This document shows, piece by piece, positions 1 through 54,747 of a stretch of DNA of 54,747 bases. Source of the DNA: an uncultured Bacilli bacterium (lineage in GTDB: Bacteria > Bacillota_I > Bacilli_A > RFN20 > CAG-449); the NCBI GenBank assembly GCA_947595215.1, contig CANQEO010000007.1:1-54747 (forward strand), written 5' to 3'. Below the pieces are notes generated by a model, which worked only from the letters and a program-made list of their open reading frames with translations, did no database searches and was not told the DNA's origin. The stretch's first letter is position 1. Every line of letters begins with the position of its first letter. The translations under genes and the position numbers were made by a program.

Positions 1-77
1 CGGAATAGGTAGACGCACAAGACTTAAAATCTTGCGATAGCAATATCGTACCGGTTCGATTCCGGTTCTGGGCACCA
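1..77 (+). tRNA. tRNA-Leu (anticodon TAA), 5' end truncated by window edge
   Basis: Anticodon arm caaga-cttaaaa-tcttg, variable arm, T arm ccggttcgattccgg, encoded 3' CCA at 75-77. Confidence 0.9.
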
Positions 78-187
78 TCTAGATAACTTCACCTATGAAA
101 ATTCATAGGTTTTTTTATAGCTAAAGTGTCTTTCTTGATAGAAATTTATCAAAAGTGATAAAATAAAACGCGTACGAGGTAATTATT

Positions 188-415
188 ATGAGCATTGAAG
201 ATCAAGTAAATATGGTATTAGATAAAATCAGATCATTTATCGCCGCAGAAGGTGGCGATGTGACCTTAAATCATATCGAAGATGGTATTGTTTACGTCGA
301 TATGCACGGCGCGTGTCAAGGTTGCTCTTATGCTGATATGACGGTTTCTTCAGTCGTTAAAACCATCGTGATGGAAGAAGTTCCTGGCATTATCGATGTC
401 CGCCAAGCTAACTAA
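188..415 (+). CDS. NifU C-terminal-domain (Nfu-type) iron-sulfur scaffold protein
   Basis: ORF with GGDV...GACQGCSYADMT motif typical of the NifU C-terminal domain. Confidence 0.88.
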   Translation: MSIEDQVNMVLDKIRSFIAAEGGDVTLNHIEDGIVYVDMHGACQGCSYADMTVSSVVKTIVMEEVPGIIDVRQAN

Positions 416-422
416 TTAAATT

Positions 423-445
423 GGGCGATTATTCGCCCTTTTTTT
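423..445 (+). terminator. Rho-independent terminator after the nifU-like gene
   Basis: gggcga-ttat-tcgccc followed by poly-T. Confidence 0.85.
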
Positions 446-600
446 AATGAGAGAATTATGAAATACATGATCAAATTAAGATGATTAATACTAGAAAAGT
501 AATAACTTCGTTCATAATCTCTACTCCCATTTCTCCTTCTATGTAACCAATGAGAGTTTCCGTCATTAATTAATAGGTCAAAATTGTTTTATAACTTAAA

Positions 601-632
601 AAACCACTCTCGCGAGTGGTTCGTTTTTTTTA
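601..632. terminator. Terminator hairpin (bidirectional) between NifU-like and zinc-ribbon genes
   Basis: ccactctcgcgagtgg flanked by poly-A and poly-T. Confidence 0.75.
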
Positions 633-651
633 TTTAACTATTCTTGCTTTG

Positions 652-1113
652 CTAATTTAACCTTTCACCACATGAACGGCAAAAGTTATCATCAACATCA
701 TTTTGCGCTTGACATTTAGGACAAATCTTTTTAGCAAACAATGGTTGACCGCAATGAGAACAATATTGCTCATTGGGTTCAATGATATCACCGCATTTAG
801 AGCAATATTTATTAGTATCAACAATTTTACTTCCCACACCAGCAATAACAATAGATAATGCGGCATGGATAAGTGTCGTTCCAATTCCAAGAGAAATAGC
901 ACATGGCATAAATAAAATAAATGGCAATATTGGTACATTAAATTCCCTTGAATTCATGTTAGAAACAAACAAAGCAAAAGAAATTATTAATCCGATAGCA
1001 CCGATCGATACAAGAATAATACCGATAGTAAGAAGTTTCTTTCTTATTCTTTTTGCTTCTTCGCTATTTAAATTTTTATTAGCTTTACTAACAATTTCTT
1101 TTAAGAAATGCAT
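652..1113 (-). CDS. Membrane protein with C-terminal zinc-ribbon motifs
   Basis: Two hydrophobic segments, then CSKCGDIIEPNEQYCSHCGQPL and CPKCQAQNDVDDNFCRSCGE. Confidence 0.75.
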   Translation of the reverse strand: MHFLKEIVSKANKNLNSEEAKRIRKKLLTIGIILVSIGAIGLIISFALFVSNMNSREFNVPILPFILFMPCAISLGIGTTLIHAALSIVIAGVGSKIVDTNKYCSKCGDIIEPNEQYCSHCGQPLFAKKICPKCQAQNDVDDNFCRSCGERLN

Positions 1114-1170
1114 ATCACAAATCTCCTTTTCTTAATATTAACATAATTGGATAGAAAGTTTAAAAAATTA

Positions 1171-1971
1171 TTATGATCCCGTACTTTCGTAACGTTTAGC
1201 AAATTTACTCCAAATCAAAATCGCTAAGGTAAGTATAATCGCAGTAACCACGATAATAATTGCTACTAGTAAATACGGATTTATTCCTATGCTACTTGGA
1301 TTAAATAAATTTGTTACTGGAAAGAAGACACATAATCCTAAAGGAATTAAGAATGTAAAGGCAAAACGAATGATTTTTGGAAAAATCGTCAATGGATATT
1401 TGGAATAATTTGAAAAGTTATAAACGATTTGAAGAAATGGTCCTGTTCTTTTAAATGCGAATGCCATCGAAGCGATGATAATTTTAAAAGATGTAATCAA
1501 TAACGCAGCACCGATAATTCCAACAACAAGTAATAATACACTTTCAAAGGTCACAATAAGCGATAAATTGCACGAGCAAAATATAATTAAGAAAATCGCT
1601 GTTAAAATTTCTCCTAGTGCCTCTAATTGTATTTCTAAAGCAATCGTTTGGAATAGCACTGGAATCGGTCTAAGGAAGAGACTATCCATAGTACCACTTC
1701 TCACTTCAAAATAAGCGACATTCCATAATTTATCGGTAAATAAGTGATCTAAACCGATAGCGAGATTAGTAATTCCATAAAGTAAACCGATTTGATACAT
1801 ATTCCACCCTTCTAATGAAGGTACTTGTGAAACGATGATAAATAAAGTTAAAATTGATGTGATTTCAGTAAATAAGAATGCTGCAATGCCGATAATAGTA
1901 TTTGATTTATAAGATAATTTTGACATTATCGAAAGTTTTGCATATTGAAAATATAATTTAATGTATTTCAT
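1171..1971 (-). CDS. ABC-2 family transporter permease
   Basis: Polytopic 266-aa protein adjacent to a second permease and an ABC ATPase. Confidence 0.75.
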   Translation of the reverse strand: MKYIKLYFQYAKLSIMSKLSYKSNTIIGIAAFLFTEITSILTLFIIVSQVPSLEGWNMYQIGLLYGITNLAIGLDHLFTDKLWNVAYFEVRSGTMDSLFLRPIPVLFQTIALEIQLEALGEILTAIFLIIFCSCNLSLIVTFESVLLLVVGIIGAALLITSFKIIIASMAFAFKRTGPFLQIVYNFSNYSKYPLTIFPKIIRFAFTFLIPLGLCVFFPVTNLFNPSSIGINPYLLVAIIIVVTAIILTLAILIWSKFAKRYESTGS

Positions 1972-1972
1972 T

Positions 1973-2815
1973 TTAACCTCCTTGCACTACGATCTTTTTG
2001 ATGCAGTGTTTAAAAAGCAAATGATTGATAAATTCTAACAATATCAGATATCCTATTGCGATAGTTAAATATATAAATATCATTAGTAATTCCATCTTAC
2101 CCATTAGGATTAAAATCGGTGTGGACGCTAAAAACGCAAATGGCAAATAGGAAAATATCACTCCAAATACTCCCATGTAAGATAATGGTACCATAGTTCC
2201 CGATAAGAAAGTTTTAATTGATGATATAAACATATTTAAACCAAACATATGTTGAGTATAAAATGTAAGCATTCCGATTAAATATCCAATGCTATCATTA
2301 ATAAGAATTGCTAGTAATAAAAATATTAAAAAGAAAACAATATTTAAAATAAATTGCAAAGGTTCAAACTGCACAAATCCGCATCCGATAAAGATTCCAT
2401 ATAGAATCACTAATAATGGTAAAGCGATAAAAAATACTTGGAAGAATGCTTGACCAAAGCAAGTGAAAAGATGACGGATGCGATATGAGACTGGTTTAGT
2501 AAGAGTATTTACTACAGTACCATCACGAACTTCAACATAGATGTTCCAACCGGTTTCACTGCTGATGGCATTACCGAAGATAAACGAGGTCGCACCATAT
2601 AAAATCATCTCGTAAAAAGTAAGTCCATTGATGACACTGTTCATACCTTCAGGAGCGTTACGATATATCGCTTGATATAAGAAAAATATAAACAATATTT
2701 CGATAACTCCAATTATCATCCATCCGTATATTTGAGACTTATATGCCAGTGTCGACTTGAGACCGGCATGAAAAAATGGAATATATTTTGACAAGCTATT
2801 TTTTAGTTTCTTCAT
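1973..2815 (-). CDS. ABC-2 family transporter permease (ORF open to 2875; start probably MKKLKNSL)
   Basis: Polytopic protein; overlaps the upstream ATPase gene; same operon. Confidence 0.72.
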   Translation of the reverse strand: MKKLKNSLSKYIPFFHAGLKSTLAYKSQIYGWMIIGVIEILFIFFLYQAIYRNAPEGMNSVINGLTFYEMILYGATSFIFGNAISSETGWNIYVEVRDGTVVNTLTKPVSYRIRHLFTCFGQAFFQVFFIALPLLVILYGIFIGCGFVQFEPLQFILNIVFFLIFLLLAILINDSIGYLIGMLTFYTQHMFGLNMFISSIKTFLSGTMVPLSYMGVFGVIFSYLPFAFLASTPILILMGKMELLMIFIYLTIAIGYLILLEFINHLLFKHCIKKIVVQGG

Positions 2816-3794
2816 TTTTAGCATAGAGCTCCTTGGTAATCTCTTCAATGCCGATATCGAAAATCTTAAAATCATTTATTTTATACTCTCCAATCAGCAT
2901 TAATAATAGTGCGTCCATATTGACATCATTTAACGAGAACGATAATTTGATATTTTCATCAACTTCAATGTTAATTTTATCATTGAATTCTTTTATCTTA
3001 TTTTCATCAAAACCCTCAAATCTTGGAAATACGATATTTTTGATATTTCCAAATTGGAATTTGATATCTTCAAGATTTCCATCATAAAGGATAGATCCCT
3101 TATCGATGATAATAATACGATTACATAACTCTTCGATATCTTTCATATCGTGAGTAGTCAAGATAACAGTTGTATTGTAGTGATGATTTAACTCCTTAAT
3201 CGCCTTTCTGATTTTATCTTTAACTAAAACATCTAATCCGATAGTCGGTTCATCTAAATAAAGAATTTTAGGGTTATGAATAAGGCTTGCCGCAAAATCA
3301 GCACGCATTCTTTGACCTAAGGAAAGACTTCTGACATTTTGATTCATAAAAGATTTTAAATCCAATAGTTCTGAAAGGTAGTTAAATCTTTCTTTGTAAT
3401 CTTCATCAGAAACTGAATAAATAGCTTTAAGAATTTTAAATGTTTCAATAAGTGGAATGTCCCACCATAATTGCGTTTTTTGACCGAAGACAACACCGAT
3501 TTCTTGATTTATTTCCTTACGATGTTTAAGAACCGATTTTTGATCAATTATTATCTCCCCTTCGGTTGGAAAAAGAATACCACACATCATTTTAATGGTA
3601 GTTGATTTACCAGCACCATTGGCGCCGATATAACCAACTATTTCCCCTTGTTCAATTGAAAAAGATACATCTTTAACTGCTTCGATATTTTCATACTTTC
3701 TAGAGAATAAGGTTTTTATCATCGATAAAAGACCATTTCCTCTAATGGGTTTCTTAAATGTTTTTGATAAATTTTTTACTTCGATAAGTGCCAT
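2796..3794 (-). CDS. ABC transporter ATP-binding protein
   Basis: Walker A GANGAGKST, signature LSLGQRM, Walker B ILYLDEPTIGLD; SD gaggtg upstream of ATG GCA. Confidence 0.92.
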   Translation of the reverse strand: MALIEVKNLSKTFKKPIRGNGLLSMIKTLFSRKYENIEAVKDVSFSIEQGEIVGYIGANGAGKSTTIKMMCGILFPTEGEIIIDQKSVLKHRKEINQEIGVVFGQKTQLWWDIPLIETFKILKAIYSVSDEDYKERFNYLSELLDLKSFMNQNVRSLSLGQRMRADFAASLIHNPKILYLDEPTIGLDVLVKDKIRKAIKELNHHYNTTVILTTHDMKDIEELCNRIIIIDKGSILYDGNLEDIKFQFGNIKNIVFPRFEGFDENKIKEFNDKINIEVDENIKLSFSLNDVNMDALLLMLIGEYKINDFKIFDIGIEEITKELYAKNEETKK

Positions 3795-3947
3795 ACATAT
3801 CACCTCACACTATAAAATACTACTTTTTACCAAACGAAAAAGCAATTGCCATCTTTAATGCACTCACATAAAAGGTTTTATCTTTAATTTTGACACAGAA
3901 TTATATTATTTTTAATTTGTTAAATTTATATTTATTTAAGAAAATAA

Positions 3948-4775
3948 TTATTCTTTCTTAATAATAAAAATATAACCGCAGGCATTAGGTCCCCAATGGC
4001 AGGCGATAACCGGATCAATATTATCAAAATCGCTCATATATTTGTGAAACGAACTATCAGTCATACTGATAAGTGTTCTTAAATTCTTATCATTATAAGT
4101 ATAAGACGCGATTATCGGATAAGAAGTGTCTGCAAGTCTTTCGACTTCACTTGCAATATATTTCATCGAATTTTTAAGACCAATCTTTTTAGTTTCTGAC
4201 TTAACATATCCATCTGCAAAAGTGATTACTGGCTTAATATGTAAGCTAGCCCCGATTAGCCATTCTTTCATAGAAAGTCTTCCACCTTTTAATAAATAAT
4301 TTAATGTTTCAGGAATTGCCAAAATTTTAATTCGTGGAATTAAAGCTTTAACCTTTTCGACAATAAAATCGACTGATTGATCACGATATTTATTAATCTC
4401 TTCGATTAAAAGTCGCTCTCCTCCAACAGCTGTTAAGGTATCGATTACTCGCACCTTATTGTTTTTTTCAAATAAAAGTTTTATTGAATCGTAAGTGCTT
4501 GATAATTTCGATGATAAAATCAAAATTATAACATCATCACCATCAGAGGTATACTTATTAACATCCTTTTCAAGTTTTTCTAAATATGGTAAGGAGGTTT
4601 TAGGAAATAGTTTTTCATCGATAAGCATTTTATAAAAATCATCAATAGTTTGATCAATGCTATCTTCATATTCATTTTCACCCATAAGGTAACGCAAAGG
4701 AATTATTTCAATTCCATACTTTTCCTTTTCTTCTTGCTTAATGCTACTTCCAGAATCTACGAATACTCTTATCAT
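3948..4775 (-). CDS. DegV family fatty-acid-binding protein
   Basis: MIRVFVDSGSSI N-terminus, TSLPYLEKLE..., ISSKLSSTYDS; SD aggagg before ATG at 4775. Confidence 0.88.
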   Translation of the reverse strand: MIRVFVDSGSSIKQEEKEKYGIEIIPLRYLMGENEYEDSIDQTIDDFYKMLIDEKLFPKTSLPYLEKLEKDVNKYTSDGDDVIILILSSKLSSTYDSIKLLFEKNNKVRVIDTLTAVGGERLLIEEINKYRDQSVDFIVEKVKALIPRIKILAIPETLNYLLKGGRLSMKEWLIGASLHIKPVITFADGYVKSETKKIGLKNSMKYIASEVERLADTSYPIIASYTYNDKNLRTLISMTDSSFHKYMSDFDNIDPVIACHWGPNACGYIFIIKKE

Positions 4776-5050
4776 AAACCTGTCCTCCTTGTTTCCAATA
4801 TCGTAACGTGGCATAAATCTTTATGTACTATTACTTATTCTAATCTATGGTTATACTCGATAAGTTATTTTCAAAATTTAATTATTTATAAAATAATTAT
4901 CTTGTAATGATAGAATAACACAAATATTTGATTTAGTAACGATATTTTCATTACAAAAAGCATTTTATTAAGACATTCTTATAAATAGCTTAAAATTGCT
5001 TATATATATAAATTTTGCAAATTAGATTTATTTAATGCTTTGACTTAAAC

Positions 5051-6046
5051 CTATTGATTTACAATATTTTCTATTATCGGTTTATTATTAAAAAAACTTA
5101 TCGCATTTTCAATTGTCGTTAAACTAATAGCCTCTAAAGCTTCCTTAGTTAAAAATCCTTGATGTGATGTGACGATAACATTTGGAAATGATAGCAATCT
5201 CGCGGCAGTTGAATGCTCTAAGATATCGTCTTCTAAGTTTTCAAAGACATAATCTCCTTCTTCTTCATAAACATCAAGAGCGACACCAAAGAATTTTTTA
5301 TCTCTAATTCCTTTAATGAGGTCCTCAGTTTTAATTAATCCACCACGAGAAGTATTTACCAATATAACGCCATCTTTCATTATCGATATCGTTTTTTCAT
5401 TGATTAAATGATATGTTTCATCATTTAAAGGACAATGAAGTGAGATCAAATCTGATTGCTTTAATAATTCTTCAAGTGTTACATATTTAACAAATGGTAG
5501 CGAATTAGATGGATACTTATCAAAAGCGATTACTTCCATCCCAAAGCCTTGGCAAATGCGAGCCATCGCTTGACCGATTTTACCAGTTCCGATAATTCCC
5601 GCTACTTTCTTATAGAAATTGACACCTGTCAAACTTACTAACGAGAAATTATTTTCACGCACTTTGATATAAGCTTTATGAATTCTACGATTAACAGAAA
5701 GCGCTAAAGACATTGCCATCTCTGCTACTGCCTCAGGAGAATAACTTGGAACACGCATCACTGTGATGTCATTTTCTTGACACGCCCTAATATCAACATT
5801 ATTAAATCCTGCGCATCTTAATAAAATTAATTTAATTTCTAATTTCTTTAATATCTCGATTATTTCTCTATTCAGATTGCAGTTTACAAAAACACAAACA
5901 GCATCGTAACCCTTAGCAAGATAGGCGGTATATTGATCAAGTTCTGATTCAATGTAATTCATTTGAACATCAGAATAATTTTGTAATTTTAAATCAAATG
6001 ATTCAATATCATATGACTTAGCTCCAAAAACCATTATTTTAATCAT
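5051..6046 (-). CDS. D-2-hydroxyacid dehydrogenase (D-lactate dehydrogenase-like)
   Basis: GxGxxG (GIIGTGKIGQAMA), NTSRGGLI, SHQGFLTKEAL motifs. Confidence 0.9.
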   Translation of the reverse strand: MIKIMVFGAKSYDIESFDLKLQNYSDVQMNYIESELDQYTAYLAKGYDAVCVFVNCNLNREIIEILKKLEIKLILLRCAGFNNVDIRACQENDITVMRVPSYSPEAVAEMAMSLALSVNRRIHKAYIKVRENNFSLVSLTGVNFYKKVAGIIGTGKIGQAMARICQGFGMEVIAFDKYPSNSLPFVKYVTLEELLKQSDLISLHCPLNDETYHLINEKTISIMKDGVILVNTSRGGLIKTEDLIKGIRDKKFFGVALDVYEEEGDYVFENLEDDILEHSTAARLLSFPNVIVTSHQGFLTKEALEAISLTTIENAISFFNNKPIIENIVNQ

Positions 6047-6373
6047 AATAAGCAGCTCCTTTTTTCATAATTAGTATTACTGGTTTATTAAAAAACTAGT
6101 AAATCAAACGCATAATTTTTATTTACGAGTTTAATTATCGTCAATTTTACTTAACTTCTTATCTCTGATTTATATAAATTTCAATATGCCAAATTCCAAG
6201 AATAATCATTGAAAATATTAAAAAATATATCTTTAACTAGTAAAAGTAGAGCACTCATTACAAATACCTAATATACTTAAATCGTTATTAATATTCTTGA
6301 TGTTATTACTTCTGATCTTGCAGATATAAAAAATTCGAAGATTCTAACAAGAATCTCGAATTGCAAATTAATT

Positions 6374-6448
6374 TGGCTGGGGTAGCTGGATTCGAACCAG
6401 CGAATCTGGGGTTCAGAGTCCCATGTCTTACCGCTTGACGATACCCCA
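6374..6448 (-). tRNA. tRNA-Gln (anticodon CTG)
   Basis: Reverse complement tggggtatcgtcaagcggtaagacatgggactctgaaccccagattcgctggttcgaatccagctaccccagcca; encoded CCA. Confidence 0.9.
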
Positions 6449-6551
6449 ATTATCAAATATCATTATATAGCATTTGATTTAAATTTAAAAGATTATTACT
6501 AATTCTAAATTTAGAGAAATACTTTAATATAGATACTTTTCTAGAATCAAA

Positions 6552-7451
6552 TTAATCAATCAACCATGATATAGGTCTAATCGCATAAAAATTGATTAGA
6601 TAAAGATGGACTTTTTTTAAATCAACCATCATCTCTTTGATATTTTCTCGATATTTGATCACTTCTACTTTTATATCCTTTTTAATTCCATAATGGTCTT
6701 CAAATAAATCAAAAATCTTCGTTGGAAAAAGAAGACGCGCAAATAACAAAGTAGCGTCAAAAGTGTTTAGATTATAAGAAGGTAATATATTTATCAGTTG
6801 ATCACTACTTATTAAACCGGCTTTATAAAGTTCAGCAAGATCACGCATTGGCGAATCAACCACCAGGTTGAAAGGATTTAAAAACGTGTATGCATCTAAT
6901 TTATTCAATCTCTTATGAACCAAAGTAGTATTGATGATATCATCACCAAAATCTAATCGCGCATCAGATAAATACTGAATCGCATTTTCCGCTAAACCTA
7001 AGGCATGAGTAACACTTTCAACGGCTTTAATATAAGAATAGTTATCAATCTTTAAACTTGGAAGTGCCTTTTCCTCGATTAATTCCACCTTATTTTCCCA
7101 AAGTGTTTGAAGATAAGATACCTTAAGTCGATTTTCTTTGTTGGTACTTCTAAAATTCATATGCATGACAAAGACATCATCAAGAGCTATTTCATCGTCT
7201 TTGATTGCCACCAGAGAAACTTGACCGAATTCTGATGTCGAAGCATATTTATGTTCTCGCGATAAGATAAGTTTTGCACCCATCATCGGAAAATAATTTA
7301 AAATGTTTGCTAAAAAATCATCATATTCTTTTAGTTCTTGCTCAGTTTTATTGTTCAATTCAAGTTTAAAATGCCATCCTTGATAATCAAACTCAGATGC
7401 GTATTCATCATTTGGATAATAACCATACTTATCGAAGATAAAAGCTCTCAT
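6552..7451 (-). CDS. YutH/CotS-like spore-coat-associated kinase-fold protein
   Basis: LVHKRLNKLD...NPFNLVVDSPMRDLAELYK resembles the degenerate catalytic region of the YutH/CotS family; adjacent to yunB-like gene. Confidence 0.55.
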   Translation of the reverse strand: MRAFIFDKYGYYPNDEYASEFDYQGWHFKLELNNKTEQELKEYDDFLANILNYFPMMGAKLILSREHKYASTSEFGQVSLVAIKDDEIALDDVFVMHMNFRSTNKENRLKVSYLQTLWENKVELIEEKALPSLKIDNYSYIKAVESVTHALGLAENAIQYLSDARLDFGDDIINTTLVHKRLNKLDAYTFLNPFNLVVDSPMRDLAELYKAGLISSDQLINILPSYNLNTFDATLLFARLLFPTKIFDLFEDHYGIKKDIKVEVIKYRENIKEMMVDLKKVHLYLINFYAIRPISWLID

Positions 7452-8149
7452 ATTTCATAAACCTCCGATATCGATTTACTGACTCCTTCAACCGTGTGTG
7501 TGCCTAAATAATAACTAGGAACTTTACCTTCTACTAAAGACATCGCAAAAGGAATATTTATCTTATATTGATATGTAGAAGAAGATAAAGGTAGAACTAT
7601 TTGCGTTTCTAACTTACAAACAATTTCTAAACTGACTAAAGCATTGTTTATACCAAAAGATTCTATATTGCTTATGCAATCAGTCTCAACAGATCCCAAC
7701 AAACTGAATTTTATAGGAATTTTAGGGCCTAAAGATGATAGAAATACATTATCGCTTATCACTGAAAAAGGCATTTCATAGATAATTCCCTTTTCTTTAT
7801 AATTACTATCTATTTCATTACCATAAAGTTCCGATGTTCCGTTTTCAATCTCTTTTAGGCGATTATATATAGCTTGTGAACTAAATCCTAATAATCGATT
7901 AATTAATTCTACATTATACGAAACCTTTTCTTCATTTTCTTCTAAAATGAAATGATTTGAGTTGTATGAAGCGATTTCTTCGTGAATCACTTTAGTAACC
8001 ACTAAAGTGGTCACTCTCTTTGTTTCAATAGTGGCAATCTCATTATAATGAGTTCTTAATAATGAAGATATATTTCCAAGCATTAAGAAAACACCTCCAA
8101 TTACAAGTAAAATTGTCGTCACTATTCTAAATAAAAAAGAAACGCGCAT
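7448..8149 (-). CDS. yunB: Sporulation protein YunB
   Basis: N-terminal TM; ETDCISNIESFGINNALVSLEIVCKLETQIVLPL...KVPSYYLG pattern typical of YunB. Confidence 0.75.
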   Translation of the reverse strand: MRVSFLFRIVTTILLVIGGVFLMLGNISSLLRTHYNEIATIETKRVTTLVVTKVIHEEIASYNSNHFILEENEEKVSYNVELINRLLGFSSQAIYNRLKEIENGTSELYGNEIDSNYKEKGIIYEMPFSVISDNVFLSSLGPKIPIKFSLLGSVETDCISNIESFGINNALVSLEIVCKLETQIVLPLSSSTYQYKINIPFAMSLVEGKVPSYYLGTHTVEGVSKSISEVYEI

Positions 8150-8189
8150 AACACTTCACCTTTTAAAGATTATGCGCGAGATATATAAG

Positions 8190-8969
8190 TTATTTCTTAA
8201 AAAGATTTTCGATGCGATTTAAAACCACGAATCCTTCGCGGTTGTAGACATCTTTTCGATTGTAAGTAATAGCCTCACCATTCGGTTTTAAAATTAAACC
8301 ACCAGCCTCTTTAACGACGATATCAAATGCAGCGATGTCCCATTCTTTAGTATGTGGAGTAAAGCGATAATAAACTTCTCCATCACCTTTTGCGATTAAA
8401 CATGCTTTAATAGAACTGCCTTGTTTTACTCTTTTTATGATTTGAGGATGATCTTCCATCATTTTCATCTCTGATTCATCAGAATGAAAACGAGAAATGT
8501 ATTGTGTTAATCCATCCACCTTATCATTAACATGGATTTTACTAACTTTTCCTTCGGCATCAAGATAATAGGCTCCATCACCTTTAGAAGCATAATAGAT
8601 TTCATTACGGGCTGGAATTGAAACGACACCTGCGACTACTTCGTGTTTATAAACTAAAGCGATATTTGTGGTGAACTCATCATTACGATGAATAAAATCT
8701 TCAGTGCCATCAACTGGATCTACAACGAATACATAGTCATTATTTAAACGCGCTAAATCATCCGTCGATTCTTCGGTTAATAACGAGTAGTTTGGAAAAT
8801 GTTCTTTTAAAAGTCTCGAAATCATCATGTCAGCGCCTTTATCAGCTTTAGTGACTGGAGATTCATCATCTTTGATTTCTACTTTAAAATCTTCATGATA
8901 TACTTCTAAGATAAATTCACGAGACTTTTTAGCAGCCTCAATCATTATTTCTAATTCTCTTTGATACAT
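8190..8969 (-). CDS. Inositol monophosphatase / 3'(2'),5'-bisphosphate nucleotidase family (CysQ-like)
   Basis: LLTEEST, VDPVDGTEDFIH and EWDIAAFDIVVKEAGG motifs. Confidence 0.88.
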   Translation of the reverse strand: MYQRELEIMIEAAKKSREFILEVYHEDFKVEIKDDESPVTKADKGADMMISRLLKEHFPNYSLLTEESTDDLARLNNDYVFVVDPVDGTEDFIHRNDEFTTNIALVYKHEVVAGVVSIPARNEIYYASKGDGAYYLDAEGKVSKIHVNDKVDGLTQYISRFHSDESEMKMMEDHPQIIKRVKQGSSIKACLIAKGDGEVYYRFTPHTKEWDIAAFDIVVKEAGGLILKPNGEAITYNRKDVYNREGFVVLNRIENLFKK

Positions 8970-8972
8970 TGC

Positions 8973-9902
8973 TTAGTCTCCTTTTAAGACGCGATCGATT
9001 TCTTCTAAAACTTCATGATATTTTTCTAATGAATTTAAACGACATCCAGAGGCTTGTAAATGACCACCACCACCAAATTTAAGAGCGATTTTTTGCACGT
9101 TATATCCTTTAGAGCGTAATTCTACACGAACCTCTCCATCTTCAGATTCAGCAAAGAAAACCCATATTGGAGCAGTTCCAGCTAAAGAGTTTACTAAAGA
9201 AGCAGCGGTATTATAATCGACATTTAAATTCTTGATAGCTTCTTTGTCGAATACCATGTAAGAGGCACCCATTTCGCTCTTAGTGTAATTTGTGTAAATA
9301 TATCCGCGAACTTTCAATATCTTTTCATCGACAGCATAAAGAATATCGTATAATGGTTCTGGATCAAAACCACTGGCGAATAAATATGAAGCCATCTTAA
9401 AAGTATGAGATGAAGTTGGTGCATATAAGAAACGATTAGAATCAGTCACCATTCCGAGATATAAAGCTCTCGCAGTTCGTTTGCTTGGTACGATATTATT
9501 TTCCATGAGAATTGAAGTAATAAGTTCCGTGCAAGATACTTTATCAGTTTCCACAAAATCAATAATTCCAAAATGTTCTTGGGCAATATGATGATCGATT
9601 TTAATGATTTTACTAGCCTTTAAAAATCTTTGATCTTCAACTCTAGCGATAGTGCTTACATCTAAAACAATCGCTAAAGATGATACGATTGTTTCATCAT
9701 CTACTTGATCCATTTCTCCGACCAAATCAAAAAACTTAGCAACACCACTTCCTAAGGCGTAAACTTTCTTATTAGGAAACTGATCCAAAATTGCATATTT
9801 TAGACCAAGTTCTGAACCATAACAATCTCCGTCTGGTACGATGTGACCAAATATAGTAATCACATCATTATTAGTTATTTCTTTCCAAATTTCTGTTTTC
9901 AT
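8973..9902 (-). CDS. DHH/DHHA1 family phosphoesterase (NrnA-like)
   Basis: GHIVPDGDCYGS, IKIDHHI, and C-terminal KFGGGGHLQASG. Confidence 0.9.
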   Translation of the reverse strand: MKTEIWKEITNNDVITIFGHIVPDGDCYGSELGLKYAILDQFPNKKVYALGSGVAKFFDLVGEMDQVDDETIVSSLAIVLDVSTIARVEDQRFLKASKIIKIDHHIAQEHFGIIDFVETDKVSCTELITSILMENNIVPSKRTARALYLGMVTDSNRFLYAPTSSHTFKMASYLFASGFDPEPLYDILYAVDEKILKVRGYIYTNYTKSEMGASYMVFDKEAIKNLNVDYNTAASLVNSLAGTAPIWVFFAESEDGEVRVELRSKGYNVQKIALKFGGGGHLQASGCRLNSLEKYHEVLEEIDRVLKGD

Positions 9903-9914
9903 ATCTTTATTCTC

Positions 9915-9955
9915 TTTATAAATTAAAAGCCTCCTTATCAGGGGCTTTTATTAAT
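9915..9955 (-). terminator. Terminator downstream of fba
   Basis: Imperfect aaaagcccct...aggaggctttt stem followed by T-rich tract on minus strand. Confidence 0.55.
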
Positions 9956-9961
9956 TTTAAC

Positions 9962-10816
9962 TTAGGCTTTATTAATAGAACCGAAGATTTCGCATTTTGT
10001 TTTAACTACTTCTTCGATACCTTTTTTACCAGGTCCGATGACCTTACGTGGGTCATAGACTTTTTCATCGTTCTTTAAGACTTCACGAACGATTTTAGTC
10101 CATGCTTGTTGACATTCGGTATTGACGTTAATCTTGCAAGTGCCAAGCGAAATGGCCCTTTTGATTTGTTCTTCAGGAATTCCTGAGCCGCCATGTAAAA
10201 CAAGCGGAATTCCAACTAATTGTCCGATTTCTTCCATTTCTTTAAAACCCAATTTTGGTTCTCCATGATAGGGTCCGTGAACTGAGCCTAACGCTGGAGC
10301 TAAACAATCAATTGAAGTTTCTTTAACTAATCTTACACATTCTTCTGGAACGGCATACATTGATTCGGCAACAACATGATCTTCTTGACCACCGACACGA
10401 CCTAATTCAGCTTCAACTGAAACTCCACGAGCGTGAGCGTATTCAACGACTTCTTTACATTGTTTGATGTTTTCTTCCAATTCAAAGTGGGAAGCATCGA
10501 TCATAACTGAAGTAAATCCGGCATCGATAGCAGCCTTACAAACCGCGACCGAATCACCATGGTCAACGTGAAGAGCAACCGGGATAGTGATGTTGTGATC
10601 TTTAATTAAACCTTTTACTAAACCAGCAACAGTATTCCAACCTCCCATATATTTGGCAGCACCGGAAGTAACACCAAGAATAACCGGGCTATTTAAAGCT
10701 TGGCAGGTATCAAGAATAGCAGCGGTCCATTCGACGTTATTGATGTTAAATTGACCGACAGCATATTTTCCTTCGCGTGCCTTAATAAGCATTTCTTTCA
10801 TACTGACTAATGACAT
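9962..10816 (-). CDS. fba: Class II fructose-bisphosphate aldolase
   Basis: [40 protein letters not shown]. Confidence 0.93.
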
Positions 10817-10886
10817 AAAAATCCTCCTTAAAAGTTTTGCAAACGTATTATACCATACAAGTAAAAAAATAACTATATCTAACTAT

Positions 10887-10913
10887 TAAAAAAGTCCCTA
10901 TTTAGGGACTTCA
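10887..10913 (-). terminator. Terminator downstream of hsp20
   Basis: minus strand gaagtccctaaatagggactttttt. Confidence 0.8.
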
Positions 10914-11327
10914 TCAGTCGAGAGAAATGATTTTCTTTTTTTCTTCTTTAGGATCTCTTTTCGGGATATTTAAAGTCAACAAACCATTATCTAATTTTGC
11001 TTTAATATTCTCTTCTTGAACATCACCAAGATAGAAACTGCGAGAATATGAGCCGCTGTAACGCTCACGATGAATTTGTCCGTAATCATCTTTACGATTT
11101 TCGCTATGCTCATTTTTTACAGAGACATTAAGATATCCATCTTCTAAAGAAATATTAATATTTTCTTTTGTTACTCCCGGTACTTCGATTGAAAGAATGT
11201 AACTATTACTATTCTCTTCGATATCAGTTTTCATTAAAGAATATTTTGATTTTCTGCGATATGGTAAGAAGAAGTCATCAAACCAATCATCTTCATATCC
11301 ATAATCTTTCATTAACTCATGTTTCAT
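10914..11327 (-). CDS. Hsp20/alpha-crystallin small heat shock protein
   Basis: YILSIEVPGVTKENINISLEDGYLNVSV ... AKLDNGLLTLNIPK. Confidence 0.9.
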   Translation of the reverse strand: MKHELMKDYGYEDDWFDDFFLPYRRKSKYSLMKTDIEENSNSYILSIEVPGVTKENINISLEDGYLNVSVKNEHSENRKDDYGQIHRERYSGSYSRSFYLGDVQEENIKAKLDNGLLTLNIPKRDPKEEKKKIISLD

Positions 11328-11401
11328 AAAAAAATACCTCCACTGATATTTTTTTCAAATATTGCGAAAGTATTCTTTAATTTAGTAATAATGTTCAAAT
11401 A

Positions 11402-11806
11402 TTAATAATCTTCTTCGTAATCGTCGTTATCTTCTTCAGATTCTTCATCACTTTCATTTCTATCTGCAGAATCATCAGAATCTTCTTCTTCACGATAAGA
11501 ATCTTCTTCTTCATCTAAATCATCAACATCTTCATCTTCTTCGACATCGCGATAAACATCGTTCATATCGATGTGGACTTTTTCAAAAATATAACGTTCA
11601 CGAAGATCCCAGGTGTTTTCACCGAGAGTGATAAAACGACCATCTAAACTTAAATTGGTGTAGAATTTACCAACTCTAGCTTTAGCTTCATCTTCGGTAT
11701 AGCCTTGGATTTGACTAACTTCTTGCCATAATTTTGCAAATTCTACTGGTGACTTCTTTTTTAATACTAATTCATAAGCGATGTCTAAATTTGATTTCTG
11801 TACCAT
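11402..11806 (-). CDS. rpoE: DNA-directed RNA polymerase subunit delta
   Basis: Globular N-terminal domain (LDGRFITLGENTWDLRER) with a strongly acidic D/E tail. Confidence 0.9.
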   Translation of the reverse strand: MVQKSNLDIAYELVLKKKSPVEFAKLWQEVSQIQGYTEDEAKARVGKFYTNLSLDGRFITLGENTWDLRERYIFEKVHIDMNDVYRDVEEDEDVDDLDEEEDSYREEEDSDDSADRNESDEESEEDNDDYEEDY

Positions 11807-11817
11807 CTTTCTATCTC

Positions 11818-13461
11818 CTACATCCTTTCCGGTGCTGTAACACCAATTAAATCAAGTGCGTTTTTCATGACGATTTCGCTAGCTTTTGTTAATGCTAGAC
11901 GCGATGAAGAAAGCGCAATATTGTTGCGATCTAAGACACGGCATTCAGTGTAGAATTCGTGAATTGCAGTCGCTAACTTCTGAATATAAATACTAATCTT
12001 GTAAGGGGCTCTTGTCAAGGCAGCTTGTAAAACTTCGCGTGGAAAATCGTTTAAAATTTTTAAAAGATTTAACTCTTTTTGATTTGTCAAACCATGTCCA
12101 TCGTAATCAAATCCGATATCTTTTCCTTGATCTAGCAGCGCGCAAAGTCTAGCATGTCCATATTGAGCATAATAAACTGGATTAGCTGCTTCGGTCTTTT
12201 TTGCCAAGTCAAGATCAAAGTCGAGATGGCTTGAAGCAGCACGGGAGATGAAGAAGTAACGAACTGAGTCGACTCCAACTTCGTCACATAGTTCTTTCAT
12301 CGAAACTGCATTGCCGGTTCTTTTAGACATTTTATATTCAGCACCATCTTTAAATAGACGCACCATCTGAATCAATTCGATATCGAGAACATCCGGATTA
12401 TAACCTAACATTCCTAATGAAGATTTCATTCTTTCGATGTAGCCGTGATGATCAGCACCTAAGCAATCGATTAGTTTTATAAATCCGCGTTCTAACTTAT
12501 CTTGGTGATAAGCGATATCTGGAAGTAAATAAGTATATGAACCATCAGATTTAACAATGACGCGATCTTTATCATCGCTGAATGCAGTTGTCTTTAAAAA
12601 TTTAGCGTTATCTTCTTCGTAAATATATGGTTTTAAAGTATCGAGAACACGTTCGATACGACCTTCATTTCTGATGCGAAGTTCAGAACTAAACACATCG
12701 AATGTAACTCTAAACATTGAAAGGTCACGTCTTAATTTGTCTAGTTCGAGTTCAGTACCTCTGGTTTTTAAGAAAGGTTTAAACTCTTCGTAACTTAATG
12801 ACATTTTACTATCGCCGATTTCATCTTTGATGATTTTAGCAATATTTAAGATATCTTCAGCGTGATATCCATCTTCCGGTAAAGAAAGGCTATAATCTCC
12901 GTTTGCTTCATGATAACGGACATATAAACTCTTTGCTAAATTTTCGATTTGATTACCTGCATCATTCACATAGAATTCACGAGTGACATCGTATCCGACT
13001 TTTTTATAAAGACGGCAGATACTATCACCAATCGCAGCCCCACGAGCATGACCTAGATGTAAATCACCGGTTGGATTAGCGGAAACAAATTCGACATTAA
13101 TCTTTTGATTTGCGCCATAAGTAGAGTCACCGAAATGTTCATTTTCAGTAACGATACGGCGAATGATTTGAGTAAGGCTTTCGCTGCGCATGAAAAAATT
13201 GATAAATCCAGGTCCGGCAATTTCAATCTTTTCAATCATTTCATCTTTTAAAAACTCTGATAATGTACCAGCGATATCACGAGGCGCGAGATGTAATTCG
13301 CGGGCCAATTGCATCGCCACATTGCTTGCGTAATCTCCATGTTCTTTTTCTTTAGAACGTTCAATGACGATTCTTTCTAATGGAAGGTCAACTCCAAGTT
13401 TTAATAATCCATCATGAATCAATTGCTTTAGTTTTAACTCTATGCTTTCCATTGTTATCAA
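11818..13461 (-). CDS. argS: Arginyl-tRNA synthetase
   Basis: NPTGDLHLGHARGAAIGD, KMSKRTGNAVSM, C-terminal DALD-type domain. Confidence 0.96.
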   Translation of the reverse strand: MITMESIELKLKQLIHDGLLKLGVDLPLERIVIERSKEKEHGDYASNVAMQLARELHLAPRDIAGTLSEFLKDEMIEKIEIAGPGFINFFMRSESLTQIIRRIVTENEHFGDSTYGANQKINVEFVSANPTGDLHLGHARGAAIGDSICRLYKKVGYDVTREFYVNDAGNQIENLAKSLYVRYHEANGDYSLSLPEDGYHAEDILNIAKIIKDEIGDSKMSLSYEEFKPFLKTRGTELELDKLRRDLSMFRVTFDVFSSELRIRNEGRIERVLDTLKPYIYEEDNAKFLKTTAFSDDKDRVIVKSDGSYTYLLPDIAYHQDKLERGFIKLIDCLGADHHGYIERMKSSLGMLGYNPDVLDIELIQMVRLFKDGAEYKMSKRTGNAVSMKELCDEVGVDSVRYFFISRAASSHLDFDLDLAKKTEAANPVYYAQYGHARLCALLDQGKDIGFDYDGHGLTNQKELNLLKILNDFPREVLQAALTRAPYKISIYIQKLATAIHEFYTECRVLDRNNIALSSSRLALTKASEIVMKNALDLIGVTAPERM

Positions 13462-13828
13462 TCCTTTCTATTAGAACGATATTTTCATTTGTTTTATTTT
13501 CTAAGTACATACGATATTGAAATCGCATCAAATTATCGTTTATTTGATAAGATACTCGGTCTATTAGAATATTTTGAGTATCAAAACCTTCTAAGTGATA
13601 TAATAGTTTAGATTTCTTATCACCTAACAAAATGTAAATGGTCAATTCTTTAGATTTCTCGACTATTTCAACTCGATCATCTTTTTCTTTAATACTAACT
13701 TCTAAAAATCTCTCCGAATTTGAAAACTCGAAAACCTTTTTTCGTTCGTCTTGAAATTCACTTTTTAGTAGACCTTCAAAGACAATATAATCATCTTGGT
13801 TAATAAATTTCAATGACCATTTTTCCAT
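13412..13828 (-). CDS. DUF1934 (YwiB-like beta-barrel) protein
   Basis: 138-aa protein overlapping the argS start, conserved Bacillota neighbourhood. Confidence 0.65.
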   Translation of the reverse strand: MEKWSLKFINQDDYIVFEGLLKSEFQDERKKVFEFSNSERFLEVSIKEKDDRVEIVEKSKELTIYILLGDKKSKLLYHLEGFDTQNILIDRVSYQINDNLMRFQYRMYLENKTNENIVLIERIDNNGKHRVKTKAIDS

Positions 13829-13959
13829 AAATTATCCCATATGGATTATGATACAATTAGTATACTAATTGCAAGTTAAATTTACATGGCGAAAGAATTA
13901 ATAAAATAATACTGAATTTTTTAAGAAATTATTCTCACACTAATTTATAGGTGATAGAC

Positions 13960-15816
13960 ATGAAAAAATTAAAAAAGATCGTAATATACTTTGTCCTTAT
14001 TATCGCGTTGCTTTATGGACTATTTAATGTCATAGTTGTCGTTTCACCAGAAATTAGACTTTCTCACCCAAACGAAGAAAACGTATTAAACGAGCGAGAA
14101 GAATTAATCTACTCTCGCGTTAGAGATGAATTTGCTTCTTATTGTCCTTTAGATAAGATTTCTGACGCCTTAAAAGAAACATTACTTACCATCGAAGATC
14201 GAGAATTTTATTCACATCATGGAATTAGTTACAAAAGAATTTTAGCAAGCGGTTTTGATAACCTTAAAAATGGTAGAGTAGTATCTGGTGGTTCAACAAT
14301 CACCCAACAATTAGCTCGTACCTTATTTTTAGACAATTCGGAAAGTTTTTTTCGAAAGATAAAAGAAGCATATATTGCAAAAAAAATAGAGAAATCTTAT
14401 GATAAAAATACTATTTTAGAACTTTATTTAAATAGTGTTTATTTTGGTCACAACTTATATGGTATCGATAGTGCATCTCACTTTTATTTCAACAAAACTC
14501 CCCAAGAATTAAATTATGCTGAAAGTGCTGCATTAGTTGGTATTTTAAACGCTCCAGGTTTATATTCGCCTTATTTAGATTACGAGGCGTTTAAACAAAA
14601 AGAAGAAAGTATCTTATACACTCTATACGATGTTGGAATACTAACGGCCCAAGAGTTTTATAATGCCCTAGGATATACTTTTAATTTCTTTTTTGAAAAG
14701 CGCGAAGCAACTAATGCACATTTGCTTTATTATCAAGACGCCATTGATTTATCTTTAGAAAAATTTGGATTTAACACTCAATATTATAAACATCTCGGAC
14801 TCAATATTTCCTCATATCTTGATATTGAAGTGGAGCAAAAGATTTCACAAATTATCGAAGAAGAAAATATCGATACTTCTAAACAAGAAATTGCTATTGT
14901 GGTGATGAAACCCGAAAGTGGCAAAGTCCTAGCTTTAATAGGTGGTGAAAATTATGAAGAATCACCTTTTAATAGAGCGTTAAACAGTAAACGACAGATT
15001 GGATCTACCATTAAACCTCTTTTATATTATCTAGGACTTGAAGCCGGTATGACCCCCTTAACAACGATGCGAAGCGAGCCAACTGAATTTTATATTAAGG
15101 GAATAGGAAGTTATGCCCCGACTAATTCAAATGATGTCTACGCAAACGCAGATATTACGATGGTGGAAGCATTAGGAATGTCGGATAATATTTATGCCAC
15201 TAAAACAACTTTGCTTTTAGGATCGAGTAAAGTCGCGGATTTTATTAGAGAATTTAACGTTACTGTCGATGAAGTGAACCCTACAATTGGATTAGGAAGT
15301 AACGTGATGACTCCTTTAGAATTAACTGCTATTTATAACTGTTTTGCATCTGGTGGAATTTATTATTCTCCCTCTTTCATCGACCATATCACCCTTTCAT
15401 CAGGAAGATTAATTTATCAAAATCCGATGCGTGGCAAAAAAATCCTAAATAAAAACGAAGCCATCATCATGAATTATCTAATGCGTGCTCCGTTTGACAA
15501 AGGACTAATTTCATACTCTTCACCATCACTAATTAATTTTCAAACAAATCATCGTTTCAGCGCTAAAACTGGATCTACAGAAAGTACCAACTGGACTATT
15601 GGATTTAATCCTATTTACACAATTGGTGTTTATGTCGGAACCGATACCAACGAAAAACTTAGTGACACTCATCTTGCAAGAAAACTCTTTCAAAAAATAG
15701 CTAATTCTTTAATGGAAGGCAAAGAAGATGTATTTTTCGAAGTGCCATCAAGTTTAAAAGCATTCCAATTAAAAAATAAGAATAACTCTAATCTTTCCTT
15801 TGTTTATTATCGATAA
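13960..15816 (+). CDS. Class A penicillin-binding protein (transglycosylase/transpeptidase)
   Basis: EDREFYSHHGIS, GGSTITQQLARTLFL, SAKTGSTESTNWTIGFNP. Confidence 0.92.
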   Translation: MKKLKKIVIYFVLIIALLYGLFNVIVVVSPEIRLSHPNEENVLNEREELIYSRVRDEFASYCPLDKISDALKETLLTIEDREFYSHHGISYKRILASGFDNLKNGRVVSGGSTITQQLARTLFLDNSESFFRKIKEAYIAKKIEKSYDKNTILELYLNSVYFGHNLYGIDSASHFYFNKTPQELNYAESAALVGILNAPGLYSPYLDYEAFKQKEESILYTLYDVGILTAQEFYNALGYTFNFFFEKREATNAHLLYYQDAIDLSLEKFGFNTQYYKHLGLNISSYLDIEVEQKISQIIEEENIDTSKQEIAIVVMKPESGKVLALIGGENYEESPFNRALNSKRQIGSTIKPLLYYLGLEAGMTPLTTMRSEPTEFYIKGIGSYAPTNSNDVYANADITMVEALGMSDNIYATKTTLLLGSSKVADFIREFNVTVDEVNPTIGLGSNVMTPLELTAIYNCFASGGIYYSPSFIDHITLSSGRLIYQNPMRGKKILNKNEAIIMNYLMRAPFDKGLISYSSPSLINFQTNHRFSAKTGSTESTNWTIGFNPIYTIGVYVGTDTNEKLSDTHLARKLFQKIANSLMEGKEDVFFEVPSSLKAFQLKNKNNSNLSFVYYR

Positions 15817-15840
15817 AAAACGCCAGAAGCGTTTTTTACA
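15815..15840. terminator. Bidirectional terminator between convergent PBP and ispF
   Basis: aaaaaacgccagaagcgttttttac. Confidence 0.7.
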
Positions 15841-16318
15841 TTTTCTTTTTCAATAAAACAATAGCCGTTGCTTCAATAGCTTCTTTGCGACCGATGGCAT
15901 CCATCTTTTCATTAGTTTGAGCTTTGATAGACACCCTATCTATCGATGTCTTTAATAATTCACTCAACACTTTTCTCATCGGAAGTAGATATTGTGCCAA
16001 TTTAGGCTTTTCAGCTATGATTGTAATATCGATATTTCCAATTTGATAACCATTATCTTCGACTAAATTCATGATTTTAATCACAAAATTTTTAGAGTCA
16101 TAGTCGAGATATTTATCATCATTATCTGGGAAGAAGAAGCCTAAATCGCCAAGGGCTAAAGCACCGATTAGTGACTCAGTGACAGCATGTAAAACTACAT
16201 CGCCATCACTATGGGCCTCTAAACCGAGTTCAAATGGTATTTTAACACCGCAAAGAACAAAAGGTTTACCGCCTTTTACTAAACGATGTATATCGCGTGA
16301 TTGTCCAATTCGATACAT
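15836..16318 (-). CDS. ispF: 2-C-methyl-D-erythritol 2,4-cyclodiphosphate synthase
   Basis: GQSRDIHRLVKG, LEAHSDGDVVLHAV, FFPDND. Confidence 0.95.
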   Translation of the reverse strand: MYRIGQSRDIHRLVKGGKPFVLCGVKIPFELGLEAHSDGDVVLHAVTESLIGALALGDLGFFFPDNDDKYLDYDSKNFVIKIMNLVEDNGYQIGNIDITIIAEKPKLAQYLLPMRKVLSELLKTSIDRVSIKAQTNEKMDAIGRKEAIEATAIVLLKKKM

Positions 16319-16332
16319 AATTTATCCTCACA

Positions 16333-17436
16333 TTAAACGTTAAATCTAATTAACATACAATCACCATCTTGCACTTGATAGGCTTTACCTTCTAAACGTA
16401 TCTTACCCGCTTCTTTAAGAGCCTTCTCAGTTTTATATTTAAATATATCTTCGCATGAATATACTTCAGCACGGATGAATCCTTTTTCAAAATCTGTGTG
16501 GATGATACCGGCACATTGCGGAGCCTTCATTCCATTTTTGAATGTCCATGCACGAACTTCGTCTTCACCAACCGTGAAGAAAGTTTTAAGTTTCAAAAGA
16601 TTGTATGTGGCATTTATTAGATGATCAAGTCCCGTCTTTTCAACTCCTAACATATTTAAGTATTCGGCTTTATCTTCTTGACTTAGTTCTGTCAGTTGGC
16701 ATTCAATTGAGGCTGAAATAGCAACGATTTCAGCATTTTCTGCTTCAGCAATCTTTTTAACTGCTTGATAATAAGCATTTGATTCGAAATTTGCATAATC
16801 ATCCTCAGAAACATTAGCAACATAAATAACTGGTTTGATACTTAAAAGATTATAATTTCTCACAATGAGTTCTTGCTCTTCAGTTAGAGTGATACTACGA
16901 GCCACCTTACCTTGTTCAAGATTATTTTTTATTAAGGTTAGCACTTCGCATTCAGCTACCGATTCTTTATCTTTAACAGTATGTGCCTTTGTATAAACTT
17001 TTCCTAACCTTTTTTCGACGGTTTCCAAATCTGCCATGATCAATTCATAATTGATAGTTTCAATATCACGAGTAGGATCTATACTATTCTCCACATGAAT
17101 AATCTCATTATCATCAAAGCAACGAACCACATGGCAAATCGCATCACACATTCTAATATGCGATAAGAACTGATTGCCTAATCCTTCACCTTTTGATGCT
17201 CCTTTAACTAATCCGGCAATATCAGTAAATTCAACTGTTGCCTTGATTGTTTTTTTTGGATGAAAAAGCGACACAAGTTTATCGATGCGTGGATCATTAA
17301 CTTCTACTACACCCGAATTTGGATCAATTGTTGCAAATGGATAATTAGCTGCCTCAACATGAGAGTTAGTTATCGCATTAAATAAAGTCGATTTACCGAC
17401 ATTGGGAAGACCTACTATACCTGCTTTTAGTGCCAT
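16333..17436 (-). CDS. ychF: Redox-regulated ATPase YchF
   Basis: GIVGLPNVGKSTLFNAIT, TGS domain ending QVQDGDCMLIRFNV. Confidence 0.96.
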   Translation of the reverse strand: MALKAGIVGLPNVGKSTLFNAITNSHVEAANYPFATIDPNSGVVEVNDPRIDKLVSLFHPKKTIKATVEFTDIAGLVKGASKGEGLGNQFLSHIRMCDAICHVVRCFDDNEIIHVENSIDPTRDIETINYELIMADLETVEKRLGKVYTKAHTVKDKESVAECEVLTLIKNNLEQGKVARSITLTEEQELIVRNYNLLSIKPVIYVANVSEDDYANFESNAYYQAVKKIAEAENAEIVAISASIECQLTELSQEDKAEYLNMLGVEKTGLDHLINATYNLLKLKTFFTVGEDEVRAWTFKNGMKAPQCAGIIHTDFEKGFIRAEVYSCEDIFKYKTEKALKEAGKIRLEGKAYQVQDGDCMLIRFNV

Positions 17437-17456
17437 AAAATACCTCTTTCATTTAA

Positions 17457-17484
17457 AAAGAGCCGCCTTAGCGACTCTTTTGAA
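17457..17484 (-). terminator. Terminator downstream of cold-shock gene
   Basis: minus strand aaaagagtcgctaaggcggctcttttt. Confidence 0.75.
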
Positions 17485-17495
17485 TTAACCTTTTG

Positions 17496-17693
17496 TTAAA
17501 GTTTCTTAACGTTTGAAGCTCTTAAGCCGCGTTCAGAATTCTCAACGTCGAATTCAACTTCTTCTCCTGCTTCAGCAGTCTTGAAGGAATCCATTAATAA
17601 GGCTGAATAGTGGAAAAAGACATCATTACCGTCTTCAGCTGTAATAAAACCGAAGCCTTTTTCCTTGTTGAACATCTTAACTTTGCCTTTCAT
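17496..17693 (-). CDS. Cold-shock protein
   Basis: KGKVKMFNKEKGFGFITAEDGNDVFFHYSAL. Confidence 0.95.
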   Translation of the reverse strand: MKGKVKMFNKEKGFGFITAEDGNDVFFHYSALLMDSFKTAEAGEEVEFDVENSERGLRASNVKKL

Positions 17694-17785
17694 TTTAAAC
17701 CTAAATTTAAACCTTTCTGAGTAAGCGATATACCTTACCTATTAAATAGTATCACGAACTAGTTATTATTGCTAGAAAATTTTAC

Positions 17786-20491
17786 TTAAATTGTGCTTAT
17801 AACATCAATCGTTTTTATTTTTCTCATTGAAATAATAGTAGAAGTTAAAATTAAAAATAATGACAGCATTAAAATATGTATATTTGATAAAAACGCATTA
17901 ACAAAAATACTAAATAAATTTCCGTATCGCATAGAAAATATATGAATAAAAGCAAATGAGATTTTAGATAAGACAAAAGACAATAAAATCAGCGTTAATA
18001 ATGGCAAGGTAACTAGCATCAATAATGATTCGTAAGAAAAACCGAGTGCTCTTAAAATCGCAAGTTCCCTTTTTTGATTTTCGAAAGCTATCTTGCTTTC
18101 ATAAATTACGATGATTAATGTTGAAATTAAAAAAATTAAACGAAATAATTGAATAATTTTTTCGATAAAATATGTAAGATTATTGATACTCTCTTTTATA
18201 GTTATCATTCCATTTGAAACAATCAAAGAAGGGTAACAACATTTTAATTTTTCTATCGCTTTGATAATGTCGATATTCTTATCAAAATTTAAAAATATCG
18301 AATCTATCAACAATGTTTCTCTTTCGCAATTAAGTTTTAATAATGGAAAGGCAAGAATCCATAGAGGATCATGAGCGATATAAATAGTTTCTTCATCCGC
18401 TACACCCGTTATTTTGAACTGAAATTCACTAAAGTAATTTTTTATTTCATTTTCGACAACTATGGAGTTAGTTAAATAAGCCGCAAATAGCGTTTTATTG
18501 ATAATGTCTTTAACTTCAACTTCTCCAAATAATTTTTTCATCAATCCTTTAGAAATGACAATATCACACAAGTTACTTGTTTTATTTCCTATTATTGAAA
18601 TATTATTTTGAGACACGAAATGAAAAGCATCATCATTCGTGGCATTAGTTATATCTCCATTGCATAATCCTTCAAAAGGTGGAGAATCGCTATTTAAATC
18701 TTCTTTACTCCTTTCATTTATCATATTATCAATATCATGTTGATTACTTCCAATATAAAAAGCATTGGCAAAACCGCTTAAAGAAAAAGGTGAAAGATAA
18801 CTATAAAAATTTGTACAAGACAACTGAAAATCTCTAGCATCACTATTATCAAAAATTCTAGTGGCTTCCTTAACATTAAAGCCGCCTTGATTCTGATAAG
18901 TTACATAAAATCTTGTCTTATTTGTCGATGAAGAGATAACATTTAAATTAAAATCTTGGTATTTGCTTTTTTTGCAAAAATCACAAAAAAATGAAAATGC
19001 TTTTTCCTCATCGACTTCAACAAAATAAGATTTTTTTAGTGTCCACGGATATATCTCACTTCTTCCTAAATCAAATGTCGCAGGAAATCTCATATTATCT
19101 TCAAGTAACAATTCATTAAAAAATTGATTACTATGGTAGATTCCAAATTCATTTTTATCTAAAAAACCTTCAACACTAAAAAGAATTTCATCATCATAAT
19201 TCCACGAACTATTCTTCAAAGACAATAAAAGATTTAATCGATTATAAGTGACATATTCATTTAAAGACTCAATGTCATCTTCTATATCAAGCAGCGAAGC
19301 AAAAAATAAAACCTCTCTTGATGTAACTCCAAGTACGATTTCCTCTAAATCCAAATTACCATATTTTTTTATTTCCGAAGAATTTAACATATTAAAATAT
19401 GCAAAATGTTCAATTCCTGATGATAATTTGTACTCTTTGGAATCATGTAAAAACAATAATTCGTTTTGAGTCGGAAAAAAAGAAGAAAAATCGTTATGAT
19501 AATAAGTACCAATTTGTTCAATAGCATTAAAATCTTGATTAATAGATTGTGCGATAGTTTTAGAGGAAGCAATCTTTTCAATACTAGTTTTAGAATCATC
19601 GATATTATCGCTAATCAAAGCAAAATGTTCATCGATTAATCCGCCAAATTGGTCATCGATATTTTGATTCATAATAGTTTCGAATAAATTACTAATTGTT
19701 AAAGTTAAAAAACATAACAGGAAGCATATAAATGAGCAATAATATCTTAAATGATTACCTTTAAAAGCATTTTTAATAAAGCTTCGTCTCCATTTTTTCG
19801 GCAGGTTATTTGTACATTTTACATTTTCAAATTTATCCTTTTCTTCTTCCAATGGTTTAAAATATGTTACATCAATCTTTTTATTTTCGATTTTTATTAA
19901 TGTAGTCGCTTCATCGATAAATAGTTTTTCCTCATGAGTTACAACAATAATGAGATATCGATCTTTTAGTTTACTTAATATTTCATTGATTGCTTGTTTA
20001 TTCATTGGATCAAGAGCAGAAGTTGGCTCATCGCATAAAATTATTTTAGGCTTTGATGCAACCGCACGTGCAATAGCAACACGTTGTTTTTCTCCTCCGG
20101 AAATATCCGCACACTTTTGATTCAAAAGTTTAACTATATTTAAGTATTCATATAATTTCATTAATTCATTTTGTCTTAAACGATTTTTAATTAAAATGTT
20201 CTCTTCAACCGTGGCGTTTTCAATCAAAGAATAATTTTGAAATACAAAACCAATATACTGATAAATAAACTTTACTCGCTCTTTTTCATTCATATTTTTA
20301 TAAGATAAATTTTCATATAAGATATCACCTTCAAAATCATCATTAAGCAAACCTATGAGAGATAATAACGTTGTCTTGCCAGATCCCGATTCACCTTTTA
20401 TTACCACAAGTCCCTTATTAGGTAAGGAGACATTTACATCTTTTAAAATTACCTCATCGTACTTTTTTGAAAGTCTTTTTAGTTTAATCAT
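17786..20491 (-). CDS. ABC transporter with fused ATPase and FtsX/MacB-type permease
   Basis: GESGSGKTTLLSLIGLL, SGGEKQRVAIARA, CDEPTSALD, then TM segments with a large extracytoplasmic region and QKRELAILRALGFS. Confidence 0.88.
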   Translation of the reverse strand: MIKLKRLSKKYDEVILKDVNVSLPNKGLVVIKGESGSGKTTLLSLIGLLNDDFEGDILYENLSYKNMNEKERVKFIYQYIGFVFQNYSLIENATVEENILIKNRLRQNELMKLYEYLNIVKLLNQKCADISGGEKQRVAIARAVASKPKIILCDEPTSALDPMNKQAINEILSKLKDRYLIIVVTHEEKLFIDEATTLIKIENKKIDVTYFKPLEEEKDKFENVKCTNNLPKKWRRSFIKNAFKGNHLRYYCSFICFLLCFLTLTISNLFETIMNQNIDDQFGGLIDEHFALISDNIDDSKTSIEKIASSKTIAQSINQDFNAIEQIGTYYHNDFSSFFPTQNELLFLHDSKEYKLSSGIEHFAYFNMLNSSEIKKYGNLDLEEIVLGVTSREVLFFASLLDIEDDIESLNEYVTYNRLNLLLSLKNSSWNYDDEILFSVEGFLDKNEFGIYHSNQFFNELLLEDNMRFPATFDLGRSEIYPWTLKKSYFVEVDEEKAFSFFCDFCKKSKYQDFNLNVISSSTNKTRFYVTYQNQGGFNVKEATRIFDNSDARDFQLSCTNFYSYLSPFSLSGFANAFYIGSNQHDIDNMINERSKEDLNSDSPPFEGLCNGDITNATNDDAFHFVSQNNISIIGNKTSNLCDIVISKGLMKKLFGEVEVKDIINKTLFAAYLTNSIVVENEIKNYFSEFQFKITGVADEETIYIAHDPLWILAFPLLKLNCERETLLIDSIFLNFDKNIDIIKAIEKLKCCYPSLIVSNGMITIKESINNLTYFIEKIIQLFRLIFLISTLIIVIYESKIAFENQKRELAILRALGFSYESLLMLVTLPLLTLILLSFVLSKISFAFIHIFSMRYGNLFSIFVNAFLSNIHILMLSLFLILTSTIISMRKIKTIDVISTI

Positions 20492-22416
20492 TTGATCTCC
20501 TTTAAAAGATTAATAATCGAATACTTCTTTAATTTTCTTTTCACCAATTCATTAGTAAGAACATAAATAAGTAACGTAAAAAAAGCGATAAAATAAATAG
20601 AATAATTTTGATGAGAAATTAAATTCAATTTTATTTCCATCTTCTCAATTGCAACTTTATCAATACTAGATAAGAAAAAATCTCTAAAGATAAATGCTAC
20701 TCCTAACGACAATGCAGAGAGTATGATGATATCTAAAACAAAACTTCGCTTTATTATTTTTTCATCATAAGAAAACGACTTAATAATACCGATTTCTTTT
20801 TGACACGCCCGAAGATTATTATTAATTAAAATATAAATAACAAAGACACTGCAAACTATAACTAAAATTCCAAATATGAGAACTAGTTGTAAAAACGCAT
20901 CAAGAATATCGTCAAGAGATTTTTGCATTGTTAATGCGCGACTTTGAATAGTTAATGTACGTGATTTAGAAAGTTGATAATTATGTAACGAAAAATAAAT
21001 TTTTTTAACATCTTGAGATTCAACAAAAATGAGACTAGTTTGATCGTAAGTAGAACAATTTATTAAATCTAAAGTGTCATATACTGTCGCTTTATCTTTG
21101 TCTAAAAATATTTTATTTAAAGTTATTCCTTTTAATAATTCTTGCGCTCTTTGATACGAATAATAGATAACTGGCGAATTAATAAATGAAAATTCATCAA
21201 TCACTTTTGTAATTTTAAAGTGCACATCTAAATTTATTTGATCGGTAATGATTCTTGTGTCCGTCTTTAATGATATCTCCTTATTTAATTTAAAATTTAA
21301 TTTTCTTCCATCGATAAGATCATTTGCGAGTGTATTTATGGTCACCATTTCAAAAGAATCTTTTTCATTATCATCAATTGGTAAAAATAGAAATTCATCA
21401 TTTCGCATTTCATCAATAAAGAAACTATATCCTCCAAATAGAGTCTCAAAACTTTTATAAAATTGATATTTAATATTACCGATATGAAGTTTTATTTCAC
21501 TTTCAGTCACCCTATCGGTCTTTACAATACTAAATCCATCACTTTGATTAATACTCACATCCGCACGTAAAACATTATAATCACCATAAGTTAAATCTTG
21601 ATTAGCAAGTTCACTTGAACAAGTTTCCATCATCGTGCTTATAAACATAACGCTTAAATAAGTTAATGATAATACAAAACACATCCAAAATTTTGAAACA
21701 ATATTTTTATTCTTAAAATAATGTGATAGAAAATATGGTTTTCTTTTTGGTAGATAATTTCTTTGTTGATAAATAAAATCACTAGCATTCTTTTTCAATA
21801 GATTAATTTTTCCATCTTCTATTTCGTAGATAATATCCCCATATTTATTTGCTAAACGCATATTATGAGTAATTATGATTACCATACGTTTTTTTGATTC
21901 TTCTTTTAAAAGTTCAAAAATTTCTTCACTTCTTTTGGAATCTAACGAACCTGTTGGTTCATCACATAGGAGTAAAGAAGTATCCGATACTAAAGCACGA
22001 ATAAGACTGACTCGCTGCTTTTCCCCACCAGATAATTTCAACACTTTATGATTTTTTAATTTTTGCAATCCAAAAGTTTTTAAATATGAAATTATAATTT
22101 TTTCTTTATGCTTATAATCTAAGCGGAACTTTTCTAGACCAAACATAATATTCTCATACACAGTCAAATGATCAAATAACATAAAGTTTTGAAATAGCAT
22201 TGAGATAGACTGATTTTTATTTTCGTCAATAAAAGATATTTCACCCGAATATGTATCAAAATTTGCTAAGCAATTAAAAAACGTCGATTTGCCACTTCCC
22301 GATTCACCTACTATTATAATCAAACCTTCAGAACTATTTATTTCTAAATTAACATTATCTAGGATATGTCTTTGACCATAACTTTTACTTAATTGCTTTA
22401 TTACAATTTTTCTCAT
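20488..22416 (-). CDS. ABC transporter with fused ATPase and FtsX-type permease
   Basis: GESGSGKSTFFNCL, LSGGEKQRVSLIRAL, CDEPTGSLDSKRSEEI, CQKEIGIIKSFSYDEK; ATGA overlap with the next gene. Confidence 0.88.
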   Translation of the reverse strand: MRKIVIKQLSKSYGQRHILDNVNLEINSSEGLIIIVGESGSGKSTFFNCLANFDTYSGEISFIDENKNQSISMLFQNFMLFDHLTVYENIMFGLEKFRLDYKHKEKIIISYLKTFGLQKLKNHKVLKLSGGEKQRVSLIRALVSDTSLLLCDEPTGSLDSKRSEEIFELLKEESKKRMVIIITHNMRLANKYGDIIYEIEDGKINLLKKNASDFIYQQRNYLPKRKPYFLSHYFKNKNIVSKFWMCFVLSLTYLSVMFISTMMETCSSELANQDLTYGDYNVLRADVSINQSDGFSIVKTDRVTESEIKLHIGNIKYQFYKSFETLFGGYSFFIDEMRNDEFLFLPIDDNEKDSFEMVTINTLANDLIDGRKLNFKLNKEISLKTDTRIITDQINLDVHFKITKVIDEFSFINSPVIYYSYQRAQELLKGITLNKIFLDKDKATVYDTLDLINCSTYDQTSLIFVESQDVKKIYFSLHNYQLSKSRTLTIQSRALTMQKSLDDILDAFLQLVLIFGILVIVCSVFVIYILINNNLRACQKEIGIIKSFSYDEKIIKRSFVLDIIILSALSLGVAFIFRDFFLSSIDKVAIEKMEIKLNLISHQNYSIYFIAFFTLLIYVLTNELVKRKLKKYSIINLLKEIK

Positions 22417-22419
22417 AAA

Positions 22420-22452
22420 AAAATCCTCTATCTCTCAATAAAGGATTTTGTC
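22420..22452 (-). terminator. Terminator/attenuator hairpin between DUF951 gene and ABC pair
   Basis: minus strand aaatccttt...agaggattttttt. Confidence 0.6.
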
Positions 22453-22465
22453 TAATCTAGTTAGT

Positions 22466-22660
22466 TCATTTGATAACTTTTTTTGCTTTTTCGTTAAATA
22501 TGTGACGAGGAATCATGATGATGTTTCCACAACCGCAGCACTTTAATTTAATATCAGCCCCTAAACGAACGATTTCAAATTGTTTAGAACGGCTATAACA
22601 AGGATGTGGCTTACGCATTTCAACGATGTCGCCTAACTCATAATCTTTATTTTCTAGCAT
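22466..22660 (-). CDS. DUF951 family protein
   Basis: YELGDIVEMRKPHPCYSRSKQFEIVRLGADIKLKCCGCGNIIMIPR. Confidence 0.88.
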   Translation of the reverse strand: MLENKDYELGDIVEMRKPHPCYSRSKQFEIVRLGADIKLKCCGCGNIIMIPRHIFNEKAKKVIK

Positions 22661-23474
22661 GGTTGTACCTATAGCATTTTAAGATATTATCCATCGCGCA
22701 AGCTGAGGTAATTGTTCCAACGCCACCTGGAACTTTACTTAAATATTTTACCTTATTGCTCGGTATAACATCTCCTTTAATTCCATCATCTAAATAATGA
22801 ATGCCAGCATCTATAACAATTGCATTATCATTCATAAAGTTGCTATCTATTAAATGTGGCTTTCCAATAGCAACTACAATGATATCATAATGTTTTAACA
22901 TATCATTTAAATTTTTGGTTTTTGAATGTGCTAATGTCACAGTCGCATTACGATTGGTAAGCATCATCGCAACCGGTTTTCCTACCGAAATAGACCGCCC
23001 AATTACCAAGACGTTTTTACCTTCTAAATCAATTTTATATTCATCGATTAATTCGATTATCGCTCTAGCTGTAGCGGGAAATAAACCATCTTTATCATCT
23101 TTAAAGATTTTTCCTAGCATTAAAGTATTCATCGCATCTAAATCTTTATAAGGATTTAATGCTTCAATTATTTTTTTCTCATCAGCACCTTTAAACAGAG
23201 GACGTGTGATCAAAACTGCATCTACTTCTTGATCGTTATTTAATGAATTAATCGTATCAAGATAAGTTTTTTCATCAGGCTTCATATTTATTAAAGTAAA
23301 TTTTATACCCAATTCATTAGCTAATCTTTCCTGAGAGGCACAATAACCTTTCGATGAAATATCTTTTTCGTTTAAAAGTACAACTAAATGTGGCTTAGTT
23401 TCAAAAGTAGCAATTTCACTTTTAATGCGTGTTTTAATTTTTTCAGCCGCTATTTTACCAAACATTAATTCCAT
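22647..23474 (-). CDS. folD: Methylenetetrahydrofolate dehydrogenase/cyclohydrolase
   Basis: VIGRSISVGKPVAMMLTNRNATVTLAHSKT, VPGGVGTITSACAMDN. Confidence 0.95.
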   Translation of the reverse strand: MELMFGKIAAEKIKTRIKSEIATFETKPHLVVLLNEKDISSKGYCASQERLANELGIKFTLINMKPDEKTYLDTINSLNNDQEVDAVLITRPLFKGADEKKIIEALNPYKDLDAMNTLMLGKIFKDDKDGLFPATARAIIELIDEYKIDLEGKNVLVIGRSISVGKPVAMMLTNRNATVTLAHSKTKNLNDMLKHYDIIVVAIGKPHLIDSNFMNDNAIVIDAGIHYLDDGIKGDVIPSNKVKYLSKVPGGVGTITSACAMDNILKCYRYNHARK

Positions 23475-25081
23475 TATTCGTTCTCCATTTTTACGGCCGC
23501 TGGAACTTTAGGTAATCCTGGCATTGTTAGAATGTTTCCAGTTAAAGGAACAATGAAACGAGCGCCACTAGAAAGATTGACATCTCGAATTGTAATTGCA
23601 AAATCTTTTGGCGTTCCGATTAAATTTGGATTATCGCTAAATGATTGAGGAGTTTTTGCCATACAAATGTAAGCATCTTCATACCCCATTTTAATATAAC
23701 GATCAATCTTTTCACGGGCAACCTCAGTATAGATAACTTTTGAGGCACGATAAATTTCGCGACAAATCTTTTCAATTTTGTCATATACATTTTCGTTTTT
23801 ATTGTAAAGTGGATGATAATTTGATTCATTTTCTTCAAGTAATTTCAATACTTTTCTTGCTAAATCTTTAGAGCCTTCTCCTCCATTAATAAATCCGTCT
23901 TGAAAGGAGACCACATAACCATGTTCTTGACACCATTTAGTTAAATAATCTATTTCACTTTGATGATCACTAGCAAAATGATTAATAGCAACTATCGCTT
24001 TCAATCCGTACTTCTCAATATTCTCTAAATGTTGTTTCAAATTACCAACACCTGCTTTTAAAGCTTCTACATTTTCATTTTGAAGTTCTTCAAGTTTTTG
24101 ACCACCATGCATTTTTAAAGCTCTTATGGTAGCAACCATAACCACTAAAGAAGGTTTTAAATTAGCTTCTTGACATTTGATATCTAAGAATTTTTCAGCA
24201 CCTAAATCGGCACCAAATCCGGCTTCAGTAACCACAATATCCTTCAATTTTAAAGCCATCTTCGTGGCTATAATAGAATTGCAACCATGAGCAATATTTG
24301 CAAATGGACCGCCATGTACAATAGCGGGATTATTTTCTCCAGTTTGGATTAGATTGGGATTTAAAGCATCTTTCATAAGTTTCATAATCGCATTAGATAT
24401 CTTTAAATCTTTAACTTTTATAGGTTTATCATCATAAGTGTAAGCGACGATAATTTCTTTTACTCTATTTATAAAATCTTCTTGAGAATCAGCAAGACAA
24501 AGAACCGCCATTAACTCACTAGCGACAGTAATGATAAATCCGTCGTCTCTTTCAACACCATTTTTAGCGCCAAGTCCAATTTTAATTTCCCGTAAAGCGC
24601 GATCATTCATATCTAAAGCACGTTTCCATACCACTTTAGTTGGATCAATATTTAATTCATTACCTTGTAAAATATGATTATCGATAATTGCAGAAATAAG
24701 ATTAATGGAACTTGTTAAAGCGTGCATATCACCTGTGAAATGTAGATTAATTTCTTCACTCGGTTCAATAGTTACTTTTCCTCCACCAGTGGCTCCACCT
24801 TTTATCCCGAAAACTGGTCCTAAGGAAGGTTCTCTTAAGGCTAACATCACTGAAGCACCCAAACGATTTAATCCTTCAACTAGCGCGATTGAAGTGGTCG
24901 TTTTTCCTTCACCAGCTTTAGTAGGAGTAATCGCGGTAACTAATACTAGTTTTCCATCTTTCTTATCTTTTAAAGATTCTAAAAGTTTTAAGTTGATTTT
25001 ACCCTTATATTTTCCATAAGGTTCTAAATACTCTTCATCAATTCCTGCTTTTTTAGCAATTACATTAATTTTTTCTAGCAA
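23474..25081 (-). CDS. fhs: Formate-tetrahydrofolate ligase
   Basis: TPTKAGEGKTTTSIALVEGLNRLG, EPSLGPVFGIKGGATGGG. Confidence 0.96.
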   Translation of the reverse strand: MLEKINVIAKKAGIDEEYLEPYGKYKGKINLKLLESLKDKKDGKLVLVTAITPTKAGEGKTTTSIALVEGLNRLGASVMLALREPSLGPVFGIKGGATGGGKVTIEPSEEINLHFTGDMHALTSSINLISAIIDNHILQGNELNIDPTKVVWKRALDMNDRALREIKIGLGAKNGVERDDGFIITVASELMAVLCLADSQEDFINRVKEIIVAYTYDDKPIKVKDLKISNAIMKLMKDALNPNLIQTGENNPAIVHGGPFANIAHGCNSIIATKMALKLKDIVVTEAGFGADLGAEKFLDIKCQEANLKPSLVVMVATIRALKMHGGQKLEELQNENVEALKAGVGNLKQHLENIEKYGLKAIVAINHFASDHQSEIDYLTKWCQEHGYVVSFQDGFINGGEGSKDLARKVLKLLEENESNYHPLYNKNENVYDKIEKICREIYRASKVIYTEVAREKIDRYIKMGYEDAYICMAKTPQSFSDNPNLIGTPKDFAITIRDVNLSSGARFIVPLTGNILTMPGLPKVPAAVKMENE

Positions 25082-25122
25082 TTCGATTCCTCCTTTAAAA
25101 CTAATATTTACATCATAACATA

Positions 25123-26013
25123 TTATTGTCGCTTATTTAATCTCTCTAATGAAAATTGATAAGCTTCGTCCACTGAGGAAAACCAATTAACATCGAACTG
25201 ATTGCGAAAATAAGTAAATTGCCTTCTAGCATATGCTCTAGATTTGTTTTTAATCTCTTGAATAATATCATCTCGTTTTTTATTTTGATGCCATCCGGTA
25301 ATAAATTCTTTATATCCGATAGCTTGGAAAGCTTTATGATCTTCCCCATATTTGCTTGATAAAGTTAAAACTTCTTCTTCCAATCCACTTTCAATCATTT
25401 TCTCAACGCGTAATTCAATTCGGTTGTATAGTGTTTCTCGTGGTAATTCGAGCCCTACAAAGCAAACATCATATAAGGCACGATGTTCTTGTTTTCCAAT
25501 TAAACTTGATTTTTTTTCGCCCCGAATCAAATAGATTTCAATTGCTCTTAAAACTCTTTTACGATTATTTTCATGTATTTTTAATGCTTCTTCTGGATCG
25601 AGTTTTTCTAACTCTAAATGAAGATTATGATTATCGAGTTTTTCATAATATGACAAATCAACTTTTTCTTCTTGTGGCGCTAAATCAAAATCAAAAAGAG
25701 CCGACTTCAAATACATTCCGGTGCCACCGACAATAATAATCGGTACACCTTTTTGTTCTAATTCGGCAATTTTCTTTCTCGCTAATAATTGATAATCAAA
25801 AGAAGAAAAGGAATCATTTATTGAAACTATAGAAAAAAGATGATGGGGAATTTCCCTCATTTCATCCTTACTCGGTTTTGCCGTTCCTATATTCATTTCG
25901 TCATATATTTGAAACGCATCGCCATTAATAATTTCTCCATGAGTTGCTTTAGCAAGTCTTAACGCTAAGGCGCTCTTTCCAACTCCAGTTGGACCAACGA
26001 TACATATTATCAT
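25123..26013 (-). CDS. miaA: tRNA dimethylallyltransferase
   Basis: GPTGVGKSALALRLA, GGTGMYLKSAL, RRQFTYFRNQ. Confidence 0.95.
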   Translation of the reverse strand: MIICIVGPTGVGKSALALRLAKATHGEIINGDAFQIYDEMNIGTAKPSKDEMREIPHHLFSIVSINDSFSSFDYQLLARKKIAELEQKGVPIIIVGGTGMYLKSALFDFDLAPQEEKVDLSYYEKLDNHNLHLELEKLDPEEALKIHENNRKRVLRAIEIYLIRGEKKSSLIGKQEHRALYDVCFVGLELPRETLYNRIELRVEKMIESGLEEEVLTLSSKYGEDHKAFQAIGYKEFITGWHQNKKRDDIIQEIKNKSRAYARRQFTYFRNQFDVNWFSSVDEAYQFSLERLNKRQ

Positions 26014-27827
26014 ATCGCAGTCCTTTTAAACATCTTTTCAATGTCGTACTTCTTGAAACGGACGATAGTCGGTCTACCATGAGGGCAACATGTCGGATTA
26101 TCACATTTAAATAATAATTCGATTAATTGTTTCATTTCAAAGACACTCAATTGATCATTAGCTTTAATTGAGGCCTTACAAGCCATCGTTGCAATTACAT
26201 GCTTCCTTAAAATTTGTAAATCTATCTTTTCATTATTTAAAACTTGTTCGACTAATTCCGTGATATATGAATCATCTTTTTCTTCGTTTAAGAACAACGG
26301 AATTTGTGAAACTTTGATGGCATTATTTCCAAAAATTTCTACCTTTAATCCTATTTCTTCTAAGAGATTTAATTGCTTATCTTTTAATCGCATCGTTTCA
26401 GTTGGATTAAGATTAATAACGATTGGGAAAAGAGGAGCACAAGTTTCAATATGCGAATTTAATATTCTTTGAAATTTCTCATAGTTAATTCTTTCGTTTG
26501 CAGCGTGTTGGTCGATAAGATAAAAACCATCTTCAGAACGGCACACAATATAAGTATTTAAAATTTGACCAAGCGGTTCTAATTTAACATCCATTTGAAC
26601 TGGTTTTGGTTTTAGCATTTCTTCTTTAAAGATAACTACCTCTTCTAAGGATTGATCAAATTTTTCTAAATCAAGTTTTGGTGCGAAAGAAACAGTTTCT
26701 TTTTGAACCATAGGCTCTTTTGAGATTGCTGGACCACTTTTAATTGGTCTTACAATCTCTTCTGTGTAAGGAACCGTAACTTTATCAATTAAAGTGACTT
26801 GTTGAGTTTTATTTTCCGTAGGAAGTTTCACTTCATGAATCGGTTTTAATCCTCCTAATACGTTTTTAATTTCTTTTTCAATCGCCTCAAAAAGATTCGT
26901 TTCATTAGAAAGGCGAACTTCTCTTTTTGCCGGATGAACATTGACATCGACTAAAGCGTAATCAACTTTAATGTCTAAGATTACAAAAGGATATTTAGAA
27001 TTAAAAATAAAATCACTATAACCATCGATTATCGCCTTTTGCACCTTTGGCATATAGACGTTCCTTTCATTTAATAAGGTAATCATATAATACCGATTCG
27101 ATTTAGCAATCTCTGGTAAACCTAGATATCCATTAACTTCAAATTCATATGTCGAAAATGAAATTGGAACCATTTTTTTGGCGGTATCATACCCATAAAT
27201 TTTTGCAATAACTTCGAGTAATTTACCGCTTCCATTAGTAGTAAATACCACGCGATCATCAATCGAAAAAGAAAATGCGACATCGCTTCTTGCCATGGCT
27301 AAACGTTGCATCACTTCTAGAATTGAAGCATTTTCAGTCGTATCGGATTTTAAATATTTTAATCGTGCTGGGGTATTATAAAATAATTCTTCAATAACAA
27401 ATGTCGTACCTTTTACTAAACTAGCATCTTCAATAATAGTATTTTCATCTTCAATGATTACTTTGGTACCAACACCGGTGCCTAAAGATGTCGTCATCGT
27501 GACTTTACTTACAGCCGCGATAGAGGCTAACGCTTCACCTCTGAAACCCATAGTTTTGATTCTAAATAAATCTCTTTCGCTATATAATTTACTTGAAGCA
27601 TGACGCTTAAAAGCGAGCAAGGCATCATTGCGATCCATTCCACTACCATCATCAGAAACGATAATTTTATCATGTCCAGCGCCATAAACGCTGACTTTTA
27701 TATGTTTACTTCCAGCATCTAAAGCATTTTCAACTAATTCTTTTACTACACTCGAAGGTCTTTCAATCACTTCACCAGCGGCAATCATATTCGCAAGTTT
27801 GTGATCCATTATTTTGATTACACTCAT
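26010..27827 (-). CDS. mutL: DNA mismatch repair protein MutL
   Basis: NMIAAGEVIERPSSVVKELVENALDAG, GFRGEALASI, DQHAANERINYE. Confidence 0.96.
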   Translation of the reverse strand: MSVIKIMDHKLANMIAAGEVIERPSSVVKELVENALDAGSKHIKVSVYGAGHDKIIVSDDGSGMDRNDALLAFKRHASSKLYSERDLFRIKTMGFRGEALASIAAVSKVTMTTSLGTGVGTKVIIEDENTIIEDASLVKGTTFVIEELFYNTPARLKYLKSDTTENASILEVMQRLAMARSDVAFSFSIDDRVVFTTNGSGKLLEVIAKIYGYDTAKKMVPISFSTYEFEVNGYLGLPEIAKSNRYYMITLLNERNVYMPKVQKAIIDGYSDFIFNSKYPFVILDIKVDYALVDVNVHPAKREVRLSNETNLFEAIEKEIKNVLGGLKPIHEVKLPTENKTQQVTLIDKVTVPYTEEIVRPIKSGPAISKEPMVQKETVSFAPKLDLEKFDQSLEEVVIFKEEMLKPKPVQMDVKLEPLGQILNTYIVCRSEDGFYLIDQHAANERINYEKFQRILNSHIETCAPLFPIVINLNPTETMRLKDKQLNLLEEIGLKVEIFGNNAIKVSQIPLFLNEEKDDSYITELVEQVLNNEKIDLQILRKHVIATMACKASIKANDQLSVFEMKQLIELLFKCDNPTCCPHGRPTIVRFKKYDIEKMFKRTAI

Positions 27828-27832
27828 AGATG

Positions 27833-30352
27833 CTACTCCTTAATTCTTCTCTTTAAATCATAAAGATAATTTAACGCTTCCATTGGAGATAATGTTAACG
27901 GATCAATTTTCTTCAAATCTTTAATCCATTCATCTTCTTTACGTTCAACGCGTTTGATAACATCTTTTGACACTTTTAAAGATTCATTTTCTAAAGATTC
28001 AAGAATCTTTTTAGCACGATCGATTAATGTCTTTGGTAAATGAGCAAGACGTGCAACATTTAAACCATACGATTTATTCATCGCTCCAGGTTCAATTTTA
28101 TATAAGAAAGTTACTTGATCATCAACTTCAGAGACGGCAACATGAATATTCTTTAAAACCGGTAATTCTTTATCAATCGTTGTAATTTCGTGATAGTGTG
28201 TTGAAAACATTGTCTTTGCTTTAACGATTGAGGCAATATATTCGAGAATCGCCTGAGCTAAAGCCATACCATCAAAAGTTGCCGTACCTCTTCCGATTTC
28301 ATCGAATAATAACAAAGAATTTTCACTTGCGTGCTGTAATGCAAAATTTGTTTCCGTCATTTCAACCATAAAGGTCGATTGACCAGATACTAAATCATCA
28401 GATGCACCAATTCTAGTAAAAATTTGATCAAAAATCATTAAATTTGCTTCATCACAAGGTACGTAACAACCAATTTGTGCCATAATAGCGATAAGTGCGA
28501 ATTGACGCATATAGGTAGATTTACCTCCCATATTTGGTCCTGTGATAACCAGGATATCGGTATCTCTATCCATGATGATATCATTAGGTACATATCTGGA
28601 GTTTTCCATCACTTTTTCAATAACCGGATGACGACCATTGATTATTCTTATCTCCCGTGAATTATTGAAAGTAGGACATATATAATGATTCTCATTTGAA
28701 ACTATAGCAAACGATAATAAACAATCGACGTAAGAAATAAGTCTTGCTAAAGTTTGAATTTGTTCAGTATACTCGCTTACGTGTTTTCTTAACGCGACAA
28801 ATAATTCATATTCCAATGCTGATCTTCTTTCATCAGCCGAAAGAATTAACGCTTCTTTTTCTTTTAAATCTTTAGTGATAAAACGTTCAGAATTGATGGT
28901 GGTTTGTTTCCTTTCATAGCCCCATTCTTCTTGGATTTGATTCAATGCACCTTTAGATACTTCAATGTAGTATCCAAACACGCGATTATATCCAACCTTT
29001 AAAGTTTTGATACCTGTACGTTCTTTTTCTTGAGCCTCTAGAGATGCTACCCATGATTTACCATCAGAAGAGAGTTCTATTAATTCATCTAATTCCTCGC
29101 TGTAACCTCTTTTAAAGATACCGCCTTCTTTTACAGTAATCGGTACATCTTCACTTATCGCTCTTTCTAACAAATCGGCGAGATCTAAGAAATCAAAATC
29201 CATACCCGCTAATAAGTTAATATTGGGATTTTGTAATTCTTTCAAACATCCTAAAAGTGTCGGAACTACTTGAAGTGATCTTTTAAGTTGCAAAAGATCC
29301 CGTCCGGAAGCCGAGCCAAAGTTTATCTTAGCGATTAATCTCTCTAAATCGTAAATATCTTTTAAAGCTTTAGTCACATCGTTTGCAATCAAAAAATTAT
29401 CGATAAAAGAAGCGACTATACTCTGTCTCTTTTTAATCTCATCTAATGATGCACTCGGTTTTACAATCCACTTTTTTAATAGTCGGGAACCCATATTAGT
29501 GATAGTTTGATCTAATACCCAAAACAATGTTCCGTATGTATCCTCACTTCTGATAGTTCTTACTAATTCTAAATTATTACGCGAAAAATGATCTATTTGC
29601 ATCTCATCATTAGCACGCAATACCTTTGCTTTTTGAAGATAGTTTAAATCTCTCTTTTGAGTTTCTTTTAGATAATTCAAAAGTCTTACTAAAGCGTGTT
29701 GTTGATTGAAGTCACGCACTTCATTTAAAACATAATCATGTTCCATTGTGATTACATCATCATTTTCATAAGAGATTAAAATGTTATCTCGATTCTTTAT
29801 CTTTAGAATGTCTTGATGTGGGAATGAAGTCGCTACGACTACCTCTCTAATTGAAAGATTTTGAATTTCATTAATCACTAATTCGACATCTTTTTCGATA
29901 TTTTCAACATAAATTTCACCAGTCGAAATATCCGCATAAGCAAAAATATAGTAATTATCACTAATTCCAATACAACCGATATAGTTATTACCTTTTTGTT
30001 TTACATCAACAACTGCGCCTGGAGTGATAATTTGAACAACATCTCGTTCGACGATTCCTTTGGCAGTTGATGGATCTTCCATTTGTTCGACAATACCGAC
30101 TTTATATCCTTTTTTGATTAGTTTGTCGATATAAGTGTCGATAGCATGATGAGGAACTCCACACATGGGAACTCGTTCTTCGACACCGGCGCTTTTACCA
30201 GTAAGAGCTAATTGAAGTTCACGCGATGCAATTTTAGCGTCTTCAAAAAATAGTTCGTAAAAATCACCGAGTCGAAACAAAATCAGTGTATCTGGATGTT
30301 TATCTTTGATGCTTAAATATTGCATCATCATTGGCGTGTACTTCTTTTCCAT
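27833..30352 (-). CDS. mutS: DNA mismatch repair protein MutS
   Basis: LFRLGDFYELFFEDA, TGPNMGGKSTYMRQ, DEIGRGTATFDGMALAQAI. Confidence 0.97.
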   Translation of the reverse strand: MEKKYTPMMMQYLSIKDKHPDTLILFRLGDFYELFFEDAKIASRELQLALTGKSAGVEERVPMCGVPHHAIDTYIDKLIKKGYKVGIVEQMEDPSTAKGIVERDVVQIITPGAVVDVKQKGNNYIGCIGISDNYYIFAYADISTGEIYVENIEKDVELVINEIQNLSIREVVVATSFPHQDILKIKNRDNILISYENDDVITMEHDYVLNEVRDFNQQHALVRLLNYLKETQKRDLNYLQKAKVLRANDEMQIDHFSRNNLELVRTIRSEDTYGTLFWVLDQTITNMGSRLLKKWIVKPSASLDEIKKRQSIVASFIDNFLIANDVTKALKDIYDLERLIAKINFGSASGRDLLQLKRSLQVVPTLLGCLKELQNPNINLLAGMDFDFLDLADLLERAISEDVPITVKEGGIFKRGYSEELDELIELSSDGKSWVASLEAQEKERTGIKTLKVGYNRVFGYYIEVSKGALNQIQEEWGYERKQTTINSERFITKDLKEKEALILSADERRSALEYELFVALRKHVSEYTEQIQTLARLISYVDCLLSFAIVSNENHYICPTFNNSREIRIINGRHPVIEKVMENSRYVPNDIIMDRDTDILVITGPNMGGKSTYMRQFALIAIMAQIGCYVPCDEANLMIFDQIFTRIGASDDLVSGQSTFMVEMTETNFALQHASENSLLLFDEIGRGTATFDGMALAQAILEYIASIVKAKTMFSTHYHEITTIDKELPVLKNIHVAVSEVDDQVTFLYKIEPGAMNKSYGLNVARLAHLPKTLIDRAKKILESLENESLKVSKDVIKRVERKEDEWIKDLKKIDPLTLSPMEALNYLYDLKRRIKE

Positions 30353-30425
30353 ACTAGTACCTCATATTACTAGTTTAATTATACCAATTCAATGAGGATT
30401 TTTCGAGATAAAATAATATTGGTAA

Positions 30426-30938
30426 CTATTTATTCTCTAAATAATTAGGATTAACATTCATTAAGATTTCTTCATCTATTGAAATATCCTCTTTATAGTC
30501 ATCCGCGCAATTGACAACTAGGATCGCTTCTGCAAAGCAATCGACTAAAAAAAGACTTTCAATTTTTAAGGAAACAACACCATTAGAGGCCAATTCCATT
30601 TTGATGCAAGTAGGGTAATGCGAGACATAAACTTTAATAAACTTTTCTTCCGAGATAGTTCTTAAATCACGATATGACATTATAAATGGTTCTTCAAATT
30701 CGATAGTTTCAGTGTAAACAGAAGATTTTTGATCATTATTTGAAGCATACCACAATTGAATATCAAAAGAACCTTTTAACACGATTTTTCCGTTATCCTC
30801 AGTAGTTTCATATTTTAAATTGATGATCCAACATCCAAGAGTTTTAGATATATCTTCATCAATGTAGACATTTTTATTTATTATAGTTGCTAATTTACCT
30901 TTGCCAATTAAGGTTTTAGCCGCAATTTCACGATACAT
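30426..30938 (-). CDS. cotE: Outer spore coat morphogenetic protein CotE
   Basis: YREIAAKTLIGKGKL...LGCWIINLKYE...GSFDIQLWYAS; lies between ymcA and mutS as in B. subtilis. Confidence 0.85.
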   Translation of the reverse strand: MYREIAAKTLIGKGKLATIINKNVYIDEDISKTLGCWIINLKYETTEDNGKIVLKGSFDIQLWYASNNDQKSSVYTETIEFEEPFIMSYRDLRTISEEKFIKVYVSHYPTCIKMELASNGVVSLKIESLFLVDCFAEAILVVNCADDYKEDISIDEEILMNVNPNYLENK

Positions 30939-30981
30939 AAAAAACATCCTCCTCTATTCAATATATGAGAAGGATGCCTAT

Positions 30982-31311
30982 TTATTTCAATGCATCGCGC
31001 AACTTTTCAAGAAGCAAACTAACTTCTTGGGATTCAATTTGAAAATTGACAACTAAAGGATGTTCATCGTATCTTTGTTTTAATTCTAAATATTTCGAAC
31101 GATTTTGTTCGTATTCATCTTTTTTATGAATCGAAAGTGCCGTCAATTTTTGATACTTCTTAATCTTTTGTTCAAGATTCATCAATTCATCATTTTCACG
31201 AATCGCTTTTTTTAATTCGACAAATCTTTTAACGGGAGGATACTCTAGAAATTCTTCAATAAAACTATCTAATTCCCGCTTTAATGATTCATCCATTTTC
31301 TGCAACCTCAC
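30982..31311 (-). CDS. YlbF/YmcA (RicA-like) family protein
   Basis: 109-aa helical protein immediately downstream of miaB and upstream of cotE, as in B. subtilis. Confidence 0.75.
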   Translation of the reverse strand: MRLQKMDESLKRELDSFIEEFLEYPPVKRFVELKKAIRENDELMNLEQKIKKYQKLTALSIHKKDEYEQNRSKYLELKQRYDEHPLVVNFQIESQEVSLLLEKLRDALK

Positions 31312-32737
31312 CGATTAAAGAGAAAGTATGCGATTCTAAAATCTTCACTTTGACAATCTTGCCGATTAAATCTTGAGAACCTTTAAAGTTAACTAATTTT
31401 AAAGTTTCAGTATATCCACTTAAGATATCATCTTTCTTTTTAGATGACCCTTCTACTAAAACATCGTAAACATTACCAACATAACGCAAAGCACGCTTAG
31501 AAGCTTCCTCTTCAACTGCTTTTACAAGGCGTTCAAAACGCGCTTTTTTGACTTCAAATGGTGTCTCATCCTTCATCTTTGCACCAGGTGTTCCAATGCG
31601 TGGAGAGTATATAAATGTAAAGGCACTATCATAATGGCAATAATGAACCATCTCTAAAGTCTTTTCGAAATCGTCATCGGTTTCATTTGGAAAACCAACT
31701 ATGATATCAGTAGTAAGCGCAATATCTGGAATCATTTTTTTTAATTCATCGACTAACGCTTTATATTCAGCGCTGGTATAACGTCTTCCCATTCTTCTTA
31801 AAACATCATCACTTCCAGATTGTAATGGTAAGTGGATGCAAGGCATCACGTTATCATATTTAGCGATTACATCAAACATCTCACGAGTAAAGTCCCACGG
31901 GTGGGAGGTGGTAAAACGAAGCCGAGGGATGCCCGTTTTAGCGACCGCTTCTAAAAGTGAAGCAAATGATAAATTTTCATCGAGATCTTTACCATAGGCG
32001 TTGACATTTTGTCCTAGCAAAGTAATTTCTTGATATCCTTGACGTACTAATTCTTGACATTCAACCAAAATATCACTTACACGACGACTACGTTGCTTTC
32101 CACGTGTGTAAGGAACAATACAATAAGTGCAAAATTTGTCACACCCATACATGATGTTAACAAATGCTTTAATTTTATCTTCACGAACAAGTGGAACTCC
32201 TTCGATAACTTCACCTTCTTTGGAATAGATTTCGATGATGCGTCTTTCACTAAAAATCGCTTCATCAAGCAAAATAGGTAAACGATAGATATTATGAGTT
32301 CCGAAAATTAAATCAACTTGAGGATAAGATTGTTTTACTTTTTCAACGATATGAGTTTGTTGAACCATGCAACCGCATAAACCGATTAAAGCTTCTTTGT
32401 TTTGATCTTTAAGACGTTTTAAAGAACCGACTTCTCCAAATACTTTATCTTCGGCATTTTCGCGAATCGCACAAGTGTTTAAAATCACTAAATCAGATTT
32501 TATAGGATCATCACAAGGTATAAATCCTAACTCTTGTAAAATACCTTCAATCATTTCAGAATCGACAACGTTAGCTTGGCAACCATAAGTACGCACAAAA
32601 TAACGCTTATTTTTCGCATATTCTAAAAGGCGCGAAGAAGGTTTTAAATCTTCAACGACAATCTTAGTTTGTTCTTTGCTTCGTTTAGCTGCATCTTTCA
32701 AAGAAGGAAGGCTATGCTCTATTAATTGCTTCTTCAT
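31289..32737 (-). CDS. miaB: tRNA-2-methylthio-N6-dimethylallyladenosine synthase MiaB
   Basis: VRTYGCQANVVDSE, MYGCDKFCTYCIVPYTRGKQRSR, TRAM-like C-terminus. Confidence 0.96.
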   Translation of the reverse strand: MKKQLIEHSLPSLKDAAKRSKEQTKIVVEDLKPSSRLLEYAKNKRYFVRTYGCQANVVDSEMIEGILQELGFIPCDDPIKSDLVILNTCAIRENAEDKVFGEVGSLKRLKDQNKEALIGLCGCMVQQTHIVEKVKQSYPQVDLIFGTHNIYRLPILLDEAIFSERRIIEIYSKEGEVIEGVPLVREDKIKAFVNIMYGCDKFCTYCIVPYTRGKQRSRRVSDILVECQELVRQGYQEITLLGQNVNAYGKDLDENLSFASLLEAVAKTGIPRLRFTTSHPWDFTREMFDVIAKYDNVMPCIHLPLQSGSDDVLRRMGRRYTSAEYKALVDELKKMIPDIALTTDIIVGFPNETDDDFEKTLEMVHYCHYDSAFTFIYSPRIGTPGAKMKDETPFEVKKARFERLVKAVEEEASKRALRYVGNVYDVLVEGSSKKKDDILSGYTETLKLVNFKGSQDLIGKIVKVKILESHTFSLIGEVAENG

Positions 32738-32753
32738 GATTTAACTCCTAATA

Positions 32754-33020
32754 CTATTTTTTCTTTTCGATTCTTAATTTGATTGCAGTCTTTTCTTTTC
32801 CGTCAATTTCGATTTCTTTAAATGAAGGGATAAGACATATTTCAATTCCCGAAGGAACTAGATAACCTCTTGCGATAGCAACTGCCTTAATGGCTTGATT
32901 TAAGGAACCAGCCCCTACCGTATTGACCTCTAAAAAATCTTGTTCACGAATAATGTTGCTGATAGCGCCGGCCACTGCATTAACCGAAGAAGACGACGCG
33001 ACTTTAATTTGCTGTATCAT
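32754..33020 (-). CDS. spoVS: Stage V sporulation protein S
   Basis: VASSSSVNAVAGAISNIIREQDFLEVNTVGAGSLNQAIKAVAIARGYL. Confidence 0.93.
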   Translation of the reverse strand: MIQQIKVASSSSVNAVAGAISNIIREQDFLEVNTVGAGSLNQAIKAVAIARGYLVPSGIEICLIPSFKEIEIDGKEKTAIKLRIEKKK

Positions 33021-33062
33021 ATAATTTTCTCCTTGCTTCAAATTATGAAGTAAGGATTAAAT

Positions 33063-33857
33063 CTATACCTCTTCTAAGTTGATTATTTCATAAATCGGTT
33101 TAATAGCAAAACATTTATAGTTTTCATCAAAAGATAGAATTACCGCATTAAACACCGCTTCTTTATCAGAATCATCAATTGAGAATGATGTCGGATATCC
33201 CGTCCATGTCTTTTTGATGACATCATCTTTATTGACACCTAAAATTCCATTATATGGTCCACACATTCCAACATCAGAAATGTAGGCGGTTCCTCCTGGC
33301 AGAATTCTGCTATCACAAGTTTGAACGTGAGTGTGAGTTCCAATTAAGGCGCTTATTTGACCATCAAAAGCATATGCTAATGCCATTTTTTCACCAGTAG
33401 CTTCGGCGTGAAAATCGACGATATGAATATTAGCATCATCATCGTTAATGATTTCCTTTAAAGCTTCAAAAGGATTAGTAGCATTTAAATTGATGTAAGA
33501 TCTTCCTAATAGACTAGTAACTCTAATTTTGACACCAGAATAAGCTTCAATAAGCACACTTCCTAATCCCGGAAGAGAATAGTGGAGATTGTAAGGTCTT
33601 ATTAAATTGTCGCATCCATCGATATACTCAAGTAAATCTTTTCTAGCCGCGAAGTGATTTCCTAATGTGATACAATCAATTCCGGCATCAATCAATTCTT
33701 CGTAATTATCATGTGATAAACCTTTTCCATGAGTTGCATTTTCACCATTGGCAATGATGAAATCTAATTCAACTTCCTCTTGCAATTGTGAAATCATTCT
33801 TGCAACTACTTTACGTCCCGCTTTAGCGACAATGTCACCGATAAATAAAATGTTCAT
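33063..33857 (-). CDS. ymdB: YmdB family metallophosphoesterase
   Basis: MNILFIGDIVAKAGRKVV, NGENATHGKGL, GNHFAARKD, DFHAEATGEK. Confidence 0.92.
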   Translation of the reverse strand: MNILFIGDIVAKAGRKVVARMISQLQEEVELDFIIANGENATHGKGLSHDNYEELIDAGIDCITLGNHFAARKDLLEYIDGCDNLIRPYNLHYSLPGLGSVLIEAYSGVKIRVTSLLGRSYINLNATNPFEALKEIINDDDANIHIVDFHAEATGEKMALAYAFDGQISALIGTHTHVQTCDSRILPGGTAYISDVGMCGPYNGILGVNKDDVIKKTWTGYPTSFSIDDSDKEAVFNAVILSFDENYKCFAIKPIYEIINLEEV

Positions 33858-33879
33858 AAGACCTCCTTTCATGAATAAA

Positions 33880-33903
33880 GGCCTTTTTAGAAGGCCATTA
33901 TTT
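33880..33903 (-). terminator. Hairpin terminator between rny and ymdB
   Basis: minus strand ggccttctaaaaaggccttta. Confidence 0.6.
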
Positions 33904-33914
33904 TCTTATTTTAA

Positions 33915-35477
33915 TTATTTTGCGATTTCAGTAGCTCGTAATTCGCGGATTACCGAAACCTTGATTTGACCTGGATAGGTCATTTCATTTTCAATCTTAT
34001 CTTTAATGTCGCGGGCTAATTTGAACGAAGCGAGATCATCAATCTTTTCAGGAACGACCATGACACGAACTTCACGACCAGATTGCATTGCGAATGAGGA
34101 TGATACACCTTCAAATTGTTTGCAAATATTTTCGATTTGTTCGATTCTTTGAATGTAATTCTCTAAAGTTTCACTTCTAGCTCCTGGTCTTGCTGCAGAA
34201 AGAGTATCCGCTGCAGCAACTAAATGCGAAATTACAAATTTTGCAGGAACATCACCATGGTGAGATTCAATCGCATTGACAACAACTTCTGGTTCACCAT
34301 ATTTTTTAGCAAGTCGAACGCCGAGTTCGACATGGCTTCCATCCATTTCAAAATCAGCCGCTTTTCCGACATCGTGAAGGAGACCAGCGCGTTTTGCTAA
34401 GTTTTGATCTAAACCAAGTTCGGCGGCCATAACACCCGCCAAGTACGCGACTTGAATCGAGTGTTCAAAAACATTTTGACCATATGAGGTACGATATTTT
34501 AACCTTCCAACATAAGTTAATAAATCCTTATTGATACGTGGTAAACCGAGTCTTAAGGCCGCTTGAGCACCAGCCTCTTTAACCGACTTATCAACTTCAG
34601 CTTTTGCCTTCTCACATATCTCTTCAATTCTTCCCGGTTGGATACGTCCATCCTTAATTAAGAGTTCAAGAGCGACTCTTGCTGTTTCTCTTCTAATTGG
34701 ATCAAAGCAGGAGACTGTGATAACTTCCGGGGTATCATCGATTAAGATATCAACACCTAAAAGTTGTTCTAAGGTTCTAATGTTACGACCTTCTCTACCG
34801 ATAATGCGTCCCTTCATTTCATCACTTGGAAGAGCGACAACTGAAACGGTTCTTTCAGTAGTAACTTCTTGTGCGTATTTGTCAACAGCGAGAGCTAATA
34901 AATCGCGGGCTTTAGCATCGGCGATATCTTTTGCTTCATCTTCTTTGTTTTTGATGAAAGCAGCGATTTCTTGAGATAGTTTTTCTTCAACTCTTTTGAA
35001 GATCTCTTCACGCGCTTCATTGATTGACATTTGTGAAACTTTTTCCAATTCAGAAATAATCGCATCAAGCTTTTCTTTTAAAACTTGTTCACGATGATTT
35101 AAATCCTGTTTAAGACGATCTAATGCAGCGTTTTTCTCTTCAAGATTATTCTCTTTTTCGAGCAACGCCATATCGCGACGATCAATGCTTTGCTCGCGGG
35201 CAGTTAATTTATTTTCGGCATTAATAGCCTCTTGTTTACGCTCTTTGATTTCTTTTTCTGCTTCTAATTTCATCTCATAGGTAACTGTTTTAGCGTCTAA
35301 TTGAGCGTTTTTAATGATGTGTTCACTTTTGATTTCTGCATCTTTAATGATTCTTTCAGCCTTTTTTGAAGCTTGTTTATTTCTGAAAACAGGAACAAGT
35401 TTAAATAAAGCAAACATTAAACCGAGTCCAATTAAGAATGCGAGAACAACCAAAAGTATTGCTGTTCCAAATTCCAT
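33915..35477 (-). CDS. rny: Ribonuclease Y
   Basis: N-terminal TM, long coiled coil, KH ([15 protein letters not shown]) and HD (HDVGKA) domains. Confidence 0.95.
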
Positions 35478-36002
35478 TATTTTTTCCTCCTATTTCTATA
35501 TGGTATAACTAAAATACCGCCAACAATGTGTGGTATCACTAAGCATAATAGTCTCATTGATATATATTAAAGCCTTATGGCGTTTAAATATTCAAATAGA
35601 ATTTTCATTCTACAATTAAACTAATAAGCTCGACACCTTTCGATGTATTATTATTATATCAATAATAGCCATTTCATAAAAGATAATTTTACAATTAATT
35701 TTTCATTGTAATTTTGAAGCTCTTATATAAACCTTTTTTAATAAAAATTTTATAATTAATGCTATTACATTTTTATCATATTCACTATCATTTCATTAAT
35801 TTTTCTCTATTATTAATCATAATGCTTCTTCAAGATATTACGACTATAATATAATCAAAATCAATTAATAATGGTGTTGATTTTAATTAAAAACCGTTGG
35901 GGCTTAAAAACATAGTTTATTGCGTCTTGCAGTATTAATCGCGGTAATCATAGTTTTCATCAGTATTGAAATTAAAAGCAAAAAAACTTAATTAAAAGTG
36001 TA

Positions 36003-36034
36003 AAAAAACGAAGCCAATGCGACTTCGTCTTTTA
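36003..36034 (-). terminator. Terminator downstream of recA
   Basis: minus strand acgaagtcgcattggcttcgttttttt. Confidence 0.85.
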
Positions 36035-36038
36035 ATTT

Positions 36039-37046
36039 TTACGCTTTTCTCTTCTCAGTGATTTTAGCAACTAATTCATCAAATATAGCCGGATTATTCT
36101 TGAGATATTCTTTCGCGGATTCGCGACCTTGACCTACTCTTTCACCCATAACTTCAAACCAAGAACCGGCTTTTTTAGCCAAATCATAATCTAAAGCAAG
36201 GTCTAAAGCTTCACCATATTTTGAGAACCCTTCGCCATAAATGAGTTCTACTTTACAAGACTTAAAAGGTGGCGCCACTTTATTTTTAACAATTTTAACA
36301 TTAACGACATTACCAATGATTTGATCTCCTTCTTTAAGAGCTTCACCTTTTCTAATATCAATTCTAATAGAAGCATAAAACTTTAATGCTCTACCACCAG
36401 TTGTTACTTCTGGATTACCATACATAACACCAACTTTTTCTCTTAATTGGTTGATGAAAATAACAGTACATGATGATTTATTTAATACACCTGCCAGTTT
36501 ACGCATCGCTTTTGACATCAATCTAGCATGAGCACCGACATTCGAATCAGACATAACACCTTCTAATTCACTTTGTGGAACTAATGCGGCGACAGAATCA
36601 ACAACAATAATATCGATTGCTCCAGATTTGGCAAGCATTTCAACAATTTCAAGAGCTTGTTCACCATGATCCGGTTGCGCTAAAATTAATTCATCAGTAT
36701 TGACACCTAGTTTATTTGCATACACCGGATCAATTGCGTGTTCTGCGTCGACAAAGGCAGCGCGTCCGCCTTTTTTCTGAGCTTCAGCAATAGCTGTTAA
36801 CGCTAATGTGGTTTTACCTGAAGATTCCGGCCCAAAAATTTCAATTATTCTTCCTTTTGGATAACCACCGATACCAAGAGCATTATCGATTAAAAGTGAA
36901 CCGCTAGGAATTGTATCTATGTCGATATTAGGTCTATCTCCTAATTTCATGACGGAACCTTTTCCGAACATCTTTTCGATATCACGTATCGTTTCATCTA
37001 ATTTTTCATCTTTGCTTTTTACTTTTTCTTGTTTTTCTTGTGCCAT
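36039..37046 (-). CDS. recA: Recombinase RecA
   Basis: [45 protein letters not shown]. Confidence 0.98.
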
Positions 37047-37080
37047 ATTTTCACTCCTTATTTTATCAATAGTTGATATT

Positions 37081-37542
37081 TTATCCTTCGATAAGTTCTT
37101 CTATTTTTTCAAAAGCTTTTTGTATACATTTTTGTCGAATTTCTTCACGATTACCTTCAAATAGATTTTCAATTGTGATTGAAGTCGAGTTATAACAAAT
37201 ACCGATATAAACTAATCCTTTTGGTTTTCCTTCAAGGACATCCGGTCCAGCATTACCGGTAAATGATACCGCAAGATCAACGAGAAATAATTTCTTTACT
37301 CCTCTTGCCATCGCTTCCGCAGTTTCTTTAGAGATTGCACCGTAAGTTTCTAATATTTTTTTAGGAACATTGATGATGGTTTCTTTTGCTTCATTTGCGT
37401 AAGTGACAGCCGCTCCTTTAAAATAGCTCGATGCACCAGGATACGAAGTGACGGTAGTGGCAAACAATCCTCCTGTTAAACTCTCTGCTGAAGCAAGTGT
37501 AATTCCACGTTCCTTTAATTTATCAAGAACATCTTTAATCAT
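37081..37542 (-). CDS. CinA C-terminal domain (PncC-like nicotinamide-nucleotide amidase), standalone
   Basis: [29 protein letters not shown]; lacks the N-terminal MoaB-like domain. Confidence 0.9.
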
Positions 37543-38149
37543 TTTTCTTTTCCTCTTTGAAAAGTTCTCTTACCGATAAAACATAGATAAATCCCGAAAC
37601 TAATGAAGCCACCATAGCTAAATAGCAAAGAACAATACTGACATTAAACGGAAGATTTAAAATCGAAAATGGAAAATCATTTAATAACACAAAGATGATA
37701 GCAAACATTTGCAATACAGTCTTTATTTTCCCCCATATTGAAGCGGCAATAACTTTTCCTTTTTGAACCGCCAGTAAACGTACCGCGTCAACAATAATAT
37801 CTCGAGCAATCATCAATACCACAACGACAACCGGAATTCTTGTTGGTCCTTGAATTGCTAAAATAATAAGAAGCGAGTTAACAAGCAATTTATCCGCAAT
37901 CGGATCCATGAATTTTCCATATGTGGTAACTAAATTATATTTCCTTGCGAGAAAACCATCTAAGAAATCAGAAAATGAAGCTGTCGCAAAGATAATTAAC
38001 GCCACCAGATAAACTAAAGAAAAACTAAACCTATCACCCGCGATCAGTGGAATTTCAATATTGAGCGCATCGTATGGAAAAAGCAAGATAGTTACTAAAA
38101 CTACCACTAATATCATTCTCACTGTCGTTATTTTATTTGGAAGATTCAT
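37535..38149 (-). CDS. pgsA: CDP-diacylglycerol-glycerol-3-phosphate 3-phosphatidyltransferase
   Basis: LPNKITTVRM, SDFLDGFLARKYNLVTTYGKFMDPIADK. Confidence 0.94.
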   Translation of the reverse strand: MNLPNKITTVRMILVVVLVTILLFPYDALNIEIPLIAGDRFSFSLVYLVALIIFATASFSDFLDGFLARKYNLVTTYGKFMDPIADKLLVNSLLIILAIQGPTRIPVVVVVLMIARDIIVDAVRLLAVQKGKVIAASIWGKIKTVLQMFAIIFVLLNDFPFSILNLPFNVSIVLCYLAMVASLVSGFIYVLSVRELFKEEKKND

Positions 38150-38170
38150 GATACACTCCTTATTTGAGTA

Positions 38171-38506
38171 TTTGACCCTATAAGCCATGTTCTGTCGCGG
38201 ACAACTATTTATCTATGCTTTCGCATGCTTTTAGCAATTCAATTCTCGCATAAAAACTTCCCTTACCAAATTTAGGTTTCTCGCTTGTGGGGTTTACCGC
38301 GTTCCACTCTATAGTTTCCTATAGACTACGTCACTGTGGCACTTTCAAAAACTATACCATATCTAAGACTTAGGTTTTGTTTTGCCGTTAGATGCTCCCA
38401 TCTACCCAAAGTTATTTTTTCCTTTGGCACAAACACTACCGCCATCGCAGGACGGTGCGAGCATGGACTTTCCTCTAGTTTTCACCAGCAATTGTCCGGG
38501 TCAAAT
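38171..38506 (-). ncRNA. rnpB: RNase P RNA component
   Basis: Minus strand has gaggaaagtccatgctcgcac and the 3' cagaacatggcttatagggtcaaat; P1 helix atttgaccc/gggtcaaat pairs the ends; adjacent to gpsB as in Bacillota. Confidence 0.92.
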
Positions 38507-38512
38507 GTTTTC

Positions 38513-38875
38513 TTACTTTATTTCATTAGGATCAATTCCAACTTTGAAAAGAGCTTGCTCTAAAGCGGAAATCCTTTTCAGAAGATCGATATTAGCTAGT
38601 GAAGCTGTATTATTATCAGCGATATTCTTCATTTTTTCGCTAAGCACTGCATTATCGACTTCTATTTGATCTAAACGTTCCTTCAAAAGTTTATTAGCAC
38701 GTGTTAGTTCATCGATGGTATTATTAGTCGCTAAAAGATATTGATGAACCGATAAATAATCTTTTACGATATCATCAAGAAAAGTATCGACTTGAAGAGG
38801 GTCATATCCTGGTTTTTTCGCGGAAAATTCATGATCCACTATCGCTTTAGCATCGAATTTTAACTTTAACTCCAT
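38513..38875 (-). CDS. gpsB: DivIVA-domain cell division protein GpsB
   Basis: FDAKAIVDHEFSAKKPGYDPLQVDTFLDDIVKDY; adjacent to rnpB. Confidence 0.85.
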   Translation of the reverse strand: MELKLKFDAKAIVDHEFSAKKPGYDPLQVDTFLDDIVKDYLSVHQYLLATNNTIDELTRANKLLKERLDQIEVDNAVLSEKMKNIADNNTASLANIDLLKRISALEQALFKVGIDPNEIK

Positions 38876-38969
38876 AGAATATTTCCTTTCTTGGAACTTT
38901 TTTTATTATACAATAAAAACCTTCTATAATGCAAAGTATTTAACTCATTATAAAATAACTACAAAAAAA

Positions 38970-38994
38970 TCCCTAAAGAGGGATTTCATATCAT
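38970..38994 (-). terminator. Terminator downstream of Cys-rich gene
   Basis: minus strand aaatccctctttagggattttttt. Confidence 0.8.
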
Positions 38995-38996
38995 TT

Positions 38997-39476
38997 CTAA
39001 TTTGAACTACCACCGCAACAACTACAAACCTGAATCGTTTCTAAATTGCTAGCAACTTGCATTGGTTTTCGCATACAGAAGAAGCAGACATTGAAATTAC
39101 AATAAGCGCGCATTCTTATGTATCTAGTATTACTCATTACCATGCATGAAAATGTGATATTTACTGTTTCACCGGGATTTAAACGTCCAATACAAATATT
39201 GTTAACTCCGCTACAAGAACTATTGACAACATTTCCATTTACCATCAAACTTCCACGCATTAAGCATAAAGAACAATCAACAGGTAAACAAATCACACAA
39301 TCATTGATTTCACTTGAGCAATTGTTTTGTACTGTTAAAGTATAATTAACCTGTTCACAAACGCGACAGCAACAGCGATCACATTGAAGATTCATCGTAA
39401 GACCGCAATCGGAACAAGAAGAAGCAATAACTGGTTGATAAGTTCCGTTGCAATTAAATATACTCAAAATAAACAC
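38997..39476 (-). CDS. Cysteine-rich protein with DUF11-like beta-sandwich pattern (start GTG or a TTG a few codons in)
   Basis: 22 Cys in 159 aa; VNYTLTVQNNCSSEINDC...LNPGETVNITFSCMV resembles a DUF11-type repeat; SD agaggtg. Confidence 0.7.
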   Translation of the reverse strand: MFILSIFNCNGTYQPVIASSCSDCGLTMNLQCDRCCCRVCEQVNYTLTVQNNCSSEINDCVICLPVDCSLCLMRGSLMVNGNVVNSSCSGVNNICIGRLNPGETVNITFSCMVMSNTRYIRMRAYCNFNVCFFCMRKPMQVASNLETIQVCSCCGGSSN

Positions 39477-39588
39477 CTCTTTTCAAACGTCACTGCGTTT
39501 ACCCATTTATATGAGCCCATTTTGTTTTTGCGACAGCGAGGAGTTTTTTTCGTTTTATATCTTTTACTTTTGCGCTATACTTATAATT

Positions 39589-40314
39589 ATGAAAGCATTA
39601 AACAAACTATTAAAGAACAAAAAGACGATTGTTTTCCTCGACTTTGAAGGAACTCAATTTACGCATGAAATTATCGCTTGGGGTGCGATTAAGTGCCACA
39701 TTGATGAAGATGGAAATATCATTGATAAAGATGATGGTTTTTTAGCATATGTCACTACTAAAAGTACTATCGGTTCTTTAATAACAAAAATGACTGGAAT
39801 TACTAAAGATTTACTTTCTGAAAAAGGAGTATCTTTAGAAAAAGCAATCGAGCAATTCATATCATATCTTAACGAAGATATTTCAGGTGTCGCTTTTTTA
39901 ACATTTGGAAGTAGCGATTGTAAAATGCTCCATGATTCGATAAATTTCTCAAATCCCGCTAATGCGGAAACCGGTAGAGAAATTTGTAAAAACATGATTG
40001 ATTATATGGCTTTCTTAAGTCAATTTATTAGAGATTCTCAAGGAAATCCATATTCTTTAACAAATTATTTAAAACTATTTGAACACGCACCCTGTGGCAT
40101 TAGCCATAATCCTTTGAACGATTCGATTGACTTAATGAATCTTTACACATGTTTTCTGAATCAAAAAGAATTAGTTTTGAAACAATATTTATGTCTTTTA
40201 AGTTCTATGAAAATATTTCCTCAACCTGTTAAAGTTATCTTGGAAAATTTAATAAATGGAAATGATGTCACAAGCAAAGATTTTATTGATGATGTCAAAA
40301 CTTTCCTTTCATAA
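39589..40314 (+). CDS. Exonuclease (RNase T / DNA pol III epsilon fold)
   Basis: TIVFLDFEGTQFTHEIIAWGAI, HNPLNDSIDLMNLY (DEDD-type motifs). Confidence 0.75.
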   Translation: MKALNKLLKNKKTIVFLDFEGTQFTHEIIAWGAIKCHIDEDGNIIDKDDGFLAYVTTKSTIGSLITKMTGITKDLLSEKGVSLEKAIEQFISYLNEDISGVAFLTFGSSDCKMLHDSINFSNPANAETGREICKNMIDYMAFLSQFIRDSQGNPYSLTNYLKLFEHAPCGISHNPLNDSIDLMNLYTCFLNQKELVLKQYLCLLSSMKIFPQPVKVILENLINGNDVTSKDFIDDVKTFLS

Positions 40315-40355
40315 AAAATTACAGAATAGGCACACTATAAGAAACGGAGGTTAAT

Positions 40356-40943
40356 ATGATTAATTATCCAAATAAAAAAAACACCGCTCAAATCAATAAC
40401 TCTCTTCATAATTTTGCCAATAGAGGCATGAACTTTGAGCATGCTGTAAATACTTCAAATAGTTATTACGATGAAATTAAACGCGCAATAATCACTAAAC
40501 GTCCCACACCTATCCATATTGTTAAGGTCGATTATAGTGACCACGGACGTATCAAAGATGCCTATTTTGAAAAACAATCGACTGCTGACTATAATGGTGT
40601 ATATCGTTCAAGATATATAGACTTTGAGTGCAAAGAAACAAAATCAAAGACTTCTTTAAGTTTTCATAATATCTCTTCACACCAAATATGTCACTTAGAA
40701 AAAGTAATATTTCATGGTGGGATTGCCTTTTTCTTAATCCATTTTGTAAGCTTAGGTGAAATTTATTTACTAGATGCAAAAATTATTTGTGAATTATATA
40801 ATCGTAAAGAAAGAAAATCAATTACTTACGAAACTATCAAGACCAAAGGAACGCTTGTCGAACAAAGTTATATGCCGAGACTGAAGTACCTTGATGCAGT
40901 TGATAAGGTGTACTTCGATGAAGCACAAAAAGTCAATATTTGA
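40356..40943 (+). CDS. recU: Holliday junction resolvase RecU
   Basis: NFANRGMNFEHAVNTSNSYY, GVYRSRYIDFECKETKSKTSL; upstream of ponA; ends in TGA. Confidence 0.93.
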   Translation: MINYPNKKNTAQINNSLHNFANRGMNFEHAVNTSNSYYDEIKRAIITKRPTPIHIVKVDYSDHGRIKDAYFEKQSTADYNGVYRSRYIDFECKETKSKTSLSFHNISSHQICHLEKVIFHGGIAFFLIHFVSLGEIYLLDAKIICELYNRKERKSITYETIKTKGTLVEQSYMPRLKYLDAVDKVYFDEAQKVNI

Positions 40944-43248
40944 AATAATTACTAGCGGGATATTTATAACAACTTTTTTAGCATCTATAGGAGTTGGTAC
41001 TTTTGTATATCAAAATATAAAAGATTTATCTTATCCGGAAATCGAAAAGCTAATTGAACATCATTATTCCAGAATTTACGATTCTTCTTCTAGATTAATT
41101 GAGACGCTCGGAGAAGATAAAGCAAAATTAGTTCATTATGCTGAATTACCTTCAAATTTAATAAACGCTCTTATCAGCATTGAAGATGAGCATTTTTTTG
41201 AGCATGACGGATTGAATTTTGGAAGAATTTTATTTTCCGCTTTTAATAACATGATGCCGAATTCTTCTCGTCAAGGTGGTTCGACAATCACCCAACAATT
41301 AGTAAAGAATTTACTTCTCTCTTCGGAAGTAAGTTTGTCGCGTAAAGTTCAAGAAGCATATCTGGCTTACCAATTAGAACAAATGATGACTAAAGAAGAA
41401 ATCTTAGAGCAGTACTTCAATCGTATTTACTTTGAAGGAACCATACAAGGAGTTGGATATGCTTCTTATCGTTTTTTCGGTAAGACAGTCGACTTACTTT
41501 CTCTCCCTGAATGTGCTATTTTAGCGGGTATTGTAAAATCGCCTTCAGTTTATTCTCCTTTTAAACATCCAGAAGAATGTAATAAAAGAAAAAATGTCGT
41601 TTTAAAAGCGATGCTAGATAATCATTATATCACTCAAGAACAGTATCAAATCGCATGTGCCAAACACGTTAAAGATTTAGTTATAGAAAAAGGATCTAAC
41701 TACGAAGAAGAAACTTATGAATTTCAAAGTTATCTTGATGTTGTATATCGAGAAGTTACTGAACTTACTGGCTTAAATCCTTTTGCAATCGCGCTAGATA
41801 TTGAAACTTATCTTGATACTTCAGTCCAAGCTTATATTGATGGAATTCAAGATGGAACCAATTTTACATTTGAAGATGATAATCAAGAAGCTGCTTTAGC
41901 AGTGGTAAGAAATGAAGATAGCGCCCTTATTGCTCTCATGGGTGGAAGAGATTATCAAGGACAATTACTTTATAATCGCAGTTATGATATGAAACGTCAA
42001 CCCGCTTCCACTATGAAACCTATCTTTACATATGCTTTAGCAATGGAATATTTGCATTATAATGAACTAAGTTTAGTTCCAGACGAACCTTATACTTATC
42101 CTAACACAACCATAACTGTTCAAAATTCTGATAAACAATATTTAGGCATGATATCGGTTCTTGATGCTTTAGGTTATTCTAGAAACACTTCAACTTTATA
42201 CACTCTTGAAAAAGTTATTAATACTATCGGGACAGATAAAGTAATCGATTATCTTAAAACTATCAACATCATGGATGAAGGAGAATTCACTTATCCATAT
42301 GCAATCGGTGGTATGAAATACGGAGTTTCCCCAATTCAATTAGCAGGTGCTTATGCTATGCTAGCAAATCAAGGAAAATATATTAAACCTTCGACCATAA
42401 AAAAAATTACTGATCAAGAAACTGGAGAAGTAATTTATTCAAGAGATTTAAAAGGGAATCAGGTCATTTCAGAAGCCGCAGCTTCAACGATGACTAGCAC
42501 TTTAACTAGAATGGTAAATCAAAACTACTACAATATTGCTCTTGCAAAACCATCACAAATCGAAATAGCTGGCAAAACCGGAACAAACGCTTATGATAGT
42601 AGCGTCACCACCCGCTATAATTATCCATCTTATGCTGACAGAGATATTTGGTTTGCCGGTTATTCTCCATCTTATTCAATTGCAGTTTGGACTGGGTTTG
42701 ATGAACCAAAAACTGACCAAAAAAATTACTTTGGTCATAATGATTCGCGTCGGTTAGTAGCTAAAAAACTTTTTAAAAACATCATGGAAAAAGTATCTGG
42801 TGCTAATCAAAAATTTACCTATTCTTCATCTCTTGAAAAGGTATCAGTTGTTAAGGGGTTAGAGAAATTTTACATTCCCAATTCGATTGTACCTTCACAA
42901 TTTGTTTCCTATGCATACTTTAGAAAAGAAGAAATTCCGACCGAAATTCTTCCTTATCCAGATTTCACTCCATTAGCAAATATTAATGTTTCAATTTTAA
43001 ATAGCTCGATTAGTATTTCGATTTTAGATGAACTTGGAGAAGATGAAATATACACTCACTTTTTTGGAGATCGCGGATATCTGTTCACAATAAAAACATT
43101 TGACGATGAATATCAAGTGTTTGCAAAATCGTACAATTTAGAAATTCCTGAGAACATAAGTAATATTGAATCAGTGACCATTCAAGAAACTTATGAGAAT
43201 AATTACAATCTTCATGGTGAAGATTATTATTTAACTTTTTTCTTATAG
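40918..43248 (+). CDS. ponA: Class A penicillin-binding protein (PBP1)
   Basis: EDEHFFEHDGLNFGRI, GGSTITQQLVKNLLL, RQPASTMKP, AGKTGTNAYD; SD aaggtg before ATG at 40918. Confidence 0.93.
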   Translation: MKHKKSIFEIITSGIFITTFLASIGVGTFVYQNIKDLSYPEIEKLIEHHYSRIYDSSSRLIETLGEDKAKLVHYAELPSNLINALISIEDEHFFEHDGLNFGRILFSAFNNMMPNSSRQGGSTITQQLVKNLLLSSEVSLSRKVQEAYLAYQLEQMMTKEEILEQYFNRIYFEGTIQGVGYASYRFFGKTVDLLSLPECAILAGIVKSPSVYSPFKHPEECNKRKNVVLKAMLDNHYITQEQYQIACAKHVKDLVIEKGSNYEEETYEFQSYLDVVYREVTELTGLNPFAIALDIETYLDTSVQAYIDGIQDGTNFTFEDDNQEAALAVVRNEDSALIALMGGRDYQGQLLYNRSYDMKRQPASTMKPIFTYALAMEYLHYNELSLVPDEPYTYPNTTITVQNSDKQYLGMISVLDALGYSRNTSTLYTLEKVINTIGTDKVIDYLKTINIMDEGEFTYPYAIGGMKYGVSPIQLAGAYAMLANQGKYIKPSTIKKITDQETGEVIYSRDLKGNQVISEAAASTMTSTLTRMVNQNYYNIALAKPSQIEIAGKTGTNAYDSSVTTRYNYPSYADRDIWFAGYSPSYSIAVWTGFDEPKTDQKNYFGHNDSRRLVAKKLFKNIMEKVSGANQKFTYSSSLEKVSVVKGLEKFYIPNSIVPSQFVSYAYFRKEEIPTEILPYPDFTPLANINVSILNSSISISILDELGEDEIYTHFFGDRGYLFTIKTFDDEYQVFAKSYNLEIPENISNIESVTIQETYENNYNLHGEDYYLTFFL

Positions 43249-43862
43249 TAAGAACAGATATCTTTTAACTCGCATTGATTGCAAGATGGATTTTGCGCTT
43301 TGCAATAGTAACGACCAAAATGAATAAATTGATGATGGGTTAAAATATAGCGCTCTTTAGGAAATAGTTTTTCAAGTTTGCATTCTACTTCTAATGGAGA
43401 TGCATCCAAAGGCGCTAAAGAAAGTCTTTTACTTATTCTTTCAACGTGAGTATCAACAGCAATTCGTGGGATTTTAAACCATTCAGCTTGAACAACATTA
43501 GCGGTCTTTCTTCCTACTCCTCTTAATGAAGTCAGATCTTCGCGGCTATTAGGAACCTTTCCGTCAAAATTACTCAACAAATCATTAGCAATGTTTTTAA
43601 TACTTAATGCTTTATTTTTAAATAAACCTAATGGTTTTATAATCGATTCTAACTCTTCTAATGGAGCTTCTTTTAAAGATTTCAAAGTAGGAAAACGTCC
43701 AAAAAGAACTGGAGTTACATCATTTACTTTTTTATCGGTAGTTTGAGCTGATAACATAACAGCGATCAATAACTCATATTCATTATGATAGATTAGTTCA
43801 CATTTAGCGTCCGGTAATATTTTATCGAGATAATTTGTTATCTTTTCAACCTTTTTATTCAT
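43227..43862 (-). CDS. nth: Endonuclease III
   Basis: VMLSAQTTDKKVN, LRGVGRKTANVV, VDTHVERISKRL, 4Fe-4S Cys cluster CKAQNPSCNQCELKDIC. Confidence 0.95.
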   Translation of the reverse strand: MNKKVEKITNYLDKILPDAKCELIYHNEYELLIAVMLSAQTTDKKVNDVTPVLFGRFPTLKSLKEAPLEELESIIKPLGLFKNKALSIKNIANDLLSNFDGKVPNSREDLTSLRGVGRKTANVVQAEWFKIPRIAVDTHVERISKRLSLAPLDASPLEVECKLEKLFPKERYILTHHQFIHFGRYYCKAQNPSCNQCELKDICSYYKKKVK

Positions 43863-44508
43863 CGCTATCAGTCCAACGATAAGAAGCGATTTCTATTGCT
43901 TCTTCGATTTCCTTTTTATTGCGTTCCGATATAGTCGAATAACCCTCTTTTTCACGATCCTTATGGGTTAATCTTTTAAGCAAAATTTTATCAACTAAAC
44001 GGACAGTTACTTTCTTGTTTTTAGTGGCACATTCATTTAAAGACTCTAGAATCATACTATCTTCTATACCATCTTCTATCCATTCCATAATTTTATCGAT
44101 ATCGAGTCTTGTAAGACTAGTACCCATAACCTTTTCGAATGCTTCAAAAATGTTTTGTTTATCATCCTCACTTAATGTTTGTTCTAACTTGCGTCTTCCT
44201 GTTATTGAATCGGCGTATAACGTTTCAAGTTTTCGATAAGTTGGCGCTAATGAGGTAACTAATAATTGATCTTTATGTTCGTATTCAATAAATTTACGAT
44301 CCATCAAAGAAACAATCAAACGATCAATTTCTTTCTCGTCGATGGTCATTTTAAGCGCTAATGTATCTGCGGTTACTAGCATTGGTTTACTCTTTAAAAT
44401 ATTATCAATAGATAGTAAAATCATCACATCAATTTCGCTAAGACCTAAAGACTTATAACGATCAATTAAAATATATCGATAATCTAATTCATTAATTGAA
44501 ACACCCAT
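43855..44508 (-). CDS. dnaD: DnaD family replication/primosome protein
   Basis: Upstream of nth; FEKVMGTSLTRLDIDKIMEWIEDG typical of DnaD C-terminal domain. Confidence 0.85.
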   Translation of the reverse strand: MGVSINELDYRYILIDRYKSLGLSEIDVMILLSIDNILKSKPMLVTADTLALKMTIDEKEIDRLIVSLMDRKFIEYEHKDQLLVTSLAPTYRKLETLYADSITGRRKLEQTLSEDDKQNIFEAFEKVMGTSLTRLDIDKIMEWIEDGIEDSMILESLNECATKNKKVTVRLVDKILLKRLTHKDREKEGYSTISERNKKEIEEAIEIASYRWTDSDE

Positions 44509-44555
44509 AATATCACCTATTTATGATTATAAAAAAAAAATGAGTAAACTTAAAT

Positions 44556-46205
44556 CTATTTACACACTTTTTTAAATACTCTCAAGAAATTTTTAGAAAA
44601 CATTTTATCTAATTCCTTTTCTTCAAAACCTTCTTTAAGTAATCGCTCATATAATAGGTTAATCTTTGAAGCATCGCTTAATAAGGGTGGTGTATCTATT
44701 CCATCAAAATCAGATCCTAAAGCCAACACATTAATTCCAGCAATGTCTTTAATATGTTTTATATGTTTAACTAATTCATCCATATAAGATGCATTACTAT
44801 CCAAAGTGACAAAATCTTTACAAAAATTAATTCCAATTACTCCACCTTTTAACGCGATTTGTTTTATTAAATCATCACTTAAATTTCTAGAACACTTATC
44901 GACAAAACGGGAATTCGAATGGCTAGCCACAATCGGATAAGTAGAATACTTTATGACATCTTCAGTTCCTTTGTCAGAAAGGTGAGAAACATCAATAATC
45001 ATTCCCAATTTATTCATTTTCTTCACTACTTCAATGCCAAAAGATGTTAATCCATTTTCACTTTCAACAAAAGTGATACCTTTAAATTTATCAAGATTTA
45101 TTTGAGGATGACCTAATTCATTTTCAAAGTTCCATGTTAAAGTCATCAACCGGCAACCACGATTGTAAAAATGTTCTAATTTGTTTAAATCACCTTCGAT
45201 TATTTCGCCACCTTCTAGAGTTATTAAAGCACCAATTCGGTTATAATTTCGAACTTTTAAATATTCATCATAGTTAGTTACTTTTTGGATATATGTTTTG
45301 TTTTCAGCTAATTCTGATTCAAAGTTATCTAAATATTTATTTGCTAACTCAAAAAGATTTCCCCTTTTTTTATTGATAAATATTGCAAAAGCTTGCATAG
45401 CATAAGAAGAGGTTTTCAATTTGTTGAGGTCAACATGTAAATCATTTTTAATAAGCTTTTGATTTTTATCTAAAAGCGCTGTTAAGGTATCACAATGCAA
45501 ATCGATTATCGGTTTATCTAAAAGAGAATATGTAATAGGTATCACTTTATCCAATTCAAAATGTTTGATTTCAGCAATCATTTTTTCATGATTTTCGAAA
45601 GGTACCTTATTAATCTCTTCTTTGATTTTAGCAACTGAGAGATGTTTCAATAGATGTCTTTGATTAATAATCGCGTTTGCAAGTGACGCATCATATTCTA
45701 AGTATAAAGTTGTTTTAAAACGTATCGCGCGCAATATGCGAAGTGGATCTTCTTCAAATCTTATATATGGATCTCCGATGCATCTTAAAATTCCTTTTTT
45801 AAGATCAGCGATACCATTATGATAATCATATACATTCATTTCAGAATCCATATATATCGCGTTAATAGTAAAATCACGTCGTTTAGAATCTAATTCTAAA
45901 TCTTTTACAAAAGTAACTTCTCGAGGATGGCGATAATCTAAATAATTTTCTTCAGTTCTTAAAGTAGTAATATCTATTCTTTCATTTTTATAGATAAAAG
46001 TTATACTTCCTAAAGATTTATAAGAAGATTTATTCCCTGGAAAGATCTTTTCAATTTCGGAAGGTTCAAGATCGCTTACAAAGTCAAAGTCTTTATAATT
46101 GCGACCATTTAGAAAATCACGGACCGCACCCCCAACTAAATAAAGTTTTCCTCCGTTTTTATTAATTGTTTTACTCAATTCTTTAAATATCTCAAATTGA
46201 TTCAT
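44556..46205 (-). CDS. Fusion: CCA-adding enzyme/poly(A) polymerase head-neck (about aa 1-220) + membrane dipeptidase, peptidase M19 (about aa 229-549)
   Basis: LVGGAVRD, DFDFVSD, SKRRDFTINAIY, EEDPLRILRAIRF; then DLHCDT, LEGGE, DVSHLS, ASHSNSR, LGSDFDGID, in one uninterrupted frame. Confidence 0.92.
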   Translation of the reverse strand: MNQFEIFKELSKTINKNGGKLYLVGGAVRDFLNGRNYKDFDFVSDLEPSEIEKIFPGNKSSYKSLGSITFIYKNERIDITTLRTEENYLDYRHPREVTFVKDLELDSKRRDFTINAIYMDSEMNVYDYHNGIADLKKGILRCIGDPYIRFEEDPLRILRAIRFKTTLYLEYDASLANAIINQRHLLKHLSVAKIKEEINKVPFENHEKMIAEIKHFELDKVIPITYSLLDKPIIDLHCDTLTALLDKNQKLIKNDLHVDLNKLKTSSYAMQAFAIFINKKRGNLFELANKYLDNFESELAENKTYIQKVTNYDEYLKVRNYNRIGALITLEGGEIIEGDLNKLEHFYNRGCRLMTLTWNFENELGHPQINLDKFKGITFVESENGLTSFGIEVVKKMNKLGMIIDVSHLSDKGTEDVIKYSTYPIVASHSNSRFVDKCSRNLSDDLIKQIALKGGVIGINFCKDFVTLDSNASYMDELVKHIKHIKDIAGINVLALGSDFDGIDTPPLLSDASKINLLYERLLKEGFEEKELDKMFSKNFLRVFKKVCK

Positions 46206-46839
46206 TAAGTTTTGTCCTCAAGCCTTCAAAAGTTCCAATTGTTTTAAGCGCCTTTATTACACCTAATGCATACACTTTTTTATCTTTTATTTCGTGTATT
46301 AAAGTAATTGAATCTTCTTCAGTTTCAAATATTATATCATGCCGATAGACAAATTGGTCTCCACGATGTGAAATTATTTTAATATGCTCTTCTCCTAAGA
46401 GATTTTTTAATAGTAAAGCTGTTCCTGAAGGAACATCTTTTTTAGATTTATGATGACTTTCTTTGATAGTTATATCACAATCTTTTTTTAATATATCTAA
46501 GCACGCTGCTACTTTCCAAAACGATTCAGCAAAATTATATACAAGATACGCTGATAAATGATTCTCTTTTGCTAATGAAGAAATTAATAAAATCGCATCA
46601 AATGGTATTCCAGTAGTACCCGAAATAAAATGAACACCATTTGTGAGACAAAGTATAGCGCTTCTTAAACATTCGCCCCGTTCTGTAAAATCAACTAATA
46701 CATCAATAGGCTCTTTTTTTAATTTTTCAATTGTCAATGGACAATCAAAATCATATCCATATACTTCATATTTTTCTTTCAATACATTATAAACAACCGC
46801 CCCCATTTTGCCACGATATCCATTTACTCCAATAATCAT
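46192..46839 (-). CDS. dapB: 4-hydroxy-tetrahydrodipicolinate reductase
   Basis: VNGYRGKMGAVV, DVLVDFTERG, GTTGI, ESHHKSKKDVPSGTAL. Confidence 0.92.
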   Translation of the reverse strand: MIIGVNGYRGKMGAVVYNVLKEKYEVYGYDFDCPLTIEKLKKEPIDVLVDFTERGECLRSAILCLTNGVHFISGTTGIPFDAILLISSLAKENHLSAYLVYNFAESFWKVAACLDILKKDCDITIKESHHKSKKDVPSGTALLLKNLLGEEHIKIISHRGDQFVYRHDIIFETEEDSITLIHEIKDKKVYALGVIKALKTIGTFEGLRTKLNESI

Positions 46840-46936
46840 AGTATCACCAATAAACTATATGAGAAAAGAAATTCATTATTACCAAAATTTTATGTTGACA
46901 CTCTACTTTAATTGCATTATGATTAATTCGTTCAGC

Positions 46937-47012
46937 GGGTATTTAGCTCAGCTGGGAGAGCATCTGTTTGACGTACAGAAGGTCGGCGGTTCGATCCCGT
47001 CAGTACCCACCA
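46937..47012 (+). tRNA. tRNA-Val (anticodon GAC)
   Basis: gggtatttagctcagctgggagagcatctgtttgacgtacagaaggtcggcggttcgatcccgtcagtacccacca; encoded CCA. Confidence 0.93.
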
Positions 47013-47025
47013 TTGAAAAACATAA

Positions 47026-47047
47026 GCCCTGTAAAGGGTTTTTTTGT
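47026..47047 (+). terminator. Terminator after tRNA-Val
   Basis: ccctgtaaaggg followed by poly-T. Confidence 0.75.
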
Positions 47048-47071
47048 TGCTTAATTTTTATTTTTTCAAAC

Positions 47072-47098
47072 AAAAAAACTTCCCTAAGGAAGTTTTAA
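47072..47098 (-). terminator. Terminator downstream of hup
   Basis: minus strand aaaacttccttagggaagttttttt. Confidence 0.8.
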
Positions 47099-47106
47099 TT
47101 GTTTAA

Positions 47107-47382
47107 TTAACCGTTAATCTTATCTTTAGCGGGTTTAGCAGCCTTGAAAGCAACAGCTTTCATCGCTGGAATTTCAATCTTTTCTTTAGTTGTTGGGTTG
47201 ATACCGACTCTTGCGGCACGTTCTTTGACAGCAAAGGAACCGAATCCAGCAACTTTTACTTCATCACCAGCAACAAGGGCTTCAAGAACTGAGTCAAAAA
47301 CCGCTTCGACAGCAGCTTGCGCGTCTTTTTTGGTCAAGCGAGCTTCCGCAGCGACCTTTTCGATTAATTCTACCTTATTCAT
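47107..47382 (-). CDS. hup: HU family DNA-binding protein
   Basis: MNKVELIEKVAAEARLTKKDAQAAVEAVFDSV...GFGSFAVKERAARVGINPTT. Confidence 0.96.
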   Translation of the reverse strand: MNKVELIEKVAAEARLTKKDAQAAVEAVFDSVLEALVAGDEVKVAGFGSFAVKERAARVGINPTTKEKIEIPAMKAVAFKAAKPAKDKING

Positions 47383-47479
47383 ATTTTACCTCCTATGAAC
47401 AATGAGATAATACCATGAATTAGGACTTTTTGCAATATTTAATTATAAAAAAGATAGCGCTTACATTATATTTGTCCAC

Positions 47480-48958
47480 TTAGAAAACAAATGCGATTAA
47501 ATTGCCGCGACCTTTATTTGAAATTGTTTTAATAAGTTGCTGTAATTTAACTTTTACTGGCTCTGGCAAATTATTTAATTTCGAAGAAATATTTTCGTTT
47601 AAAATGTCCTTAAATTGCCTGCCAAATAATTCACAATCAAGGATAGCCGTTTCGTTCTTCTCATAGGCCTCTAAAAGATAATTTACAAAGTATTCAGCTT
47701 GTTCTTTAGCGCCTAAAACTGGTTCGAATGTGGTTGAGACATCAACCTTAATAATATGGTATGAAGGAGATGTGGCTTTTACCTTAATTCCATAGCGATT
47801 ATTGACTTTAACCATTTCCGGTTTATCAATTTGTAACTTATCTAATGGGGAACTCGCAAAACCATAACCAGTTGCTTCAGCCATTTTTAAAGCCGAACCG
47901 ATTAAATCATAATCCTTCTTTGCTTTTACATATTCGCTTAACACTGCGATTAATTGAGCCTTATCACTTATCTCACATCCCACTAATTCTTTTAAAACTT
48001 GATCATAAAGTTCTTCATTTACATCTAATTGAACTGTGACAATACCTGTACCAGTATCAACGTTTTGCAAATTGACTTCAGTTAAATATTCATTTTTGCG
48101 AAGAATATCATTGATCATATCAACATCTTTAACAATCTTAGCTTCTTTCATCGCCATGTCGATTGATTGTTTGATAGAAACTTTGATGTAATGCTCATCA
48201 TCAAGGGAACTTACCCATGTTGGAAGTGTCATCTCAATGCCGCTGATTGGATATTGATATAGAGCCGCTTTTAAAATTTCGGTAGCTTCTTTTTGTCCCA
48301 TTGACATCACATCTAAAGCAATTACTGGAACTTGGTATTTTTCTTCCAATTCTTTAGCTAATGAGAGAGTTTCTTCTTTACCAGGAGTCTTTGTATTCAT
48401 AACAATTACGAATGGCTTATCGATTTCTTTCATCTCTTCGATAACCTTACGTTCAGCTCCTAAATAATCTTGACGATTAAAGTCATTGATTGTTCCATCG
48501 CTAATGATGACGATTCCGATTGTAGAATGATCTTTAATAACTTTTTCAGTTCCGATACGCGCCGCATCATCAAAAGGGATGGTTTCAGTGAACCATGGAG
48601 TTTTTACCATGCGCATCTTACCATCTTCTAAATAACCATTTGCGCTATCAATAATAAAACCGACACAATCGATTAACCTAATTTTAACAGATAAAGTTTC
48701 ATCAATTTGAATCGATACTGCATTAGATGGAACAAACTTCGGTTCCATCGTCATAATTGTGCGACCTTCACCCGATTGAGGAAGTTCATCTAATGCCCGC
48801 TTCTTTTCACTTTCATCAGTGATATTTTCAATTACCACAGTTTCCATAAAGCGTTTAATAAAAGTTGATTTACCTACTCTTACTGGACCGACTACGCCTA
48901 GATATACATCACCATTATTTCGTAAGCCGATATCTCTTAACACTTGCAATGTGTCCAT
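47480..48958 (-). CDS. spoIVA: Stage IV sporulation protein A
   Basis: GVVGPVRVGKSTFIKRFME, PQSGEGRTIMTMEPKFVP, C-terminal KGRGNLIAFVF. Confidence 0.97.
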   Translation of the reverse strand: MDTLQVLRDIGLRNNGDVYLGVVGPVRVGKSTFIKRFMETVVIENITDESEKKRALDELPQSGEGRTIMTMEPKFVPSNAVSIQIDETLSVKIRLIDCVGFIIDSANGYLEDGKMRMVKTPWFTETIPFDDAARIGTEKVIKDHSTIGIVIISDGTINDFNRQDYLGAERKVIEEMKEIDKPFVIVMNTKTPGKEETLSLAKELEEKYQVPVIALDVMSMGQKEATEILKAALYQYPISGIEMTLPTWVSSLDDEHYIKVSIKQSIDMAMKEAKIVKDVDMINDILRKNEYLTEVNLQNVDTGTGIVTVQLDVNEELYDQVLKELVGCEISDKAQLIAVLSEYVKAKKDYDLIGSALKMAEATGYGFASSPLDKLQIDKPEMVKVNNRYGIKVKATSPSYHIIKVDVSTTFEPVLGAKEQAEYFVNYLLEAYEKNETAILDCELFGRQFKDILNENISSKLNNLPEPVKVKLQQLIKTISNKGRGNLIAFVF

Positions 48959-48988
48959 AATAATACCTCCTTGAGGTTCCTCAAGATG

Positions 48989-49018
48989 AATTTATGTTTA
49001 GGTAATCCATAATAGAAC
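48989..49018 (-). promoter_or_regulatory. Candidate sigma-E-type promoter of spoIVA
   Basis: minus strand GTTCTATT - 14 nt - CATAAATT, each 6/8 to the B. subtilis SigE consensus as remembered (GTCATATT / CATACAAT). Confidence 0.45.
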
Positions 49019-49061
49019 ACATTGATTAAAAATAATCACCTGCGATAACCATTTATATCAA

Positions 49062-49883
49062 TTAGTTTCTCTTAATTCTTTTTATTGTGAAAATCAAGTC
49101 AAGTATACTTAAAATCATTCCTAACATCATAATTAAGAATAATCCAATCCATTCATACCATTCTTGGGGCCACGAAGAGGAAACAGCTACACCGATAATC
49201 ATTAATCCGTTCAAAGCAACCAATGATAGCCCCACAATCAGTTTGTTATGTGTTTTGACATTTGTGAGTTTATCATTTTCAATTTCTTCAAACATAAAAT
49301 GAGTTCGCTTATAAACAAAAAATGTAATAATATTACAAATTATCGATAATAACGCATTAAAAGGTAGAACACTGACAAAAAGATAAAGAAACATATAATT
49401 TGAGTCATCAATTCCCGGAATCATTGAGAACATCGAAATTAAACCCTGAACGTTACCATGGAAGGAGAACTCTAAATAAAACGGAATCAAAATTAACCAA
49501 TTAACAATAATTGCTATTACCACCCACGATAAAGAAGATAACGCAAGTCCAACAATCGCGCCATTTTTAGAGTGATACTTTTTATAAATCAATGATGAAG
49601 TTAATACTACCGATAAACCAATAAGTATATCTGCCAGCTCTCCAACAAAAGTAGTCTCGGTTCCAATAGTGATTACTTTTAATAACGCTCGCATAATAAC
49701 AACTATCGTTCCACTTGTCGGTCCAAGTAAGAATCCTCCTATTATCGCTGGCAAATTAGAAATTTGAATGTTTAAAAATTGTGGAAAAATCGGTAACGGA
49801 AACTTCACAAACATGTAAAGAATCGCTGAAATCGCTGATAAAATCGCCGTTTTTACCATCCATGCAATCTTTTTATTTCTCAT
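49062..49883 (-). CDS. ECF transporter S component, riboflavin-type (RibU-like)
   Basis: Polytopic ECF S-component pattern (FPQFLNIQISNLPAIIGGFLLGPTSGTIV) downstream of an FMN riboswitch. Confidence 0.82.
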   Translation of the reverse strand: MRNKKIAWMVKTAILSAISAILYMFVKFPLPIFPQFLNIQISNLPAIIGGFLLGPTSGTIVVIMRALLKVITIGTETTFVGELADILIGLSVVLTSSLIYKKYHSKNGAIVGLALSSLSWVVIAIIVNWLILIPFYLEFSFHGNVQGLISMFSMIPGIDDSNYMFLYLFVSVLPFNALLSIICNIITFFVYKRTHFMFEEIENDKLTNVKTHNKLIVGLSLVALNGLMIIGVAVSSSWPQEWYEWIGLFLIMMLGMILSILDLIFTIKRIKRN

Positions 49884-49911
49884 AAGAATCACCTTTCTAT
49901 GCGGGCTTTAA

Positions 49912-49938
49912 TAAAAAAGCCCTCGATACTTGGAGGGC
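49912..49938 (-). terminator. Riboswitch expression-platform terminator
   Basis: minus strand gccctccaagtatcgagggctttttta. Confidence 0.85.
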
Positions 49939-49959
49939 ATTAAAAATAGTTTCCTATTT

Positions 49960-50064
49960 TACTTCTTTCATCCAGACTCTACTGTCGCCACTAGAATTTC
50001 ACTAGTTCTTGCATCACTGCTCGCGGGGTTTACCGCCGGTAAGGAATTTCACCTAACCCTGAAG
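49960..50064 (-). promoter_or_regulatory. FMN riboswitch (RFN element)
   Basis: minus strand cagggttaggtgaaattccttaccggcggtaaaccccgcgagca...gcgacagtagagtctggatgaaagaagt. Confidence 0.95.
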
Positions 50065-50105
50065 TACATAAACATTATAGATGCAAATATAATAATTATC
50101 AACTC

Positions 50106-50870
50106 TCACGATATTTTTTTCTTATAATCTGGAATAATGTTCTTTTCTTTGTTATTGATACAAAGTCTTTTTAAGGTTGCGATTTCAATATCAGTTAATT
50201 TACGATATTTTCCTCTTTTTAAAGTTCCTAAATCTATAAAACCGATCGATGTTCTCATAAGAGACTTCACTTTAAAACCTAAATGTTCACACATTCTTCT
50301 TACTTGACGATTACGACCTTCATGTATGGTAATCGCTACTTTCGATTCAAAGTTAGAAAATAAGATTTTAACTTTGCATGGCGCAGTCATTCCATCGTCT
50401 AAAAAAAGTCCTTTTTCCATTTTTAGAGCAGCTTCTGGAGTGAATCGTCCTTCAACTATCGCAATATATGTTTTTTCTAAGTGAGATGAAGGATGAGTTA
50501 TTAGATTTGCTAGTTCACCATCGTTAGTAATTAATAAGGCACCAGTCGTATTAAAATCCAAACGTCCTACTGGAAAAAGACGATAATTTTCATCTTTAAA
50601 AAAGTCGATGACAGTTTTTCTTCCACGATCATCTTTCACAGTCGAAAGAACTCCTAAAGGTTTGTGAAATAAAAAAGTAACTTTCTCTTCTTCTTTTAGA
50701 TTTTCTCCGATGACTTCAATATGATCTAAAGGCGAAACCAAGGTGCCCAGTTTATTACATATAACACCATTAACTTTCACTTTTCCTTCGACAATTAGAG
50801 TTTCTGCTTTGCGTCTAGAACAGACTCCGCTTGCCGCTATTGCTTTTTGTAATCTTACTTTTTCTTCCAT
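50106..50870 (-). CDS. rluB: Ribosomal large subunit pseudouridine synthase (RluB/RsuA family)
   Basis: S4 domain LQKAIAASGVCSRRKAE, GRLDFNTTGALLITNDGEL, GRNRQVRRMCEHLG. Confidence 0.94.
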   Translation of the reverse strand: MEEKVRLQKAIAASGVCSRRKAETLIVEGKVKVNGVICNKLGTLVSPLDHIEVIGENLKEEEKVTFLFHKPLGVLSTVKDDRGRKTVIDFFKDENYRLFPVGRLDFNTTGALLITNDGELANLITHPSSHLEKTYIAIVEGRFTPEAALKMEKGLFLDDGMTAPCKVKILFSNFESKVAITIHEGRNRQVRRMCEHLGFKVKSLMRTSIGFIDLGTLKRGKYRKLTDIEIATLKRLCINNKEKNIIPDYKKKIS

Positions 50871-50939
50871 AGAAACAAGTTTACCAAAAAGACTAAAAAA
50901 TTGAAATACAAAAAGGAGTATTAAACTAATTGCATCAAT

Positions 50940-51458
50940 TTATTGTAAAAAAATCAATGACAATACGACTCCTGCGGTAATTCCAACAACGTCCGCAATT
51001 AATCCTACTTTTAACGCATGCTTCCATTTTGTAATTCCAACACTAGTAAAATACAAAGAAAGAACATATATGGTAGTATCTGTACTTCCTTGAATTGTTG
51101 ATGCCATTTTACAAGTAAAAGAATCCGCGCCTGTAGAACATATACTATCTAAAACCGCAATTGACGCAGATCCCGATATCGGTCTAAATAATACCATTGG
51201 TGTGATATCAGCAAACATTTCTATTGCTGGAAATAATGTTTTTAAACTAGTTTTTATATCTGTTATTAATCCAGAGGCTTCAAGCATTGTAACCGCAAGC
51301 AACATTGCCATAACCGAAGGAAATACTTCTACAAATAATCCTAATCCTTCTTTTGTACCATTAAGAAAAGATGAATAAGCATTTTTCTTTTTTATCGCCG
51401 CATAGATAATTGTTAATATTACTAATAATGGAATAAATATCAAAGAAACCTTATTCAT
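50940..51458 (-). CDS. spmB: Spore maturation protein B
   Basis: GTKEGLGLFVEVFPSVMAMLLAV, RPISGSASIAVL, IQGSTDTTIYVLSLYFTSVGI; upstream of rluB. Confidence 0.9.
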   Translation of the reverse strand: MNKVSLIFIPLLVILTIIYAAIKKKNAYSSFLNGTKEGLGLFVEVFPSVMAMLLAVTMLEASGLITDIKTSLKTLFPAIEMFADITPMVLFRPISGSASIAVLDSICSTGADSFTCKMASTIQGSTDTTIYVLSLYFTSVGITKWKHALKVGLIADVVGITAGVVLSLIFLQ

Positions 51459-51883
51459 ACTTTCACCATTTCTTTCATCTTTAAATGATATGAATGACAA
51501 TTGAAATGTATTAAACTTTTATGAAGGAATAATAGTAAACTCTCTTTACATATAAATAAATATTATTTTACTAATTTTTTCATATAATATAAACTACGAT
51601 AAAAATTGTATTTTCGTTTATGAATTATTTTGATTAAACAATCTACATAAGAATTAGCAAGATGTCTAGAAGCATAATAATTATAGATAATTAATTCTAT
51701 TTTAAATATGCTTTAACTTCTTGTAACTAAAAATACCACAAGCAATGAGTAATCAAAATAAATATAAGCAGAGATAGTAAAAGATGAAATCAAAGTAGAT
51801 TTTTTCTTTTCTTGCACAAAAGATGATGTTTTTTTCGCCCAATGTTTAATTGAATTTCCCACAGCCTTTTTATTCTTTTTTAT

Positions 51884-53705
51884 TTAGGCAATATTAGAGA
51901 TAGTACCATTAGCTGAGAACGAATTGATATTTCTATACGATTGATTTGGAAGTTGTAAAGTCGATATAACCTCTCCATTGCTATACGTAATAGTATAAAC
52001 TTTATTAGAAAATGTTCCAGACATTGTACTTTTTGTTACACCATTAGAGCATGATGGCATCTTTTCATAAGCTCCGAATAGAATCAATGATCCACCTGAT
52101 ATGGAAACAGATCCATCGGTATCTAAAGCGGCAGACATACTACTATTTGGTCCACACGCAATCATAATACCACCAGTTTGAACATATGAACCATTTGAAT
52201 CGATACAATCGGTATCACCAGATAAAGATACTGCTGCAAATGTATAACCGCCACTCACATTAATGCTGGCACTTAATCTTGTGGTATTTGAATTATCAGT
52301 TGCGTTAATCGCATCGTCAGTAGCGTATACATTATTATTGCCACCACTGATATAAATTTGATTTCCTTCAAATCCTTCATAAGAATATTCTACAGTGTTA
52401 ACACCACATAAAATTCTTAAATATCGATCAGCATGGAATGCATCATCAGAGGCATATATTGTTGTATTTCCACCTGTAACAATAACATCACCAACACCAA
52501 TATCTCCATTTTCTAATGCTACACCATTATTAGCATGTATGCCATCATCATATGCTTTTATATAAGTAGATCCACCTGAAATATTGATGCTATTAGAGGA
52601 TTTGATACCTTTAGCAGAATAATCTGCTTTCTCAGAATTACCTTCATTCCCCATTCCTCCATGGCCCATGCCGCCAGGTCCACCACCTTGACCCATACCA
52701 CCTTCATTAGAAGAATAATTAATCCAACCAACAGATATAGAGGATCCATTTAAAGATATAGTTGCGGTATCATAATTTGTATTTATGGTTTGACCATTTG
52801 AAGCAGCAACATAAGATGTTAATGAATTTTCTGTTTGTGATGAATTGAAAGCATACACTTTTAAACTTTTAACATTACTTGGACGTTTTAAAGAATAGTA
52901 ATAATATGTAGTACGATTTCCACCACCAGATTGTGACTTTCTAACATATGTAACATCAGACCAAGTTCCATTTGATGAATCAGTATCATAGAAATAACAT
53001 GCATAACGATAATTATTCGATGTTGTTCGTAAATACATTGTACTTGTTGATGGGGTAGAGACTTCGCCTGTATAATCAGAATATTTATTTGTGTAAATCG
53101 TAAGCTTTGGAGATGTTTCATTAGTATTATCGTCGAGGATATTAACATCATAAGATGCATCTATTCCATCACAAGCTGAATAGATATTTATATGACCGCC
53201 TGAAATAGAAATCGTACCTTTTTGATTTTCTTTTGAAGAGATATCGGAGTTTGAAGTTTTTAGACCATCACCACCGGTTGAAATAGCAGTAATAAATCCA
53301 CTTGTTATTTCAATTGAATCACTACCTCTAATCGCATCATTAGGAGCAGTGACTTTTAAGGCGATATTTTTAATTTCTAAATCATCGCTAGTATGAACAC
53401 CATTGTTATAAGAAGCATTGACAATGAGAATTCCACTTCCAGCGAGTTTCATGTCGCATTTTGAATAAATGGCTCCTTCTCCTTGATTATCACTATCGAC
53501 AGTTTTTAAACTTCTTGTATCATTAATAGTGTTATAAGTATTCTTCAAAGCTTTAATTTTAAGTTCATTTGCGGATGATACGAAAATTGGTGAGTTATCT
53601 TCGGAAGTTATGCTTACATTATTTAATTCTAATTCTACAGTTGATTTTTCAACACCAGTTTCTGGAACATCGACAATTATTTGTCCATTTAAAGAACCAC
53701 TTAAA
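51884..53705 (-). pseudogene. DUF4353-type carbohydrate-binding domain protein, N-terminally truncated; ORF runs into foreign-looking sequence up to 53779
   Basis: Beta-helix repeats (INISGGSTYIKAYDDGIHANNG...) and Gly-rich GGMGQGGGPGGMGHGGMG; no signal peptide; start lies past a composition break. Confidence 0.65.
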
Positions 53706-53780
53706 TGACAACACCGCATAAAGCATGACAACAACATCAGCGGTGCGGCGGTAATCAGAAATCCAAAATATAAGACCAAA

Positions 53781-53837
53781 CGCCCGTTTTCGGCGGCTGG
53801 AATGTGTCAGCCGTATCGGAGACGGGCGCTTTATTTT
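53781..53837 (+). terminator. GC-rich terminator in the right-end segment
   Basis: cgcccgttttcggcggctg...cagccgtatcggagacgggcg ctttatttt. Confidence 0.7.
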
Positions 53838-54032
53838 GACAGGCTTATGCGGGAGCGTTTGTTCCTATCCGCTTCATGTAAAATGAATGTAAAGTTTCAA
53901 AAAAAGAAGCGGTTCACTCCTTTCCGCTGTTCTACGTTTTGGGAAAAATGAGTCCATGATCTGTGGAAGTTCTCACAAAAACATCAACGTCGTGAATGAT
54001 GTCTTCGTTGCCCGATTATTTATCTGGAAGCA

Positions 54033-54061
54033 TTGACACAATTACTTCTATATAGTATAAT
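54033..54061 (+). promoter_or_regulatory. Consensus sigma-A promoter of the marR gene
   Basis: TTGACA (54033-54038), 17-nt spacer, TATAAT (54056-54061). Confidence 0.8.
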
Positions 54062-54093
54062 TCTATAAAGGATTAAGAAAGAGGAGGAGACCA

Positions 54094-54525
54094 ATGGAAC
54101 GTCAAGGCGGCTTTTTAATTACAAGAATCAAGCAAGTTGGCGGCAGGATTTTTGAACGTATCCTTGCTCAAAGGAATATCGACGCTTTTAACGGTTCACA
54201 AGGACGGATTCTATATGTTCTTTGGCAGCAGGACGGTATCCCAATCAGTGAATTATCCCGTGAAACGGGACTTGCCATGACGACGCTCACCAGTATGCTT
54301 GACCGTATGGAAGCAAGTGGTCTGGTTCGTCGGGATCGAGGCGATACGGATCGCAGGAAAATACTCATATACCTAACGGAAAGCGCAAAAGCCCTGCAAG
54401 ATAACTATAACGAAGTGACTCAGGAAATCAGCGATATTTACTACAAAGGGTTTACTGAGGAAGAAATCCGGCAGTTTGAAATCTATCTCCGGCGAATCCT
54501 TGCGAATGTGGAGGAACGAATTTAG
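54094..54525 (+). CDS. MarR family transcriptional regulator (possibly the rSAM mobile pair type)
   Basis: ISELSRETGLAMTTLTSMLDRMEASGLVRRDRGDTDRRKILIYLTE; SD gaggagg. Confidence 0.92.
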   Translation: MERQGGFLITRIKQVGGRIFERILAQRNIDAFNGSQGRILYVLWQQDGIPISELSRETGLAMTTLTSMLDRMEASGLVRRDRGDTDRRKILIYLTESAKALQDNYNEVTQEISDIYYKGFTEEEIRQFEIYLRRILANVEERI

Positions 54526-54526
54526 T

Positions 54527-54747
54527 ATGTACGTTTGCATCAAAGACCAGATCCAGAATATGAACTTGGTGATCGGCTGTACGGTGGGCTGTTCCTACTG
54601 CTACGCCCGGAACAACGTGCGGCGGTATCACATGATCGACGACTTCTCAAAGCCGGAGTTTTTTCCGGGCAAGCTGCGGCTGATGGAAAAAGAAAGACCG
54701 CAGAATTTCCTGTTGACCGGCATGAGCGATCTCGCCGGTTGGCAAGC
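54527..54747 (+). CDS. Radical SAM protein, 3' truncated by window end (resembles radical SAM mobile pair protein A)
   Basis: Own translation from ATG 54527: MYVCIKDQIQNMNLVIGCTVGCSYCYARNNVRRYHMIDDFSKPEFFPGKLRLMEKERPQNFLLTGMSDLAGWQ; Cys-rich GCTVGCSYCYAR motif. Confidence 0.8.
   Translation, partial: MYVCIKDQIQNMNLVIGCTVGCSYCYARNNVRRYHMIDDFSKPEFFPGKLRLMEKERPQNFLLTGMSDLAGWQ

Follow-up and report, generated by a model that had tools for sequence, protein, structure and literature searches.

Across the order to which this uncultured Bacilli bacterium belongs, the usual tRNA nucleotidyltransferase (NTase) is a class II enzyme cut down to its head and neck, and in one family of that order the same core continues in frame into a complete M19 dipeptidase. 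Of these two findings, the order-wide head-and-neck enzyme is the stronger and the more unusual. We would give equal weight to either side of the full proposition, namely that this minimal NTase of some 200–230 aa is functional and that in one family a working dipeptidase forms part of the same polypeptide; as regards the fused protein itself, the balance tilts towards its being the orthologue of cca, in which a body-less enzyme solely responsible for maintaining CCA ends would be combined with an independent cytosolic dipeptidase.

The head-and-neck enzyme of the order

The survey comprised 99 relatives and then 156 genomes at least 90% complete, and all counts given for the latter are counts among the matches listed. 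On this basis, an NTase frame of about 200–300 aa limited to head and neck is found in approximately 120 of the 156 near-complete genomes of the order, the full-length enzyme alone in 13 and both forms in 2, while in 3 of the 156 (G076, G095 and G319) no PolyA_pol gene was detected among the matches listed, so that these may have lost the CCA enzyme entirely and the function may even be dispensable; the remaining genomes are those of the window's family (the window being the whole stretch of 54,747 nucleotides analysed). The head-only examples scanned with Pfam match PolyA_pol but no tail model, and the model of the neck region matches them in part or not at all; the full-length enzymes of the order that were scanned carry PF13735. 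In the class outside the order, nearly all the NTase frames among the matches listed are at least 360 aa long, and a tree of the head domain sets most of the head-only and fused proteins apart from the full-length ones, the support for this grouping being moderate.

The position of the gene is conserved as well. In the window, the fused gene (44556..46205, minus strand) is overlapped at its start by the dapB immediately upstream (46192..46839, minus strand), an overlap that the initial annotation, made from the sequence alone, had pointed out and that amounts to 14 nt (46192–46205), the dapB frame matching both DapB_N and DapB_C. Immediately downstream lie dnaD (43855..44508) and then nth, encoding endonuclease III (43227..43862), both on the minus strand, followed on the plus strand by a ponA-like penicillin-binding protein gene (40891..43248) and recU (40356..40943). 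We take dapB, cca, dnaD, nth, ponA and recU to lie in the same wider region in B. subtilis. This resemblance in gene order, taken with the mycoplasma-like families of the class, makes it likely that the order is one of small-genome Bacilli close to the Mollicutes. The head-only genes of families f2, f4, f5 and f8 occupy the same cca-dnaD-nth locus, with recU wherever the locus is long enough, and in one of these genomes (G029) dapB, ponA and spoIVA are also present; the order (dapB)-cca-dnaD-nth-(ponA)-recU is thus common to the fused family and to the head-only families. The window also contains a complete SpoIVA (47480–48958, minus strand), which suggests that this small-genome lineage has retained sporulation genes.

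In some genomes of family f5 (G049, G061, G063, G067 and G069), a head-only NTase gene coexists with a full-length one; in the two of them examined, G049 and G061, the dnaD-nth locus is occupied by the head-only copy, the full-length copy lying elsewhere. A head-only copy beside a full-length enzyme could have another job, and, given that the whole tRNA-binding half has been lost, the core might have been repurposed for another RNA or another small substrate instead of tRNA 3′ ends. We regard this as unlikely, because the class II catalytic motifs, the Asp/Arg template and the Arg of the flexible loop are invariant in the window's family, because in most genomes the core is the sole NTase and lies at the native cca locus, and because a genome of the order that has the one form, head-only or full-length, for the most part lacks the other.

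The fused gene and its conservation in one family

The fusion is a single open reading frame of 549 aa on the minus strand, running uninterrupted from an ATG at 46205 to 44556. The initial annotation had given these limits without a strand and had described one polypeptide joining an NTase head to a complete M19 dipeptidase; Pfam matches both parts, every motif it quoted is present, and relatives conserve the arrangement. The head domain (residues 1–141; 45783..46205, minus strand) matches PolyA_pol over residues 21–141 (E 1.4e-33) and has the motifs of a class II head, that is, GG..RD, the DFD of motif A with its catalytic DxD (D39 and D41; 46083..46091), the flexible loop and RRDFTINA. The NTase part ends with the neck helices (residues 142–226; 45528..45782), which include motif E and one further helix and which the AlphaFold2 model places at 146–215; here are found motif D (EDPLR, 45738..45752), an EDxxR nucleotide template whose D153 and R156 are the amino-acid template that, in class II enzymes, pairs with CTP or ATP (PMC3925840), and the glutamate of motif E (E197), as in a class II neck. 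The NCBIfam CCA-enzyme model scores 212.5 bits against a cut-off of 290 and is matched at positions 7–229 of 396 only; since its body and tail part is unmatched, the NTase half is a head and neck without body or tail, and neither PF13735 nor the full-length curated model recognizes the fusion protein.

The complete M19 domain follows at residues 230–546 (44568..45518, minus strand), covering positions 5–319 of the 319 of the Pfam model (E 1.9e-90; 303.7 bits against a cut-off of 26), which makes it a full-length domain. Its match begins at nt 45518, so that the junction falls near nt 45520, where it had previously been placed. The M19 active site is complete, with the metal ligands H237 and D239 in the first-strand DLHCDT (45486..45503), E331 in LEGGE (45213..45215), H408 in DVSHLS (44982..44984) and H429 in ASHSNS (44919..44921), and the catalytic D499 in GSDFDG (44709..44711), all on the minus strand. 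An AlphaFold2 model of the two-domain protein (27-row alignment) has a mean pLDDT of 92.5 and a pTM of 0.86, and Foldseek searches of the PDB assign the M19 half to Listeria Lmo2462 (3lu2, TM 0.93 by target length) and the NTase half to the class II CCA-adding enzymes 6qy6 and 1miv, in concordance with the sequence searches.

With the known class II enzymes of B. stearothermophilus (1miv) and Planococcus halocryophilus (6ibp/6qy6), the fusion shares head, neck, motifs A–E, flexible loop, Asp/Arg template and cca locus, but unlike them it lacks body and tail, is joined to M19 and lies below the curated CCA cut-off. The stand-alone NTases of the order (for example G080, 206 aa; G037, 201 aa; G018, 227 aa) share its truncation, locus and motifs, but have no peptidase attached. 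In turn, the peptidase half has the TIM barrel and the full set of metal ligands of M19 dipeptidases such as Lmo2462 (3lu2/3neh), Streptomyces Sco3058 and human DPEP1; unlike the membrane (renal-type) enzymes of this group, it stands behind the core of a cytosolic RNA enzyme and has no signal peptide or anchor, and since in this position a signal peptide is impossible, it would be cytosolic.

The protein search for the fusion among the 99 relatives gave matches in the window's genus and in genera g3 and g4. Both halves are intact in 14 species from separate assemblies, the window's and 13 relatives, which belong to three genera of one family, the relatives' proteins being 39–59% identical to that of the window; a further relative (G006) has the fusion with a decayed M19 half. 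The distance from EDPLR to DxHC is 82–85 residues in all the intact fusions. None of the 15 fused proteins departs from D39, D41, D78, R92, R109, R110, D111, N115, E152, D153, R156 and E197 in the NTase half, and 14 of the 15 share H237, D239, E331, H408, H429, R440 and D499 in the M19 half. In comparisons among the three nearest congeners of the window's species, dN/dS is 0.10–0.17 for the NTase half and 0.11–0.18 for the M19 half, and thus purifying selection acts on both. That the frame might be an artefact of assembly or of frameshifted neighbors could be supposed of a draft genome 65% complete, but the same junction in 14 independent assemblies, together with the invariance of both sets of catalytic residues, refutes the supposition and leaves it with next to no probability. 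Nor is there a conserved internal start codon at the junction among the fused relatives, which argues against the production of a separate M19 chain from an internal translation start.

The fused gene is also the only NTase gene detected. Every genome of the window's family, including 15 at least 90% complete, has a single match to PF01743, a result that answers the initial concern about a second cca for each near-complete relative, and no tail domain that could act in trans was found in the family, where the sole weak match (G009) scores 15 bits and has a stop inside.

Origin of the fusion and fate of the peptidase half

Because stand-alone head-and-neck enzymes are the rule across the order, and are mostly at the same locus, the loss of body and tail most likely came before the fusion, with M19 being added later in the window's family, as far as can be read from the distribution of the sequences. 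In this succession, cca would have been reduced to the class II head and neck core in the ancestry of the order, and subsequently, in the ancestry of the family, a complete M19 metallodipeptidase would have been joined in frame to the C-terminus of the NTase. The initial annotation had proposed a domain replacement at the native cca locus; the fusion is genuine and the locus is indeed the native one, but the peptidase did not, most likely, take the place of the body and tail, since a head and neck without them is the norm of the order and the truncation would predate the fusion.

The M19 family is scarce in this group, and no more than 21 of the relatives' genomes have it. In the order it is fused in the window's family, whereas G018, G022, G029 and G034 have it as a separate gene at a different locus, and the copies of G026 and G091 diverge further; the neighbors of these stand-alone genes in the order show no consistent context, and the genomes of the fused family are otherwise without a stand-alone M19. 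The fused M19 domains may have arisen once, a hypothesis that the data do not reject (p-AU 0.19), but in the M19 tree the fused copies of g4 group with the stand-alone copies of family f8.

Other fusions of these domains occur as well. In f23, another family of the class, M19 follows diaminopimelate decarboxylase, LysA (L254:1231-3438 in G241, 735 aa; L255:1323-3509 in G188, 728 aa), in genes adjoining dusB-like and PBP4B-like genes, and frames of 730–762 aa suggest that the arrangement is common there. With 398 bits, the LysA part clears its cut-off of 298. These proteins share with the window's fusion a C-terminal M19 on an unrelated cytosolic enzyme and a link to the diaminopimelate pathway, and differ from it in the partner and in the M19, which appears to be of another subtype. 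A CCA-enzyme frame with PolyA_pol and PolyA_pol_RNAbd also stands behind a haloacid-dehalogenase-like hydrolase in G229 (L178:1565-3526, 653 aa).

The peptidase half has not had the same fate everywhere in the family. In G006 (genus g4), four of the five metal ligands have been lost (H to N, D to N, H to S and H to Y), as has the last part of the M19 domain, whereas none of the NTase residues has changed, so that M19 catalysis looks dispensable in this species; in the comparison of G009 with G006, dN/dS is 0.57 for the M19 half and 0.43 for the head. In genus g2, the protein is of 325–328 aa, without a Pfam match to M19: in its three genomes (G004, G007 and G010; L064:6123-7109, L065:5683-6669 and L066:6040-7017), the head and neck NTase bears a C-terminal extension of about 120 aa that matches no family. 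The order of strands and helices in this extension resembles the start of an M19 barrel in an AlphaFold2 model that is of low confidence in that very region, and profile-profile, HMM and shuffled-profile scores are all at chance level; the extension is possibly a remnant of M19. Judging from the residues conserved, the NTase would be the constant activity, whereas in the peptidase half the active site may decay, as in G006, or the domain go undetected, as in g2.

Such decay, the dN/dS of 0.57 and the absence of a Pfam M19 in g2 would agree with a neutral fusion, in which a downstream M19 gene was joined by the loss of a stop codon to an enzyme with a free C-terminus and has merely persisted there. 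This neutral course is very unlikely, however, since the M19 residues and the low dN/dS are maintained across g1, g3 and most of g4, which argues for a dipeptidase under selection, and since the genomes of the family have otherwise no M19 of their own.

tRNA holding, encoded CCA and the roles of the two halves

In class II enzymes, the nucleotide lies between head and neck, where it pairs with the Asp/Arg template, and body and tail hold the acceptor and the T arm of the tRNA (PMC3925840, PMC8563995). Going by its motifs, the fusion possesses all the parts needed for the choice of nucleotide and for the chemistry, and lacks those that grip the tRNA. The Romanomermis enzyme has an altered catalytic core that binds tRNA with higher affinity and so offsets the contacts lost with the C-terminal half (PMC7730189), so that compensation of this type is possible. 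A compensation by basic charge was considered and discarded, as the charge does not differ between the head-only, fused and full-length groups. No assayed class II enzyme made up of head and neck only was found in the open-licence literature, nor any open-licence paper joining a CCA tRNA nucleotidyltransferase to peptidase M19, an absence that is not proof in either case.

The M19 barrel could itself have replaced body and tail as a structural clamp for the tRNA or as a stabilizer of the neck, its peptidase activity being secondary. The near-constant spacing of the junction and the confident two-domain model (pTM 0.86) would agree with this, as would the retention of an M19-derived domain after the decay of the metal site in G006 and of the C-terminal extension in g2. 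However, the other families of the order manage without any C-terminal domain, most fused members have an M19 half whose net charge is negative or close to zero, and the metal site is strictly kept in 14 of 15 proteins with low dN/dS, all of which makes a clamp quite improbable. The idea, initially put forward, that the fusion pairs tRNA 3′-end metabolism with peptide hydrolysis finds no support either, in view of the intact NTase beside a decayed M19 in G006 and of an M19 part that is not basic.

All the tRNA genes examined encode CCA: 28 of 28 in the window's genome, 36 of 36 in G001 and 35 of 35 in G080, and therefore the enzyme would be needed at most for repair. The initial annotation had counted three tRNA genes in the window, where only two were found, but what it said of their CCA holds for the whole genome. 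It had also supposed that encoded CCA relaxes the need for the complete enzyme; the premise stands, but it is not specific to genomes with fused or head-only forms, as a genome with the full-length enzyme (G042) likewise encodes CCA in 32 of 32 tRNA genes. Encoded CCA is thus ruled out as a marker of truncated enzymes, and by itself does not explain the truncation. Mollicutes whose tRNA genes encode CCA have dropped the CCA enzyme altogether (PMC4014445), and in the survey of the class, families f11 and f22, with genomes of 0.7–1.3 Mb, have no NTase match; the order looks like an intermediate state towards a loss of the enzyme of the Mollicutes type.

Among the roles first suggested for the fusion, two independent activities and a CCA enzyme confined to repair fit best. 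In the reading we favor, that of a sole, body-less enzyme for CCA ends accompanied by an independent dipeptidase, the most likely activity of the core is CCA repair without body or tail: on tRNAs with a gene-encoded CCA it would restore the last A or CA, CTP and ATP being selected by its D153/R156 template, and its contact with the tRNA would be limited to the 3′ end and the acceptor. The M19 domain, produced from the dapB operon, would be a cytosolic dipeptidase that works independently, its dipeptides plausibly coming from cell-wall or amino-acid turnover. Such a role, rather than one in tRNA, is suggested by the overlap with dapB and by the LysA-M19 fusions, although dapB also adjoins cca in the head-only G029, so that the adjacency is probably older than the fusion and its link to the role of the peptidase is a lead only.

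Class II CCA enzymes are considered to grip the tRNA with the half made up of body and tail. An order that keeps the catalytic half only, under selection and usually as the sole copy, would therefore offer a natural minimal enzyme for what CCA addition requires, and that this cut-down enzyme is the normal form there raises the question of how the tRNA is held. In the window's family, the fusion would constitute a natural experiment on the addition of an unrelated domain at the end of a head and neck, with one species in which the peptidase half alone has decayed.
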